Shown here piece by piece: positions 1 to 64,000 of a stretch of DNA of 64,000 bases. Location: positions 216,092-280,091 of the forward strand of contig NZ_BQYK01000001.1 of the NCBI RefSeq assembly GCF_023168145.1, given 5' to 3'. A program made the translations under genes and the position numbers. Within the stretch, counting starts at the first letter, position 1, and the number at the start of each line of letters is the position of its first letter. This stretch comes from Sporosarcina sp. NCCP-2222 (GTDB lineage: Bacteria > Bacillota > Bacilli > Bacillales_A > Planococcaceae). The notes beneath the pieces were generated by a model. The model saw only the letters and a list, made by a program, of their open reading frames with translations, was not told where the DNA came from and made no database searches.

Positions 1-31
1 GCGCATATATTTCCCGCAGGGGGGATATATG

Positions 32-358
32 ATGAGAACTTTACTTGCGGCCATTATCCTGTTTCTTATTTTTCACATTCTTAAAGAGGATCTGACAGAC
101 GGCACGATTCCACTCGCTTCTTTCTTTGCAGAGGAAATACCTTGCGAAGAGGACAAGCAGGCTGTCATCCAGGTCAAGACGATTGATGGGGATACAATTG
201 AATCACTGTTCGCTTTATATCCGGATCCAAACCTTTCGTTTGTAGAGCGTTTATCCACTTTCTATTCCCTCAATCCTTACTTACAAAACCAGGAATTGAT
301 TGGCGGACTGTCAGTCAAGTTGCCAGTGTCGACAAATTCCGTCAATCTATGTGAATAA
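32..358 (+). CDS. yqfZ: YqfZ-like small LysM-like envelope protein
   Basis: Small protein of 108 residues that occupies the place of B. subtilis yqfZ directly before ispG. The first ~18 residues are hydrophobic (LLAAIILFLIFHIL) and look like a signal anchor. Residues ~48-100 resemble a LysM domain: DGDTIESLF at the start, a SLNPYL turn in the middle and GLSVKLPV as closing strand. Two ATGs occur at 29 and 32; the second is chosen because it lies 7 nt behind a GGGGGG ribosome site. A peptidoglycan-binding role outside the membrane is inferred from the fold only; the domain match is weak and was judged by eye. Confidence 0.7.
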   Translation: MRTLLAAIILFLIFHILKEDLTDGTIPLASFFAEEIPCEEDKQAVIQVKTIDGDTIESLFALYPDPNLSFVERLSTFYSLNPYLQNQELIGGLSVKLPVSTNSVNLCE

Positions 359-445
359 AGCAATTCCAAGTACTGTTCCTTTCTTTTTATCAGGTTGATT
401 GATAAAATGAGTAGGTAGATACGAGTTTTTAAGGAGAGAACATAA

Positions 446-1570
446 ATGAGTGAAATGATACACAGATCGAAAACACGTCCCGTCAAAGTCGGCAATCTGA
501 CAATCGGCGGAAGCAACGAGCTATTCATTCAAAGTATGGCGACAACAAAAACACATGATGTGGATGCAACAGTCGCGGAAATCCTGCGCCTCGAGGAAGC
601 CGGATGCCAAGTTGTGCGGGTCGCTTGCCCTGATGAACGGGCAGCTTATGCAATCGGAGAGATTAAGAAACGTATCAACATCCCTTTAGTTGTAGATATC
701 CATTTTGATTATAAATTAGCATTAATCGCCATCGAGCAAGGAGCGGATAAAATCCGGATCAATCCAGGAAATATCGGACGCCAGGAAAAAGTGGAGGCGG
801 TCGTTAAGGCAGCCAAAGCGAAAGGGATTCCGATCCGTATTGGAGTTAATGCGGGCTCCTTGGAAAAACACATTTTGAAAAAGTACGGCTATCCCACTGC
901 GGACGGCATGGTAGAGAGTGCCCTGCACCATATCAAGATTTTAGAAGACCTTGATTTCCACGACATTATCGTTTCCCTGAAAGCATCGGATGTCAATTTG
1001 GCGGTGGAAGCATATAAAAAAGCCGCTGCTGCTTTTGATTATCCATTGCATTTAGGCATCACGGAATCCGGAACTTTGTTTGCTGGTTCCATTAAAAGTG
1101 CTGCTGGACTTGGAACATTGCTTTCAGCCGGCATCGGGAATACACTGCGCGTATCGCTCAGTGCTGACCCAGTGCAGGAAGTAAAAGTGGCGCGGGAATT
1201 GCTGAAAGTGTTCGGCCTTTCATCCAACGCGGCAACATTAATTTCTTGCCCGACATGCGGCCGGATTGAAATCGACTTGATTTCCATCGCCAATGAAGTG
1301 GAAGAGTACATTTCCACTATTAAAGCCCCTATTAAAGTGGCAGTGCTTGGCTGTGCCGTCAACGGACCTGGTGAAGCACGTGAGGCAGACATCGGTATTG
1401 CAGGCGCACGCGGCGAAGGACTTTTGTTCATGAAAGGGAAAACAGTCCGTAAAGTACCGGAAGAGACAATGGTCGAAGAATTGAAAATGGAAATTGATAA
1501 AATCGCAGCGGAATACTTCGAAAAGAAACGTCAAGAGGAATTACAGCTTTCAGGTGGATCAGTTGAATGA
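446..1570 (+). CDS. ispG: 4-hydroxy-3-methylbut-2-en-1-yl diphosphate synthase (IspG)
   Basis: Makes HMBPP from methylerythritol cyclodiphosphate with a 4Fe-4S cluster, the next-to-last step of the MEP isoprenoid pathway in the cytosol. The barrel start [14 protein letters not shown] is near residue 30. The cluster ligands are visible as CPTC at about 268-271 and Cys near 303 in [10 protein letters not shown], followed by the conserved Glu. Length 374 fits the compact bacterial type. An AAGGAG sits 8-10 nt before the ATG. The last 4 nt overlap the next start codon (ATGA), so the two genes are translationally coupled. IspH, the following enzyme of the pathway, is encoded 6 kb further on. Confidence 0.98.
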
Positions 1571-2148
1571 GGCGATTCCGTCTAGGCATCGACATCGATG
1601 GAACGGTTACCTGCCCGACATCGCTGCTGCCACATATTAATGAACGGTTTGGGTGCAATCTGGTGCTCGATCAAATTAAAGAGTACGACCTGACAAAAGC
1701 GTTTGATGTCGAAGAAGCCGAGTTCTACGAGTGGTACCGGCAGGCGGAGGAGCATATTTACAGAACCTCCCCTGCCCAAGAATTTGCGAAAGACATCTTA
1801 TCCAAATGGCAAGAGACATTTGAACTGTTCTATATTTCCGCTCGCGGTGAAAATGTCATGGATTGTACAGTGGATTGGTTTCAGCGAGAAGAAATTCCGT
1901 ATGACCATATCGAGCTGATTGGCAGCCACCATAAGATTGAGGCCGCCAAACAATTTGGTGTCCATTGTTTTTTTGAAGATAAGCATGATAACGCGGTCGC
2001 TCTTCATGAAGAGCTGAACATCCCTGTGTTTTTATTTGACACACCCTATAATCGTTCCGCTATACCCGAGGGAGTCATTCGGGTCACAGACTGGAACGAA
2101 GCAGATCAATGGTTGAAACGCCTCTTCCCGATTAAACAAACAATATAA
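1567..2148 (+). CDS. yqfW: HAD-family nucleotidase YqfW
   Basis: Predicted cytosolic HAD-superfamily phosphatase of the 5'(3')-deoxyribonucleotidase group (NT5C type), 193 residues. HAD motif I is DIDGTVT at residues 9-15 with both catalytic aspartates; motif II is the Ser of YISARGE near residue 95, and the acidic motif is [10 protein letters not shown] near 138-147. The gene overlaps ispG by 4 nt and ends at a strong hairpin, so the two form a short operon as in B. subtilis (there with yqfX, which I do not find here). Substrate is not determined from sequence; deoxynucleoside monophosphates are the family expectation. Confidence 0.88.
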
Positions 2149-2150
2149 GA

Positions 2151-2195
2151 AAAAGGGTTGGACCAGAAAAGTCTTTCTGGCTCAGCCCTTTTTTC
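2151..2195 (+). terminator. Rho-independent terminator after yqfW
   Basis: The stem joins AAAAGGG...CCAGAAA with TTTCTGG...CCCTTTT around a 4-nt loop and is followed by TTTTTT. It starts 2 nt behind the yqfW stop and ends the ispG-yqfW transcript. Confidence 0.85.
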
Positions 2196-2308
2196 GTATT
2201 TTATTTACAGAGTGACAAACAGAAAGCAACAGCATGTTCACCCTTCTTTCATAGAAAAAAAAGATTACAGGCAAACTCCGAAGTTACTAGGTTCTCTACA
2301 ATCTAATT

Positions 2309-2355
2309 GGGCATGTGCTCTCCAAATAAAGGAGAGCACATGCCCTTTTTTCTTT
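2309..2355 (+). terminator. Perfect 15-bp hairpin with T-run between yqfW and zur
   Basis: A perfect 15-bp stem (arms 2309-2323 and 2331-2345, GGGCATGTGCTCTCC) with a 7-nt loop is followed on the plus strand by TTTTTTCTTT that runs into the zur stop codon. It reads as a plus-strand terminator although no gene lies between it and the yqfW terminator; on the minus strand it has no T-run but would still fold at the 3' end of the zur message. Confidence 0.75.
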
Positions 2356-2767
2356 AAGTTATACAAATTGGACATTTGCCGTATATCTCAAATTTATGGC
2401 CTTCCACTTCATAGCCTGACAGCTCATCGGTTACGATTTCCATGGGACAATGGGAAATGCTTCTCGTTTTGCCGCATTCCGTGCAAATAAAGTGGTGATG
2501 ATGATTCTTTGCATCACATTGCATTCTAAAATGCCGTTCGCCATTCAATTCGGTCTCTTCCAAAATCTTAAGTTCGGAAAACGTCGCCAAATTACGATAG
2601 ATTGTGTCATAACTGATTCCGGGATTGTCCTGAGCCATAAAATTACGGACTTCCATGGCCGACATATATTTGTCATGCGCTGCAAAATATTCAAGCAGCG
2701 TCTCTCTGTTTTTTGTCCGTTTAAATTGATGTTCGGATAAGATTCTCCATGCTTCATCAAGTGTCAT
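2354..2767 (-). CDS. zur: Zinc-responsive Fur-family repressor (Zur)
   Basis: DNA-binding repressor of zinc uptake, 137 residues. The winged helix lies in residues ~1-75 (DNPGISYDTIYRNLATF is the recognition helix region) and is followed by the metal-binding dimer domain with HHHHF and the structural zinc pairs CTEC and CPIC. The start at 2767 overlaps the znuB stop as ATGA and leaves a GGAGG about 10 nt upstream; a longer reading to 2809 would run into znuB without support. It is the last gene of znuC-znuB-zur, so the repressor is most likely autoregulated through the operator at 4463-4481. Assignment as Zur rather than Fur or PerR rests on the zinc transporter neighbours. Confidence 0.92.
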   Translation of the reverse strand: MTLDEAWRILSEHQFKRTKNRETLLEYFAAHDKYMSAMEVRNFMAQDNPGISYDTIYRNLATFSELKILEETELNGERHFRMQCDAKNHHHHFICTECGKTRSISHCPMEIVTDELSGYEVEGHKFEIYGKCPICIT

Positions 2768-3630
2768 ACCACATCCGCCTCCCCTTTTGTTCTGACCATT
2801 TTCTGCCACGTCTTTTTAAAGAGTAATACAAGCAATAAAATGATGACTGATGTAATAACGATTGTACCACCAGGCGCGATATCCAAATAATATGCGGAAA
2901 CCAAACCAATCAGGACAGACAATTCACCTATGGCGATCGAATAGAGCATAGCCCCTTTAAAACTCTTTGCCAATTGGATTGCAGCAGCAACCGGCAATGT
3001 CATCAAAGAGGAAACAAGCAAGATCCCGACAATCCTCATGGAAGCCCCAATGACAAGTGCTACGATAATCATAAAGATTGTTTGGATCAATTTCCCCTGC
3101 ACGCCAGAAACTTTTGCATACTCCCGGTCGAACGAAAGGGCAAACAATTCCTTATAAAAGAAATAGACGAATCCGATGACACAAAGCGCAATAAAAGCGA
3201 CAATCCCTAAGTCTTGCCGGCTTACCGCAGAGACTGAGCCGAACAAATATCCGACAAGATCCGTCCCAAACCCCTTGGCGAGGGAAATAAAGATTGCACC
3301 AACTCCGATGCCTGCTGACAGGATGATCGGGATGGCCAGTTCCTCGAAATGACGATAAGCCCCCCGTAGCCGCTCGATTAATAAGGAGCCGCCCACCGCC
3401 GCGGCCATTCCTAGATATATAGGATTCAGCGCCGACAAGAACAACACCTGCTGGCTCAAATACAGACTTCCCGCTATCCCGGCCAGGGCCACATGGCTCA
3501 ATGCGTCCGCAATAAGCGCCAGACGCCTGACAACAATAAACAAGCCAAGCAATGGAGCGATGATACCAATGATAATACCCGATAAAAATGCATTTTGAAG
3601 AAATTCATAATTAAAAATGGCTTCGATCAT
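2764..3630 (-). CDS. znuB: Zinc ABC transporter permease (ZnuB/AdcB type)
   Basis: Integral membrane subunit of a high-affinity zinc ABC importer, 288 residues, ABC-3 family. About eight hydrophobic helices are visible, with the family sequence LIADALSHVALAGIAG near residues 40-55 and an Asp/Gly-rich coupling region in the middle. The start overlaps the znuC stop by 4 nt (ATGA) and has GGGAGG in front. The matching substrate-binding lipoprotein (znuA/adcA) is not in this window, so it must be encoded elsewhere. The same znuC-znuB-zur order next to nfo is known from Listeria (zurA-zurM-zurR). Confidence 0.95.
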   Translation of the reverse strand: MIEAIFNYEFLQNAFLSGIIIGIIAPLLGLFIVVRRLALIADALSHVALAGIAGSLYLSQQVLFLSALNPIYLGMAAAVGGSLLIERLRGAYRHFEELAIPIILSAGIGVGAIFISLAKGFGTDLVGYLFGSVSAVSRQDLGIVAFIALCVIGFVYFFYKELFALSFDREYAKVSGVQGKLIQTIFMIIVALVIGASMRIVGILLVSSLMTLPVAAAIQLAKSFKGAMLYSIAIGELSVLIGLVSAYYLDIAPGGTIVITSVIILLLVLLFKKTWQKMVRTKGEADVV

Positions 3631-4397
3631 CTTTCCGCCTCCCGATCACTTTGATGGACTCTGCGCACTGGATGTCCATACCAGTTGGAGATGTCGATAT
3701 CGTCCATCTTCTTATAATCAGACTGTACTCCATGGAAATGAATCGTCCGATTCAGGCATGCGACATGCGAGGCTAGATCGGTGACAATATCAATCTCATG
3801 AGTCACGAGGAGAATGGCAATTCCATGTTCACGGTTGAGCGTTTGAAGCATAGAATAGAAAGACGCGATATTTTGCTGGTCGATCCCTACTGTCGGTTCA
3901 TCCATAATAAGGAGATCTGGTTTTCCGACGAGCGCTCTGGCAATGAAGACCCGTTGCTGTTGGCCACCGGAAAGTTCACCGATCGGGCGGGAATGATATG
4001 GATCCATCTTGACAATTTTTAAAGCTTCCATTGCCTGCTGATCGTCCCTTTTTGTAAAGCGCTTGAATAAGCCGGTCTTACGGGTCAAACCACTTCGGAC
4101 TACTTCTAAGACAGTGGCCGGAAAACCCGAATTAAACGCATTCGACTTTTGGGAAACATATCCGATCCGCTCACGCTGACGAAAGGATGACATCTCTTCG
4201 CCAAACAGTTTGATCGAACCGCTGCTTGGTTTTATCAAACCCAAAATAAGCTTGATCAGCGTAGACTTACCCGAACCATTCGGTCCAATTAAGGCCCAAA
4301 ATTCCCCTTCCTTGACTTCTAATGATATATGTTCAAGGACATCCGTATGGTCATACGTAAAACTGACATCCTTGCATTCAATAATTGTATTCTTCAT
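3627..4397 (-). CDS. znuC: Zinc ABC transporter ATP-binding protein (ZnuC/AdcC type)
   Basis: ATPase subunit of the zinc importer, 256 residues. Walker A is GPNGSGKST near residue 38, the ABC signature is LSGGQQQR near 145, Walker B is LLIMDEPTVGID near 165-176 and the switch His follows in LVTHEID. The start at 4397 (MKNTIIECKDVSF) is taken because GAGGG stands 8 nt before it; the open frame continues upstream through the operator region without a ribosome site. First gene of the zinc operon, driven by the promoter at 4494-4522 with the Zur box just downstream of the expected transcription start. Confidence 0.96.
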   Translation of the reverse strand: MKNTIIECKDVSFTYDHTDVLEHISLEVKEGEFWALIGPNGSGKSTLIKLILGLIKPSSGSIKLFGEEMSSFRQRERIGYVSQKSNAFNSGFPATVLEVVRSGLTRKTGLFKRFTKRDDQQAMEALKIVKMDPYHSRPIGELSGGQQQRVFIARALVGKPDLLIMDEPTVGIDQQNIASFYSMLQTLNREHGIAILLVTHEIDIVTDLASHVACLNRTIHFHGVQSDYKKMDDIDISNWYGHPVRRVHQSDREAER

Positions 4398-4462
4398 AGA
4401 CAAATCCCTCTCTATCAAAACAGGCGGTATCGCGTAAACCAGCCATAAACTATCCACAAATG

Positions 4463-4481
4463 AATAGTAACCGTTACGATT
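4463..4481. promoter_or_regulatory. Putative Zur operator upstream of znuC
   Basis: AATAGTAACCGTTACGATT is a 19-bp palindrome centred on 4472 with one mismatched pair. It resembles the known Bacillus Zur box (half site AATCGTAA around one central base). It lies immediately downstream of the predicted znuC transcription start, a position suited to repression. Confidence 0.8.
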
Positions 4482-4493
4482 TGTTGCCTATGT

Positions 4494-4522
4494 AGTATAG
4501 CGGAATTTCGGTCTTCTGACAA
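4494..4522 (-). promoter_or_regulatory. SigA promoter of znuC-znuB-zur
   Basis: On the minus strand TTGTCA (4522-4517), a 17-bp spacer and TATACT (4499-4494) form a near-consensus vegetative promoter facing znuC. The transcript would begin near 4487, right at the Zur box. Confidence 0.8.
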
Positions 4523-4546
4523 CATATTGAGAAGGAATGGTGTAAT

Positions 4547-4792
4547 TTGGAATTACTTCAGTTTATCAATCAATTGAAAACGTGCAGCGTTGAAGAAGCG
4601 CAACAGCTAGCCAGTACGCATGGCATTTCACTAAATGCAGAGGAAATCCAAGCGTTACGGCCCTTGTTAGATGAGATTTCGTTTCACTGGCTGTTTTCCG
4701 GCGTACCGGAAAGCTTTATCACCAAAGTGAAGCAAGCAGTCGGGGAGAAAAAAGGAGAAGAATTATTTAGAAGTTATTTGGATTTGATGTAA
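4547..4792 (+). CDS. yqfT: DUF2624 protein YqfT
   Basis: Small, probably cytosolic protein of 81 residues, homologous in position and appearance to B. subtilis YqfT (DUF2624), function unknown. It is mostly helical and acidic, with no membrane segment. Translation must begin at TTG 4547, because the in-frame alternatives are absent and the ATG and GTG just upstream are closed at once by TAA; AAGGA lies about 10 nt before the TTG. It is divergent from the zinc operon and convergent with nfo, with which it shares the hairpin at 4805-4840. Confidence 0.8.
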   Translation: MELLQFINQLKTCSVEEAQQLASTHGISLNAEEIQALRPLLDEISFHWLFSGVPESFITKVKQAVGEKKGEELFRSYLDLM

Positions 4793-4804
4793 CCGGATTA
4801 GAGG

Positions 4805-4840
4805 AGTAGAGCAGAATCTTTTTACGGATTCTCCTCTACT
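4805..4840. terminator. Hairpin between convergent yqfT and nfo
   Basis: Arms AGTAGAG/CTCTACT (7 bp) and AGAATC/GATTCT (6 bp) are separated by one mismatch and enclose a T-rich loop. The flanks are only moderately T-rich, so this is a likely but not strong terminator for both genes. Confidence 0.6.
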
Positions 4841-4887
4841 GCTTTCTAATGAATAATAACCGGTCATTTAGTTGTTCTAGAGTTGCT

Positions 4888-5781
4888 TCAAACAGTTTGC
4901 AATTCACTTTGGAATGTTTTTGTCCGGAGCATTTCAATCTCTTTTTCATATGGAGCCTTTTTATTTTTGGCATCTGTCCCAATGAATGGAGTTTCCAATA
5001 TTTTTGGAACCGATTGAAACTCTGGATGATGGACGATATAGCATAAAGGCTCAAACCCGATATGGCCGAAGCCAATGTTCTCGTGGCGATCCTTCATAGC
5101 GCCGCATTCGTTTTTGCTGTCATTGACATGGATAACGGAAATTCGGTCTTTGCCAACAATCCGGTCAAATTCATCCAGAACTCCATCAAAATCGTTTACG
5201 ATATCGTATCCCGCGTCGTGCACATGGCACGTATCGAAGCAGACAGACAAGCGCTCATTGTTTGAGACGCCGTCGATTATCCGCGCGAGCTCCTCAAAAT
5301 TCCTGCCGCACTCGCTTCCTTTTCCGGCCATCGTTTCCAAGGCGATCCGCACAGTTGAATCATCGGACAAGACTTCATTTAATCCCTCAATGATCTTGGC
5401 AATTCCAGCTTCTGCACCTGCCCCTACATGGGCACCTGGATGAAGTACAATCTGATTGACTCCAAGGGCCGCTGTCCGCTCGATTTCCTTCTGCAAGAAA
5501 TCCACTCCCAGGCGAAAAGTTTCCGGCTTGGTCGTATTGCCGATATTGATTATATACGGTGCATGTACCACAATATTTGACATTCCATTTTCTTGCATAT
5601 GGAGCTGTCCGGTCTCAATATTCAATTCCTCTATCGGTTTTCTTCGCGTATTTTGAGGAGCACCTGTATATATCATAAACGTGCTTGCCCCATAACTTGC
5701 AGCTTCCTTGCTTGAACCGAGCAACATCTCTTTGCCGCTCATCGATACGTGGGATCCTAACAGGATTGGTTGCTGTGTCAT
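4888..5781 (-). CDS. nfo: Endonuclease IV (Nfo)
   Basis: AP endonuclease that cuts 5' of abasic sites and removes 3' blocking groups in base excision repair, 297 residues, zinc-dependent TIM barrel. The metal ligands are visible in [10 protein letters not shown] (residues ~8-17), [53 protein letters not shown] and ILETPF. The start overlaps the cshB stop (ATGA); the nearest GGAG is about 15 nt upstream, so translation probably depends on coupling to cshB. Same neighbourhood as B. subtilis yqfS. Confidence 0.98.
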
Positions 5782-7073
5782 TTTTTACGTTTCAATCTCC
5801 TTTCCCTCTTTTTGAAGCTTTCCATCTCTCTGGCCATTTTCTTTTTATAGCCCGGTTTCACTTTATCCGGCTTTCTGACATAGGAAGCCGCTTTCCGATC
5901 AAGATCGTCCGTTTCTTTGACTCTTCTTTTTCGTGCATGGCGCTCCTTCACTTCTTGCCATTCGCCGTTCTTTATATCTTCATGGATAAATGGAATGCCT
6001 AATTTTTCAATTTGCACAATTTTATCATCTTCAGAAGGCTCGTATAACGTAATGGCGATTCCTTCTAATCCAGCACGCGCCGTCCGGCCTACCCGGTGAA
6101 TGAAAAACTCCAGATCCTCCGGCAATTCATAGTTAATGACATGGCTGACGCCTGGAATATCTATACCTCTGGCCGCCAAGTCGGTCGCAACAATATATTG
6201 GAATTCCAAATCGCGCACTTGCTTCATCATGCGCGTTCTTTCACGCGGCGTGAGATCTCCATGGATACGGCCAGCTTTGATGCCATGTCCCGAGAGGTAA
6301 TCAGCTATTTCATCCGCATGTTGCTTTGTATTCGTGAAAACAATAGCTAAATACGGATTAATCCCGTTCAAAACCTGCAGCAGCTTCTTCTTCCGGTCCA
6401 TCGAACGAACCGGAACGAGCGAATAATGCATGCCTTCTGTTAAAGGTTTCCGTTTGCCAATTTGGATATGGACCGGAGAATCCATATATTTCGCAAGGAA
6501 GGGCTTCAGCTTTTCAGGAATAGTAGCTGAAAAAACGTACATTTCCAGATTAGCTGGCATCCGTGCTGCAAACTGATCGATATCTTCAATGAAGCCCATG
6601 TCAAATGCCAAGTCGGCTTCATCAATTACGAGAATGGAAGCTGTGTGGACTCCTAGTGCTCCATTATCCGCCATATCTCGAATCCGACCTGGCGTTCCGA
6701 CGACAACATGTGGAGCCGACTTCAGTTTACCGATTGTTCTCTGCTTGTCAGTTCCACCGATCAGCAAAGCGCTCCGTATTTCCGTTCCTTCTGTCAGTTT
6801 GTTCAGCTCTGTGAACAACTGCGTCGCCAGCTCACGTGTAGGAGCCGTAATGACAGCTTGGAGCTGCTCAGTATCTATCTCCATTCTCTCGACAATCGGA
6901 ATAAGGAAGCTATGCGACTTTCCTGTTCCGGTATGTGCTTGGCCAATTGCCTTCGACCCTTTGAGAATGAGTGGTATCATCTCTTTTTGTATTGGTGTCG
7001 GTTCGATAAAACCGAGACGGGAAATGGCATCCCGTAAAAATGGTTTAAATTGATAATCTGTATATTTAGACAT
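5778..7073 (-). CDS. cshB: DEAD-box RNA helicase CshB
   Basis: ATP-dependent RNA helicase, 431 residues, expected to act in cold-adapted RNA folding and decay. All core motifs are present in order: PTPIQ (Q motif), AHTGTGKS (I), PTRELA (Ia), TPGR (Ib), DEAD (II), SAT (III), [10 protein letters not shown] (V) and HRVGRTARA (VI). The C-terminal ~60 residues are very basic ([17 protein letters not shown]), typical of CshB. AGGAGG stands 7 nt before the ATG. It heads a two-gene unit with nfo and is divergent from yqfQ. Confidence 0.95.
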
Positions 7074-7184
7074 TGTATGCCTCCTAACATACTCTTATTG
7101 TAGCATGATTCCGTTCCGCCGTAAGTGAATTTCGCATACTATATAGCGTGAAGGTCAAAACCAATGAAAAGAAAGGGGTTCATA

Positions 7185-7634
7185 ATGAGATATCAATCCT
7201 TCTATCCATTCATGCGGCAACAGCAGTCATCCCCAATTGCCATGAGACCATCCGGGTTTGGCCCACAATTCCAGCCCGGAAACCAGCCAATGCCTCGACA
7301 GCCTTTCCCAGGCCCAGGCATGGGAAATCAATTTGGCGCCGCAGGCCAAGGAGCACCTGGTCAAAACACATCCAAAATGGAGATGTACATGCAGACTGCA
7401 AATCGTTTCATGAATACGGCGCAACAATACGCTCCGCTGATCCAGCAATTTGCTCCCATGATTCAAAACTTGCCGGCGATGTGGAAATTATATAAAGGGT
7501 TCCAATCGATTCCATCAGCCGGCACTGCCGCGCAAGGCGCAGCAAACGCAGCAGCGGCGGCAGCGCCAAGGGCAGCGGCCCGCGCTGCTGCAGGGGTTTC
7601 CACACCACGCATTTTCCAGCCTCCAACGATATAA
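7185..7634 (+). CDS. yqfQ: YqfQ/VrrA-like low-complexity protein
   Basis: Protein of 149 residues with a Pro/Gly/Gln/Met-rich first half (PGNQPMPRQPFPGPGMGNQF) and an Ala-rich tail (residues ~118-140, mostly Ala with a few Pro and Arg), separated by a helical core YMQTANRFMNTAQQYAPLI. It lies where B. subtilis has yqfQ and resembles the product of vrrA of B. anthracis, whose function is unknown. The ATG at 7185 is chosen because GGGG lies 6 nt upstream; an ATG at 7164 has no good ribosome site. The Ala codons are GCN-rich and raise local GC content. Confidence 0.8.
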   Translation: MRYQSFYPFMRQQQSSPIAMRPSGFGPQFQPGNQPMPRQPFPGPGMGNQFGAAGQGAPGQNTSKMEMYMQTANRFMNTAQQYAPLIQQFAPMIQNLPAMWKLYKGFQSIPSAGTAAQGAANAAAAAAPRAAARAAAGVSTPRIFQPPTI

Positions 7635-7697
7635 GTTTGAAACTCCGTTCAACTCCAACTATAATGGACATAGAGCCCATTAGAGGAGTGAGTTTCG

Positions 7698-8675
7698 ATG
7701 AAAGTATTAAAGATTTCCCCGAGGGGCTATTGCTACGGGGTTGTCGATGCAATGGTAATTGCAAGAAATGCAGCGCTCGACAAAACATTACCAAGGCCCA
7801 TTTATATCTTGGGCATGATTGTTCATAATAAACACGTTACTGATGCCTTCGAAGAGGATGGAATTATCACACTCGACGGCAAAGACCGCCTTGATATCCT
7901 GAACAAAGTGGAAACGGGCACCGTTATTTTCACAGCACACGGCGTCTCTCCTGAAGTTCGTGAACTGGCCCGCAGGAAAGGACTTGTCTCGATTGATGCA
8001 ACTTGTCCGGATGTCTCTGTCACCCATCATTTGATAGAAGAAAAAGTGGCAGAAGGATACGAGATTATATATATCGGGAAAAAATATCATCCGGAACCAG
8101 AAGGCGCAATCGGCATTGCACCGAATGCCGTTCATTTAATTGAAACGGTAGAAGATGTTGAGAAGACGACGATTGACAACAAGAAGCTGCTCGTGACAAA
8201 TCAAACGACTATGAGTCAGTGGGACGTTGCCCATATTATGGATGCTTTGAAGGAAAAGTATCCACACATTGAAGTTCATAAGGAAATTTGCCTTGCGACC
8301 CAAGTAAGACAGGAAGCTGTCGCTGAGCAAGCAGGAGAAGCTGATCTTCTAATTGTGGTGGGTGATCCTAAAAGCAATAACTCAAACCGCTTGACACAGG
8401 TGTCTGTGGAAATCGCCGGTACACCAGCTTATCGTGTTTCCGATGTAGCAGAAATTGAAATTGACTGGTTACACGGGGTCGAAACTGTCGCCGTTACTGC
8501 CGGAGCTTCCACCCCGACCATTGTAGTCCGGGAAGTGATCGCGTTTCTGGAGCAATTCAATCCAGAAGATCCTTCTACACACAATCCGGAACGCAAATTC
8601 AAACTGGAAAAGATACTTCCAAAAATCAAAAATCCGACTCCTGTTAATCGAATCGAGCCTTACGCAAAATTATAA
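7698..8675 (+). CDS. ispH: 4-hydroxy-3-methylbut-2-enyl diphosphate reductase (IspH)
   Basis: Last enzyme of the MEP pathway: reduces HMBPP to isopentenyl and dimethylallyl diphosphate with an Fe-S cluster, 325 residues, cytosolic. The three Cys ligands are in GYCYG (Cys12), DATCPD (near 103) and EICLATQ (near 197). The substrate-binding [10 protein letters not shown] and [10 protein letters not shown] are also visible. AGGAG lies 9-10 nt before the ATG. It is a single-gene unit ending in a clear terminator, convergent with the yqfO-trmK-cccA genes. Confidence 0.98.
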
Positions 8676-8701
8676 TGCCGTACAATCATCTGGAGAAGAT
8701 G

Positions 8702-8736
8702 AAAGCTGCCTTTTCTCAAAGAGGAGGCAGCTTTTT
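8702..8736 (+). terminator. Terminator after ispH
   Basis: AAAGCTGCC and GGCAGCTTT pair over a 15-nt loop and are followed by TT AATTT. It lies between convergent ispH and yqfO. Confidence 0.85.
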
Positions 8737-8771
8737 AATTTACTCGAATGAGTGCATTTCCAGACTATCTT

Positions 8772-9890
8772 TTATACGAAACGAAAAGGTTCCGTTTGAA
8801 TGTCGGAAGGAATGAACGTGACATCGAACTTTTTATCCGCACAGAGCTTTTGCATATAGTCCGCTACCCCGGTTATCATGACTTTTTCTACGTGATGACC
8901 TGGATCGACAATTGCCAAATCTATATTTTCTGCATCTTGGGCAGTATGGAAATCCATATCTCCAGTTACGAAAACATCTGCGCCTCTCCGTTTCGCAGAA
9001 TTGATATATTTGGGCCCGCTGCCGCCAAGAACTGCGACTTTCCGGATCGGCTTCTCCATATCCCCGACAATTCGGACAGACGGGACATCGAGCGTCCGCT
9101 TAACATGCTCTGCAAATTGAGCAAGTGACATGCTCTCCTGTAGTTCGCCGACTCTTCCTAATCCCAGTTCATTTGTCCTTTGATCGAGCACAAAAAAGTC
9201 ATATGCGGGCTCTTCATAAGGATGGACGGCCAGCATTGCCTTCAACACTTTTGTACGCAGAGTTCCAGGCATCACAACTTCGATCCGTTCTTCGGCCACT
9301 TCCTCCAATTTCCCGATTTCCCCGATAAACGGATTTGCTCCTTCGGCAGGAACAAATCGTCCAGTTCCTGTCGTTGTGAAGCTGCAACCGGCATAATCAC
9401 CAATCGCCCCTGCGCCAGCCTTCGCCAATGCATCCCGGAGTCGATCCGCATGATCAACCGGACAAAAAACAGCCAGCTTGTACAAAGGGTCGTGAATTGT
9501 TGGCTCCATAACAATCGTGTTTTCCAATTCTAAGCGAGCCGCCAGCAAATCATTTACTCCACCGGGTGCTACGTCCAAATTAGTGTGCGCCGCATACACA
9601 GCAATGTCGTTCTTTATGCATTTTTCTATCAAACGTCCCTGTGGCGTATCCGTCCACAAAAACTTCATTGGTTTGAAAATGGGCGGATGGTGGGCGATGA
9701 TTAAATTTGCCCCCTTCTCAATCGCCTCTGATACGACAGCTTCATTAACATCCAGCGTCACCAATACTTTTTTGACTGGCCGATTCAACTGCCCGATATG
9801 CAGGCCGACAGGATCCCAATCTTCCGCATACCGTTTTGGCGCCCATTGCTCAAAAAGGGTGATGATCTCATGACCGTTCACTTTCTTCAA
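8772..9890 (-). CDS. yqfO: Nif3-family protein YqfO (GTP cyclohydrolase I type 2-like)
   Basis: Member of the Nif3/DUF34 family with the inserted PII-like middle domain seen in Bacillus YqfO, 372 residues. The two-metal site residues are in IIAHHPPIF (near 65-73), YAAHTNLDVAPGG (near 95-110) and, at the C-terminal end, VTGDMDFHTAQDA and DPGHHVEK. True activity is unsettled; some members are listed as GTP cyclohydrolases. The start is TTG at 9890, which overlaps the trmK stop (TTGA) and has AAGGTG 8 nt upstream. trmK and yqfO are a conserved pair. Confidence 0.92.
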   Translation of the reverse strand: MKKVNGHEIITLFEQWAPKRYAEDWDPVGLHIGQLNRPVKKVLVTLDVNEAVVSEAIEKGANLIIAHHPPIFKPMKFLWTDTPQGRLIEKCIKNDIAVYAAHTNLDVAPGGVNDLLAARLELENTIVMEPTIHDPLYKLAVFCPVDHADRLRDALAKAGAGAIGDYAGCSFTTTGTGRFVPAEGANPFIGEIGKLEEVAEERIEVVMPGTLRTKVLKAMLAVHPYEEPAYDFFVLDQRTNELGLGRVGELQESMSLAQFAEHVKRTLDVPSVRIVGDMEKPIRKVAVLGGSGPKYINSAKRRGADVFVTGDMDFHTAQDAENIDLAIVDPGHHVEKVMITGVADYMQKLCADKKFDVTFIPSDIQTEPFRFV

Positions 9891-10585
9891 TTTGACAGCA
9901 CCTTCCCTACCATTTCAATTTTCGATTGCAATTGAGACTTCTTTGCGAAAGCTTCGTCCGAATGTCCTGCATTTTCGATAGCACGGAGAACCCGTTTCCA
10001 TTCCTCCAGCTCCCGCGTCCACTTTTCAATAAATACTGGCGATTTTTCAGCCAGCAAAAAAGGACCGACAAGCAGTTCCAGCTCAGAAAACGTCCCCTGC
10101 CCCTGTTCTAGCACGAGGATTTCATAAATCTTATCGTCTTCTTTCAAAATACGCTCATCCACAAGTGTCCAGCCGTTGTCCATGCACCAAGAACGGATTG
10201 CGATCGCATGGATATTCGGCTGTGCAATGATACGTTTGACGCCTTCCAGCCTTGCCTTTCCGTCCTCCAGTATTCCGGCAATCAAAGTTCCGCCCATTCC
10301 GGCTATAGTAATTGTCTCAACGTTATCTTCCGCCTGCAATGCAGCCAAACCATTTGCAAGCCGAACCGTAATGGCATTCGAAAGCCCTTCCTTTGCTACA
10401 TTCGCCACCGCCGATTCATACGGCCCTTTGGCCACTTCTCCTGCAACAGCGCGATCAATGGCACCAGTCTTAACAAGGTGGCACGGTAAATAGGCGTGAT
10501 CGCTGCCAATGTCAGCTAATACGCTTCCTTTTTCAATAAATGAAGCGACTGTCGCTAGTCGTTCCGATAATTTTAATGGATTCAA
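9887..10585 (-). CDS. trmK: tRNA (adenine22-N1)-methyltransferase TrmK
   Basis: SAM-dependent enzyme that methylates N1 of A22 in the tRNA D-loop, 232 residues. The SAM motif is VLADIGSDHAYLP near residue 20-32, with GEVAKGPYESA and the family sequence IAGMGGTLI (near 90-98). The C-terminal helices are the coiled-coil extension of the family. The start is TTG 10585 (giving MNPLKLSERL, as in B. subtilis YqfN) with GGTGGAGG just upstream; the frame is open further up to 10699 but those codons overlap the cccA terminator. Coupled to yqfO by a 4-nt overlap. Confidence 0.93.
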   Translation of the reverse strand: MNPLKLSERLATVASFIEKGSVLADIGSDHAYLPCHLVKTGAIDRAVAGEVAKGPYESAVANVAKEGLSNAITVRLANGLAALQAEDNVETITIAGMGGTLIAGILEDGKARLEGVKRIIAQPNIHAIAIRSWCMDNGWTLVDERILKEDDKIYEILVLEQGQGTFSELELLVGPFLLAEKSPVFIEKWTRELEEWKRVLRAIENAGHSDEAFAKKSQLQSKIEMVGKVLSN

Positions 10586-10647
10586 AAAACCTCCACCTTT
10601 CCTTTTCCATTGTATATTATGTCGTTTTCCGTTGCATCTCCCGACAT

Positions 10648-10689
10648 TAAAAAGAGCCACCGGATATGCTGCTGCACATCGGGTGACTC
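10648..10689 (-). terminator. Terminator after cccA
   Basis: Read on the minus strand, GAGTCACC...GATGTGC pairs with GCATATC...GGTGGCTC and is followed by TTTTT. It separates cccA from trmK, so trmK-yqfO needs its own promoter or read-through. Confidence 0.85.
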
Positions 10690-10695
10690 CTTTTC

Positions 10696-11067
10696 TCATT
10701 TAAGCGTTAAGATGTAGTCTGCCAACTGATCAATTTGCTCATCGGAAATTTGACCACCGAAAGCAGGCATGCCGCCTTGACCATTCTTAATGATTTCGTG
10801 AATCTTTTCCTTTGATTCGGATAGACCATGAAGGTTTGGTCCCGCTCCACCAGTCAAGTCTCCACCGTGGCAAGCGATACATTTTTGTTGAGTGAATCCT
10901 TCTGGATCAAACTCTTCAGCATTAGACGCCGTTTCTTCCGTTTTTCCTTCTTCATCCGCCCCAGCAATTTCTTTCTTCTGATCGACCCCGTAAAGAGACA
11001 TGAAGAAAATGAGTCCTAATCCAAGCGCGAATATCAGGATAAATGGTACAACAGGATTGTTTTTCAA
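10696..11067 (-). CDS. cccA: Cytochrome c-550 (CccA)
   Basis: Small membrane-anchored c-type cytochrome facing outside the cell, 123 residues, electron carrier of the aerobic respiratory chain. Residues ~6-26 form one uncleaved membrane anchor (VPFILIFALGLGLIFFMSLY), followed by an acidic linker. The haem site is CIACH, and the distal Met ligand is in GGMPAF. The TTG at 11067 is taken as start because GGAGG lies 8 nt upstream and the resulting N-terminus resembles B. subtilis CccA. In B. subtilis this gene sits close to sigA; here the acyl-CoA dehydrogenase and a non-coding stretch lie between them. Confidence 0.95.
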   Translation of the reverse strand: MKNNPVVPFILIFALGLGLIFFMSLYGVDQKKEIAGADEEGKTEETASNAEEFDPEGFTQQKCIACHGGDLTGGAGPNLHGLSESKEKIHEIIKNGQGGMPAFGGQISDEQIDQLADYILTLK

Positions 11068-11219
11068 TGAATTACCCTCCTTCACCAGGATCTATTCTGT
11101 AAAATTATACAGTGCACAACTATTATTGTACTGTATCCGGTGAAAAACTGAAAGAGTTATCCATGCAGAATTCGCTCTTTGTGACAATTTCGACAAACTT
11201 TCGACTGTTTTCTTTCCCT

Positions 11220-12365
11220 TCAGGAAATGACACCGATTTGGCGGGCTATAACCATCCGTTGAATTTCTGAAGTACCTTCACCGATTTCCAGAAGCTTTGC
11301 ATCTCTCATATAACGCTCCACCTCATACTCCTTCATATAGCCATAGCCGCCATGAATCTGGATTGCTTCGTCAGCAACTTCCATTGCAATCTCCGAAGCA
11401 TACAACTTGCACATGGCCGCTTCCTTCGTGAACGGCCTTCCTTGATCTTTCAACCAAGCCGCTTTATACACCATATTACGGGCAAGTTCAATTTTAAGCG
11501 CCATATCGGCGAGCTTGAATTGTGTCACTTGGAATTCCGCCAACGCTTTGCCAAATTGCTTACGCTCTTTCGCGTATTTCAATGCTTTGTCATAAGCAGC
11601 TTGCGCAATCCCTACTGCCATCGCACCGATGCCAATCCGGCCTCCATCCAATGTCACTAAAAATTGTCGGAATCCCTCGCCTCTCTTGCCTAGAAGATTC
11701 TCCTTCGGTACCCGAACGTTTTCGAGTACAAGTTCCGTAGTATTTGAGGCATGAAGTCCCATCTTTTCATAGTTATCAATCACTTTAAATCCTTCTGCGT
11801 CAGTCGGGACGATAATGGCGCTGATCTCTTTCTTTCCATTTTCCATTCCGGTAACTGCCGTCAGCGCCAAATGCTTCGCATGACTTGCGTTTGTAATATA
11901 CACTTTTGATCCATTAATAATGAAATCGTCCCCATCTTCCACTGCAGCCGTTTGCGTTCCCCCAGCATCCGAGCCTGCATTGGGTTCGGTTAATCCGAAT
12001 GCGCCGAATGACTCCCCAGTACAGATCGGCGTCAAGTATTTCTCTTTTTGTTCTTCCGTCCCGAATAAATGAAGCGGAGTCCCTCCAAGTGAAATATGGG
12101 CCGAGTATGTAATCCCTGTGGACGCACACGCCCGGCTTAGTTCCTCTGTCACGATAGCAAAACTGATTGTATCTGCTCCCGCACCCCCATAGTCTTCAGG
12201 AAACGGCAAGCCCATCATTCCCATTTCCCCCAGCTGCTTAAAAATTGATAAAGGAAACGCCTTCGTACGATCTCTTTCGATTGCACCAGGTGCGACCACT
12301 TCGTCTGCGAATTCCTTCATCGTCCGACGAATCATCAATTGCTCATCAGTCAAATCAAAATTCAT
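11220..12365 (-). CDS. Acyl-CoA dehydrogenase
   Basis: FAD flavoenzyme of fatty-acid or branched-chain acyl-CoA oxidation, 381 residues, cytosolic tetramer by family. Visible family motifs are FGLTEPNAGSDAGG (FAD/substrate contact, near 125), RIGIGAMAVGIAQAA, ERKQFGKALAEFQ and QIHGGYGYMKEYEVERYMRD; the catalytic Glu is in GEGTSEIQ near residue 363. The position of that Glu is typical of short/medium-chain enzymes; the chain-length preference is not decided. The ATG at 12365 lies 9 nt behind GGGGG. It is not part of the B. subtilis sigA-cccA neighbourhood, so it was inserted or moved. A cre site and promoter stand upstream. Confidence 0.93.
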   Translation of the reverse strand: MNFDLTDEQLMIRRTMKEFADEVVAPGAIERDRTKAFPLSIFKQLGEMGMMGLPFPEDYGGAGADTISFAIVTEELSRACASTGITYSAHISLGGTPLHLFGTEEQKEKYLTPICTGESFGAFGLTEPNAGSDAGGTQTAAVEDGDDFIINGSKVYITNASHAKHLALTAVTGMENGKKEISAIIVPTDAEGFKVIDNYEKMGLHASNTTELVLENVRVPKENLLGKRGEGFRQFLVTLDGGRIGIGAMAVGIAQAAYDKALKYAKERKQFGKALAEFQVTQFKLADMALKIELARNMVYKAAWLKDQGRPFTKEAAMCKLYASEIAMEVADEAIQIHGGYGYMKEYEVERYMRDAKLLEIGEGTSEIQRMVIARQIGVIS

Positions 12366-12383
12366 CTGTTCCATCCCCCTTGT

Positions 12384-12397
12384 TGTGAACGCTTACA
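12384..12397. promoter_or_regulatory. Putative cre (CcpA) site of the acyl-CoA dehydrogenase gene
   Basis: On the minus strand TGTAAGCGTTCACA fits the catabolite-responsive element consensus (TGWAANCGNTNWCA) at every fixed position. It starts right after the predicted transcription start, which points to repression when sugars are available. Confidence 0.8.
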
Positions 12398-12402
12398 TTC
12401 AT

Positions 12403-12432
12403 AGTATAACGAATAGAATAACAACTTCACAA
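12403..12432 (-). promoter_or_regulatory. Putative SigA promoter of the acyl-CoA dehydrogenase gene
   Basis: TTGTGA (12432-12427), an 18-bp spacer and TATACT (12408-12403) on the minus strand. The -10 box is good, the -35 box fair. Confidence 0.6.
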
Positions 12433-13212
12433 CCAATCTGGTATTATTTCATAGCTAATCGAACAGCGAAGGGTTCGATTTACCGTATTTCTGGGTTTTA
12501 CTGAAATTAAGGCAGCACTTATGCTCTAAACGCTATGCTTTTTGTCTCAAAAGCCGTTCTTCGTGGCGGCTTTCGCTCCAATCAACGGATGTTCTGCTAA
12601 CAAGCAACTTACGTCAAGAAAATTAAAATGTTCAATACCCTCATGCAGAGTGTACAAGTGACTACATGTAGTTACTCATCCATAAAAAAATGTATCTAAT
12701 GTAGGTAGCGCAACGTAGACCTCTTTGGGAATAGCTTTAACTGAAGACACAGCAAGAAAAGTCGAAGCGTAGTACGGCTTAGCTAGCTAAAACAATTGCG
12801 TAGAGAGCAACGGATGTATAAGCTCAGGAATAATATTAATCGAACCCCTCGCTGTTTGATTGGCTTCATCCAAGCCTTTGGAAAGCGAAGTTGCTCTCCT
12901 GGCAGACTTGATTATTGATTTCTATTCATCCTGGGGTAACTTTGTCTACCCCGACATCATATGTCGAGGAGTTTAGTGAAAAAATTAACCTTGAAATCAA
13001 CGTAATATATGGGAAGAGCAGAGGAAAATATTTAGTATAAATCATTAGCAGAAGAGTTGAATAGTGCAGTAGCCATGCAGGGAGTGGCTCTTTTAAAAAT
13101 AGATATCTTGCAGGAGACATTTGAGGTATTATTAGCAAACCTTATGTAACCAAGGCATGCCGGCATGAGGAAAATCCACTGACATAAGAAAAAATCGGCT
13201 TCCCACAGAAAA
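12433..13212. other. Non-coding, decayed intergenic region of about 780 bp
   Basis: No convincing gene is seen. It holds two hairpin units in inverted orientation: arms AATCGAAC/GTTCGATT with an 8-nt loop at 12457-12480, and the near-identical reverse copy at 12838-12861. At 12564-12590 a fragment containing CGCTCCAATCAACGG matches the end of the GC-rich repeat found at 33938-34068. A palindrome GTGACTACATGTAGTTAC stands at 12658-12675. A short frame at 13057-13149 (TTG start, 30 codons) has no clear ribosome site and is not called. Confidence 0.6.
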
Positions 13213-13770
13213 CTACATGGAAAGGAACAGGAAGCCGATAATAAGCAGCAGCCCGACTGAACCGGAAATCGTGAAATATAGTAATTTTAACAATCTGCCG
13301 GCAAATAGCCATAGCACGCAATTCAAAACAAGCAAACCAAGCAATAATAATGTTTCATTTTCGAAAAACAGCAGCCAAACTTTTAATGACAAGCCAAGCA
13401 GCAAAAATGCAGAAAGTATGTATAAGAGCGAAGACAACCCGGCCTTGGCGCCTGCCTTACCAATTGAAAGGATTAAAAAAATGGATGCCAATATCGCCGC
13501 AGCAGAGATGGAGGCAATAGGGAAATCCCGAAGTACAAACATTCCACCGAAAGCTAAAAGCGCCAAGAAGCACAGCCCCGCTAATTTAACCCATTTTGTG
13601 TTCTTTTCACGTTCCAAAATCCCTTTGGAGCTCTTTGTGTCTTCCTCTTCGTCGCCTTCCCCGCGCGCGTATAACGTGATGAGAAAATCACAATAATGTT
13701 CTGGCAGCAATTTGTTCTGCTTCCAATATTGAATTTCTGTTATGATTATACGCTTCCGTTGAGCGTTCAT
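13213..13770 (-). CDS. Hypothetical multi-pass membrane protein
   Basis: Protein of 185 residues that I do not recognise at family level. The first ~60 residues are soluble and charged (ITEIQYWKQNKLLPEHY, then an acidic stretch GEGDEEED), followed by five to six hydrophobic helices to the end, without charged catalytic residues. ATG 13770 is chosen because GGGGG lies 8 nt upstream; a TTG at 13776 would overlap that site. The N-terminal helix-turn pattern is reminiscent of the soluble head of DUF2157-like membrane proteins, but this is only a resemblance. It is transcribed in the same direction as sigA but 270 bp downstream of it. Confidence 0.75.
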   Translation of the reverse strand: MNAQRKRIIITEIQYWKQNKLLPEHYCDFLITLYARGEGDEEEDTKSSKGILEREKNTKWVKLAGLCFLALLAFGGMFVLRDFPIASISAAAILASIFLILSIGKAGAKAGLSSLLYILSAFLLLGLSLKVWLLFFENETLLLLGLLVLNCVLWLFAGRLLKLLYFTISGSVGLLLIIGFLFLSM

Positions 13771-14049
13771 TTCCAAATCCCCCTTTTATCGCACTTTCAA
13801 ACAGGAACTTGCTTTCTATCTCTCTACTTTACACTAAAAGACAAAAATCGCCAGAAAGGCAAATGCAGCAGTCGTTTCCTGAGCATTTGACCGGCAGGAG
13901 GGATCAGCCCCTCCTTTCCTTCTCATGGTGCCGGCTAAAGCTGCCCCTGCAAGCATATCGCCTGTTCTAGCGATTATCATAAATCCGGGTTATGGAGAAC
14001 CTTTAGCGCAAATCCTTCCGACAAGGAACAATGTCCGATCAAGTCGACA

Positions 14050-15234
14050 TTATTCGAGGAAGTCTTTTAGGCGTTTGCTTCTGGAAGGATGGCGAAGCTT
14101 GCGCAACGCTTTCGCCTCAATTTGACGAATCCGTTCACGTGTGACGCCAAACACTTTACCTACCTCTTCTAAAGTACGGGTGCGTCCGTCATCTAATCCA
14201 AAACGCAGACGAAGTACGTTTTCCTCTCTGTCTGTCAAAGTATCCAGGACATCTTCCAACTGTTCCTTTAACAGCTCATAGGCAGCGTGATCAGATGGAG
14301 ATTGTGCTTCCGAATCTTCAATGAAGTCACCGAGGTGGGAATCATCCTCTTCACCAATTGGCGTTTCAAGCGATACAGGTTCTTGAGCGATTTTCAAGAT
14401 TTCACGAACTTTGTCAGCAGATAGATCCATCTCTTCGCCGATTTCCTCTGGAGATGGCTCCCGCCCTAAATCTTGTAGCAGTTGACGTTGGACACGGATC
14501 AATTTGTTGATCGTTTCCACCATGTGAACAGGAATACGAATCGTTCGCGCCTGATCGGCAATTGCCCGAGTGATCGCCTGACGAATCCACCATGTCGCAT
14601 ACGTACTGAATTTGAAACCTTTTGTATGGTCAAATTTCTCAACAGCTTTAATAAGACCCATATTTCCTTCCTGAATCAAATCAAGGAACAGCATGCCGCG
14701 TCCTACATACCGTTTTGCGATACTAACGACGAGCCGCAAGTTGGCTTCCGCCAGTTTCTTTTTGGCGTTCTCACCCTTTTCAACGATTTCGAGAAGTTCT
14801 GCATCCGGCTGGTCCATTGAAGCAAGCTTTTCTTCCGCTTCCACACCTTCTTGAATGGCAACGGCTAATTTGACCTCTTCGTTACCAGTTAATAGATCCA
14901 CACGTCCGATTTCTTTTAAATACATGCGGACCGGGTCATTAATTTTTACGCCAGGCGGCACACTTAGATCGTTCAAATCAAATTGTTCGTCGTCCGCGAC
15001 TTTTTCCACTTCTTCTTCCTCATCGTCTTTACGATCCATCTCGATGCCTTGCGCTTCGATTTGATCAAGAAATTCTTCGAACTGATCTGGCTCCATTTCA
15101 AAGACGGATAGTTTATCCGTCACTTCCTCCAACGTCAATTCACCATTCTTCTTACCTGTTTCCAATAAACTTGCTTTCACTTCATCCAACGTCATATCGT
15201 TTTCCATCTCTCCAGCTCGCTCTTTTTTTTCCAT
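14050..15234 (-). CDS. sigA: Primary sigma factor SigA (RpoD)
   Basis: Main vegetative sigma subunit of RNA polymerase, 394 residues. Region 1.1 is acidic (residues ~1-100), region 1.2 begins at [17 protein letters not shown], regions 2.3-2.4 are [20 protein letters not shown] (-10 recognition), region 3 includes [13 protein letters not shown] and region 4.2 is [20 protein letters not shown] (-35 recognition). AAGGAGG stands 10 nt before the ATG. It follows dnaG with 35 nt between, as in the classic dnaG-rpoD macromolecular synthesis operon (rpsU of that operon lies 16 kb away here). Confidence 0.99.
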
Positions 15235-15269
15235 AATACCCGTTCCTCCTTAATACACCGGAATCTGGC

Positions 15270-17084
15270 CTACAATGCCGATAATGATTTCCGGAGCTGT
15301 ATAATATCCCTGGCCAGCTCCAGCGCCCGGGTATGATCATTCATTTTTTCCGCTTCTTTTGATTGGTGCAGCATTTCATCTATTTTTCGGATTACCCGTT
15401 GTTTTTCCAGATGTTGAATACAATCTGTGACTTCCTGATCTGCATGGTCGGGATCGCGTTCCATCATTGCTGCTTCCATCACAATTTTACGCATTTCCCT
15501 GTCTTCCAATGATTCAGCGAACCGATTAAAATCCGGCGTGCTATATTGTTCATAAAAACCGGCCAACCTCACGAATACGGCGTTGTATTCATCACGGATG
15601 AAAAGCTCGCTGCCTTCCGCTCGCAGCCGATCAAATATGACTCCATCGTTCAGCAGGTGTGCTAGCAAAATCCGTTCTGCCCGATCAGCGCCAGACACTT
15701 TCTTGACCTTTGGCATCGGCATCTCCTGCATACCGCCGGTAGATTGCTCCTGTTTTTCTTCCTTCGCCATTTTGCCGACTTTTTTCATCAGCTGCTCGTT
15801 TAATGCCTGCTCGGAAACACCAGTTTCAGTTGCCATTTGCCGGACGAGGAGATCTCTCTCGATCGGTGATACCTTGGCAGCCAGCTCGTCTAAAACTTCG
15901 TGGATATATTGCAAGACGTCATTTTCATGTGTCAGGTTCTTTCCACGTTTGGCATACGCTAAAATAAACGACATATACGTATGGGGATTTCCTAGAATCT
16001 TTTCACGGAACGCTTCGCCACCGTGTGTTGAAATATATTCATCAGGATCCATCTTCCCAGGAAGCAGAGCTATTTGTACGGAAAGTCCCTTCTGCGCAGC
16101 CAGGTTGGCAAACCGCTTGGCCGCCTCCCATCCCGCATTGTCTCCATCGCAGCAAATCATCAGCTGGTTGGCAATGCGTTTTAATTTCAGTAGATGCATT
16201 TCCGAAAGAGACGTACCCATGACCGCTACACTGTTCATCACACCGGCCCGTTCTGCAGCTATTGTATCCATGAAACCTTCAAATAGTATTACTTTACCCG
16301 TTTTCCGAACATTAAGACGAGCTCGATGAAAATTATATAGTAATTTGCTCTTTTCAAAGATAGGAGTTTCCGGACTGTTCAAGTATTTGGCCTCGTCTTT
16401 TGAATTGGAGAGGATCCTGCCGGAAAAACCGACAACATTCCCATTATCGTCATGTAATGGGAACATAATACGTCCTCGAAACCTGTCAAAATAGCCTGTC
16501 CCATCATTTTTCATAATACAAAGGCCGGCTTGTTCCATTTCCTTCATATCAAATTTCTTACGGATGAGGAGATTCGTCAAAGTCTCCCTGTCTTCCAGTG
16601 ACCACCCGATTCCATACTGTTCGATATGCTCCCGGGAAAATCCTCTTTCCTGCAAATATTGTAATGCTTTTTCCCCCTCTACAGTATTAAGTAGTATATG
16701 ACTATAGAAGTTTGCTGCAAGTGCGAGGGCTTCCTTCATCGAATGATGCTCATTTTTTGAAGAGCTTGCAGCATGTACTGACTGGACGTCTACTTCAATG
16801 CCTGCCCGGTCAGCCAGCTTGGATACTGCTTCGGTGAAAGAAGTGTTTTCAATGTCCATGACGAATGTGATTGCATTTCCGCTCGCTCCGCAGCCGAAAC
16901 AATGAAACAGATTCTTATCTTCGGAAACTGAGAATGAAGGGGTGCTTTCACCATGGAATGGACAAAGCCCAAACCAATTTCTCCCTCTCTTCGTCAGTTG
17001 GACGTACTCGCCGATCAAATCAACGATATCAGTCTTTGAACGTACATCCTCGATCGTTTCCTCTGGTATTTTAGTCATTTCCAT
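15270..17084 (-). CDS. dnaG: DNA primase (DnaG)
   Basis: Makes RNA primers at the replication fork, 604 residues. The zinc-binding domain shows CPFH and CFGC at residues ~40-62. The catalytic TOPRIM region has LFEGFMDTIAAERAG and MICCDGDNAGWEAAKR. The C-terminal ~150 residues form the helicase-binding domain that contacts DnaC/DnaB. Start: GTG 17087 and ATG 17084 are adjacent; the ATG is used, 8 nt behind GAGGG. Cotranscribed with sigA. Confidence 0.98.
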   Translation of the reverse strand: MEMTKIPEETIEDVRSKTDIVDLIGEYVQLTKRGRNWFGLCPFHGESTPSFSVSEDKNLFHCFGCGASGNAITFVMDIENTSFTEAVSKLADRAGIEVDVQSVHAASSSKNEHHSMKEALALAANFYSHILLNTVEGEKALQYLQERGFSREHIEQYGIGWSLEDRETLTNLLIRKKFDMKEMEQAGLCIMKNDGTGYFDRFRGRIMFPLHDDNGNVVGFSGRILSNSKDEAKYLNSPETPIFEKSKLLYNFHRARLNVRKTGKVILFEGFMDTIAAERAGVMNSVAVMGTSLSEMHLLKLKRIANQLMICCDGDNAGWEAAKRFANLAAQKGLSVQIALLPGKMDPDEYISTHGGEAFREKILGNPHTYMSFILAYAKRGKNLTHENDVLQYIHEVLDELAAKVSPIERDLLVRQMATETGVSEQALNEQLMKKVGKMAKEEKQEQSTGGMQEMPMPKVKKVSGADRAERILLAHLLNDGVIFDRLRAEGSELFIRDEYNAVFVRLAGFYEQYSTPDFNRFAESLEDREMRKIVMEAAMMERDPDHADQEVTDCIQHLEKQRVIRKIDEMLHQSKEAEKMNDHTRALELARDIIQLRKSLSAL

Positions 17085-17314
17085 CACCGTTTCCCTCTAT
17101 CTACTTGATTTCGAGATAGATTTCAAAAATCCTGCTTATTCGACAAAAAAATATTATGTTTTCCATAGGGTTGGCTTAGTCTTTAAAATTAAATCCAAAA
17201 TAAACGGCTAATTTACCGCCATGTTAAAGGAGACCGGGGAAAACCGGCCTTCAGATGGATAACTATATCATTTTTATAAGACAGCCGCAAAACAATATTG
17301 TACACAATCCACAA

Positions 17315-17354
17315 AAGAAGAACCAACCATTTTGCCTAGGCGGTCCTTCTTCTT
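17315..17354 (-). terminator. Terminator after yqfL
   Basis: On the minus strand AAGAAGGACC pairs with GGTTCTTCTT, followed by TTGTGG; the loop is CGCCTAGGCAAAATGGTT. The T-run is short, so strength is uncertain. Confidence 0.6.
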
Positions 17355-17368
17355 AGTATTCATTCAAT

Positions 17369-18184
17369 TTACTCGCCTTTATTCGCACAATCATGCAAAA
17401 TCACATTCGCTGTTTCTTCCACTGCCCGATTCGTAACATCAATGACCTTACAGCCAATTTTGGCTACAACTTTATTGAAATGATCGATTTCCCGTTTAAT
17501 CCGTTCGATTTGGGCGTAATTAGCATCGTCCTTTAAACCAAGGGTAATCAGGCGCTCTTTCCGGATTGAATTGAGTTTTTCTGGTGAAATGACGAGTCCG
17601 TAGCATTTGGATGGGTCAATCCGGAATAATTCTTCGGGAGGATCCACTTCAGGCACCAAAGGGACATTAGCCACTTTGAACGTCCTGTGAGCCAAATATT
17701 GAGAAAGAGGCGTTTTAGATGTGCGTGATACGCCAACGAGAACGATATCCGCTTTCAAGACGCCCCTGGGATCTCTTCCATCGTCATATTTCACCGCAAA
17801 TTCAATCGCTTCTATCTTTTTGAAGTAGTCTTCATCCAATTGACGGACGAGCCCAGGTTCTTCAAATGGGCTTTCACTAAGTTCCTCCTCGATCTTGTCA
17901 ACGATTGGACCGAGTAAGTCAATGCACTTCAAGCCATTTTCCATGCACTCCTGTTTAAGACGCTGCCTCATGCAGCTTTTCACCAATGTATAAATGATAA
18001 TGGCATTTTGTTTCTTGGCCAAATAGGCGATTTCGCGTAACTGCGATTCATCTTCCACGTGTGAAAACCGTTTCATCGATACCGTTTCAAGATCATGCCT
18101 AAACTGGCTTGCTGCCGCCTTGGCGACAAGATCTGCCGTCTCGCCGACCGAATCGGAAACGATGAACAAAGTTAGTTTACTCAT
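17369..18184 (-). CDS. yqfL: Pyruvate,phosphate dikinase/PEP synthase regulatory protein (YqfL, DUF299)
   Basis: Bifunctional serine/threonine kinase and pyrophosphorylase family that switches PPDK or PEP synthase on and off, 271 residues. The nucleotide-binding loop is GVSRTSKTP near residues 151-159, and the N-terminus [15 protein letters not shown] is the family hallmark. In B. subtilis it lies downstream of ccpN and modulates CcpN activity; the same arrangement is seen here with 24 nt between the genes. The target enzyme is not in the window. Confidence 0.95.
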
Positions 18185-18208
18185 TGGATCACTCCTAGTT
18201 CCCCATCA

Positions 18209-18838
18209 TTATAAATCATGGTCGTCGGCCAAGGACAAAAAGGCAGCAGTAATATTTGTCTTCGTGATTCTTCCCACCACTTCAAGGCCCCGCTCTTTCT
18301 CCACGATGACAGGCAATGAATCTATTTGTTGTTCAATCATCTTTTTCGCCGCATAGAGCAGTGTGTCCTGCTTTTTGCAGTATGTAATGTTCGGCATTCT
18401 TGTCATGATGACATGCACCGGAATCTTATCTAATTCTTTATTTCCTAAACTTGTGCGCAGCAAATCTTTCCGCGATAAAACACCTGATAAATGGGAATCC
18501 TTATCAATTACGAAGAGCGTCCCGACATCCTCTAAGAACATTTGGCAGATAGCATCGTATACGGAAATGTTTTCGGCGACAACGACAGGCATTGATTGGA
18601 AATCGCCTACTTTCATGCCAATCATCCCATCACCGACAGATTGGGCAGGCTTTTTGCCTGAATAGAAATAACCGACTCTCGGCCTTGCGTCCAAGTATCC
18701 TGCCATCGTCAAAATGGCCAGATCTGGACGGATGGTTGCCCTCGCCAAGTTCAGCCTTTCAGCAATCTGCTCCCCGGTGATCGGTCCATCCAACTGGACG
18801 ATCGCGAGTATCTCGTTTTGGCGCTTATTCAGTTCCAA
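18209..18838 (-). CDS. ccpN: Gluconeogenesis repressor CcpN
   Basis: Transcription factor that represses gluconeogenic genes (gapB, pckA in B. subtilis), 209 residues. An N-terminal helix-turn-helix (residues ~1-60, GEQIAERLNLARATIRPDLAIL) is followed by two CBS domains (about 75-135 and 140-200) that sense nucleotides. The start is TTG 18838 giving MELNKRQNEI; GGCGGTG lies 7-8 nt before it and no ATG is available in frame. Operon with yqfL. Confidence 0.95.
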   Translation of the reverse strand: MELNKRQNEILAIVQLDGPITGEQIAERLNLARATIRPDLAILTMAGYLDARPRVGYFYSGKKPAQSVGDGMIGMKVGDFQSMPVVVAENISVYDAICQMFLEDVGTLFVIDKDSHLSGVLSRKDLLRTSLGNKELDKIPVHVIMTRMPNITYCKKQDTLLYAAKKMIEQQIDSLPVIVEKERGLEVVGRITKTNITAAFLSLADDHDL

Positions 18839-18956
18839 TATGAATCACCGCCCTACGCGTTCATTTGTATATACCTGACTAGTATAGCATTTCCCCAATA
18901 GAATTCCTATCACTCCGCGTGAAAACGGAGTATATGAAAGAAAAACGATGAAACGA

Positions 18957-18985
18957 TTGCCTGTCTGCACAAACCATGCTACACT
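18957..18985 (+). promoter_or_regulatory. SigA promoter of the T-box-glyS unit
   Basis: TTGCCT (18957-18962), a 17-bp spacer and TACACT (18980-18985). The transcript would start near 18992, at the beginning of the T-box leader. Confidence 0.7.
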
Positions 18986-18991
18986 TGTACT

Positions 18992-19193
18992 CATAATCCA
19001 TAGGTGAAGAAAGGTCAATAAGTAGTGCCGCACGAAGCGAACGGGGATGGTGAAAGCCCGTAATCGGCATGAAACGGCAGCCTGGAGCCAAGAACGTGAA
19101 CGAAAGAGGGCTTTTTTGAGCCAATCGGGGTGGAACCGCGGGTCTACGCACTCGTCCCCGGACAATTACTGTCCGGGGATGGGTGCGTTTTTT
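18992..19193 (+). promoter_or_regulatory. T-box leader (tRNA-Gly-sensing) of glyS
   Basis: Transcription-attenuating riboswitch. The diagnostic T-box sequence GGGTGGAACCGCGGG region is at 19126-19142. It is followed by a long terminator stem (arms 19147-19163 and 19171-19187) with TTTTTT, which the T-box would disrupt when uncharged tRNA binds. The specifier triplet was not resolved by folding; two GGC glycine triplets in the 3' side of stem I (19066-19068 and 19076-19078) are candidates. The downstream glycyl-tRNA synthetase makes tRNA-Gly the expected ligand. Confidence 0.9.
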
Positions 19194-19350
19194 GCGTTTT
19201 ACCAAACATCCCACTGGCATGAATACCTTTTTGTTCACAGGCTCCTGCCAGCCAGCCTTCCCATTCATATCGCTGAATGGATTAAAGCGGGACAGTTTAA
19301 GATGTTCCGCAGGAGGTTGAAAGGCAAAATAAGAATTGGAGGGATTTGCA

Positions 19351-20730
19351 ATGCTATCAATGGATCAAATTGTCAACTTAGCAAAACAGAGAGGATTCGT
19401 CTTCCCGGGGTCTGAAATTTATGGCGGTCTCGCAAATACATGGGATTACGGCCCACTTGGGATTGAACTGAAAAACAATGTCAAGAAGGCATGGTGGCAA
19501 AAGTTTGTCCAAGAATCCAAATATAATGTTGGATTGGACGCAGCCATCCTGATGAATCCTAAAGTGTGGGAAGCTTCTGGCCATATTGGAAATTTCAATG
19601 ACCCGATGATTGACTGCAAAAAATGTAAAACACGCCACCGTGCGGATAAGTTAATTGAAGACGCACTTGAAGCAAAGGGCATTGAGATGGTGGTCGATGG
19701 CCTTCCTTTTGAAAAGATGGAAGAGTTGATTGCGGAACATCATATTGTCTGCCCAACATGTGGTGAGATGGACTATACAGGCATCCGCCAATTCAACTTA
19801 ATGTTCAAAACATCTCAAGGCGTGACGGATTCGTCTGCTAATGAAATCTTCCTCCGCCCGGAAACAGCACAAGGGATTTTCGTTAACTTCAAAAATGTAC
19901 AGCGGTCCATGCGAAAGAAAATGCCGTTTGGTATCGCCCAGATCGGTAAAAGTTTCCGTAATGAAATCACACCGGGCAACTTCACGTTCCGGACGCGCGA
20001 GTTCGAACAAATGGAACTGGAATTCTTCTGCAAGCCTGGCGAAGATATGAATTGGTATGAATACTGGCGTGAATTCTGTAAGAAATGGTTGCTTGACCTT
20101 GGGCTAAGCGACGAAAACGTCAGACTGCGCGAGCATAGCGAAGATGAACTCTCTCACTACTCTAAAGGAACGGTAGACATTGAATTCAAGTTCCCATTCG
20201 GCTGGGGTGAACTATGGGGTATCGCAAACCGGACAGACTTCGATTTAAAGCGCCATATGGAGCATTCAGGCGAGGATTTCCATTATCAGGATCCGGTCAC
20301 AAACGAAAAATACGTGCCATATTGCATCGAACCTTCCGTGGGTGCAGATCGTGTGACACTTGCATTCCTTTGCAACGCATATGATGAAGAACAGCTTGAG
20401 GGCGACGATGTGCGGACAGTACTGCGCTTTCATCCTGCTATCGCACCTGTCAAAGCGGCAATTCTCCCACTATCCAAAAAACTCGCGGAAAGTGCGGAAG
20501 AAGTCTATGCGGAGCTTAGCAAACATTTTGCAGTCCAATATGATGACTCCCAATCCATCGGAAGACGGTACCGCCGCCAAGATGAAATTGGAACACCTTT
20601 CTGCATAACATACGATTTTGATTCAGAAGAAGATCGCCAAGTAACAGTACGCCATCGTGATTCTATGGAACAAGTGCGTATGCCGATCAGCGAAGTGAAG
20701 GGTTATATCGAGGAACGCTTGAAATTCTAA
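19351..20730 (+). CDS. glyS: Glycyl-tRNA synthetase, single-chain (alpha2) type
   Basis: Class II aminoacyl-tRNA synthetase of the eukaryote/archaea-like homodimeric type, 459 residues. Motif 2 is [21 protein letters not shown] and motif 3 is PSVGADR, with a C-terminal anticodon-binding domain from about residue 360. Cys pairs CKKC and CPTC sit in the insertion (residues ~90-140). GGAGG stands 8 nt before ATG 19351; the frame's earlier ATG at 19336 overlaps that site. It replaces the alpha/beta GlyQ-GlyS enzyme of B. subtilis at the same locus but is read in the opposite direction to recO. Controlled by the T-box upstream. Confidence 0.97.
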
Positions 20731-20800
20731 TCGAATACATTCAGCCATGCAATGATCAGTATTCTAATAATTTCGATCGTTAATTGAGTCTCTTAACAAA

Positions 20801-20848
20801 AACAACCGGAAACGGAAGGTTACTCACCCTCCGTCTCCGGTTGTTCTT
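20801..20848. terminator. Shared terminator of convergent glyS and recO, overlapping the recO 3' end
   Basis: AACAACCGGAAACGG and CCGTCTCCGGTTGTT pair around a short loop, with TCTTTTTTTT on the plus strand and TTTTTGTTAAG on the minus strand. The recO stop codon (20820-20822) is in the loop side, so one arm also encodes the last codons of recO. Confidence 0.85.
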
Positions 20849-21608
20849 TTTTTTCAGGCAGGACGCCCGGCATCCGCTCCAGCTGGTCCAAAAAATTTCT
20901 CGACTTTAACCGGATACCGACCTGCTCGTCATAGATCGTTCTCACAATCTTTTTCATAAACTGCTTTGTCGTCTTTTTCAACTTCAGCGATCCGACCTGC
21001 TCGATCGGTACCGTGTAAAATGTACGGATCAGACGAAGTTGCGTCGGAGAAAGCCGAACAATATACGGATCGATATGAAAACAGCGGTGGCAGAGAAACC
21101 CAATTTCCTGAAAGGAAAAAGCAAACTCCCCTTCCGTCGCCCCGCAATTAGCGCATTGATGGACGGTTGGATAGACCCCTGCTATGGGCAACATTTTCCA
21201 CTCCACAAAAAGAGAAATCGCTTCCGGGTCATATTCTTCATTGATCGCATGCAGGGCTTCATACAGCAGGCCGTAAACATTGCGCGTGGCCTCGCGATCC
21301 TCTGTCAATTTATCGATAAGCTCCACGATGTAGCTGGCGTACGCAGTCGCCTCCAGGTCCTCCCGGATGAAGCGCATCGAATCGATCGTTTCCCCTTGCT
21401 CCAGCGAACCCATCCCTTTTCCGGTCTTAAGTAGAAAAGAGCCATGCGTGAAATTTTGGGTAATGGCGGACAAACGGCTGGCAGGCTTTTTCGCTCCGCG
21501 GGCCATGGCAGTCAATTTCCCCGCTTCCCTCGTAAAAATCGTCACGATTTTATTGGCCTCGCCATATGGAATGCTTTTCAGAATGATTCCTTCCCACTTG
21601 TTCAGCAA
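20820..21608 (-). CDS. recO: DNA repair protein RecO
   Basis: Loads RecA on SSB-coated DNA and anneals strands together with RecR, 262 residues. The N-terminal OB fold starts with MLNKWEGIILKSIPYGEANKI, the helical middle part follows, and a Cys4 zinc module (CANCG ... LCHRC, near 148-172) is present. TTG 21608 is chosen: it gives the family N-terminus and lies 8 nt behind AAGGAG, whereas GTG/ATG 3-2 codons upstream are too close to that site. Only 20 nt separate it from era, so the small yqzL of B. subtilis is absent. Confidence 0.96.
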   Translation of the reverse strand: MLNKWEGIILKSIPYGEANKIVTIFTREAGKLTAMARGAKKPASRLSAITQNFTHGSFLLKTGKGMGSLEQGETIDSMRFIREDLEATAYASYIVELIDKLTEDREATRNVYGLLYEALHAINEEYDPEAISLFVEWKMLPIAGVYPTVHQCANCGATEGEFAFSFQEIGFLCHRCFHIDPYIVRLSPTQLRLIRTFYTVPIEQVGSLKLKKTTKQFMKKIVRTIYDEQVGIRLKSRNFLDQLERMPGVLPEKKEQPETEGE

Positions 21609-21628
21609 GGCCATCACTCCTTTATGGT

Positions 21629-22940
<1,312 letters not shown>

Positions 22941-22958
22941 TCAACACCTCTGTCCTAA

Positions 22959-23312
22959 TTATGAAAACCATTTTGGGATAAAAAGAATGCAACCTATAAT
23001 AGCACTGGCCACGGCATAAATTAATACCGCGCCAGCCGCCAAGTCCTTCGCTTGTTTCGCCAGGGGATGGTACTCTTTCGTTACGAGATCGACGGTGCGC
23101 TCGATGGCAGTATTCATCAATTCAAGCGCAAGCATTCCACCAATCAACATAACGACGAGGATCCATTCTGTACGTGATAATCCAGTTAAGAGACCGCAAA
23201 TGACGACAGCCAAACCGGCAGCTACATGGAACTTCAGGTTGCGTTCTTTCCCAATACCTGTTATAACGCCTGTCCACGCATATTGGAACGACTTAATGAT
23301 AGTTCCGAGCAT
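22959..23312 (-). CDS. dgkA: Undecaprenol/diacylglycerol kinase DgkA
   Basis: Small integral membrane kinase, 117 residues, with three transmembrane helices; in Gram-positive bacteria it phosphorylates undecaprenol for the lipid carrier pool. The family active-site sequence ELMNTAIERTVDLVTKEYHPLAKQ is cut here to its core ELMNTAIE and AKQAKDLAAGAV. The start lies 6 nt after the ybeY stop with only a weak GGTGAGCAGG site, pointing to coupling with ybeY. Confidence 0.95.
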   Translation of the reverse strand: MLGTIIKSFQYAWTGVITGIGKERNLKFHVAAGLAVVICGLLTGLSRTEWILVVMLIGGMLALELMNTAIERTVDLVTKEYHPLAKQAKDLAAGAVLIYAVASAIIGCILFIPKWFS

Positions 23313-23318
23313 GCCTGC

Positions 23319-23789
23319 TCACCGCTCTAAGCCGAAAGATGATAAAATCTCTTTTTGCCGGCCGAACATTACTTTTTCCTCTTCCTCGTTCAGATGATCA
23401 TACCCAAGCAGATGCAAGAATCCATGAAGCGCTAGAAATCCAATTTCACGTGTTTCGTCATGCCCGTACTCGGCCGCCTGCCTTTTGGCCGTTTCCACAG
23501 AAATGACAATGTCGCCTAAAACAACTGGCATATCATCTTGGGCAACAATGGCCACTTCTCCTTCGCCCATTTCCTCCAAAGCGAACGAAATCACATCTGT
23601 CGGCGTATCTTTCCCCCGGTATTCTGCATTCACTTCACGAATGCTCTCATCATCCATGAATGTGACAGATACCTCAGGATGCCCTGTTAGCTGTTCCATT
23701 TCCGCTGCATGATTCAATAAATTTCGGATTAAGTCCTCAATATCTTGACCAACAGTTCCCGTTTCATCTTCAAAATAAAATTCAAGCAT
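23319..23789 (-). CDS. ybeY: Endoribonuclease YbeY
   Basis: Zinc endoribonuclease for 16S rRNA 3' maturation and ribosome quality control, 156 residues. The metal site is HGFLHLLGYDH near 120-130, preceded by TDVISFALEE. ATG 23789 is preferred over ATG 23813 because AGGAAGG lies 7 nt before it. Order pgpH-ybeY-dgkA-cdd-era matches B. subtilis. Confidence 0.96.
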   Translation of the reverse strand: MLEFYFEDETGTVGQDIEDLIRNLLNHAAEMEQLTGHPEVSVTFMDDESIREVNAEYRGKDTPTDVISFALEEMGEGEVAIVAQDDMPVVLGDIVISVETAKRQAAEYGHDETREIGFLALHGFLHLLGYDHLNEEEEKVMFGRQKEILSSFGLER

Positions 23790-23809
23790 ATTTTCGCCTT
23801 CCTTTGTAA

Positions 23810-25936
23810 TCATTCCGGATATTCGATCCGGCTATGAAAAATGCCATTCAACGTTTCACAAATAACCGTTTCCACTTTCTTCAGTTCCTTCACGGATAAG
23901 TCACATTCATCGAATTGGCCATCATTCAATTTGTCATTAATTATTGCTTTTACGAGGGCCGCTATCTTTTGCGGTGTAGGCTCCTTCATAGACCGTACGG
24001 CCGCTTCCACACTGTCAGCAATCGAAATAATTGCAATTTCCTTCGTCTGCGGTTTCGGTCCAGGGTACCTGTATTCATCTTCCGAAGCAGTCTCGTCCAT
24101 CTCTTTAGCTTTGACATAAAAATATTTTAAGAAGCTCGTCCCATGGTGCTGTCGGGCAATATCCACTATTTCCTGCGGCATTTTATTCTTCTCTAAGATC
24201 TTCGCACCGTCAACTGCATGGGAAATAATGATATCACGACTTTTTTCAGGGGGCAATGAATCATGCGGATTTTGGCCACCATGCTGATTTTCAATGAAAA
24301 AACCTGGTCGAACCGTTTTCCCAATATCGTGATAGTAGCTCCCAACCCTGGCAAGCAATCCATGAGCCCCTACTGACTCACAGGCGGCATCTGCAAGATT
24401 AGCGACCATGACACTGTGATGGTACGTTCCCGGCGTTTCAGTCAGCACCTTTTTAAGCAGCGGGTGGTTCGGATTGGAAAGTTCAATCAACCGCATATCA
24501 GACAGCAGGCCGAACGCAGTTTCAAAGAACGGCATTAACCCGATTGTCAAAGCACCGGAAAGAATTCCCGAAGCCACTGCTGCAATGAAATAGAAAAGCC
24601 ACTCGGATAAATTATAGGTGGACTGGGTCATCATCAGATAAAAGCCGATGAAGGCCATATTGGTTATAGAAACCCCTAGACTTGTCCGTAAGATGTTAGA
24701 CCTTCTTCCGTCTTTGCCAAGGAAATAAAGACTGATCAAGCCGCTCAGAAGTATGTAGAGCGCTATTTCCATCTGCATGATCGCAGCGAATCCCTCTTGG
24801 AGCATGATCCCTGCTGTCGCTGCTGTAACAACCGTGACCATTAAAGCAAGCCGCTCGTTGGTCAGCAGCTTAACAAGCATTGGAGCAAGCGCTGTTGGAA
24901 ACAGAAAGGCGATTTGCACATCAAACTCCTTGTCGATCATCCCGATTAACTTCATCAAGAGCACGAGAAAGAGATAGATGGAGTAAATGATCAAAAGCGA
25001 CTTCTTCTTTACATTGTTTTTCCCATTCCACGTATAAAAATGCAAATAAATGATCGAGGAAACAAAGATGACAAATAAAGCTAAGCCGATTAATGGCTTA
25101 GTTGAGGATTGATTGGTCAATAGACCTGTCAATTCCAGCTGTCGATAAATTTCCTGATCGATGAATTGGCCTTCCCTAACGATAACTTGTCCTTGCAGAA
25201 TCCGGGTCGGCTCGACTGCACTCATTTCCTGCTCCCGCCGTTTTTCAGTTAGCTCTTCATTTACTTTCTCTGTCTCTGTCACGAGAGCACGAGCTAACGT
25301 AATCATCGTTTGCAGCTCTCCAGGCGGAATGGCGTCTGATAGCCTGATTTTTCTCTCCACTTCATATCTGACTGAGGCGAGGTCGGTCGTGCGGATCGGT
25401 TTCTCCAATTCCCCACCGATAATGCCAACGATTGCCTTCTGTATGCTTCGAAGAGTACTGACGTCCTGCTTCAGCAGACTGAGCAGCGCATCATCCGTTA
25501 AACGCAAGCTCGGTTCTTCTTCCTCCAGCTTCTGCAATTTGCTGCGGATTTCTTTTAGCCTGTCCTTTTGGCTGATGATCGGCTTGTCCTCATGATCAAC
25601 CGACAAATTTTCGGCTTCTTTCACTTGGATGAGAAAATCAAACAGTTGACCGGCGATCGCCTGCCTTGTTTTTGCCACTTCATCAGAAAATTGATAGACG
25701 GGCGTCACTTCCTTGGCAATCCGTTGTCTCTCCTGCTCCGTCTTTTCCGCGTCCTCCACTGTTTTCAAAGATCGAAATGTCTGCGGAGAAACCTGGAAGG
25801 CGGATAACTCGTACGTCTCCTGCTTCACTTCCCCAAACATGAAAGCGAAAAGAAGTAGCGCTGATAAGGATACGACAAGAATAGAAAAATATTTAAATTT
25901 CAGAGAGTTGAACACTTTCCCGATGGACCGGAACAC
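23810..25936 (-). CDS. pgpH: Cyclic-di-AMP phosphodiesterase PgpH (7TM-HD family)
   Basis: Membrane phosphodiesterase that degrades c-di-AMP, 708 residues. One N-terminal membrane helix (FSILVVSLSALLLFAFMF) is followed by a ~230-residue extracellular coiled domain, seven transmembrane helices (about 270-480) and a cytosolic HD domain with GTYHHSVMVANLADAA, YYHDIGK and HAVDGA. The start is GTG 25936, close behind AGGAGAGG; the frame continues upstream without a better site. A terminator upstream separates it from phoH. Confidence 0.96.
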   Translation of the reverse strand: MFRSIGKVFNSLKFKYFSILVVSLSALLLFAFMFGEVKQETYELSAFQVSPQTFRSLKTVEDAEKTEQERQRIAKEVTPVYQFSDEVAKTRQAIAGQLFDFLIQVKEAENLSVDHEDKPIISQKDRLKEIRSKLQKLEEEEPSLRLTDDALLSLLKQDVSTLRSIQKAIVGIIGGELEKPIRTTDLASVRYEVERKIRLSDAIPPGELQTMITLARALVTETEKVNEELTEKRREQEMSAVEPTRILQGQVIVREGQFIDQEIYRQLELTGLLTNQSSTKPLIGLALFVIFVSSIIYLHFYTWNGKNNVKKKSLLIIYSIYLFLVLLMKLIGMIDKEFDVQIAFLFPTALAPMLVKLLTNERLALMVTVVTAATAGIMLQEGFAAIMQMEIALYILLSGLISLYFLGKDGRRSNILRTSLGVSITNMAFIGFYLMMTQSTYNLSEWLFYFIAAVASGILSGALTIGLMPFFETAFGLLSDMRLIELSNPNHPLLKKVLTETPGTYHHSVMVANLADAACESVGAHGLLARVGSYYHDIGKTVRPGFFIENQHGGQNPHDSLPPEKSRDIIISHAVDGAKILEKNKMPQEIVDIARQHHGTSFLKYFYVKAKEMDETASEDEYRYPGPKPQTKEIAIISIADSVEAAVRSMKEPTPQKIAALVKAIINDKLNDGQFDECDLSVKELKKVETVICETLNGIFHSRIEYPE

Positions 25937-25983
25937 AGAATCCTCTCCTCCCTTCTCTCTATCTATCAATTGATTTGGTTAGA

Positions 25984-26010
25984 TAAAAAGCAGTCATCTG
26001 AATGACTGCT
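25984..26010 (-). terminator. Terminator between phoH and pgpH
   Basis: On the minus strand AGCAGTCAT and ATGACTGCT form a perfect 9-bp stem with a 4-nt loop, followed by TTTTA. It would stop yqfC-yqfD-phoH transcripts before pgpH. Confidence 0.85.
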
Positions 26011-26129
26011 CTCATAACGGAGATAAATTTTTTCACTCACAGCGTAGCCGGCAAGCGGCCGGTACCTGACCAAAGTTTAAAAAAACTGTTGTTTAGGCAA
26101 GTACAGGCCGCCAATCCAGACTGTGCTGA

Positions 26130-27080
26130 TTATTCGTTTTCGTACGCTTCGATAATCTTTGCGACAATCGGATGCCGCACAATGTCGCCTTGTTCTAGGA
26201 ATTGAAAGTGTATTTCAGGTACCTTTTTCAAAATGGTCTCCGCAGCGATCAAGCCCGATTCAGCGCCTCTAGGCAAATCGATCTGCGTTTTGTCGCCTGT
26301 AATTACCATTTTAGACCCAAATCCAAGCCGAGTCAAAAACATTTTCATTTGAGCTTTTGTCGTATTTTGAGCTTCGTCTAAAATGACAAACGCGTCGTCT
26401 AACGTCCGGCCCCTCATATAGGCCAATGGCGCGACTTCGATAACGCCACGTTCAATGAACCGTTCCGTCTGCTCCGCACCTAATACATCGTGCAGGGCAT
26501 CGTATAGAGGGCGGAGATAAGGATCTACTTTTTCCTTTAAATCACCCGGCAGGAACCCGAGGCTCTCGCCCGCCTCGACAGCAGGACGGGTTAAGATGAT
26601 CCTTTTTACAGAACCATTCTTTAATGCCTGCACTGCAAGGACCACCGCCAAATAGGTTTTACCTGTGCCGGCCGGCCCGATACAGAAGACAAGGTCCCTC
26701 TTGCGGATTGCCTGTACATATTCACGCTGGCCAATCGTTTTGGCTCGTATCGCTTTCCCTTTTGCCGTGCGGGAAATTTCTTCATCATATAACTCTGCAA
26801 AATATTCAATCGTCCCGTTTTTCGCCATCTCGATGGCGGAAGAAACGTCACGTAAGTTTATATTGATACCTTTTCGGATCACTTTCAAAAGCTGTTCAAG
26901 CAAATATTTGCCCTGTAGGATTTTTTCTTCATCACCTGAAAGGGAGATAGTATCTCCTCTCGTCATAATGGAAACATCCATATTTTCTTCAATCAGTTTC
27001 ATATTCTGGTCAGAAATACCGAGCAGCATTATGACATCGTTCGGTTCTTCGACATGAAGTTGAATCAGTTGTTCGCTCAA
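26130..27080 (-). CDS. phoH: PhoH-like ATPase (PhoL/YqfE)
   Basis: Cytosolic ATPase of the PhoH family, 316 residues; linked to RNA metabolism and regularly found beside ybeY. An N-terminal KH-like part (residues ~1-75) precedes the ATPase with Walker A GPAGTGKT and Walker B FVILDEAQN, then TGDKTQIDLPRG. The start is TTG 27080, 9 nt behind AAGGAG, with no ATG in frame. It follows yqfD with 4 nt between. Confidence 0.95.
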   Translation of the reverse strand: MSEQLIQLHVEEPNDVIMLLGISDQNMKLIEENMDVSIMTRGDTISLSGDEEKILQGKYLLEQLLKVIRKGININLRDVSSAIEMAKNGTIEYFAELYDEEISRTAKGKAIRAKTIGQREYVQAIRKRDLVFCIGPAGTGKTYLAVVLAVQALKNGSVKRIILTRPAVEAGESLGFLPGDLKEKVDPYLRPLYDALHDVLGAEQTERFIERGVIEVAPLAYMRGRTLDDAFVILDEAQNTTKAQMKMFLTRLGFGSKMVITGDKTQIDLPRGAESGLIAAETILKKVPEIHFQFLEQGDIVRHPIVAKIIEAYENE

Positions 27081-27084
27081 TTTT

Positions 27085-28170
27085 TCAGTCTCCTTGGGAT
27101 ATCGGTCTTTTTACAGCGATATTGTCGTTTACTAAAAACAATATAGTCCCACTAACTTTATCATCTTGGAATGATACATGTAAAATATTTTCATCTTTTA
27201 TTGTCAGACTGGGAGATGATTCTGACAGTATTTTATGTTTCAACAATGGCAAAAGGATGGTTTCTTCCATTCCTTCTTCAAGTTCAAGCTGATACGCCAT
27301 ATCTTCGCGCTGCCTGTTGGTTTTCAAAACGGTTTGAAAGGAGTACTTGTTGTCCTTAATAATGACCGGCCACCGCCATTTAAATTCCACTGTTTCCTCT
27401 CCGAGCATTTGAAGGTTAATCTGACGTGGAATAGTGAACGTGTATTCCGACCAGTAGTCTGCAAAAACGAAGCCGTCTGCCCCGACAAGCGATCTTTTAT
27501 CCCCCTGTTCCAGTATCCCGGTTGCCAAAATGTCACCCTTTTTCACCGTTTGATGAATATGGGCAGCTCTCTCACCGCGGCTTAATTGAAAATTAGTGAT
27601 AACACCGCCCGTACGAGCAACAAGATTGGCAGGAGGACCTTCCTCCACTGCTCTCTCATCCGTTGTTGGGGATAGCATAGGGATAATAGTCAGCTTCGTT
27701 CCAGACCGGCTAAAACGGACCCAGGAGAGCTCAGGATCGTCCGCCATAAGCAGCTGTCTGATTTCCCCTTCATCCGGCAAGCGGGAGAGTGGCTTCATCG
27801 TGACGATCGACGATGCGAGGAGTTTCGATTCAATCCGTTCTGCCACTTCCGGCCGATCTGATTCCACGTCAATGCTCCATAAAAACAAAGAAGCGACCAG
27901 GGGAATGACGCATGCGACAAGAAAGCGATACGAAGTAAACAATCTGCTCTCCACGGTTTCATTGCCGATTGGAGTAAATTTCGCTTTCACCCCGAACCGG
28001 CGGCGATTTTTACGTATGAAGCTTATCCCTTTCGAATCCGTAATGAAGTGAACGGCTGCCCCCTCATGGGAAATAGACAGGATCTTAATTCCCGAAGCAG
28101 CCAATTTTCCAAGAAATTTGGAATAATCCGTTTTCCCATTCAGCGTGACCGCATACCGTTTACGAATCAT
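27085..28170 (-). CDS. yqfD: Sporulation protein YqfD
   Basis: Membrane protein of 361 residues made under SigE control in sporulating B. subtilis and needed for efficient sporulation; exact role unknown. A cytosolic N-terminal domain (~85 residues) is followed by one membrane helix (FLVACVIPLVASLFLWSI) and a large extracytoplasmic part. ATG 28170 overlaps the yqfC stop by 11 nt and has an AAGG about 9 nt upstream; ATG 28179 is the alternative. Confidence 0.9.
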   Translation of the reverse strand: MIRKRYAVTLNGKTDYSKFLGKLAASGIKILSISHEGAAVHFITDSKGISFIRKNRRRFGVKAKFTPIGNETVESRLFTSYRFLVACVIPLVASLFLWSIDVESDRPEVAERIESKLLASSIVTMKPLSRLPDEGEIRQLLMADDPELSWVRFSRSGTKLTIIPMLSPTTDERAVEEGPPANLVARTGGVITNFQLSRGERAAHIHQTVKKGDILATGILEQGDKRSLVGADGFVFADYWSEYTFTIPRQINLQMLGEETVEFKWRWPVIIKDNKYSFQTVLKTNRQREDMAYQLELEEGMEETILLPLLKHKILSESSPSLTIKDENILHVSFQDDKVSGTILFLVNDNIAVKRPISQGD

Positions 28171-28417
28171 ACGCGTCATCCTTGCCTTTCCCCGGCTGTA
28201 TCATCATTTTTTCCAGTGTTTCAAATGTGATCACAGCCACTTCTTCGGCCAGTGTTTCAATAACAATTTCTTGTCCTGTCATGTCGATGACAAAGTTTTC
28301 GCTTCGTATCGTACATGCGGTTCCGCTTAATTTCACCAGATCATACGGTCCGGTAATGCGGATGGAAGAGTAATTATCGATCAGGACAGATGTATCCATC
28401 TTGAATAGTTTTCGCAT
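28160..28417 (-). CDS. yqfC: Sporulation protein YqfC (YabP family)
   Basis: Small cytosolic protein of 85 residues of the YabP/YqfC family, expressed in the mother cell during sporulation; no enzyme motif. It consists of short beta-rich repeats (RITGPYDLVKLSG, VIDMTGQEIVIETL). ATG 28417 has GGGGG 8 nt upstream. That ribosome site lies in the right arm of the hairpin at 28426-28459. Operon with yqfD. Confidence 0.88.
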   Translation of the reverse strand: MRKLFKMDTSVLIDNYSSIRITGPYDLVKLSGTACTIRSENFVIDMTGQEIVIETLAEEVAVITFETLEKMMIQPGKGKDDAYDS

Positions 28418-28421
28418 ACAC

Positions 28422-28459
28422 AAAACCCCCTATCCTAATCGTATGTTCAGGATAGAGGG
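28422..28459 (-). terminator. Hairpin between yqfB-like gene and yqfC, containing the yqfC ribosome site
   Basis: On the minus strand CCCTCTATCCT pairs with AGGATAGGGGG (one mismatch), followed by TTTT. It reads as a terminator of the preceding gene, and the GGGGG in its right arm is the Shine-Dalgarno sequence of yqfC. Confidence 0.75.
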
Positions 28460-28466
28460 CTGATGA

Positions 28467-28994
28467 TTACCGTTTTGCTTTGGGCGGTCCTAATATTTCA
28501 GAAAATATGATTCCTTTTAACAGATCCTGTTCATTCTTTGGAATCATATGCTCAGGTTCCATTACAGTCAATTCCTGTGCCTTGCGGCCGCCGTGTGCCG
28601 ACAACCGGCCAGTCCGCTCCTCGCGTTTCGGCGTTTCTTTCCGTGCTGAAAACGCTGCTGGCTGAGCCGGCTTGGCCGTCGGTTTTGGTTGGACTGCTGC
28701 AGGCTGTGCGGCTGGCCTCCTAGTCTCCATACGAGTCTGTGGGGACTCCACTGTCGTCTGTCGGCTAGGCGGCTCGTCCGGTGGATTTTGGAATTCCCGT
28801 TGGAGCTCTTGATACATCTCCTGGGACATTTCCTTCAATTTCTTAAAAGGATCGGAACCCTGCTTCTGGGCAGTAAAAGGTTTAACTTTATTCGACTCCT
28901 GTTTTTCCGGCTTTGCATCTGCGCCTTCTGGCTTCTTTCCCTTCAAAAAAAGGCTGATTAAACCAAATATAATTAAAGGAATTAGACTTTCCAA
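28467..28994 (-). CDS. YqfB-like protein with N-terminal membrane anchor and low-complexity linker
   Basis: Protein of 175 residues in the place of B. subtilis yqfB, between floA and yqfC; function unknown. One N-terminal hydrophobic helix (LIPLIIFGLISLFL) is followed by a basic/Gln/Pro/Ala-rich linker (AAQPAAVQPKPTAKPAQP) and a more conserved tail (NEQDLLKGIIFSEILGPPKA). The start is TTG 28994 with GGGG 11 nt upstream. The linker-plus-tail design suggests a membrane-tethered adaptor, possibly for the flotillin scaffold encoded next to it; this is inference from context. Confidence 0.7.
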   Translation of the reverse strand: MESLIPLIIFGLISLFLKGKKPEGADAKPEKQESNKVKPFTAQKQGSDPFKKLKEMSQEMYQELQREFQNPPDEPPSRQTTVESPQTRMETRRPAAQPAAVQPKPTAKPAQPAAFSARKETPKREERTGRLSAHGGRKAQELTVMEPEHMIPKNEQDLLKGIIFSEILGPPKAKR

Positions 28995-29034
28995 CGTCTG
29001 TACATCCCCTTTCTGCGAGATGACATGTCATCCA

Positions 29035-30048
29035 TTACTCTTTCGGCGCATTCGGGTTTTGCTGGTCTCCGCCAATTTTGCTGATGGAATCGCGCATGCC
29101 TGTATCCGCTTGGATGTTCTTATAGTTCATATAGTCCATAATTCCGATATTCCCTGTGCGAAGTGCTTCGGCCATGGCAAGCGGTACTTCCGCTTCGGCG
29201 CCGACCACTTTCGCACGCATCTCTTGGACTTTCGCTTTCATTTCTTGTTCGTTCGCAACAGCCATCGCACGTCTTTCTTCCGCTTTCGCTTGTGCGATAT
29301 TCTTATCTGCCATCGCTTGTTCTGTTTGAAGCTCAGCACCGATATTCTTGCCAATATCAACGTCCGCGATATCGATCGAGAGAATTTCAAATGCTGTACC
29401 TGAGTCGAGACCTTTTGCCAATACGGTTTGGGAAATCAAATCCGGGTTCTCCAACACTTTCGCATGATCGATTGACGAACCGATTGTCGAAACGATCCCT
29501 TCACCAACACGGGCAACGACCGTATCTTCTCCAGCACCCCCGACGAGTCGGTCGATATTCGCACGGACCGTAATACGGGCTTTCGCTTTTACTTCAATAC
29601 CGTTCATCGCAACACCAGCGATAAATGGTGTTTCAATAACTTTAGGGTTAACTGACATTTGAACCGCTTCCAATACATCACGGCCCGCCAAATCGATCGC
29701 TGCTGCGCGCTCGAACGTCAATTCAATGTTCGCACGGTGTGCGGCAATTAACGCGTTCACGACACGGTCCACGTTACCGCCCGCCAAGTAATGGCTTTCC
29801 AGCTGGTTAATGCTGACATTCAAGCCTGCTTTATGCGCTTTGATCAACGGGTTGACGACACGGCTCGGAATAACCCGGCGTAGACGCATCCCAATTAATG
29901 TGAAAATACTTACCCGTACACCAGCCGCCATTGCGGAAATCCACAATGCGACAGGAACCATCGTAAAGAATATGGAGAGTACGATGATAGCTACTACAAC
30001 GATAGCGATGGTAACAAACATACCTCCGCCAGCTAATAAACCTGCCAT
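29035..30048 (-). CDS. floA: Flotillin-like protein FloA
   Basis: Scaffold protein of functional membrane microdomains, 337 residues. An N-terminal hairpin membrane anchor (residues ~8-50) is followed by a PHB/SPFH-like domain and a heptad-rich EA-repeat region ([37 protein letters not shown]) that drives oligomerisation. GGGGG stands 10 nt before the ATG. It is directly downstream of nfeD (17 nt), its usual partner. Confidence 0.97.
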
Positions 30049-30065
30049 AATAAATTTTCCCCCTT

Positions 30066-31391
30066 TTATTGGTATTCCCTGACAACGATGCGGGAACCTT
30101 CCACCTTTACTATCATAACATCTTTCCCTTTCTCGATGTAGCTTCCTTCCGACACGACATCAATCCGTTCACCATCCAGGTTGACCGTGCCTGAAGGACG
30201 GAGCGGAGTAATTGCCACAGCTACCTTGCCCATCAGTTCGGTGCGATTGACGTTGGAGACATAGCCGCTCTCCGTATCGGTCGCATCCATCAAGACCATC
30301 TTATTAAGAAGATGGAGCTTCCTGCCAAAAAACTTCATAATGATCACCATCCCTATGACTGCAATAGCAATCGCGATCAACACGGAGATCGCCATATACA
30401 TCGGATTGCCACCCGCCAAAATGATACTTACGACTACTGCTACCGCCCCGAGGACACCCGCGATGCCACCGGCCAAGAAGAACTCCGCTATGATGAGCCC
30501 AACCCCGATGATAAACAGAATGAGCGCTTCATAACCGGCAAGGCCCGCTACAAGATGGCCAAAGAAGAACAAGCCAAGTGAAACAAGAGCCATTGTGCCC
30601 GGCACTCCAAATCCGGGTGAGTACAGTTCCAGCACAAGACCGAGTCCTGCGATTGACAAAAGGATTGGCACGACAATCGGATTGGTAATAATGCGGGCAA
30701 CCGATTCGGCGAATGTGACATTCGTTGAAACGACTTCAGCATTTTCTAGGCCTAATTCATTTAAAAGCGCATCAAACGAACTTACTGTCCCTTCACTATA
30801 GCCGACTTCCTTTGCTTGGGAAGCGGTCAAAGTAAGAAGCTTGCCTTTTGCCGCATTATACTCAGGAAGATCGATGTCCGGATCTGCCATCGCTTGTGCA
30901 ATTTGAGTATCATGACGCCCGGAAGATTCAGCGGCGCTAATCATCTCAGCCACCCAAAAACTTTGGGTTTTCACGTCTGCCGCATTACCAGCTGTGCCCT
31001 CAACTGCTTGGGCAGCGCCGATTTTCCCTGTAGGCGACATATAGATTTGGTCTGCATGCAAGGCAATATACGCACCTGCCGAGATGGCTCTGTCATTAAT
31101 ATACGCAATGACTTCCATATCTTTACGCTGGTCATCAATGAGTTTGCCGATTTGACCAGCCGCATCAATGAAGCCGCCAAGTGTATTGATTTCCAGAATA
31201 ACCGTCCCGGCACCCGCTTCATTCGCTTCTTTGAACGAACGTTTCAGAAATGCGTGCAAGCCTTTCTCCACATCATTCGTTATCGGCACTTTGTATACTT
31301 TCACGGCATTTGCATCCGATTGACCAAGCGGGATGGAAATGGCCGAAAGAAATAAAACGAGCAGAAGTAGAGCCCTTACACTTTTCCTCAA
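30066..31391 (-). CDS. nfeD: NfeD membrane serine protease homologue (YqeZ)
   Basis: Full-length NfeD1b-type protein of 441 residues. A signal peptide (residues ~1-29, ending near SDANA) leads an extracytoplasmic ClpP-like protease domain with the Ser in [15 protein letters not shown] and Lys in GKIGAA. Five to six membrane helices follow (~245-375) and a C-terminal OB fold ([19 protein letters not shown]) ends the chain. The start is TTG 31391 with GGAG 9 nt upstream. Partner of floA. The yqeY gene that lies between nfeD and rpsU in B. subtilis is not present. Confidence 0.95.
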
Positions 31392-31492
31392 CTCTCCTCA
31401 CTCCTTTCACTACTTCCATTATACCTCTTCTACGTCACAACATGACCGGAAGTTTCATTTCAATAAAATAAATTATGAGAAAAGACACAAAT

Positions 31493-31528
31493 AAACCGGA
31501 ATATCCAAAAGGACATTCCGGTTTACGT
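31493..31528 (-). terminator. Terminator after rpsU
   Basis: AAACCGGAATATCC and GGACATTCCGGTTT pair (one mismatch) around AAAA. On the minus strand it is followed by ATTTG, giving moderate strength; it separates rpsU from nfeD-floA. Confidence 0.75.
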
Positions 31529-31564
31529 ATAGATTCAAAGTTTCAATAGTAAGTCAAGGTAGTA

Positions 31565-31738
31565 TTAGTATTTACGCTTACGAGCAGCTTCGGACTTTTT
31601 CTTCCGCTTTACGCTTGGTTTCTCGTAATATTCACGCTTTCTTACCTCTTGTATAGTTCCACTTTTGGATACCGTACGTTTGAAGCGGCGAAGAGCATCT
31701 TCAAGCGATTCATTTTTACGAACGACAGTTTTCGTCAT
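31565..31738 (-). CDS. rpsU: 30S ribosomal protein S21
   Basis: Small basic ribosomal protein of 57 residues with the family sequence [18 protein letters not shown] and a Lys/Arg-rich tail. ATG 31738 follows GGAGGGA by 8 nt; the longer open frame up to 31810 lies in the leader. It is monocistronic, with a consensus promoter at 31799-31827 and its own terminator. Confidence 0.98.
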
Positions 31739-31798
31739 ATCTCTTGTCCCTCCCTCCGAGCACACTTCGACACAAGGCAGTTGTCCTTGTACTAAAAA

Positions 31799-31827
31799 AG
31801 TATATCGCACAATTAGTATATGGTCAA
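31799..31827 (-). promoter_or_regulatory. SigA promoter of rpsU
   Basis: On the minus strand TTGACC (31827-31822), a 17-bp spacer and TATACT (31804-31799). The leader of about 55 nt contains a small ACAAGG/CCTTGT hairpin before the ribosome site. Confidence 0.8.
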
Positions 31828-31970
31828 TAAAAAACTTTCCATTTCCTTCGGCAAAATTTAAAAGATTTTAAGTAAGAAAACGCGGAAAGCTTGAGGGCTT
31901 ATCTACGTACCTTATTTTCACTCATAAATTGGTCAGTTGAAGGCGACAGAATTCATAAAATTGAGCCTGC

Positions 31971-32645
31971 TCAGTAATCGCTGTCAGATTTCAAGCCATT
32001 CATAATTTGCACGCCTGAGCTCGCACCGATCCTTGTAGCCCCTGCATCGATCATCTGTTTCATATCTTCAAAGCTGCGGACTCCTCCAGAAGCCTTCACA
32101 CCCATCTCAGGACCCACGACGCCTCGCATCAGCTTGACATCCTCAGCTGTTGCCCCGCCTGTCGAGAAGCCAGTCGATGTTTTAACAAAGTCGGCACCTG
32201 CTGCGACGGATAGCTCGCATGCTTTCCGTTTTTCATTGTCTGTCAGAAGAGAAGTCTCAATAATGACTTTCACGATCGCTTTCCCCTTCGCCGCTTCCAC
32301 GACAGCCTCGATATCTTGGCGGACCTGTCCGTCATCACCGCTTTTTAAAGCGCCGATATTGATAACCATGTCGATCTCCTGAGCGCCTTTTTGAATAGCA
32401 TCTGTCGTTTCAAACGCTTTTACTTCAGAAGTGCTCGCGCCAAGCGGGAAACCGATGACCGTACAGACTTTGACATCCGAGCCCTTTAATATTTCGGCTG
32501 CTGTTTCGACCCAAGTCGGATTAACACATACCGAAGCGAAGGAGTATTGCTTTGCTTCTTCACATAGCGTAACAACTTGATCCTTCGTTGCGTCAGCCTT
32601 CAATAAGGTGTGATCTATATAGGCAGCATAATTTGTCGTATTCAA
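31971..32645 (-). CDS. deoC: Deoxyribose-phosphate aldolase
   Basis: Cleaves deoxyribose 5-phosphate to glyceraldehyde 3-phosphate and acetaldehyde in nucleoside breakdown, 224 residues, class I TIM barrel. The Schiff-base Lys is in [15 protein letters not shown], the second active-site Lys in GVKASGGVR, and the N-terminus reads [15 protein letters not shown] 32645 is chosen because AGGGAGG is 8 nt upstream and the length equals the B. subtilis enzyme; the open frame continues to 32750 without a ribosome site. Confidence 0.97.
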
Positions 32646-33001
32646 ATTGAATACCTCCCTTAAGTAATGCATAGCCCTTTCACTATAGCAAACAACGCAT
32701 CCGCTTGCACGTGAAAAACTGTTAATCCCACGGTGGGTAAACGAGAGCATACATAACGGTATATTAATTCGTGTTAATGAATGGAAACAAATTGTTGATA
32801 TTACAACTTAGTGATTTATGATGAGTGGATTTCCATTCCAAACGGACGCTTTCCGCAGGCACGGCTTAAGCTAAAAAAATCTTATGTCAAACAACAAAGT
32901 ATGAAGGTTAGATAAGGTTACGTGTTTAAATAGCGACTAGGTTGGTAAATTATTCAAAAACGTAGAGTATGGCTTCTACTATCGGTGGAAAGGGGCTTTG
33001 A
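32646..33001. other. Intergenic region with a truncated GC-rich repeat
   Basis: The first ~110 bp should hold the deoC promoter; a TATAGT box near 32684 is seen but no clear -35 partner. At 32826-32871 a 46-bp segment with CGGACGCTTTCCGCAGGCAC matches the repeat at 33938-34068 in reverse orientation. No gene is seen before the ribosome site of the next open frame. Confidence 0.6.
32826..32871 (-). repeat. Fragment of the GC-rich intergenic repeat
   Basis: Shares GACGCTTTCCGC and GGCACGGCTT in order with the reverse complement of the full copy at 33938-34068; only the right end of that copy is represented. Confidence 0.65.
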
Positions 33002-33370
33002 ATGCTTAAAATAAATATTTTGTTTATTTTGACACTCATTATTAGTTCCATGTTAACAAAATTTCTAAGAAACAAATACAACATTATTGACCCGCAAAGG
33101 ATTAGATATGTGAGCAATACACATCAGTGGGTAGAAATACCATTAGTAGTGTTAGGGGTCATTTTCATTTTTCTTTTTTGGTTTATTGAGGTTCCGGTAT
33201 TGTTCTATATAGCAATTGCTATTTTTACTGTTGTATCTTTATTCCGTGCTTTTGTAGAATATAAATACGAACGAGAAGAAAAAGAATATATTATTACTCT
33301 TTTAGATTTTGGAATCTGGAGCATATCCATGGGTGTTTTACTAGTTTATTATATCAGTACACTCGACTAA
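33002..33370 (+). CDS. Small membrane protein, DUF4181-like
   Basis: Protein of 122 residues with four predicted membrane helices (LFILTLIISSML; VLGVIFIFLFWFIEVPVLFY, which probably forms two; FGIWSISMGVLLVYYI) and a conserved-looking WVEI after the first loop. It resembles DUF4181 proteins of Bacillales, whose function is unknown. GGGG stands 7 nt before the ATG. The gene is clearly more AT-rich than its neighbours and is read against them, in a gap between deoC and mtaB, so it looks like a recent or mobile acquisition. Confidence 0.75.
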   Translation: MLKINILFILTLIISSMLTKFLRNKYNIIDPQRIRYVSNTHQWVEIPLVVLGVIFIFLFWFIEVPVLFYIAIAIFTVVSLFRAFVEYKYEREEKEYIITLLDFGIWSISMGVLLVYYISTLD

Positions 33371-33427
33371 CAATGCTGATTAAAGAGTGAGAGATATTCG
33401 AGTACTAACATGAATTATGGCAAGTAA

Positions 33428-33503
33428 AAATGCACAGATGTACTGTGCATTTCAGACTGTAGATAAAAGGGCAGGAAATCAAATTGATTTCCAACCCTTT
33501 TCC
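33428..33503 (+). repeat. Double hairpin module (reverse copy), likely terminator
   Basis: AAATGCACAG/CTGTGCATTT at 33428-33452 is followed by CTGTAG and a long hairpin (AAAAGGG, GGAAATCA / TGATTTCC, CCCTTTT) at 33465-33501. It ends the plus-strand DUF4181 gene and coincides with the 3' end of the transposase remnant on the minus strand. Confidence 0.65.
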
Positions 33504-33927
33504 TGTTTTTTTAGTGTTTCTTGAAAGAACGAGCCCTACTACAGTTCTATATTCCTTATAATTACTCCATGGCTGGCGCTACATGTCCAGCTGGCCAACT
33601 TCTTAAGATCTCAGGCAGCAAAAATCAGCATCGCCACTGCATTTACAATTTTTTTATCCCCCGTAAGGTTGTCCATCGAATGCCATGCTTATCTTTGGCA
33701 ACATCAAAGACACGTTAAATCGTCTTTTTGCGCTTACAGCATATCTCTTTTGTCTCATCGTGATGTCTCAAGTATTCGGCTACATACAGGTAATCGTGCC
33801 AGACATGCCTTTGAATATTTTTCTGCTGAATCTTACTCTGTGTACATTGACTGATCAAAGGGCAAGATGCACAAATGGATGGTATCGAGGGATTCTTCGT
33901 CATCATACCCATCACCTCATTCACTTA
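33455..33927 (-). pseudogene. Decayed C-terminal part of an IS1182-like transposase
   Basis: On the minus strand the frame 33924-33715 encodes ICASCPLISQCTQSK and RHVWHDYLYVAEYLRHH, typical of the cysteine-rich end region of IS1182-family transposases. It is broken by TAA where the family has a Glu (KKTI then stop), continues in frame as RVFDVAKDKHGIRWTTLRGI, and then shows another stop and a frameshift (AMLIFAA, DLKKLASWT). The 5' two thirds of the element are missing, cut off near the GC-rich repeat at 33938. It cannot make an active enzyme. Confidence 0.85.
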
Positions 33928-33937
33928 ATAGGAAACA

Positions 33938-34068
33938 CCGTTGATTGGAGCGGAGAGCGGCGACTCCTGCGGGAACAGCACGAGCTGAAGACCCTGGACT
34001 GAGCACAGCGAGGGAAGCGGCTGAAGCCGTGCCCGCGGAAAGCGTCCGCGCGCAGCGCAAATCAACAT
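33938..34068 (+). repeat. GC-rich imperfect palindromic intergenic repeat (~130 bp)
   Basis: It begins GTTGATTGGAGCGG and ends with GCGCAAATCAAC, i.e. with related inverted ends, and includes CGACTCCTGCGGGA, GAGGGAAGCGGC and GCCGTGCCCGCGGAAAGCG. GC content is far above the surroundings. Very similar sequences occur between genes in many Bacillaceae and Planococcaceae as far as I recall. Two fragments of it lie elsewhere in the window (12564-12590 and 32826-32871). Confidence 0.75.
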
Positions 34069-34096
34069 TGTAGCTTTACCTCTATATAAAAGAAAA

Positions 34097-34166
34097 GACT
34101 GTAGGCAAACTCCATTATTTCTCGAGTTTGTCTACAGTCAGAAACGCACAGTTGAACTGTGCGTTT
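34097..34166. repeat. Double hairpin module
   Basis: GACTGTAGGCAAACTC pairs with GAGTTTGTCTACAGTC (34097-34139, one wobble) and is followed by a perfect palindrome AAACGCACAGTT / AACTGTGCGTTT around one base (34142-34166). The plan repeats that at 33428-33503 in the other orientation. Confidence 0.7.
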
Positions 34167-34251
34167 GTTTTATCTGTTGTTGATTGTTGTTAGAATCAGA
34201 TGCTAATTTAGGTGCGTATAGGTGCATTTTCTTCACATCAACCAAACCCGT

Positions 34252-34284
34252 TAGGCAAACACCGCAGTTCTTGGTGTTCGTCTA
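34252..34284 (-). repeat. Third related hairpin, at the 3' end of mtaB
   Basis: TAGGCAAACACC and GGTGTTCGTCTA pair with two mismatches and share TAGGCAAAC and GTCTA with the module at 34097. It lies 23 nt behind the mtaB stop and may end its transcript, although no T-run follows. Confidence 0.55.
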
Positions 34285-34307
34285 CAGCATGACTGTGTAT
34301 TCAGCTA

Positions 34308-35648
34308 TCAAACAAGAGCTTCTTCGGTGTCGATGACCCGGATGAATTGCCCTTCATTGTATGGATAGCCTGCTTTCGCAATTTTCACTTTGACGATTTT
34401 GCCAACCATCGATTCATCAGCCTGGAAAACAACCTTCAAGTAGTTGTCCGTATATCCTTCGTATAAACCGCTGGCCGGGTCAAGTTTATAAATCTCTTCC
34501 GGAATGACTTCCAATACTTCGCCTTCGAATTCCGAGGCATATTCCTTCGCCAATTGATCGTTCAGTTCGATGAGGCGGTGAACGCGCTCATTCTTTACCT
34601 CTTCATCAATTTGGTCCTCCATCCGTGCAGCTGGAGTGCCTGTCCGTTTGGAATATGGGAAGACATGCAGTTCAGAGAATCGATGTTCCCGAATAAAATT
34701 GTATGTCTCCATGAATTCTTCTTCCGTTTCGCCAGGGAAGCCGACGATGACGTCGGACGTGATTGCCAGATGCGGCAAAGCCTCGCGCAGACGATCTAGC
34801 CGTTCTGCAAAGAATTCCATCGTATATTTCCGTCTCATCCGCTTCAATACCGTGTTAGAACCGGATTGAATAGGAATATGAAGATGACGGACAACGATAG
34901 AAGATTCCTTGAGGACTTGAATAACTTCATCCGTCAGCTGGCTCGCTTCGATTGAGCTGATCCGAAGACGTTTCAAACCTTTTACTTGCGTCTCCAAATC
35001 ACGCAGAAGCCGGGCCAGATTGTAATCCTTCAGATCCTCCCCGTAACCGCCTGTGTGGATGCCTGTCAAAACAATTTCCAAATACCCTGCATCCACCAAT
35101 TGTTGCGCCTGGCGGATAACTTCTTCCGGCTCTCTGGATCTCATAAGACCACGAGCCCAAGGAATAATACAGAATGTACAGAAGTTATTGCAGCCTTCTT
35201 GGATTTTCAATGATGCGCGGGTCCGATCTGTGAAAGCCGGTACATCGAGTTCTTCGTATACCCGGTTTTTCATAATATTGCGAACTGCATTGATCGGTTG
35301 GCGTTCAACACGGTATTCTTCAATTAATCCCAAGAGCTTTGTGCGGTCTTGCGTACCGACAACAATATCGACGCCAGGGATGGCCATAATTTCAGCCGGA
35401 GATGTTTGCGCATAGCAGCCTGTTACACAAATGACTGCATCCGGATTTTTCCGGATGGCGCGCCGGATGACTTGCCGGCTCTTTTTATCTCCTGTATTTG
35501 TTACTGTACAAGTATTAATGACATATACATCAGCATTCTTTTCGAAATCGGTTCGTTCGTATCCAGCTTCTTTGAACAGTTGCCAGATTGCTTCCGTTTC
35601 GTAATGATTGACTTTGCAGCCTAATGTATGGAAAGCGACTGAAGACAT
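34308..35648 (-). CDS. mtaB: tRNA (t6A37) methylthiotransferase MtaB
   Basis: Radical-SAM enzyme that adds the methylthio group to t6A37 of tRNA, 446 residues. The N-terminal cluster Cys are in LGCKVNHYE, NTCTVTNTGD and GCYAQ; the radical SAM motif is CNNFCTFC; a C-terminal TRAM domain begins near residue 375. ATG 35648 lies 7 nt behind GAGGTGA; the frame extends 38 codons upstream into rsmE without a site. Last gene of the heat-shock operon. Confidence 0.97.
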   Translation of the reverse strand: MSSVAFHTLGCKVNHYETEAIWQLFKEAGYERTDFEKNADVYVINTCTVTNTGDKKSRQVIRRAIRKNPDAVICVTGCYAQTSPAEIMAIPGVDIVVGTQDRTKLLGLIEEYRVERQPINAVRNIMKNRVYEELDVPAFTDRTRASLKIQEGCNNFCTFCIIPWARGLMRSREPEEVIRQAQQLVDAGYLEIVLTGIHTGGYGEDLKDYNLARLLRDLETQVKGLKRLRISSIEASQLTDEVIQVLKESSIVVRHLHIPIQSGSNTVLKRMRRKYTMEFFAERLDRLREALPHLAITSDVIVGFPGETEEEFMETYNFIREHRFSELHVFPYSKRTGTPAARMEDQIDEEVKNERVHRLIELNDQLAKEYASEFEGEVLEVIPEEIYKLDPASGLYEGYTDNYLKVVFQADESMVGKIVKVKIAKAGYPYNEGQFIRVIDTEEALV

Positions 35649-35664
35649 CAGCTGCTCACCTCTT

Positions 35665-36411
35665 TCATTCAAATTCGTAAGACATGGCGGACAATACATA
35701 TAGCGGCGCTGTCTCCGTACGCAAAATGCGCGGTCCGAGTGAAACGGATAGGAAACCCGCACTCTTCAGCAATTCCGCTTCTTTTCTTGATATTCCGCCT
35801 TCCGGACCAAAAACAACAAGTACCGATTGTTTATGATACACGTTTTTCAAGCGGTCTGCAATCCTATTGGGCTCATTGCTTTTAGCATCTTCCTCATCGG
35901 CTACAAGTAACACATCGTAGTGGGACGCCTCAGCAAGCAGATTTGTAATGGAGACAGGTTCTTTCACTTCCGGGATGACCGTCCGGTGGCATTGCTCAGC
36001 GGCTTCTTTTGCGATTTTCTGAAGCCGCTCCACTTTTTTGCCGCCTTTTTTTGCATCCCATTTGACGATGGACCGTTCGGCTTCAAATGGCAGAAGAGCT
36101 GTCATCCCGAGCTCCGTTCCTTTTTGGACGATATAATCAAGCTTGTCGCCTTTAGGCAATCCGCAAGCGATTGAAACGGAAACCGGCATTTCCCGGTTTG
36201 GGAGAAGGCTATCGGGGTTCCGTTTCACCCGGACACCTTCCGTTGTTACTTCCAGTATGCTCGAAACATAAGCTTCGTTTTCAGAAACAGCTATGATCGA
36301 ATCTCCAGCAGACATACGCATGACGCGGCTAATATGTTTCGCGTCTTCCCCTTCAATCCATGACTCGTCGTTCTGGTCATCAAATGGAGTAGTTAAAAAA
36401 TACCGCTGCAC
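35665..36411 (-). CDS. rsmE: 16S rRNA (uracil1498-N3)-methyltransferase RsmE
   Basis: SPOUT-class methyltransferase of 248 residues for U1498 of 16S rRNA. N-terminal PUA-like domain (~1-70) and C-terminal knot with LVVFGPEGGISRKEAELL and SLGPRILRTETAPLYVL, the SAM-binding knot. The start is GTG 36411 (MQRYFLTT, as in the family), 4 nt after the prmA stop; the open frame to 36447 belongs to prmA. Confidence 0.96.
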   Translation of the reverse strand: MQRYFLTTPFDDQNDESWIEGEDAKHISRVMRMSAGDSIIAVSENEAYVSSILEVTTEGVRVKRNPDSLLPNREMPVSVSIACGLPKGDKLDYIVQKGTELGMTALLPFEAERSIVKWDAKKGGKKVERLQKIAKEAAEQCHRTVIPEVKEPVSITNLLAEASHYDVLLVADEEDAKSNEPNRIADRLKNVYHKQSVLVVFGPEGGISRKEAELLKSAGFLSVSLGPRILRTETAPLYVLSAMSYEFE

Positions 36412-36415
36412 TCTG

Positions 36416-37360
36416 TCACTCGCCTTTCTTCCGGGCAATGATGGCAACCCAATCTTCCATCAGGACGGTTTCCACGATTTCAAATCCCTTGTCGACGAGA
36501 TCATCCCGTACCAGATCTCTCTTTTGGGCAATTATGCCGGAAACAATGAAAAGGCCGTCATTTGGCAATAAAGAATAAGCATCTCCTGTAAATGTCAGGA
36601 TGACCTCCGCCAGAATGTTAGCAACGATAATATCTGCAGGCTCTTTTACAGTATCCAGCAGATTGCCGTGAGCAACTTCCACAACATCAGACGCATGATT
36701 CAATTCGATGTTTTCTTTGGCGGCCTGAACCGCCACTTCATCCAAATCAAGGGCGTGTACGTGCGAAGCGCCTAGCATCGCAGCTCCAATCGCTAACACG
36801 CCGGAACCGGTTCCGACATCAACTACTCTGCAGCCTTTGGTTACATATTTCTCTAGTGCTTGCAGGCAAAGGACTGTTGTCGGATGAGTCCCTGTTCCGA
36901 ATGCCATACCTGGGTCCAACTCTATGATCAGTTCATCCGTTACAACAGGTTCATATTCTTCCCACGTCGGGACAATTGTGAATCGATTTGAGATTTTTAC
37001 TGGATGATAATACTTTTTCCATGCAGTAGCCCAGTCCTCTTCATCCACTTCGTTTGTTTGAATGGTATTATCGCCAATGTCGATGCCAAACTGCCTTAGA
37101 TTCTCGATGGATTCTTTTATTTCTCCAACTGTTTCAATCAAGAAACTATTTACAGGCAAATAGGCTTTCACAATAACGCCTTCCGCTGGAAAATCCTCTC
37201 GATTCAAGTCATAGATTTCGCCAAAACGGTTTTCGTGTACTCGATCTGGTTCATTTGAATCCTCGATGACTACACCGCTTGCCCCGGCTTCGTGCAGAAT
37301 ATTAGCAACCGCTTCAGTCGCCTCATGTGTCGTATGGATGGAAATCTCTGACCATTTCAA
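36416..37360 (-). CDS. prmA: Ribosomal protein L11 methyltransferase PrmA
   Basis: SAM-dependent protein methyltransferase acting on ribosomal protein L11, 314 residues. The SAM motif is [20 protein letters not shown] near 178, followed by [16 protein letters not shown] and the NPxY-like VANILAEVI. The start is TTG 37360 with AAAGGG 10 nt upstream. Downstream of dnaJ with 15 nt between, a conserved link. Confidence 0.96.
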
Positions 37361-37375
37361 CTTCGTTCAACCCTT

Positions 37376-38506
37376 TCAATCGCCTTTTATTGTCCGCTTG
37401 ATTTTATCAAAAAGTGAGCTAGAATACTCGTCTGGGGAATTGCCGTCGATGGAGGCAAATTCTCGCATTAATTCTTTTTGTTTCTCTGTCATCTTTTTAG
37501 GCGTCACGACTTTCACGATAACGTGCTGATCTCCCGTTCCATGTCCATGGACATTTTTGACGCCTTTCCCACGCAGACGGAAATTGGTCCCTGTCTGTGT
37601 GCCAGCAGGAATTTTCAATTTCACATTTCCATGAATGGTTGGCACTTGTATTTCATCGCCTAATGCCACTTGCGGGAATGTCAGCGGAAGCTCCAAGTAG
37701 ATGTCATCCTCTTCACGGACAAATTTATCATGCGGTTTCACGCGGAAAACGATGTATAGATCGCCAGCCGGTCCTCCGTTCACACCTGCTTCGCCTTGTC
37801 CTGAAACCCGAAGCCGCTGCCCATCATCTACGCCAGCAGGTATGGTCACCTTAATTTTTTTCCGTTTTGTTACACGGCCAGAGCCATGGCATGTTTCACA
37901 TTTCTCAGGAATGATTTTCCCTGTTCCTTGACAGTGTGGACATGTTCTTCTGTTCACCATTTGGCCAAGCGGCGTGTTTTGGGTGACGGAAATCTGCCCT
38001 GATCCTCCACAGTGCGTACAAGTTTTTACTGATGTTCCTTTTTTCGCGCCTGTACCGTGGCATGTTTCACATTCTTCCTCACGGGGCAATTCGACCTCTG
38101 TCTCTTTTCCGAATACAGCTTCCATGAAATCGATGGTCATCGTATATTGCAAATCATCGCCTTTTCGTGGAGCGTTCGGGTCGCGACGTCTTGTGCTGCC
38201 GCCAAAGAAAGTGCTGAAGATGTCCTCGAAGCCGAAGCCATCCGCTCCTCCTCCACCGAATCCGCCAAATCCGCCAAATCCCTGGTTTGGATCCGCATGG
38301 CCGAATTGGTCATATTGCGCACGTTTTGTATCATCACTGAGCGTTTCGAAAGCCTCTGTCACTTCTTTGAATTTCTCTTCGGCTCCCGCCTCTTTATTCA
38401 AATCGGGATGGAATTGCTTCGAAAGTTTTCGATACGCCTTTCGAATCTCTTCTTTTGTTGCCGATTTGGAAACGCCCAATACTTCATAATAATCTCGCTT
38501 ACTCAT
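37376..38506 (-). CDS. dnaJ: Chaperone protein DnaJ
   Basis: Hsp40 co-chaperone that delivers clients to DnaK and stimulates its ATPase, 376 residues. The J domain (1-70) has HPD in QFHPDLNK; a Gly/Phe-rich linker ([20 protein letters not shown]) follows, then four zinc repeats ([32 protein letters not shown]) and the C-terminal substrate domain. Two ATGs in tandem; the second (38506) lies 7 nt behind GGGAGAG. Confidence 0.99.
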
Positions 38507-38662
38507 CATTCCACTCTCCCAAATATCTTTGTCATGCCGAATATACGAAGTAATAATATGCTTCTTGAACAGTACATCGTCCGACGAATTCCCTATATTG
38601 TACCATGCAAAGATGTTATCCGTTACCCTAAAGCGAATGGTTTCCGTATGCTAACAAACGAA

Positions 38663-38695
38663 AAAGTCAAAGCCGGAAGCTCGGACTTTGACTTT
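38663..38695 (-). terminator. Hairpin/terminator between dnaK and dnaJ
   Basis: On the minus strand AAAGTCAAAG and CTTTGACTTT form a 10-bp stem over a 13-nt loop, followed by TTCGTTTG. It probably reduces dnaJ expression relative to dnaK within the heat-shock operon. Confidence 0.7.
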
Positions 38696-38711
38696 CCCGT
38701 CATCTATCATC

Positions 38712-40601
<1,890 letters not shown>

Positions 40602-41201
40602 TTATTCGTTCACTTGGACCATAGAGGGCCGTAGAACGCGATCTTTCAACTTATACCCTTTTTGGAGTTCCTGAAGCACGATTCCGGAAGCTTTCTCCCC
40701 ATCGTTTCCAGTCATAACAGCTTGATGGAAATTGGGATCAAATTCCTGGCCAGCAGCCTCGATTTCCTTCAACCCTTCTGACTTCAAAGCATCTAACAGG
40801 TTCCGATATACCATGTCCATTCCAGTCATAAGTGATTGTGTCTCTTCCGATTTCGCTTCGATATTGAGAGCTCGCTCAAAATTGTCTAGAACAGGCAGCA
40901 AATTTGTCATCAAACTTTGAGCCCGGTACTTTTGCAGAGACTCTTTGTCCAGATTAGCCCGTCTCTTAAAGTTTTCAAAGTCTGCAAGCAAGCGAAGCTG
41001 TTTATTTTCTTCCTCTTCCAGCTTGGACTTCAACTCTTCGATGATTGCTTCCTTTTCGTCTTTTACTTCCGTTGGTGCTTTGCTGACCTCTGGTGACTCA
41101 GAATCTTGGTCAACTTGCGCTTCTTGAGCTATTTCGTTTTCAATTGAAGCGGCGGCCTGCTCATCAGCCAGAACCTCTTCCTTTTTTTCTTCGTTCATCA
41201 T
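40602..41201 (-). CDS. grpE: Nucleotide exchange factor GrpE
   Basis: Dimeric exchange factor for DnaK, 199 residues. An acidic, disordered N-terminus (~1-50) leads into a long coiled coil (EELKSKLEEEENKQLRLLAD) and the beta-domain with the family sequence GQEFDPNFHQAVM and VLQELQKGYKLKDRVLRPSMV. The ATG at 41201 overlaps the hrcA stop (ATGA); the following ATG 41198 has slightly better spacing to AGGAGG. Confidence 0.98.
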   Translation of the reverse strand: MMNEEKKEEVLADEQAAASIENEIAQEAQVDQDSESPEVSKAPTEVKDEKEAIIEELKSKLEEEENKQLRLLADFENFKRRANLDKESLQKYRAQSLMTNLLPVLDNFERALNIEAKSEETQSLMTGMDMVYRNLLDALKSEGLKEIEAAGQEFDPNFHQAVMTGNDGEKASGIVLQELQKGYKLKDRVLRPSMVQVNE

Positions 41202-42250
41202 ACATTCCTCCTATCCGTTCCGCCGCCAATCATCAGATTTGCAAGCGCTCTAGACAAATCACCGCTCACTATATCAAGCAACGTGATTACCCTGCTATAA
41301 TCCATCCTTTTAGGACCTACAATCGCAATGGCGCCTTCTATGTTATCGCCTGCAGAATAATTGGCAGTGATGACACTACAATCGCCCATTGCATCATGAT
41401 TATTCTCAGAACCGATGCGGACATGGATTCCTTTTGTCTCGTCTTGGAAAAAGGCAAGAGCAGGAGCTCCATTTTCCATCAGTTCGAAGAACATCTTCAT
41501 CTTGTCGATGTCATGGAATTCAGGCTGTTTCAGCATATTCATTTTACCGCCAAAGAACAGTCGCTCTTCAGGCTTGATGGCTGTTGCTTTCTGAAAAGAA
41601 GCAAACAATTCGCCCGCTTTGTTCACATGCTGTTCTAATACGGATTTCGCCGCTGATGCGAGCTTTATCTGTAAATGCATGAGTGGAGTTCCTGTCAACC
41701 GATCGTTCAATATATTGACCATCTTTTCAATGTCGGATGCCGACAATCCCTCCGGCACGTCGAATACCCGGTTTTCCACATGACCGCTGTCTGTGACGAT
41801 AATCGCAACCGCTTTGGTTTCATCCAATGGAACAATAGAGAACCGTTTCACTGAATGAGCCGTCACATCAGGTCCGAGCAAAATAGCCGTGTAATTGGTC
41901 AATTCAGATAAGATGACCGCAGAATTACGGATCAATTCCTCCGTTTCCATCACACGATTTTGAAAGATAGATCTAAGTTGCATGCTATCTTCCACATTCA
42001 ATTTTTCGGGCTGCAACAGATGATCGACGTAAAACCGATATCCCTTTTCAGATGGCACCCGGCCGGATGAAGTATGGGTCTTTTCTAAATACCCCAGCTC
42101 TTCTAAATCAGCCATATCATTTCGTATTGTAGCAGGACTGAAAGGAGCCTCTGGTTTTTTTGATAACTGCCTTGATCCGACAGGTTGTGCGGATTCGATG
42201 AAATCGTTAACCGTCAGTTGCAAGATTAGCAATTGCCTGTTTGTCAACAT
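41198..42250 (-). CDS. hrcA: Heat-inducible transcription repressor HrcA
   Basis: Repressor of class I heat-shock genes that binds CIRCE with help of GroEL, 350 residues. The N-terminal winged helix includes GSRQLSKKPEAPFSPATIRNDM in two pieces (GSRQLSKK and SPATIRNDMADLEELG), followed by the GAF-like dimer domain. ATG 42250 (MLTNRQLLIL) stands 8 nt behind AGGAG; the reading from 42271 would overlap the CIRCE operator. First gene of the operon. Confidence 0.98.
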   Translation of the reverse strand: MLTNRQLLILQLTVNDFIESAQPVGSRQLSKKPEAPFSPATIRNDMADLEELGYLEKTHTSSGRVPSEKGYRFYVDHLLQPEKLNVEDSMQLRSIFQNRVMETEELIRNSAVILSELTNYTAILLGPDVTAHSVKRFSIVPLDETKAVAIIVTDSGHVENRVFDVPEGLSASDIEKMVNILNDRLTGTPLMHLQIKLASAAKSVLEQHVNKAGELFASFQKATAIKPEERLFFGGKMNMLKQPEFHDIDKMKMFFELMENGAPALAFFQDETKGIHVRIGSENNHDAMGDCSVITANYSAGDNIEGAIAIVGPKRMDYSRVITLLDIVSGDLSRALANLMIGGGTDRRNV

Positions 42251-42264
42251 GTTCATCACTCCTG

Positions 42265-42291
42265 TTAGCACTCTTTAAATGTGAGTGCTAA
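42265..42291. promoter_or_regulatory. CIRCE operator of the hrcA operon
   Basis: TTAGCACTC, a 9-bp spacer and GAGTGCTAA match the CIRCE consensus perfectly. It lies between the promoter and the hrcA ribosome site. Confidence 0.98.
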
Positions 42292-42301
42292 TTCTACTCA
42301 T

Positions 42302-42330
42302 AATTTAACAAATCTCTTCTAACGTGTCAA
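42302..42330 (-). promoter_or_regulatory. SigA promoter of hrcA-grpE-dnaK-dnaJ
   Basis: On the minus strand a perfect TTGACA (42330-42325), a 17-bp spacer and TAAATT (42307-42302). The start site would fall right at the edge of CIRCE. Confidence 0.9.
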
Positions 42331-42343
42331 CGAATTGGCTTCT

Positions 42344-43477
42344 TCATTTCAAAAAACGCTGAAACACTTCGTTACCTCTATAAATTCCTAGCTGTGACAA
42401 TTTATAAATACTGTTTTCGCGGGTAAGTAAACCTTCCTCGATGAGCTTGCCAAGTTCTGTGCCGTACACATCTTCCAGCCGCTCCCCAAATTTTTTCTGA
42501 AAACCACTTTCCGAAACTCCGGTCATCATCCGAAGACCTAAAAACATCTCTTCTTCCATCGCTTCGCGAACGGTTACTTGATGGGAATCTAATAATGGCC
42601 GTTGTCCGGCATCAACTTTTTCCATATATTTTTTCAACGGTCCAAGATTGGCATAACGGCTGCCTGCTAAAAAACCATGCGCACCAGCCCCAACTCCCGC
42701 ATATTCATCATTTTGCCAATAAATCATATTATGGATGGATTCGTGGCCAGGCATTGCAAAATTGCTTATTTCATATTGCTCTCTTCCAGCCTGTTTCATG
42801 CGTTCCATTAACATGCCGAACATTTCTGCTTCCAGGTCTTCCCCTGGCAATGGCAGTTTTCCCTTGTTCATCAAATTATAAAATACTGTTTTCGGTTCAA
42901 TGATGAGCGAGTAACCAGAGTAATGGGGAAGGTCAATCGCAAGGGCGCGATCCAATGTATGTTCCCATTGTTGAATTGTTTGTCCGGGCAGTCCGTAGAT
43001 CAAGTCAATGCTGATATTTTCAAAACCGACTGCTCTCGCCTTCTCAATCACCTTCTCTGCATCATGTGATCCATGAGTCCGGCCTATTTTTCGAAGCAAT
43101 TCATCATCAAAGGATTGAACGCCGATGCTGAGACGTGTCACTCCGCCTTCCTTTAACACCCTTAACTTTTCTTCTGTCAATTCGTCTGGGTTTGCTTCAG
43201 TCGAAAATTCAGTTAAGGTTTCTACATCTATATACATACGGATAATATCCAGCAAACGTTTCAATTGCCTCTCGGATAATGCGGTCGGAGTCCCTCCGCC
43301 GAGGAAGACCGTTTCTGCCTGATTAAAAGAAGCACCTTCCCGTTTCAAAATCGACAGCTCGTTTCCAATCGATTCTATGTATTCATCAACCGGCTGGTTG
43401 TTAAAAAAGACTTTATTAAAATCACAGTAATGGCAAATCTGATGACAAAATGGAATATGAATATAAATCCCCCTCAT
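42344..43477 (-). CDS. hemW: Haem chaperone HemW (radical SAM, formerly HemN-like)
   Basis: Radical-SAM protein of 377 residues that binds haem and is thought to hand it to target proteins; not a true coproporphyrinogen dehydrogenase. The cluster motif is CHQICHYCDF at residues ~11-20 (CxxxCxxC), followed by FLGGGTPTALSERQL, and the C-terminal HemN domain has YGVGAGAH-like YAGVGAGAHGFL. ATG 43477 follows GGAGG by 7 nt. It lies between lepA and hrcA as in B. subtilis. Confidence 0.95.
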   Translation of the reverse strand: MRGIYIHIPFCHQICHYCDFNKVFFNNQPVDEYIESIGNELSILKREGASFNQAETVFLGGGTPTALSERQLKRLLDIIRMYIDVETLTEFSTEANPDELTEEKLRVLKEGGVTRLSIGVQSFDDELLRKIGRTHGSHDAEKVIEKARAVGFENISIDLIYGLPGQTIQQWEHTLDRALAIDLPHYSGYSLIIEPKTVFYNLMNKGKLPLPGEDLEAEMFGMLMERMKQAGREQYEISNFAMPGHESIHNMIYWQNDEYAGVGAGAHGFLAGSRYANLGPLKKYMEKVDAGQRPLLDSHQVTVREAMEEEMFLGLRMMTGVSESGFQKKFGERLEDVYGTELGKLIEEGLLTRENSIYKLSQLGIYRGNEVFQRFLK

Positions 43478-43583
43478 CGAACTGCCTCCTTTCATGGCAA
43501 GCCTTTCGGCTGTTGCGCTCCTCATTTTATCATTACCTTACCCTGAAAGGATACTATCCCGCATTCGGTACTGGTTGTCTTTC

Positions 43584-43943
43584 TCAGTGAATGGCCTTCA
43601 TGCCTTCTAATAGGAATTTCGCATCTTCATTGAGATAATATTTGACGTCCGGTCTCATCAAAAGATCCGTATTATTTTTAGCCGAAATACGAAGTCCACG
43701 CAAATCAAACTTTGACGCATAGACATTAATCGCCTGGATAATGTTCATTTCTATCCGATTCAAAGGCTTCACTTGAGTTTCATTATCTGCAAGCATATCA
43801 AGCAATGCTCTCGAATTCCCCCGTAATAAATGCTTATTCTGAAGCAAAAGCTCTATGTTGTCCTCAATATATTTTCTTGCTGATACGAGATCCAGTTTAT
43901 CCGTAGCCTCGTTAATTACTCTTATTAATTCCCGAAAGTCCAT
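43584..43943 (-). CDS. Hypothetical protein, 119 residues
   Basis: Soluble, mostly helical protein I do not recognise. It has no Cys, no signal sequence and no membrane helix; it alternates charged helices (FRELIRVINEATDKLDLVSARKY cut to its core INEATDKLDL; RALLDMLADN; MNIIQAINVYASKFDLRGLR). AAGGGG stands 8 nt before the ATG, and codon use looks like the neighbours. It lies alone between hemW and lepA, where B. subtilis has no gene, so it is probably lineage-specific. Confidence 0.8.
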   Translation of the reverse strand: MDFRELIRVINEATDKLDLVSARKYIEDNIELLLQNKHLLRGNSRALLDMLADNETQVKPLNRIEMNIIQAINVYASKFDLRGLRISAKNNTDLLMRPDVKYYLNEDAKFLLEGMKAIH

Positions 43944-44112
43944 TAGTCATACCCCTTAGTACAAAGTGTCTATTTTTATTTGCAATATTATAGACTTAAA
44001 TCCTATGTAAGAAAAGGGAAACGCACTTGGTAATGGCATGGAAAGCCGTCCTTCCTCTTGTTCCGTACAATGAAAAACGAGGCCCCGAAGGACCCCGCTA
44101 CAGCAGTTAACC

Positions 44113-44460
44113 TTAATCTTCATCCATTTTCAAGACTGCCATAAATGCCTCTTGAGGAACTTCCACGGAACCAACTTGCTTCATCCGTTTCTTACCTTCT
44201 TTTTGCTTCTCCAACAATTTTCGTTTACGGGAAATATCTCCGCCATAACATTTTGCTAAGACGTTTTTCCCGATTGATTTGATGGTAGATCGAGCAACGA
44301 TCTTTTGGCCGACTGCGGCTTGCACCGGCACTTCAAACTGTTGGCGAGGAATCAGGGACTTCAGCTTCTCGACAATTGCTTTGCCTCGTTCATAGCTGAA
44401 ATCACGATGCACAATGAAACTGAGTGCATCGACTTGTTCTCCATTGAGCAGAATATCCAT
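44113..44460 (-). pseudogene. lepA: Detached C-terminal domain of LepA (EF4)
   Basis: 115 residues that match the C-terminal domain of EF4 end to end ([20 protein letters not shown] ... [20 protein letters not shown]). The segment is in the same frame as the upstream part of lepA and separated from it only by TAG and three sense codons (Leu, Val, Lys). An ATG opens it, but only a weak AGTAAAG precedes the ATG, so separate translation is doubtful. See the upstream part and the finding on the amber codon. Confidence 0.85.
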
Positions 44461-44469
44461 CTTTACTAG

Positions 44470-45936
44470 CTATGACTGCTTGTAGCCAATTAATTCATAG
44501 TCAAGGGAGGCGTATCCTTTTGTACCTGATTTCAGTTGATCGAAGAAGTCATAGACGATCTCAGCCAACGGCAGTTCATAAATGATATTGACACGGGACG
44601 CGTCCAAATAATTCATCGTGACGAAGTTCCCCCGCTTGTTTTGGCAAAGCTCCATGACCGACCCAACGTAATCATTCGGCACCATGATGGAAGCTTTTAC
44701 ATACGGCTCTTCCACGTAATCAATCTTTTGTGCATTCGGCATCATGGACGGATTATCCACTTTCACTTCGGAACCGTCCGTCATTACGACGTTGTAAATA
44801 ACGCTCGGTGCAGTGGTAATCAAATCAATTTTAAACTCCCGTTCAATCCTCTCTTGGATGATCTCCATATGCAGAAGTCCAAGGAAACCACAGCGGTAGC
44901 CGAAACCGAGCGCTTGCGATGTTTCCGCTTCGAATTCGAGGGCGGAATCATTCAACTCCAATTTTTCAAGTGCTTCCCGCAAATCGACGTAACGGTTTGA
45001 GTCAATTGGATACAAACCACAGAACACCATCGGATTCATTTTTCGATAACCTGGCAGCGGCTCGCTCGCCGGTCTCTTGGCATTCGTTACTGTATCCCCG
45101 ACTCTTGTGTCGCCGACATTTTTAATCGATGCGGATAAGAAACCTACGTCCCCAACAGTCAATTCATCGCGAAGCGAGATATTTGGTGTAAAAACACCTG
45201 TCTCAATAACTTCAAATTCTTTGCCCGTTGCCATCATTCGGATTTTATCTCCAGGACGTACAGTTCCTTCGACAATACGAATATTGACGATGACTCCTTT
45301 GTACTGGTCATAATGGGAATCAAAGATCAACGCTTTGAGCGGCGCTTCTGGATCGCCGGACGGCGCTGGTACTTTCTCGACAATTTGTTCTAGAATGTCT
45401 TCGATTCCGATACCCGCTTTTGCTGAGGCGAGCACAGCTTCCGAAGCATCCAGTCCGATAACATCCTCAATTTCTTGTTTTACCCGTTCCGGATCTGCTG
45501 CCGGCAAATCGATTTTATTGATAACCGGCAATATTTCAAGATCGTTATCCAGGGCTAAGTAAACATTAGCCAACGTCTGTGCTTCAATGCCTTGCGCCGC
45601 GTCAACGACTAGGATAGCCCCTTCACAAGCTGCAAGGCTTCGGGATACTTCATATGTAAAATCCACATGTCCCGGTGTATCGATCAAATGGAAAGTATAA
45701 TCTTCACCATTTTTTGCGGTGTACGTCAATTGAACCGCATTCAGTTTAATAGTAATACCGCGTTCCCGCTCTAAATCCATCGAATCCAACGTCTGTGACT
45801 TCAATTCACGGGAGCTAAGCGTTTCCGTCTTCTCTAAGATCCGATCGGCTAACGTCGATTTCCCGTGATCTATGTGAGCGATGATGGAAAAGTTTCTTAT
45901 ATTCTTTTGACGTGCCAATCTCTCATCATGATTCAT
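44470..45936 (-). CDS. lepA: Elongation factor 4 (LepA), interrupted by an in-frame amber codon
   Basis: GTPase that acts on stalled or initiating ribosomes, membrane/cytosol. This part has 488 codons: G domain with [16 protein letters not shown] and INKIDLP, then domains II, III and V (ending [12 protein letters not shown]). Codon 489 is TAG (44472-44470), after which the same frame continues with the whole C-terminal domain to 44113. Related proteins carry Lys at this place, so one change AAG to TAG explains it. The full frame would give about 607 residues, the normal size. ATG 45936 has AGGAG 11 nt upstream. Confidence 0.92.
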
Positions 45937-46118
45937 TGTGCAGTTCACTCCTATTTTAGCTATTTGCATTATAGCAAATAACTGCGCAACATGTTATAAA
46001 TTCTTATCAAATCACAATAGAAGTTGATTTATTATTCCACGCCAAGCGGTTTAATCAGGAATGACAGCAGTAAATCAGCTCGTCTATGTAAGTGGCGATG
46101 CGTACCCCTAAAGACAAA

Positions 46119-46151
46119 AAAGACGGAGAAGATGCATTCCTCTCCGTCTTT
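46119..46151 (-). terminator. Terminator after spoIIP
   Basis: On the minus strand AAGACGGAGA and TCTCCGTCTT form a perfect stem followed by TTTTTGTC. It overlaps the last few bases before the spoIIP stop. Confidence 0.85.
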
Positions 46152-46155
46152 CCTG

Positions 46156-46974
46156 CTATTCGGCCTGTGCCGAATCCATGACGTGCCCGATTGCTTCCGC
46201 CAGGACCGCGATGGTTCGATTTAATTCATCCTCTGTATTGCCGATTCCACCCAATTCAACGAGAATGATCGATGGATCTAGATCTTGATTGTATTTTCCA
46301 TCGACTCCCGGGCCGCCCTTCGGAATAAGATCTTTCGTAATTCCTGGCACCAGTTTATCCATTTCACGTTTGACCAATAGGACATTTTCCATGTTCTGCT
46401 TATATTGCGGATGATCTGTCCCGAGGACAAACGCCACTTTTGCGTATCGCTGCCCCTCAAATTCTAATGTCGTCTTTTCCTGACCGACCGAATCCCGGTG
46501 AATATCGATAACAAGATCGTATGGTTGTTGTTCTATCGCTTTTTTAACATGAGGTCTGATTTCAGCATACGACCTGCTATAAGGAATTCCTTTTTTTCGC
46601 ATTTCCTTGCTGTTATCAATATCAATTGTGTTTGCTTCGATCCCGTTAATGGCTAACTGGCTCTTCAGCTTTGCGCCCAGCTTCATGACATTCTCGGTCT
46701 GATGAGAAGTGGAGACGATCCCATCAGCCGCTTTCGTCATCGGTTCATATGCTTCATGGGAATGTGTAAAATATAGTAATACATTCGCTGCTTTTGTTTC
46801 TTCTTTTTCCGGTTCGACTTCTTCCGTGACATTTGACGCGTACACGATGAACGCATTGTCTTTCATAATTTTTGTCGAAGTCACGGACGTCCCTTCAGGA
46901 AGAAATTGCATGACGATCGGGAAAAGGAAGAGAATGGCTATAGCGGCAATCCAGATTTGCATCGATTTTTTCAA
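46156..46974 (-). CDS. spoIIP: Stage II sporulation protein P (SpoIIP), short form
   Basis: Peptidoglycan amidase/endopeptidase of the DMP engulfment machinery, in the mother-cell membrane and facing the space between the membranes, 272 residues. One N-terminal membrane helix (IWIAAIAILFLFPIVMQFL) is followed by an unusually short linker (~40 residues) and the catalytic domain with YFTHSHEAYEP, IDIHRDS and ILVELGG. B. subtilis SpoIIP has about 400 residues, so the region between anchor and catalytic domain is much reduced. The start is TTG 46974, 7 nt behind GGGGGG. Confidence 0.93.
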   Translation of the reverse strand: MKKSMQIWIAAIAILFLFPIVMQFLPEGTSVTSTKIMKDNAFIVYASNVTEEVEPEKEETKAANVLLYFTHSHEAYEPMTKAADGIVSTSHQTENVMKLGAKLKSQLAINGIEANTIDIDNSKEMRKKGIPYSRSYAEIRPHVKKAIEQQPYDLVIDIHRDSVGQEKTTLEFEGQRYAKVAFVLGTDHPQYKQNMENVLLVKREMDKLVPGITKDLIPKGGPGVDGKYNQDLDPSIILVELGGIGNTEDELNRTIAVLAEAIGHVMDSAQAE

Positions 46975-47017
46975 TTGGCATCCCCCCGTGCTCCATCTAT
47001 ATGCCCGGGGGAATCTA

Positions 47018-48061
47018 TCAATGACTAGATTTCAATTTATCGATCCAATTGAAAAGCGCTCCAGATAAAGCATCGGCGTAGAGATAAACCCATGCATCTA
47101 TTTCTTTCGGTGAGATAAAGGTATTCAATTCACGGTTCGATAATACTTCTTCGAATAAATGAATTCGATCCTCATGCGGCCATGACGACCAATCACCGAA
47201 TATTGGAATGAGCTTGGAACGGTCCGCGTCTTTGTTCACTTCGTATAACCAGTTCGATACGGTCAATTTTGAAGATGGCCGAGATTCATCTTCAATCTTA
47301 GAAGCGATATAACTGAACATTGTATCGATTGCATCCGCAATTAATACAGGACCATCCACTACAGTGGGAATACCGATAGCAACAACAGGAATCCCCAGCG
47401 TCTCTTTAGACACTTCCTTGCGGCTGTTCCCCACACCTGAACCCGGATGGATGCCAGTATCCGTCATCTGGATGGTCCTGCAAAGCCTTGAACTGTCCTT
47501 TGCGGCCAATGCATCGATAACGATAAGCAAATCAGGCTGAATCTTATCAATGACTGCTCCGACAAATTCAGCTGTCTCCAAGCCGGTTTGGATGGTGACG
47601 CCAGGAGCGTATACATACACTTCCGCCCCATCATTTGAGAAATATTTCGGCACAATTTCCTTCATCCGATCCATCGTAAGTGGCCCAACCGCATCGGGCG
47701 TCACTTCCCGATTGCCTAAACCGATAAACAGAATTTTCCCATTAGCAGGAAGGTGAACCTCCTCGAGCATATCATCCAATTGTTTCATCAAAAGCTTCGT
47801 CATATCTTCTATGCCCTGAAGGTCATCGTAACGTAATGTGGGCATAGTAAGCGTAACGTAGGATCCTGCCTTCTTTCCAATCCGTTCTTCTGCTTCAGGC
47901 AAAATTTTCACTTTCGTTACAATAATTCTGCCTTGTCTCGTTTCATCAAACAAGACATCTTTTGTCTCTTCAAGCGTCTCTTTTTCTTCCTTCGACTGAT
48001 GGCGAACCATCTCATCGCCTTCTACAACTAAATCTGTCCGATAAAAATCATACTTTCCCAT
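47018..48061 (-). CDS. gpr: Germination protease GPR
   Basis: Aspartic-type protease that digests small acid-soluble proteins when spores germinate, 347 residues, made as a zymogen in the forespore. The N-terminal propeptide reads YDFYRTDLVVEGDEM, matching the processing region of the family. The core contains FIGLGNREVTPDAVGP, YAPGVTIQTG and IVIDALAAKDSSRL with the catalytic aspartates, and HPGSGVGNSRKE. The ATG has GAGGTGA upstream. spoIIP follows, as in B. subtilis. Confidence 0.97.
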   Translation of the reverse strand: MGKYDFYRTDLVVEGDEMVRHQSKEEKETLEETKDVLFDETRQGRIIVTKVKILPEAEERIGKKAGSYVTLTMPTLRYDDLQGIEDMTKLLMKQLDDMLEEVHLPANGKILFIGLGNREVTPDAVGPLTMDRMKEIVPKYFSNDGAEVYVYAPGVTIQTGLETAEFVGAVIDKIQPDLLIVIDALAAKDSSRLCRTIQMTDTGIHPGSGVGNSRKEVSKETLGIPVVAIGIPTVVDGPVLIADAIDTMFSYIASKIEDESRPSSKLTVSNWLYEVNKDADRSKLIPIFGDWSSWPHEDRIHLFEEVLSNRELNTFISPKEIDAWVYLYADALSGALFNWIDKLKSSH

Positions 48062-48124
48062 TTTGTCATCACCTCTGATTCAGTTTGCACGACGTGTCAA
48101 GGAAATATTCTTTGCATATTTTTA

Positions 48125-48153
48125 TTGCGTTATTGCAGGCTGTTTGCTAAAAT
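48125..48153 (+). promoter_or_regulatory. SigA promoter of rpsT
   Basis: TTGCGT (48125-48130), a 17-bp spacer and TAAAAT (48148-48153), upstream of a ~65-nt leader. Confidence 0.65.
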
Positions 48154-48225
48154 GTTAATGTTGTAAAGAGAATCCGGATCATCTTGGAAACACTCTTGTC
48201 TTACCTGAAATTGGAGGTGAATGGA

Positions 48226-48477
48226 ATGCCAAACATTAAAGGTGCTATCAAGCGCGTAAAACAAAGCGCTGCTGCGAATGAGCAAAACTCTCAAGTGAAA
48301 GCTGCAATGCGTACAGCAGTACGTAAAGCTGATACTGCGCTTATCAATAAAGAAGAGAACGCTCCTGAACTTTTGAAGGACGCGGTTAAAAAATTGGACT
48401 CTGCTGCACGCAAAGGTCTTATCCACAAGAACACTGCAGCTCGTCAAAAAGCTCGACTAACGAAAAAAGCGTTGTAA
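48226..48477 (+). CDS. rpsT: 30S ribosomal protein S20
   Basis: Basic helical-bundle ribosomal protein of 83 residues (MPNIKGAIKRVKQSAAANEQ; ending HKNTAARQKARLTKKAL). ATG 48226 lies behind GGAGGTGA. The gene stands alone and is divergent from gpr, convergent with holA, as in B. subtilis. Confidence 0.98.
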   Translation: MPNIKGAIKRVKQSAAANEQNSQVKAAMRTAVRKADTALINKEENAPELLKDAVKKLDSAARKGLIHKNTAARQKARLTKKAL

Positions 48478-48483
48478 TAACCA

Positions 48484-48560
48484 GTCCGGGGAAGTGCCGG
48501 ACAACAGAAAGACAAGCTGTCTACGTCGCAATCATTGCTTTGTAGACAGCTTGTTTTTTC
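48484..48560 (+). terminator. Two hairpins after rpsT, the second a strong terminator
   Basis: GTCCGG/CCGGAC at 48484-48502 is followed by a 13-bp stem ACAAGCTGTCTAC / GTAGACAGCTTGT (48512-48554) with TTTTT behind it. Confidence 0.85.
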
Positions 48561-48585
48561 TATGATCTTTTGAGCAGGCTCCGTT

Positions 48586-49602
48586 CTACAATCGCACCGG
48601 TTCCATAAAAAACAATTCCAATATTCGTTCACGCTTGCCGCTTGAAGATTTGAGCTTGTAGTCAATTTCTGCCAGCTTCGATAACAGTTCCAGCAACCTG
48701 TCCATCGTCGGCATTTGTCGATTTTCCATCATCAGCTTAACTCGATACGGATGGACATTCAACGTCTTCGCAATTTGTTGTCCATGATATCCTTTACGCT
48801 GCAAAGAAGAAACATGAACCATTAATCTGATCTGGCCGGCCAAAAGCGAAGTAAGCATAATCGGTTCTTCCCCATTTCGCAACAGATCATGATAGATCGA
48901 AATAGCCTCTTTCACTTTTCCAGCCAGGTACGCATCCGTCAAACGAAAAACATCCATTTCCGGCGTCCGAGGCACAAGCTTTTCAATAATATCCTCTGTA
49001 ACTTCCCCTTGGTTACCCATAAACAAAGCGATTTTTAATAGTTCGTTTGACAGCATGAGCATGTCATCACCTGCCCAGTCGACTAAGAGCTGGGATGTTT
49101 CTGCTGAAATTTGAACCCCATTAGCTCCTGCTTCCTGCTGTATCCACGTAGTCAAGTCGCGTCCTGTCAACCGAGCCGCTTCAATTACTTCAGCTTTCTG
49201 CAATATCGTTTTCGTCACCCGCAGACGCCCATCCAGTTTCTCATAAGGTGCGACAAACACGACGATTGCGGTTGGCGAGGGATTCGAGAGCCAACTTTGT
49301 AGATATTCTAGATTATGTACCACTTTTTCCTTTGATTTATCAGACGCTTTCAAAAAGGAAGCGTTATTCGCGATAATTAATTTTCGATCTTCCAGGAAAG
49401 GGAGCGTATCCGCTTCTTCCAGAACAATTTCCACAGGGGTCTCATCCAAATCGTATCGGATAATGGACGATTCCTCTATATCAGGCATCGCTTTCACAAT
49501 CCGTTTAATCGTCGAGTCGAATATATGCTGCTCCACTCCGGTTAACAAGTAAACAGATGCCAGCTGCCCTGACTCGATTTTTTTCCATTGTGCATTTGCC
49601 AT
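48586..49602 (-). CDS. holA: DNA polymerase III delta subunit (HolA)
   Basis: Clamp-loader subunit that opens the beta clamp, 338 residues (B. subtilis YqeN). AAA+-like N-terminal domains with SVYLLTGVEQHIFDS and LIDWAGDD-like LLVDWAGDDMLML, and the C-terminal collar domain with HPYRVKLMMENRQ and EIDYKLKSSSGKRE. The Walker A lysine is absent, as normal for delta. GGAGGTG lies before the ATG. Confidence 0.95.
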   Translation of the reverse strand: MANAQWKKIESGQLASVYLLTGVEQHIFDSTIKRIVKAMPDIEESSIIRYDLDETPVEIVLEEADTLPFLEDRKLIIANNASFLKASDKSKEKVVHNLEYLQSWLSNPSPTAIVVFVAPYEKLDGRLRVTKTILQKAEVIEAARLTGRDLTTWIQQEAGANGVQISAETSQLLVDWAGDDMLMLSNELLKIALFMGNQGEVTEDIIEKLVPRTPEMDVFRLTDAYLAGKVKEAISIYHDLLRNGEEPIMLTSLLAGQIRLMVHVSSLQRKGYHGQQIAKTLNVHPYRVKLMMENRQMPTMDRLLELLSKLAEIDYKLKSSSGKRERILELFFMEPVRL

Positions 49603-49754
49603 GATCCCACCTCCATCTGTACCTCATTATAACGCAAACCTGTCCCTCTATGAACAATTTGTGTCGTTTGTTCAAATCAAGTCATATAAAACGGATAGTT
49701 ATGGATTTTTCCATTCTTATCATCTATACTAGAAAGGAATCAGGAGGTGTAGCA

Positions 49755-49889
49755 ATGCATGATTTCGAAAAGGACGTTCAGTCCAAACGCAATGATTTAA
49801 TTGACTCAGGAGTCGGATTCGTCGTAGCTTTCATAGGATTCTCCGCAATTTTCGTTATTGCTACAATCGTCGACTTCGTCGCACGCTAA
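49755..49889 (+). CDS. yqzM: YqzM family small membrane protein
   Basis: Protein of 44 residues (MHDFEKDVQSKRNDLIDSG, then one membrane helix VVAFIGFSAIFVIATIV). It matches YqzM of B. subtilis in length and in place between holA and comEC; function unknown. CAGGAGG stands 7 nt before ATG 49755; the open frame upstream of it has no ribosome site. A TATACT box at about 25 nt before the ribosome site may be its -10. Confidence 0.88.
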   Translation: MHDFEKDVQSKRNDLIDSGVGFVVAFIGFSAIFVIATIVDFVAR

Positions 49890-49901
49890 TACATGCGAAA
49901 G

Positions 49902-49946
49902 AAACGGACAACTGCGACCCAAATGGGCCACGGTTGTCCGTTTTGT
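49902..49946. terminator. Shared terminator of convergent yqzM and comEC
   Basis: AAACGGACAAC and GTTGTCCGTTT form an 11-bp perfect stem with TTGTTT behind it on the plus strand and TTTCTTTCG on the minus strand, just behind the comEC stop. Confidence 0.85.
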
Positions 49947-52196
49947 TTAGTGCATCGCTGAAATGACGTAGTCGCCGCCCCGGACAGTAACCGTGATGGT
50001 GCCCTTCTCCGCAGTAGACAGGACAGCTACCCCATATTTATGAAATTGCTCCAACACTTCTGGATGCGGATGCCCGTATCGATTGTTCCTGCCGGCTGAA
50101 ATGATCGCCGCTTCTGGAGACAGCAATGCGATAAATTCATCTGTGCTGGATGTCCGGCTCCCATGATGGCCCGCTTTCAGCAGAACGCGTCCAAAATTTC
50201 TTTTCCTGAACTTCCGGATAAATTGCTCCTCCCCTTCTACTTCCATATCTCCCGTAAAGAGAAAAGCGAGTTCTTCCATCTTTAACAGTAGTACGAGAGA
50301 GCTATCATTGCCCTTGTAACGACCTTTTTCAGGACTCAAGTATTCAAAATGTATCTTTCCCTTTGTCCACCCCGTCCCTTCCGAAGCTGAAACAATCGGA
50401 ATACCTCCCTCCAACGCCATACCGAGGATGGGTGCCATTGTCTGTTCCCATTCACTGTCTGGAGGTATATGGATTTCCTTAACTTTCAGTTCCTCGATCA
50501 ATTCGTCAGCTCCTTCAATATGGTCGCTGTCTGCATGTGTAAGTATCAGTTTATCTACTTTCGTTATCCCCTGCCCTTTCAAAAAAGGAACTACAATATT
50601 CCTGCCGACTTCAAAAGAATTATCAGGTGTTTTCCATGATGGATCACCAAAGGATACAATTCCTCCTGTGTCAATAACATACACCGACCTTCTGTGGGGA
50701 AGCTGGAGCACGATGCTGTCACCTTGTCCGACGTCGAGATAGGTGATCTTACTGTCAGGACTCAAATAAGGTTTCCATTGAATCAGCAATACCGGCAAAA
50801 TGAATACTACTATGCTCTTCTTCCAGTGCCATTTCTTCTCCGCGGCAATGAAAAACAGCAAGGTACAAACGACTGCAAAGCATGCCAAAAGCGGGTCCGG
50901 CCTGCCAGGTGTCCATAGCTGAAAAGGCAAACCTGCTACAAACATCGTAATGGAGCCAATACCGATTCTGATTGGTGTATAAAAGGCAAACAAAAATGTC
51001 GCTACAGGCGGCACAGCCAAAGATGTTATAAAGAGTAGCAAATTCATTGGCAGAATAACGACAGAATACAATGGCACGTAAAAGAGATTAACAAGAAAGG
51101 AGGAAATAGAAATTTCATAGAAATGATACAGCAAAATAGGATACAAGGCGATTTGTGTAATAGAGGTGACTAAAAAGGAAGTGACCCATGCAGATTTCCC
51201 TTGTAAAAGAATTCCTGATGAATACACAAGCGAAATAGCCGCCGCGTAGCTTAATTGAAAACCAGGCTGAAAGATAACGTGGGGAGCAAGCAAAATGAAC
51301 AACGCCGCACTTGCAGCCAGCGCATCGTCCATCCGCATCTTCAGTTTTCCGTTTGCCGTAAGTAGCAATAGTACGGTAACAGAAACAGCTCGCCACACAG
51401 AAGGGGCTCCTCCGGCCAGCACAGCATAACAAGGCAGCAGCACAAGTAAAAGGGTATCGACGGTTTCCACACGAACAGAGAGGCGAATCAGCAGATGACG
51501 TATCAAGAAAGTCATTAACCCTACATGCAGGCCGGATATCGCGAATAGATGAGTAATGCCCAAAGTACGATAAGCAGCAGATAACTCGTCATCCATACCG
51601 CTGCGATCCCCAATCAGAAGTGCTTCTGCCTCAGTTTGAAGTGAAGCAGGAAAAGCTGTCTGTATATGCAATTTGGCAAGGTATCTCCATTCTGACAATT
51701 TCACCAGTGGACCTTTCGCCGTACGGCTCTCCATGAGCTGGTCCACTTCAAATATGTCGGCAGCTCCGTTCATTTTTAAATACCGCTGCATATCGAAAGA
51801 ATAGGGATGGGATGCAGGAGCTGGTTCGGTGTAACTCCCGCTGCCTGTAAAGATATATAAGGGAATATGAGCACGAAGAAAACGCACTTTTTCCTGCTCG
51901 TTCTGAAAAGTATAAGTTACATAAACACGTTGACCTGCAGTTGTTTTGGCAAAGCCTTTCACTTTGCCACCGTCGATTTTAACGGAATCCGACCAAACAA
52001 AAGAGATCGTATCAGATCGATATTCAGCTTTCTTTGGAATGGAAATGGAAATGAAATAATAGGAGGAAATAGCTGCAAGAAAAGCGAGGAGCAAAGTGAG
52101 AATGCGCCGTTTCCCGAAGAGGAGTGCGGGTATCAGGCAGGCATTCAGCCAAAGCAGTTGAGATTGGCCGTATGCCGCAAATGCGGAAACGGCCAC
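49947..52196 (-). CDS. comEC: DNA uptake channel ComEC
   Basis: Polytopic membrane protein forming the pore for incoming single-stranded DNA in competence, 749 residues from GTG 52196. The N-terminal OB-like extracellular part (about 60-180), the competence membrane domain with ITHLFAISGLHVGLMTFL and FQLSYAAAISLVY, and the C-terminal metallo-hydrolase domain (TYLDVGQGDSIVL, LTHADSDHIEG, LLKAGHHGSRTS) are all intact. The frame stays open upstream to 52247 and would complete the first helix (RLIYLAIPVAVSAFAAYG), but it offers no ATG, GTG or TTG there; ATT 52244 follows AAAGGG by 10 nt. Confidence 0.93.
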   Translation of the reverse strand: MAVSAFAAYGQSQLLWLNACLIPALLFGKRRILTLLLAFLAAISSYYFISISIPKKAEYRSDTISFVWSDSVKIDGGKVKGFAKTTAGQRVYVTYTFQNEQEKVRFLRAHIPLYIFTGSGSYTEPAPASHPYSFDMQRYLKMNGAADIFEVDQLMESRTAKGPLVKLSEWRYLAKLHIQTAFPASLQTEAEALLIGDRSGMDDELSAAYRTLGITHLFAISGLHVGLMTFLIRHLLIRLSVRVETVDTLLLVLLPCYAVLAGGAPSVWRAVSVTVLLLLTANGKLKMRMDDALAASAALFILLAPHVIFQPGFQLSYAAAISLVYSSGILLQGKSAWVTSFLVTSITQIALYPILLYHFYEISISSFLVNLFYVPLYSVVILPMNLLLFITSLAVPPVATFLFAFYTPIRIGIGSITMFVAGLPFQLWTPGRPDPLLACFAVVCTLLFFIAAEKKWHWKKSIVVFILPVLLIQWKPYLSPDSKITYLDVGQGDSIVLQLPHRRSVYVIDTGGIVSFGDPSWKTPDNSFEVGRNIVVPFLKGQGITKVDKLILTHADSDHIEGADELIEELKVKEIHIPPDSEWEQTMAPILGMALEGGIPIVSASEGTGWTKGKIHFEYLSPEKGRYKGNDSSLVLLLKMEELAFLFTGDMEVEGEEQFIRKFRKRNFGRVLLKAGHHGSRTSSTDEFIALLSPEAAIISAGRNNRYGHPHPEVLEQFHKYGVAVLSTAEKGTITVTVRGGDYVISAMH

Positions 52197-52225
52197 TGGG
52201 ATGGCAAGATAAATAAGACGAACTT

Positions 52226-52795
52226 CTAAAAGCTTCCGCCAAATAAGTCATCAGCCCTTTTCTTTAAAGGGACAAGCTCTTCATGGTCAATGCCGCAAGA
52301 ATCCATCTTTTGCAACAATTCTTCGATTAGCATTCTCTTCTCATCATAAGCGAAGTCGATGGAACGTTCATCGAAAGGAATATGCTTGATTGACACGCCG
52401 GACTGATTGAATAGCTGAATGGCATATTCATCATTTTTGTAATCCTTGGCATAATACACATGCTTAATGCCAGCTTGGATAATGGCTTTGGAACATTGCA
52501 AACAAGGGAAATGCGTCACATAAAGTGATGATCCGCCGACCGGACTGCCGTATTTGGCACATTGCAGCAGGGCATTCATTTCCGCATGGATTGTACGAAC
52601 ACAATGATTGCCTACGACATAACAGCCATGGTCAATGCAATGGTCGCCTCCGGAAATAGAACCGTTATAGCCTCCTGCAATAATTCGGTTGTCACGCACA
52701 ATGGTTGCGCCAACTGCTAATCGCGTGCAAGTGCTTCTAACGGCAAGTAAATGGCATTGTGCCATGAAGAATTGATCCCACGTAATACGCTCCAT
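52226..52795 (-). CDS. comEB: dCMP deaminase-like protein ComEB
   Basis: Zinc-dependent deoxycytidylate deaminase family, 189 residues, located in the late competence operon. The catalytic site is TIHAEMNALLQC and PCLQCSKA; additional Cys/His of the family are in GGDHCIDHGC and GNHCV. Deamination is probably unrelated to DNA uptake itself. ATG 52795 has GGAGG 8 nt upstream; ATG 52813 lies before that site. Confidence 0.95.
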   Translation of the reverse strand: MERITWDQFFMAQCHLLAVRSTCTRLAVGATIVRDNRIIAGGYNGSISGGDHCIDHGCYVVGNHCVRTIHAEMNALLQCAKYGSPVGGSSLYVTHFPCLQCSKAIIQAGIKHVYYAKDYKNDEYAIQLFNQSGVSIKHIPFDERSIDFAYDEKRMLIEELLQKMDSCGIDHEELVPLKKRADDLFGGSF

Positions 52796-52823
52796 ATGTA
52801 TGCCTCCGATCATTTTTCAATTA

Positions 52824-53396
52824 TTATTTTACTGAAATGAACGATTCCAATTTTTCAAATGTCTTCAGGCCTATGCCGGACACTTTCATTAAGGAATCCT
52901 TGGTCGGAAAAGAACCTTGCTCTTCTCGGTATTGAAGAATAGCTGCAGCTTTAGATGGGCCGATGCCTGGAATGGTCATCAACTCCTGTTCGGTGGCTGT
53001 ATTGATATTGACAGTTCCAAAGTCTTCAGAACCTGCAGCTTCCATCACAAGCAACTCGGCTGAAAAACTGTCCACCATTTCTCCTATTGCAGGAACGTAA
53101 ATGACCAGTTCATCTTTCAGCTTCATCGCATGGTTCAATAGCCGGGAATCTGCATCCTGCAAGTATCCGCCAGCTGCTTCGATTGCATCAATCAGCCGGC
53201 TTTCATCCGTCAAGGAGTAGACACCCGGGTATCTGACCGCTCCTTTTACATCCACCATAACAGGCGACGGCTGCATAGCATCGATCGTTTCCATTTCGTT
53301 CACTTCATCTATTTCGTACGTTTCAATCAATTGAGAGATTAAGAGTGTACCATTGGCCAACTGATCATCAGTAGCCTGTCCTCGGGGTAAGAACAA
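52824..53396 (-). CDS. comEA: Competence DNA receptor ComEA (N-terminus unclear)
   Basis: Membrane-anchored dsDNA receptor. Visible are a SLBB/soluble ligand-binding region (VDVKGAVRYPGVYSL) and two C-terminal helix-hairpin-helix motifs (VNINTATEQELMTIPGIGPS; LMKVSGIGLKTFEKL), all complete. The called start TTG 53396 has no ribosome site and removes the membrane anchor. In frame above it, up to 53477, stand KWRKLLTPLLAVAIVTVLLF, clearly the anchor helix, but with no ATG, GTG or TTG. Either a rare ATT start (53477, behind AAAGGGG) or a frameshift in a T5 run near 53466 joins it to ATG in the neighbouring frame. Confidence 0.9.
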   Translation of the reverse strand: MFLPRGQATDDQLANGTLLISQLIETYEIDEVNEMETIDAMQPSPVMVDVKGAVRYPGVYSLTDESRLIDAIEAAGGYLQDADSRLLNHAMKLKDELVIYVPAIGEMVDSFSAELLVMEAAGSEDFGTVNINTATEQELMTIPGIGPSKAAAILQYREEQGSFPTKDSLMKVSGIGLKTFEKLESFISVK

Positions 53397-53549
53397 TAGA
53401 ACGGTAACAATTGCGACAGCAAGTAAGGGGGTTAAAAGTTTACGCCATTTGCTGGATACGATCGATAAAAACGGAATCTTCCCCTTTCATCACGGCATCC
53501 ATATGGAGTCATCTTTACTATAAAGGATTCCTGTTTAAAACGGAAGTCC

Positions 53550-54290
53550 CTATTTCCTTACTTGAAAAAAGATGCGCTCACTCTCTTCGTGCGGCGGCTC
53601 GTCTTCCCAATCTGCAAAAATCCGCTCGATTGTAAATCCCGCTTCATTCAACATTTCGACATAGGTGTATGTGTCAAACGTCCTTTGGTAATGAGCTTCA
53701 TCAAATCGGCGATACATGCCGTTGTCGTTTCGGACGAAAAATGCCAGCTCCGAATAGACGGAATGCTCCTCGTCCCCTTCTTCGGTTTGCCATATGTATG
53801 CAATTCTGCCGTTATCGAAAACAAAAGGAGCCTCCATGAAAACGTCATCCGTCTTATATGTCGAATGAACATCAAATAGCAGGACGCCGCCTACTTCAAG
53901 CAAATCATAAATCTTGCGAAAAGTTTGGGCGACATCCTCTTGCTCCTTCACATAATTCAATGAATCTATTGCGATAACAGCCCCGTCAAATGTACCTGGT
54001 ATATCCATTTTCTCCATGGGCTGTTCGAAGAAAGAAATTTCAAGATTCAAAGAGCCCGCCCGCTCAGACGCGACTGCGAGCATATCGGCCGAAAGATCGA
54101 GCCCCGTTACAACGGCGCCTTTTTTCGCAAATTTAACCGATAACAGTCCTGTGCCGCATCCGATATCAAGAAGCCGTTTACCTTGAAGAGGGCCCATTGC
54201 TTCCTCTGCCAAATCGACATATTGGTCATACGGGATAACATCCATCAATTCATCATAGACGGACGCAAAATGTTTGTAGCTGTCATTCAT
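53550..54290 (-). CDS. yqeM: Class I SAM-dependent methyltransferase YqeM
   Basis: Predicted methyltransferase of 246 residues, substrate unknown. Motif I is LLDIGCGTGLLSV near 42, motif II DLSADMLAVA, and IAIDSLNYV follows. The start ATG 54290 (MNDSYKHFASVYDELM) overlaps the rsfS stop region by 8 nt, with only a weak GATGAG site, so it is likely coupled to rsfS. Confidence 0.88.
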   Translation of the reverse strand: MNDSYKHFASVYDELMDVIPYDQYVDLAEEAMGPLQGKRLLDIGCGTGLLSVKFAKKGAVVTGLDLSADMLAVASERAGSLNLEISFFEQPMEKMDIPGTFDGAVIAIDSLNYVKEQEDVAQTFRKIYDLLEVGGVLLFDVHSTYKTDDVFMEAPFVFDNGRIAYIWQTEEGDEEHSVYSELAFFVRNDNGMYRRFDEAHYQRTFDTYTYVEMLNEAGFTIERIFADWEDEPPHEESERIFFQVRK

Positions 54291-54630
54291 GCTCATCGGC
54301 CATATCGAGCATTGGGGCATCTCCCCATAGTTTTTCCAAGTTATAATAACCTCTCTCATCCCTGTGGAATACATGAACAACTACGTCACCTAAATCCACT
54401 AGAACCCAACGGCCATTGTCCATACCTTCCACCCGTTTCACGTCATGGCCGTTCTCGGATGCTTTCTCCGAAACTTCACGGGCAATCGCTTGCACTTGCC
54501 GCTCGGAATTGGCATGGGTAATAATAAATTGGTCGGCAATCAAAGAAATCCCTTCCATGTTTAATACGACGATGTCTTCGCCTTTCTTATCGTCTACTGC
54601 TTTATATGCTATTTCAAGTAATGTCGGCAT
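54283..54630 (-). CDS. rsfS: Ribosome silencing factor RsfS (YqeL)
   Basis: Binds ribosomal protein L14 and blocks subunit joining when nutrients are short, 115 residues. The domain shows GEDIVVLNMEGISLIADQF and RWVLVDLGDVVVHVF, typical of the Iojap family. GAGG lies 9 nt before the ATG. Confidence 0.96.
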   Translation of the reverse strand: MPTLLEIAYKAVDDKKGEDIVVLNMEGISLIADQFIITHANSERQVQAIAREVSEKASENGHDVKRVEGMDNGRWVLVDLGDVVVHVFHRDERGYYNLEKLWGDAPMLDMADEHE

Positions 54631-54690
54631 AATGTTTGTCCTCTTTTCTTAACGATCTCTAATTTTTGGCGGATCATCCGCTCTTGTTGT

Positions 54691-55254
54691 TTACTCCTGT
54701 TTTTGGACGTGCTCGTTATAACACTCAAGCGAATCAGGATAAATCGTCGCCTGCTGCGCAATAAGATATTGGAGCGAATGAGAAATACTTGCTTTCATCG
54801 CATCATCCAAGGACAGCTGCGCGATAAGGCGCAAATCCTCCACACCAGGAAAATCCCTGCCAGGCTCGATCAAATCTGCAATATAGATCAGTTTTTCGAG
54901 GTCTGACATCCCTCTCCGTCCAGTCGTATGATACATGATCGCATTCAAAATATCCTCATCTGCAATTCCGAATTCCTTTTTGGCAATGACAGTTCCAGCC
55001 GGAGCGTGCCAAAGCTCATGTGGATAGGAAAGGTAACGCCTGTCAATTCCGTTGTCTTCAATAATTGACCGTAGCTTGTCCCGCTCCATCGCTTTTGCAA
55101 TATCATGGCAGAGGGCCGCAATTTCCACTTTTTCCTGATCGACGGAGTAAAGGCTTGCGAGAGCTGTTGCAGTTTCTGCCACTCGGAATACATGCGCGGC
55201 GCGTATAGAGGGAAGCCTCTTTTCAACTTCTCGTTTCAGTTCCTCAATCAACAT
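54691..55254 (-). CDS. yqeK: HD-domain Ap4A hydrolase YqeK
   Basis: Symmetric diadenosine tetraphosphate hydrolase family, 187 residues. Metal-site residues are in HVFRVAETA, ALCHDIAKAM, HELWHAPAG, YHTTGRRGMSDLEKL and YIADLIEPGR. The ATG lies within the end of nadD (11-nt overlap) and has AGGAGGG 6 nt upstream. Confidence 0.95.
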   Translation of the reverse strand: MLIEELKREVEKRLPSIRAAHVFRVAETATALASLYSVDQEKVEIAALCHDIAKAMERDKLRSIIEDNGIDRRYLSYPHELWHAPAGTVIAKKEFGIADEDILNAIMYHTTGRRGMSDLEKLIYIADLIEPGRDFPGVEDLRLIAQLSLDDAMKASISHSLQYLIAQQATIYPDSLECYNEHVQKQE

Positions 55255-55813
55255 ACAAACCCTCCTGTCTGATATACGTTTCTACAGGTTTCTGGAGAAG
55301 GAATTCAACTGTTCTACCCGTACGGATCCGATCACGGATCACAGTAGAGGAGAGATCGATTTGGGGGATTTCCACCATTTCGACAGGGAACGTCGTCTTT
55401 CCTATAGTACCCGGTCTCCCAACGCCGACAAACGTTACAATCTTTACTAATTCCTCGATTCGATGCCACGATGGCAGCATATCGATCATATCGCCGCCAA
55501 TAATGAAATAGAACTTGGCTTCCGGCTCTTGGTTGTGCAAAGCTTCTATCGTTTCGTACGTATAGGAAATCCCGCCACGATCCACTTCAAACGAAGAGGC
55601 AGTCAAACCAGCCGCACCATAAATCGCGAGTTCGACCATTTGCAGTCGCTGTTCAGGTGATGCATCAGAAGGATTAAGCTTGTGAGGAGGGATGGAAGTA
55701 GGCATCAGGCGCACTTCATCCAACTCCAATGCATGCTTCACTTCGTTTGCAATGATAAGATGACCAATATGGGGCGGATTGAACGTCCCTCCAAGAATTC
55801 CGATCCGTTTCAT
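55244..55813 (-). CDS. nadD: Nicotinate-nucleotide adenylyltransferase NadD
   Basis: Makes deamido-NAD from NaMN and ATP, 189 residues. The nucleotidyltransferase motifs are GGTFNPPHIGHL at residues 8-19 and DLSSTVIRDRI near 160 (ISSTxxR). AAGGAG is 9 nt before the ATG. Lies in the conserved yhbY-nadD-yqeK-rsfS order. Confidence 0.98.
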   Translation of the reverse strand: MKRIGILGGTFNPPHIGHLIIANEVKHALELDEVRLMPTSIPPHKLNPSDASPEQRLQMVELAIYGAAGLTASSFEVDRGGISYTYETIEALHNQEPEAKFYFIIGGDMIDMLPSWHRIEELVKIVTFVGVGRPGTIGKTTFPVEMVEIPQIDLSSTVIRDRIRTGRTVEFLLQKPVETYIRQEGLYVD

Positions 55814-55824
55814 GCAATTTCTCC

Positions 55825-56112
55825 TTACGGAAGGTTGATCCGTTTCTTTACTTTCGATTCTTTATAAAGAACTAAGATTTTACCGATGATCTGTACTACC
55901 TCGATCCCAGCCGCCTCAATTTTTTCCGCAACCTCGTTCTTATCCTCTTCACAATTTTGCAGAATACTCACTTTTATTAGCTCTCTTGCTTCCAGTGCCT
56001 CTTCAATCTGTTTAATAATTGCATCCGTCAATCCACCTTTTCCAATTTGAAAAATCGGCTGTAAGTGGTGCGCCTCACTGCGCAGATAGCTTTTTTGTTT
56101 TCCAGTTAACAT
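55825..56112 (-). CDS. yhbY: Ribosome assembly RNA-binding protein YhbY (YqeI)
   Basis: CRM-domain protein of 95 residues that binds pre-50S particles. The RNA-binding loop is IFQIGKGGLT near 22-31 (GxxG) and the C-terminal strand reads IIGKILVLYKES. ATG 56112 has GGAGG 6 nt upstream; the preceding ATG 56115 overlaps the aroE stop as ATGA. Confidence 0.94.
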   Translation of the reverse strand: MLTGKQKSYLRSEAHHLQPIFQIGKGGLTDAIIKQIEEALEARELIKVSILQNCEEDKNEVAEKIEAAGIEVVQIIGKILVLYKESKVKKRINLP

Positions 56113-56939
56113 CATATTCCTCCGAGCTTTTTCGTAATAATATCAATCATTTGTTTCGTATCAGGCTGAACTCCAGTCCATGACTGAAACGAACGCGCTC
56201 CTTGGTGAACGAACATGCCAACGCCATTCATTGTATGGGCGCCCGCCTCACGGGCCAGTTTCAAAAATTCCGTTTCCAACGGGTTATAAATAATATCACA
56301 GACAATGGTGCCAGTTCCGATTTGTGATGGATTAATCGGGGTGCCGCCTGACGAGAAGTTCATTCCAACGGAAGTCGTTTGAATAACAAGACCGAACCGA
56401 GCCAGCTGCTTTTCTGCTTCTTCTATCGAAATGGCTGCAGCATGCAATTCCTCTGCCAGACGTTCCGCTTTATCAAGCGTACGGTTGGTACAAGAAATCG
56501 GTCCATATCCTTCGGATACAAGTGCATAGCCGATGCCTCTAGCTGCACCTCCTGCCCCAATCAATAAGACCTCTTTCTCTTTCCCTGATTCACCGAACTG
56601 TTCCTCTAAGGAACGGACAAAACCGATACCGTCCGTGTTCATCCCAAACAGCGAACCATCTTCCATCACCCTTACTGTATTAACAGCATTCATTTGTCTG
56701 GCAAAAGGATCGATTTCATCTAGGTACTCGATAATTGCACTCTTATGGGGTACTGTTACATTCCAACCACTGCAGCCAAGTTCCTTCAAGCCTTCCACCG
56801 CATACCCTAAACGTTCACTTGTTACATGGACCGGAATATAGGTTGCATTAATTCCGTTGTCAGAGAACCATCGTCCATGCATCTCGGGAGACATGGACTG
56901 GGCAATCGGATCTCCAATAACCGCAAACCACTTTTTCAT
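56112..56939 (-). CDS. aroE: Shikimate dehydrogenase AroE
   Basis: NADPH-dependent reduction of 3-dehydroshikimate in aromatic amino-acid synthesis, 275 residues. The catalytic Lys is in WNVTVPHKSAI, substrate contacts in PIAQSMSPEMHG and GMNTDGIGF, and the NADP loop is LIGAGGAARGI. AGGAGG stands 6 nt before ATG 56939, which lies inside the 3' flank of yqeH (no overlap). Confidence 0.97.
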   Translation of the reverse strand: MKKWFAVIGDPIAQSMSPEMHGRWFSDNGINATYIPVHVTSERLGYAVEGLKELGCSGWNVTVPHKSAIIEYLDEIDPFARQMNAVNTVRVMEDGSLFGMNTDGIGFVRSLEEQFGESGKEKEVLLIGAGGAARGIGYALVSEGYGPISCTNRTLDKAERLAEELHAAAISIEEAEKQLARFGLVIQTTSVGMNFSSGGTPINPSQIGTGTIVCDIIYNPLETEFLKLAREAGAHTMNGVGMFVHQGARSFQSWTGVQPDTKQMIDIITKKLGGI

Positions 56940-56949
56940 AAGCATCCTC

Positions 56950-58050
56950 CTATATGAGCGAAGGCCGTAATTCAACATTTACACCACGTGGTGCATGTAC
57001 TGCGATTTTCACGTCAGGATGTGGAACTGTAATCCAACCAAGGCCGGAAATGACAATGTCAGTTTTCGGCTTCTTGACGGAAAACTCATGTCGCACTAGA
57101 GGCGGCAACGCATCGATCGATTCCTCGGTCGGAGGTGAGAGCAGTCCGCCGAGATGGTCCGCAAATAACTGATCGGCATTTTCAAGTTTGGTCCTGTGAA
57201 TAGGAAGACTGTTTGATACGTGTATCGTAAAGGAGGAACGATCACCACGGATGAAATCGAACCGTGCCAATCCTCCAATATATAGTGTCTGCTCAGCATT
57301 TAATTGAAAGACTTTCGGTTTTAATTCCTTTTTCGGGGTAATCGCCTTTAAATCATTCGGCCCTAGATAGTGCGCCATCTGATGGTCATTTATAATGCCC
57401 GGTGTATCGTATATTGCTTTGCCGTCGTCCAACGGTATCTCGACAAGGTCCAAAGTAGTGCCCGGAAAATGAGAAGTCGTAATGACATCACCCATTCCGG
57501 TTGCATTTTTGATGATCCTGTTAATAAAAGTGGATTTTCCGACATTCGTACAGCCTACGACATAAACATCCTTGCCACCCCGGATTTCTTCGATGGCAGC
57601 GAGCGCCTCTTCCATTCCTGTCCCTTTATATGCAGAAACAAGTAAAATCTCAGCAGGCTTCAGTCCAAGTTTTCTCGATTCCTCACGCATCCAGTTCTTT
57701 AGCTTGCCCTCTTTGACCGACTTAGGCAGGACATCTGATTTATTGCCGACCAATATAATATCTTTATTGCCGACAAACCGATGTAGACCTGGAATCCAGC
57801 TGCCATTGAAATCAAAAATATCGACCACTTTCACCACGATGCCATCCTTTTGGCCGATCCCGTTTAAAATGGCCAGAAAATCATCGCCCGATAGCGAAAC
57901 TGGTTGTAGCTCATTGTAATTTCGCAATCTAAAGCATCGTTGACATAACACTGTCTCTTTTTCCAATGAAGCTGGCGGTGTATACCCATCCCCTTTCGGA
58001 TTTTCCGTCTGGATCGGCACGCCGCATCCTATACATACTAGTTGTTCCAA
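56950..58050 (-). CDS. yqeH: Ribosome biogenesis GTPase YqeH
   Basis: Circularly permuted GTPase for 30S assembly, 366 residues, the same length as B. subtilis YqeH. The N-terminal zinc finger has CIGCG and CQRCF; G motifs occur in permuted order: NKSD (G4), SAYKG (G5), GCTNVGKST (G1), then DTPG (G3). The start is TTG 58050, 7 nt behind GGGAGG; the GTG at 58065 would include that site. Confidence 0.96.
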   Translation of the reverse strand: MEQLVCIGCGVPIQTENPKGDGYTPPASLEKETVLCQRCFRLRNYNELQPVSLSGDDFLAILNGIGQKDGIVVKVVDIFDFNGSWIPGLHRFVGNKDIILVGNKSDVLPKSVKEGKLKNWMREESRKLGLKPAEILLVSAYKGTGMEEALAAIEEIRGGKDVYVVGCTNVGKSTFINRIIKNATGMGDVITTSHFPGTTLDLVEIPLDDGKAIYDTPGIINDHQMAHYLGPNDLKAITPKKELKPKVFQLNAEQTLYIGGLARFDFIRGDRSSFTIHVSNSLPIHRTKLENADQLFADHLGGLLSPPTEESIDALPPLVRHEFSVKKPKTDIVISGLGWITVPHPDVKIAVHAPRGVNVELRPSLI

Positions 58051-58052
58051 GC

Positions 58053-58568
58053 TTATTCCTCCCACTCCAGCATTCCACGGCGCTTAAGGCCCTTCATAAT
58101 CCGCCTCTCGACTTTCCGATTAAATCTTGTAACAAAGCCGTCCGATTTTGCGACTGGTATGACAAGAATCGTACGGACGCCAAAACGATTTCCTCCCAGT
58201 ATATCCGTCAACAGCTGGTCTCCTATCATGACGACTTCTTCCTTCGGCAGGCCCATTAGGCGAAGTGCCTTGCTGAACCCTTTGCCCAACGGTTTTTTCG
58301 CCTCAAAAATAAAAGGAATCCCGGCAGGCTGACAGAATGTACTGACACGAGGTTCATGATTATTTGATACTACAATCACTTTCAATCCTGCATCCCGCAT
58401 CCTATTCATCCATTCGATGACTTCTGGAGTCGCTTCGGGACGGTCCCATTCGACTAAGGTATTATCCAAATCCGTCATGATTCCTTTAATGCCCTGTGCT
58501 ATTAATGTGTCCGGTGTAATCTGATATATGTCTTTTACATATTCTCCCGGTAAGAATTGTTTGTACAA
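58053..58568 (-). CDS. yqeG: HAD-family phosphatase YqeG
   Basis: HAD IIIA phosphatase of 171 residues, related to mitochondrial PGP phosphatase PTPMT1/GEP4-type enzymes; substrate in Bacillus not settled. Motif I is MTDLDNTLVEW near 30, motif II VVSNN, motif III/IV KKPLGK and MIGDQLLTDILGG. The start is TTG 58568 (then YKQFLPGEYV), about 10 nt behind GGAG, which restores the B. subtilis length. First gene of the operon running to yqeM. Confidence 0.93.
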   Translation of the reverse strand: MYKQFLPGEYVKDIYQITPDTLIAQGIKGIMTDLDNTLVEWDRPEATPEVIEWMNRMRDAGLKVIVVSNNHEPRVSTFCQPAGIPFIFEAKKPLGKGFSKALRLMGLPKEEVVMIGDQLLTDILGGNRFGVRTILVIPVAKSDGFVTRFNRKVERRIMKGLKRRGMLEWEE

Positions 58569-58731
58569 AAAATATCCACTCCATCTGACGATTTCAAAAT
58601 GATTATAACATATCCATCCTTTTTGCATGCGTCTCATCTTCCCTTGCAGCCGTGGGAATCGTTCATCTCGACAGTGCTATCCGCCGTCCTGTTCGCATAT
58701 GCTGTCATACAAAGACACAGGAGGTGGACCG

Positions 58732-59433
58732 ATGAGCGGATTTGTCATGGCGCTTGTCCAACTGTGGCTTGAAATTCCGGCAGTAGTCGGATATATCCGT
58801 GGGCAGGCATTCCGTCGTCCGCTGTCTAAAGCGGAGGAGGCCGAGTGCTTACAACGTCTAGCAGAAGGAGACGAAAGCGCTCGGGATGAACTGATTGAGA
58901 GAAACATGCGCCTCGTTGCACACGTCGTAAAAAAATTCCATCCAAAACACGAACAACTGGACGACTACATTTCCATTGGAACCATTGGACTCATGAAGGC
59001 GGTCAATAGTTTCACACCGGACCGAAAGACAAAATTGGCTACGTACGCGGCCCGTTGCATTGAAAATGAAATACTGATGTTCTTGCGCACGCAAAAGAAG
59101 GTTCAAAAGGATGTTTCCCTTTTTGATCCGATCGGCACAGACAAAGACGGCCAGTCCTTGCAAATTGCCGATCTGCTCCAAACGGATGAAGAAGCCCCAA
59201 TTGAAACAGTTGAACAACAGGAACAAAGGGATCGTCTTTATCGGCATCTCGGCAAGCTTGACAGCCGGGAACTTGAAATTATCCAGAGGCGATACGGACT
59301 ACTTGATGATCAACCGATGACCCAAAAAGAAATCGCCGAACAATTGAACATTTCGAGAAGCTACGTTTCCAGAATTGAGAAACGTGCGATCGTGAAACTA
59401 TACCAGTTATTCAAACATGAATATAATGAATAA
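58732..59433 (+). CDS. sigK: Late mother-cell sigma factor SigK (pro-SigK), uninterrupted
   Basis: Sporulation sigma factor of 233 residues made as a membrane-bound precursor. The hydrophobic pro-sequence (residues ~1-22, FVMALVQLWLEIPAVVGYI) precedes the mature part starting near AFRRPLSKAEEAE. Region 2 is IGTIGLMKAVNSF and KLATYAARCIENEI, and region 4 is TQKEIAEQLNISRSYVSRIE. The gene is continuous, without the skin element that splits B. subtilis sigK. AGGAGGTGG stands before ATG 58732. A CATACAAAG at 58705-58714 resembles a SigE -10 box, without a clear -35. Confidence 0.97.
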   Translation: MSGFVMALVQLWLEIPAVVGYIRGQAFRRPLSKAEEAECLQRLAEGDESARDELIERNMRLVAHVVKKFHPKHEQLDDYISIGTIGLMKAVNSFTPDRKTKLATYAARCIENEILMFLRTQKKVQKDVSLFDPIGTDKDGQSLQIADLLQTDEEAPIETVEQQEQRDRLYRHLGKLDSRELEIIQRRYGLLDDQPMTQKEIAEQLNISRSYVSRIEKRAIVKLYQLFKHEYNE

Positions 59434-59477
59434 ACTTCACAACATCCTCACAACATCCTATACTGCGAGACGAGAGG

Positions 59478-59525
59478 AAAAGGCGTTCCAACCGCGTGTT
59501 CAATCCGCGAAAGGAACGCCTTTTT
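59478..59525 (+). terminator. Terminator after sigK
   Basis: AAAAGGCGTTCC and GGAACGCCTTTTT form a 12-bp stem with an inner CGCG/CGCG pair in the loop, followed by CCTATTGC. Confidence 0.88.
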
Positions 59526-59588
59526 CCTATTGCAAATCCAGACATCATATGTTTTCTCCGTCTTGCAGTTGGCAGCTGGATCATTCAA

Positions 59589-59669
59589 TCAGTCTGTGCT
59601 GACTTCACGCATAATAATTACTGAAATGACCGCTGTTGCAACGAAAGCTCCAGTCATCAAGAAAAACAT
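59589..59669 (-). CDS. Putative 26-residue membrane peptide downstream of mtnN
   Basis: ATG 59669 to TGA 59591-59589 encodes 26 residues forming one hydrophobic helix (FFLMTGAFVATAVISVII) with a charged end MREVSTD. GAGGAG stands 10 nt before the ATG, in the usual range for this genome. It starts 55 nt behind mtnN on the same strand, too short for most gene callers. I do not recognise it; whether it is translated is open. Confidence 0.55.
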   Translation of the reverse strand: MFFLMTGAFVATAVISVIIMREVSTD

Positions 59670-59724
59670 AAGAAAATCACTCCTCGCTTGTACAGGTTCT
59701 TCAATCCATCTTACCATAACCGTC

Positions 59725-60417
59725 TTACAATTTCGATATCGCTTTCCTAACAATTTCCGACGAATGTTTGGCAGCCGTCGGTAAAAATTCATCAAACGAG
59801 ATGGATGATTCTTTTCCTGCAATATCCGAAAGTGCCCGAATGACAACGAATGGCATATTAAACTGATGGCAAACTTGCGCAACAGCCGCCGCTTCCATTT
59901 CCGCAGCAATCATATCCGGAAACGCTTCCCTCACTTGTTCCACCCGAGCCGGATCGCTCATGAACACGTCGCCCGATGCGATAAGCCCGATGGCATACGT
60001 ATGGCCGCCCACTTCCACGACCGCCTCTTTGGCAATCGCAGCTAGTTTCTCATCCGACATAAAAGCGGCGGGCATGCCAGGAACTTGACCAATTTCATAG
60101 CGGAAAGCCGTAGCGTCGACATCATGATGTCGGACTTCATCCGAGATGACAACACTGCCCACGTCCAGCGTTTCGGAAAAACCGCCTGCCGAACCGGTGT
60201 TAATGACGACATCCGGCTGATGCAGCTGAATCAGCAATGTCGTCGCAATCGCCGCATTCACCTTACCTATACCGCTTTTGACAAGCACGACATCCTTCCC
60301 ATCCAGCTTCCCTTCAATAAATTCACAATTCGCTACCGCGGCTGATGTTTTGGAAGTCATCGCTTCCCTCAGAATTTCCACTTCCTGCTCCATCGCTCCG
60401 ATGATTGCTATTTTCAT
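59725..60417 (-). CDS. mtnN: 5'-methylthioadenosine/S-adenosylhomocysteine nucleosidase
   Basis: Hydrolyses MTA and SAH to adenine and the thioribose in SAM recycling, 230 residues. The N-terminus MKIAIIGAMEQEVEILRE, the nucleoside loop NTGSAGGF and the catalytic EMEAAAVAQ and ALSDIAGKES are typical. ATG 60417 follows GGAGGG by 6 nt. Overlaps the end of yrrS by none (14 nt gap). Confidence 0.97.
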   Translation of the reverse strand: MKIAIIGAMEQEVEILREAMTSKTSAAVANCEFIEGKLDGKDVVLVKSGIGKVNAAIATTLLIQLHQPDVVINTGSAGGFSETLDVGSVVISDEVRHHDVDATAFRYEIGQVPGMPAAFMSDEKLAAIAKEAVVEVGGHTYAIGLIASGDVFMSDPARVEQVREAFPDMIAAEMEAAAVAQVCHQFNMPFVVIRALSDIAGKESSISFDEFLPTAAKHSSEIVRKAISKL

Positions 60418-60431
60418 GCCATTCCCTCCAC

Positions 60432-61154
60432 TCAATAGTCAAAATCCAATGTGCTTAACTTATCCATTTTAACAGGTTGCCAGCCTTGTCCGTCAACCCA
60501 TTCAAGATAAACTCTGTACAATTGGGATTTATCGCGAGTAGAAACGATACCGACCGACTTCTGTGGTCCGCCGCCGTTTTTGATTTTCCAAAAAATCATG
60601 GAATCCTCCGAAAGGCCAGTCGCATAAGCAAGTGCTTTCTTTTTCTCATTCCAGTCCACTGATTCTCCATCATACGATGACACATGTTCTCCACTTTGTG
60701 CGGTACCAATTGGTGCCCATGATTCGTTGACAACCGTTTCTGTCACAACTTTCTCATCGGTCGGTGTCACGGACACCAGTTTCCCGTCTGCCTCTTCGTC
60801 TGACACTGTCGTTTCCTGGTCAGTTTCGTTCTGTCCATCGGCATCTGAAGCGTCAGCGTCAGATCCCGTTTCGCCAGCAGTACCATTTTCATCCACACTG
60901 TTCTGCTCGGAACCGTCTTCCGGCTGCTCTTCTTCCATGCCAGAATCATCGGACTCATCTTCAGCAGCTCCGCTCGTCTCAATGGGTTCTGAATCCTTTT
61001 CCTTCGTTTCATCCTTGCCTCCTATGATGATAGAGGCCCCTACGATGATAATGAGTACTACAACAAGGCCAATCAAGCCATTTAATATCAAATTGGATCG
61101 ACTTTTATTCCGTTTCCGATTCACCCTCGAAAAATTGGGATCTTGATTTGGCAT
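60432..61154 (-). CDS. yrrS: YrrS family protein (DUF1510)
   Basis: Single-pass membrane protein of 240 residues, function unknown. A basic N-terminus (NRKRNKSRSN) and one helix (LIGLVVVLIIIVGASIII) precede a strongly acidic, Glu/Asp/Ser/Thr-rich outer linker of ~110 residues, and a conserved C-terminal DUF1510 domain begins WAPIGTAQSGEHVSSYDG. ATG 61154 lies 5 nt behind GGGGAGG. In B. subtilis yrrS is paired with pbpI, which is not present here. Confidence 0.88.
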   Translation of the reverse strand: MPNQDPNFSRVNRKRNKSRSNLILNGLIGLVVVLIIIVGASIIIGGKDETKEKDSEPIETSGAAEDESDDSGMEEEQPEDGSEQNSVDENGTAGETGSDADASDADGQNETDQETTVSDEEADGKLVSVTPTDEKVVTETVVNESWAPIGTAQSGEHVSSYDGESVDWNEKKKALAYATGLSEDSMIFWKIKNGGGPQKSVGIVSTRDKSQLYRVYLEWVDGQGWQPVKMDKLSTLDFDY

Positions 61155-61346
61155 AAAATCCTCCCCTTTCCTTCTCAAAAGGATACTACTCTATCTGACT
61201 CTTTTTCAATCGAATAGGTTTCATTTAATTAAATTTCAATGATTGCAACAGCTCCGTAATCGTTATCCAGAAAATTTTTAGTAAGAGAAGACAATTGCCC
61301 AGCGCTAACAAACCTCTCAATCTGAACAAGGCTAGGCCCTTCCATT

Positions 61347-61385
61347 AGAAAAAGCGATGGGACCTGTATCAAATGTCTCATCGCT
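61347..61385 (-). terminator. Terminator after greA
   Basis: On the minus strand AGCGATG-GAC pairs with GTC-CATCGCT (one mismatch) and is followed by TTTTTC. Confidence 0.85.
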
Positions 61386-61410
61386 CTTCCATTAAGCTTT
61401 ACCAAGCTGA

Positions 61411-61887
61411 TTATTTAATTTCTACGATCGTTACGGACATTTCTCCGCCCGGGGTCATGATTTTGACTTCGTCGCCTTTCTTTTTGCCGATCAGGCCTTT
61501 GGCAATTGGCGAATCATTCGAGATGAGACCTTCAAGTGGATTCGCTTCCGCAGAGCCGACAATGGTGTACGTTTCTTCATCGCCATCTGGTAATTCCTTG
61601 AATGTAACCGTTTTCCCGATCTGTACTTCGTCATTGTTCAATTCATCTTCTGTGATGATTACCGCATTGCGGATCATTGATTCCAAAGTCGAAATTTTAC
61701 CTTCCACGAAAGCTTGGTCTTCTTTAGCGGAATCATATTCCGAGTTTTCAGATAGGTCACCATAACTACGGGCAATCTTTATCCGCTCTACTACTTCTTT
61801 ACGTTTTACAGTTTTCAAGTATTCCAATTCTTCTTCCAGCTTCTTTTTACCTGATACTGTCATTGGGTATTTTTTTTCAGAAACCAT
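61411..61887 (-). CDS. greA: Transcription elongation factor GreA
   Basis: Rescues backtracked RNA polymerase by stimulating transcript cleavage, 158 residues. The N-terminal coiled coil carries the acidic tip [18 protein letters not shown] with the catalytic Asp and Glu; the C-terminal FKBP-like domain ends [14 protein letters not shown]. The ATG has a modest GAGGAGTG upstream. Stands as its own unit with a terminator. Confidence 0.98.
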
Positions 61888-61989
61888 TTCACAACACTCC
61901 TCATAATCCTGTTCATAAAAACACTATGCCGCTCCTACGAGAGGTATGCGACATAGGATTCGTTTCTATTGAATTCTGAACCCATCATA

Positions 61990-62628
61990 TTACAATTTGG
62001 TTCCAGATTCAAGAATTGTTTTTATTTTCGTCACCATTAGATCAATTGCAACTTCGTTATGACCGCCTTCCGGAATGATGATATCCGCATACCGTTTGGT
62101 CGGTTCGATGAATTGGTTATGCATAGGCCGTACGACCGTCAAATACTGGTCAATTACGGAGTCGATTGTTCTTCCCCGTTCCTGGATATCCCGCATTAGC
62201 CTCCGAATGATCCGCAAGTCTGCATCCGTATCGACAAACAGCTTAATATCCATCAATTCCCGCAGTCTTGGATCTTCCAGAACCAAAATACCTTCGAGGA
62301 TGATGACATCCTTCGGCGAAATTTCTATCGTTTCATTTGAACGAGTATGCAGCGCATAATCATACACCGGCTTGGATATGGATGTCCGCTCTAACAGCAT
62401 TTCGACATGTTCGATCAAAAGATCGGTATCGAATGCGAGAGGATGGTCGTAATTGGTCTTCAGTCGCTCCTCGAATTCCAAATGCGACTGGTCCTTATAA
62501 TAATAATCCTGTTCAATAACGACGACAGAATGTTCCTTGAATACATTGTAAATGCGGTTTGTAACGCTCGTCTTGCCGGACCCTGAACCACCGGCGATTC
62601 CGATGACAAGGGGTTTTGTTCCGCTCAT
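61990..62628 (-). CDS. udk: Uridine kinase
   Basis: Phosphorylates uridine and cytidine in salvage, 212 residues. Walker A is [13 protein letters not shown] near 10-22, with [15 protein letters not shown]-like [11 protein letters not shown] and [17 protein letters not shown] stands 7 nt before ATG 62628; the upstream open frame lies in trmR. The U32 peptidase genes yrrN and yrrO that separate udk and yrrM in B. subtilis are missing. Confidence 0.97.
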
Positions 62629-62657
62629 GCATGTTCCTCCTTTGTCAGGAATGTTTT

Positions 62658-63293
62658 TTATTTTTTTATTGCGATTAAAATGCCATCTCCTACCGGCAGA
62701 AGCGTCGTTTCGTAGTCCGGATGGGACATGATCCATTTAGTGAATTCTTTCAAGTTTCTAATCATCGTCCGATTCCGTTTCGGCAGCTCCTCATCCGGTG
62801 TCAATACTGCTCCATGCATGAACATATTGTCACAATAGATGATGCCGCCCGACTTTATAAATCCCGCGTATTTTTCAAAGAACCTTTTGTACTGACCTTT
62901 TGCCGCATCAATAAAAAGTGCGTCATAGGCCAAATCAGGCAGTTTGTCATCTTCCAAGAGGAGCGCGTCCCCTTCGATAATGCGAATATTGTCCGAAACT
63001 TTGCTCCGTTGGATGAAGTCGACTGCCAAACGGTAGCGATCAGCGTCCCGTTCAATCGTCGTTATAGATGTTCCCCGCACAGCCATGGCCATCCGGATTG
63101 CGGAATAACCGATCGCACTTCCGATTTCCAAAATGGCTTTCGGACGCTGAATGCGCAGCAGGCCAATAAACGTATCAATCCCGCTACGATCCATAATTGG
63201 CACATTCTGCTTTTGGGCAAGGCTTTCCATTTCCGAGATTAACGGATCTTCCGCGTCGCTTAAATCTGCAATGTATTGATTATAGTCGCTCAT
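62658..63293 (-). CDS. trmR: tRNA 5-hydroxyuridine methyltransferase TrmR (YrrM)
   Basis: Class I O-methyltransferase of 211 residues; the B. subtilis homologue methylates ho5U34 of tRNA. Motif I is [16 protein letters not shown] near 53, and the metal-binding acidic residues are in [15 protein letters not shown] and IYCDNMF. ATG 63293 has GGAAGTGG upstream. Directly behind mltG. Confidence 0.93.
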
Positions 63294-63323
63294 GCTTTCC
63301 ACTTCCATTCATACGACTTTCCC

Positions 63324-64000
63324 TTATTCTTCAGACAAATATTGAGCCCGTTTCTGTAAATGCTCGTCATATGTCTTGGAAAAATGGTTAGTGCCTTCCT
63401 TATCAGCAAGGAAATAAAGATAGTCTGTCTCTGCCGGCTCCACGACTGCTTCGATGGAGGATTTTCCTGCTCCAGCGATTGGCCCTGGCGGCAGGCCTTG
63501 ATTTTGGTACGTATTATATGGATCCTGCACTTCCAAATCAGAATAGAGGACCCGATCTTTATGAACACCTAACGAATACAGCACGGTTGGATCGGTCTGC
63601 AATGGCATTTTGGCATTCAAACGATTATAAAAGACACTCGCAATCGTTTCCCGATCCGCCTTCGCAGTAGCTTCCTTTTCGAGCAATGAAGCGAACGTCA
63701 ACAGCCAATGGACGGATTTCTTATTAGAATCCAAATAGCCATAATACGGTGTGATAGCTGCAGATGTGGCGTCCAGCATGCTCGTGACGATTGTTTCCAG
63801 TGAAGGCTTTTCCTCATAGAACGGATAAGTTGCCGGGAATAAGTAGCCTTCAAGCGGATGCTTGATTTGCTCGCCGCGAATTTCCTCCGTCAATAAGTTT
63901 GGATATTTGCCCATGAAGTACTCGATGGTCTTCTCATCGTCGATATACGCCATAAATTCTTTTTCGGAAATACCGGTCTTTTTCTCAACAATTTTACCAA
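63324..64000 (-). CDS. mltG: Endolytic murein transglycosylase MltG (YrrL), cut by the window end
   Basis: Membrane-anchored lytic transglycosylase that ends glycan strands. Only the C-terminal ~225 codons are in the window; the N-terminus and membrane helix lie beyond 64000. The catalytic region LEGYLFPATYPFYE, ASLLEKEA with the catalytic Glu, VFYNRLNAKMPLQTDPTVLYSLG, and NTYQNQGLPPGPI are all present. The frame stays open to the end of the window. Confidence 0.95.
   Translation of the reverse strand, partial: GKIVEKKTGISEKEFMAYIDDEKTIEYFMGKYPNLLTEEIRGEQIKHPLEGYLFPATYPFYEEKPSLETIVTSMLDATSAAITPYYGYLDSNKKSVHWLLTFASLLEKEATAKADRETIASVFYNRLNAKMPLQTDPTVLYSLGVHKDRVLYSDLEVQDPYNTYQNQGLPPGPIAGAGKSSIEAVVEPAETDYLYFLADKEGTNHFSKTYDEHLQKRAQYLSEE

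Follow-up and report, generated by a model that had tools for sequence, protein, structure and literature searches.

The C-terminal domain of LepA (EF4) sets this protein apart from EF-G, and the effects of removing it have been described in Escherichia coli. In PMC4245954, deletion of lepA in E. coli is reported to cause no obvious growth defect, and a LepA lacking residues 487-594, present at a level comparable to that of intact plasmid-borne LepA, did not complement the synthetic phenotypes. In vitro, according to PMC4339808, EF4 without its C-terminal domain still bound nucleotides and ribosomes, and kcat was normal for the two larger deletions. The same study describes EF4 cut at A494 as having normal nucleotide binding, an unchanged kcat, and a ribosome KM at least tenfold higher, and this protein seemed to be more stably bound to the ribosome. 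In Bacillus subtilis, the stress regulator Spx is reported to lower a set of genes that includes lepA (PMC8957991).

Literature searches on lepA nonsense mutations, stops, and pseudogenes, and on lepA of Sporosarcina, returned nothing on the allele described here at the level of listings. Bacterial genomes also contain recent single-nonsense pseudogenes, which carry one stop and no further decay and are intact in sister genomes.

Here, we describe lepA of Sporosarcina sp. NCCP-2222, which lies in the 64,000-nucleotide stretch of DNA that was analyzed (the window; coordinates below refer to it unless stated otherwise). The gene is like known LepA/EF4 in that both parts of its frame match by Pfam and PDB sequences and in that the frame is intact in 66 of 68 genomes of the genus. 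It is unlike them in that the NCCP-2222 frame is interrupted at codon 489, leaving an annotated product without the C-terminal domain. It shares with the E. coli truncations (residues 487-594 removed, PMC4245954; cut at A494, PMC4339808) the loss of that domain and the retention of domains I-III, whereas the natural stop, read here from sequence alone, precedes those two truncation points by about 8 and 15 residues and lies within the Pfam domain V match. The locus also resembles a recent single-nonsense pseudogene, with one stop, no decay, intact sisters, and no second copy, and differs from that pattern in that the gene struck here is kept nearly everywhere in the genus. Our best reading is that this is probably a recent nonsense allele of the sole lepA of the genome and functionally a lepA loss.

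An in-frame TAG interrupts lepA

The whole interrupted frame is encoded on the minus strand (45936..44113) and comprises 488 residues, a TAG codon, 118 residues, and the natural stop. The part before the TAG (44473..45936, minus strand) contains the GTPase domain, domains II and III, and most of domain V, as judged from its translation, Pfam, and PDB LepA sequences. GTP_EFTU, GTP_EFTU_D2, and EFG_C scored above their cut-offs and EFG_III below its own; the EFG_C match extends over residues 409-487 (profile positions 3-80 of 89). The TAG itself (44470..44472, minus strand) sits in the lepA frame and is codon 489 when counted from the ATG at 45936 (MNHDERL...). It is followed by CTA GTA AAG ATG GAT, after which the frame stays open to the natural stop at 44113-44115. 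This rear part (44113..44469, minus strand), recognized from its translation and by comparison with the nearest sister genome found, G213, holds a complete LepA_C Pfam domain in the same frame (44128..44448, minus strand; profile positions 1-107 of 107; 174.6 bits). PDB LepA chains matched both parts in sequence comparison. Under the standard code, the C-terminal domain is not part of the same polypeptide as the preceding domains.

An alternative ATG lies at 45969, 11 codons earlier, and the frame is open from there too. Because several relatives carry a stop within this 11-codon upstream stretch, we take the numbering from the ATG at 45936 to be right. An earlier reading of the window from its letters only (the sequence-only reading) had claimed a TAG at codon 489 of an otherwise complete lepA, followed in frame by CTA GTA AAG and a full C-terminal domain; sequence and translation confirm both statements, including the numbering. 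A genome profile search found LepA_C at one place only, with no second lepA copy. Between lepA and a hemW-like gene, we also observed a 119-residue frame (43584-43943, minus strand) with no Pfam match.

The stop lies close to the border between domain V and the C-terminal domain

The Pfam matches in an intact LepA, that of the relative G016, span residues 409-495 for EFG_C (domain V) and residues 497-603 for LepA_C. By these limits, codon 489 lies 7 residues inside the domain V match and 8 residues before LepA_C. The sequence-only reading had put the stop exactly on the border of the two domains and had expected a shortened but foldable factor. The stop is indeed near that border, but it falls inside the Pfam domain V match, and the expectation of a foldable product is half right, as 7 residues at the end of this match are lost as well.

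Window residue 490 aligned with residue 480 of the 599-residue PDB chain 3cb4, which we take to be E. coli LepA; codon 489 therefore corresponds to residue 479 of that chain. In a structure model of intact G016 LepA, the stop is predicted to fall between strands 477-488 and 490-496. This model is poor (mean pLDDT 51, with 76 for residues 481-490 and 45 for residues 491-500), and its strand limits serve as a hint only.

The stop is private to NCCP-2222, and the site carries Lys throughout the genus sample

To place the stop among relatives, we searched 68 genomes of the genus, 67 of which had a LepA match at the threshold used. An internal stop was present in 1 of these 67, solely the Sporosarcina sp. 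NCCP-2222 genome, and the one other genome without an intact frame is 75% complete and gave no match. Of 161 genomes drawn from the family, 160 have LepA_C. Among the 150 of these 160 matches that were listed, 149 lay in open frames of at least 608 codons, and the NCCP-2222 match alone lay in a 118-codon frame.

The residue at the codon 489 site is Lys in all 29 loci of genus relatives (L003-L031), as well as in G213 and in a further relative, G225. The 80 wider Bacillales loci mostly have Lys, and also Arg, Asn, Thr, Gln, Ser, or His. This comparison took in 109 relatives (L003-L111); the codon tally caught 58 of 110 rows, the window included, and the other 52 were read from peptides. One earlier lepA comparison used 24 of the 29 genus loci, and the search that gave the 80 Bacillales loci may omit records very near the window. 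The statement that related LepA proteins have Lys at this position thus stands for the genus and has to be relaxed for the wider Bacillales, where the residue varies. A check of the codon in close relatives, as the sequence-only reading had proposed, returned Lys in the genus loci, an intact frame in the sisters, and a TAG private to this assembly.

The lepA frame reads to its natural stop in 78 of the 80 Bacillales loci. Of the remaining two, L072 reaches the end of its contig but has an intact site, and L090 (Mesobacillus boroniphilus JCM 21738, NZ_BAUW01000043.1, approximately positions 1799-1815 of that contig) is broken by a frame change near residue 487, almost where the NCCP-2222 TAG falls. 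Beyond this frame change, the L090 lepA is well kept in another frame; a draft-assembly indel is a simple guess for its origin.

The rest of lepA shows no decay

The lepA genes of NCCP-2222 and G213 share 93.3% nucleotide identity. Between them, 82 synonymous and 2 amino-acid changes lie before the stop, and 34 synonymous and no amino-acid changes behind it. For the part behind the stop, we counted 55 synonymous and 0 amino-acid differences from G225 and 56 and 1 from G016. At residues 150 and 442, the two positions where its LepA differs from that of G213, NCCP-2222 agrees with at least one other relative, and in a set of nine sequences, the stop is the single amino-acid-level change private to NCCP-2222 LepA. 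These counts bear out the claim that the remainder of the gene is free of decay.

At the lower synonymous rate, a LepA free of constraint since the split from G213 should have gathered approximately 211 changes, and no private change was seen. At this rate, the time free of constraint is bounded at approximately 1.4% of the branch since G213 for the whole protein, and at 7.1% when the C-terminal part is taken alone (42 changes expected). By a hand calculation, placing the origin of both shared differences on this branch would loosen the bound of approximately 1.4% to approximately 3%. The absence of private amino-acid changes implies that the stop is very young, that the base is wrong, or that the part behind the stop is still translated; an error in the base or continued translation of the rest would lead us equally to expect a gene without decay.

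Synonymous divergence from G213 rose from 82 of 326 sites before the stop to 34 of 78 sites behind it (window 44116-44469; Fisher p 0.002), and identity to G213 was also low just downstream (0.87-0.92 across 43617-44366). All five codons from 487 to 491 (window 44461-44478) differ from G213. We considered a patch of recombination or mutation at the stop and rejected it: clusters as dense as codons 487-491 occur at 16 places in the 19.5 kb aligned with G213, so that the patch is not special and probably reflects chance. The densest 15-codon stretches of differences within lepA lie elsewhere, starting from codons 516-518 (shuffle share 0.489).

Assembly quality argues against a sequence error

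A single base decides the interpretation of this locus, and the strain could really have a sense codon and a full LepA if that base were a sequencing or assembly error. Such an error would leave lepA without decay and would produce a stop private to one of 67 genomes, as we observed, and the run of five codons that all differ from G213 is also consistent with it. This last point is offset by the 16 clusters of equal density found elsewhere in the alignment. Moreover, the assembly is of high quality (24 contigs, 99.95% complete, 0.78% contamination), and the gaps in the 19.5-kb alignment with G213 are intergenic, preserve the frame, or offset one another within a few bases, with no frame damage.

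A gene-by-gene comparison gave the same picture. When 40 frames of G016 were compared with the window, 32 had a match and 4 of these 32 showed stops, mid-gene in lepA alone; in the other three, the stops fell within the first 13 or last 11 residues. Two further G016 frames were covered less fully, the one with a cover of 0.54 lying at the end of the window. In the reverse comparison, 4 of 34 window frames met stops in G016, namely lepA in its extended start, two frames close to their N-terminal ends, and a short opposite-strand frame. The clean 19.5-kb alignment and the gene comparison argue for a good consensus, by which one base is not proven. We consider an error at this base rather unlikely, while still giving it appreciable weight.

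We also scanned 367 kb (the window together with further stretches, approximately 9% of the genome) for nonsense codons and obtained 19 candidate stops, including that of lepA, with a coding-like score before and behind. Judged by eye, 16 of the other 18 had the start codon of the next gene close behind, and 2 had a weak upstream score; candidate L172 8727 was re-read and taken as a gene border. A nonsense-rich genome was rejected on this basis, as lepA was the only one of the 19 candidates judged, by eye and from sequence context, to be coding on both sides.

TAG is an ordinary stop codon in this genome

The sequence-only reading had listed translational read-through or an amber suppressor as an option, in which a near-cognate or suppressor tRNA would fill codon 489, LepA would work, and the rear part would be under selection. 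Full constraint behind the stop agrees with this explanation, and the variety of residues that occupy the site across Bacillales suggests that the protein could accommodate Gln, Lys, or Tyr there. The UAG is followed by C, and the introduction of PMC5289835 reports that, in yeast, read-through of each of the three stops increases with a C at position +4. On the other side, PMC5289835 describes read-through as rarer at UAG than at UGA, and the stop occurs in none of the 66 other genus genomes with lepA, unlike a kept recoding site.

The decoding machinery pointed in the same direction. RF1 is intact and scored above its profile cut-off, and TAG ends 26 of 306 high-scoring frames in the 367 kb, indicating that it is an ordinary stop in this genome. 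The search for PylS gave 4 genome matches, all below the cut-off; 13 of 14 control genomes also matched, 1 of them above it. No CTA anticodon was present among the at least 48 tRNA genes found or in further stretches scanned, a set that is incomplete given the 68 tRNA genes of the one-contig relative G225 against 48 here (the searches scored the best 150 candidates each), so that a suppressor may lie among the missing ones. The search for an amber suppressor tRNA that the sequence-only reading had proposed was thus negative for an incomplete set. RNA structure at and behind the stop was no more stable than that of shuffled sequences (z 0.49 and 0.63); the G213 stretch folded alongside gave a z of −1.27, a rough comparison only, as its register is shifted by two bases from the AAG codon.

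Together, the intact RF1, the ordinary use of TAG, the lack of a PylS above the cut-off, and the lack of a CTA anticodon in the incomplete tRNA set lend no support to amber reassignment or suppression. Read-through gained no positive support from RF1, TAG use, tRNAs, PylS, or RNA structure, and we regard it as improbable, although the stop may be slightly leaky. Among the tRNA genes, we further observed clusters at or near the ends of contigs C2, C3, and C7 of the NCCP-2222 assembly; the at least 48 genes found include no Pro tRNA and one Ala tRNA. It is probable that the assembly lacks some tRNA genes or that these were left unscored.

A variant of this idea treats the TAG as a leaky switch, in which UAG-C would give mostly LepA without the C-terminal domain together with a small full-length share, and EF4 activity would be set by termination efficiency. 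This would place the C-terminal part under selection though no genus sister has the stop, and we consider it very unlikely. A split LepA, in which ribosomes would stop at codon 489 and re-initiate at the ATG of Met 493 (44458..44460, minus strand) to yield two cooperating polypeptides, is hardly credible. This ATG, the only conceivable restart codon close by, follows the stop at a distance of 9 nt, and the 115-residue frame that begins there includes the whole LepA_C. However, the 40 nt preceding the ATG contain no Shine-Dalgarno-like motif, Met 493 does not vary among 26 relatives and is hence the ordinary internal Met of the family, the break would fall inside the Pfam domain V match and before predicted strand 490-496 (in a model that is weak beyond residue 490), and no other split lepA occurs in the genus (67 of 67 rows) or among the 150 of 160 family rows listed.

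Discussion

Of the options that the sequence-only reading had offered, a very recent nonsense mutation in an undecayed gene fits best, with its age bounded by the absence of private amino-acid changes. We infer both that the TAG base is real and that the product is non-working. According to this reading, a single nonsense mutation would have struck the only lepA of the genome, too recently for other private amino-acid changes to have arisen. Ribosomes would stop at codon 489 and release a LepA of 488 residues in which the GTPase domain and domains II and III are retained, whereas the end of domain V and the entire C-terminal domain are missing. If E. coli is a guide, cells should tolerate this under ordinary growth.

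The analogy with E. coli also suggests that the truncated LepA is most likely null or a strong hypomorph. As E. coli LepA without residues 487-594 fails to complement (PMC4245954), loss of function is a better prediction than an altered but working factor. A partial, dominant, or interfering activity of the truncated LepA is possible, given that EF4 without its C-terminal domain retains nucleotide and ribosome binding in vitro and, when cut at A494, seems to be held more stably on the ribosome (PMC4339808). Counting against the loss reading, the near-universal retention of an intact frame in the genus implies that loss should cost something in nature.

The lepA stop of NCCP-2222 does not point to novel decoding or to a novel type of protein. 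Provided that the base is real, a recent nonsense allele at this position would represent a natural LepA loss in a genus in which 66 of 68 genomes keep the gene intact. The role of LepA is still argued over, and if this reading is true, the isolate could help to ask when LepA is dispensable.
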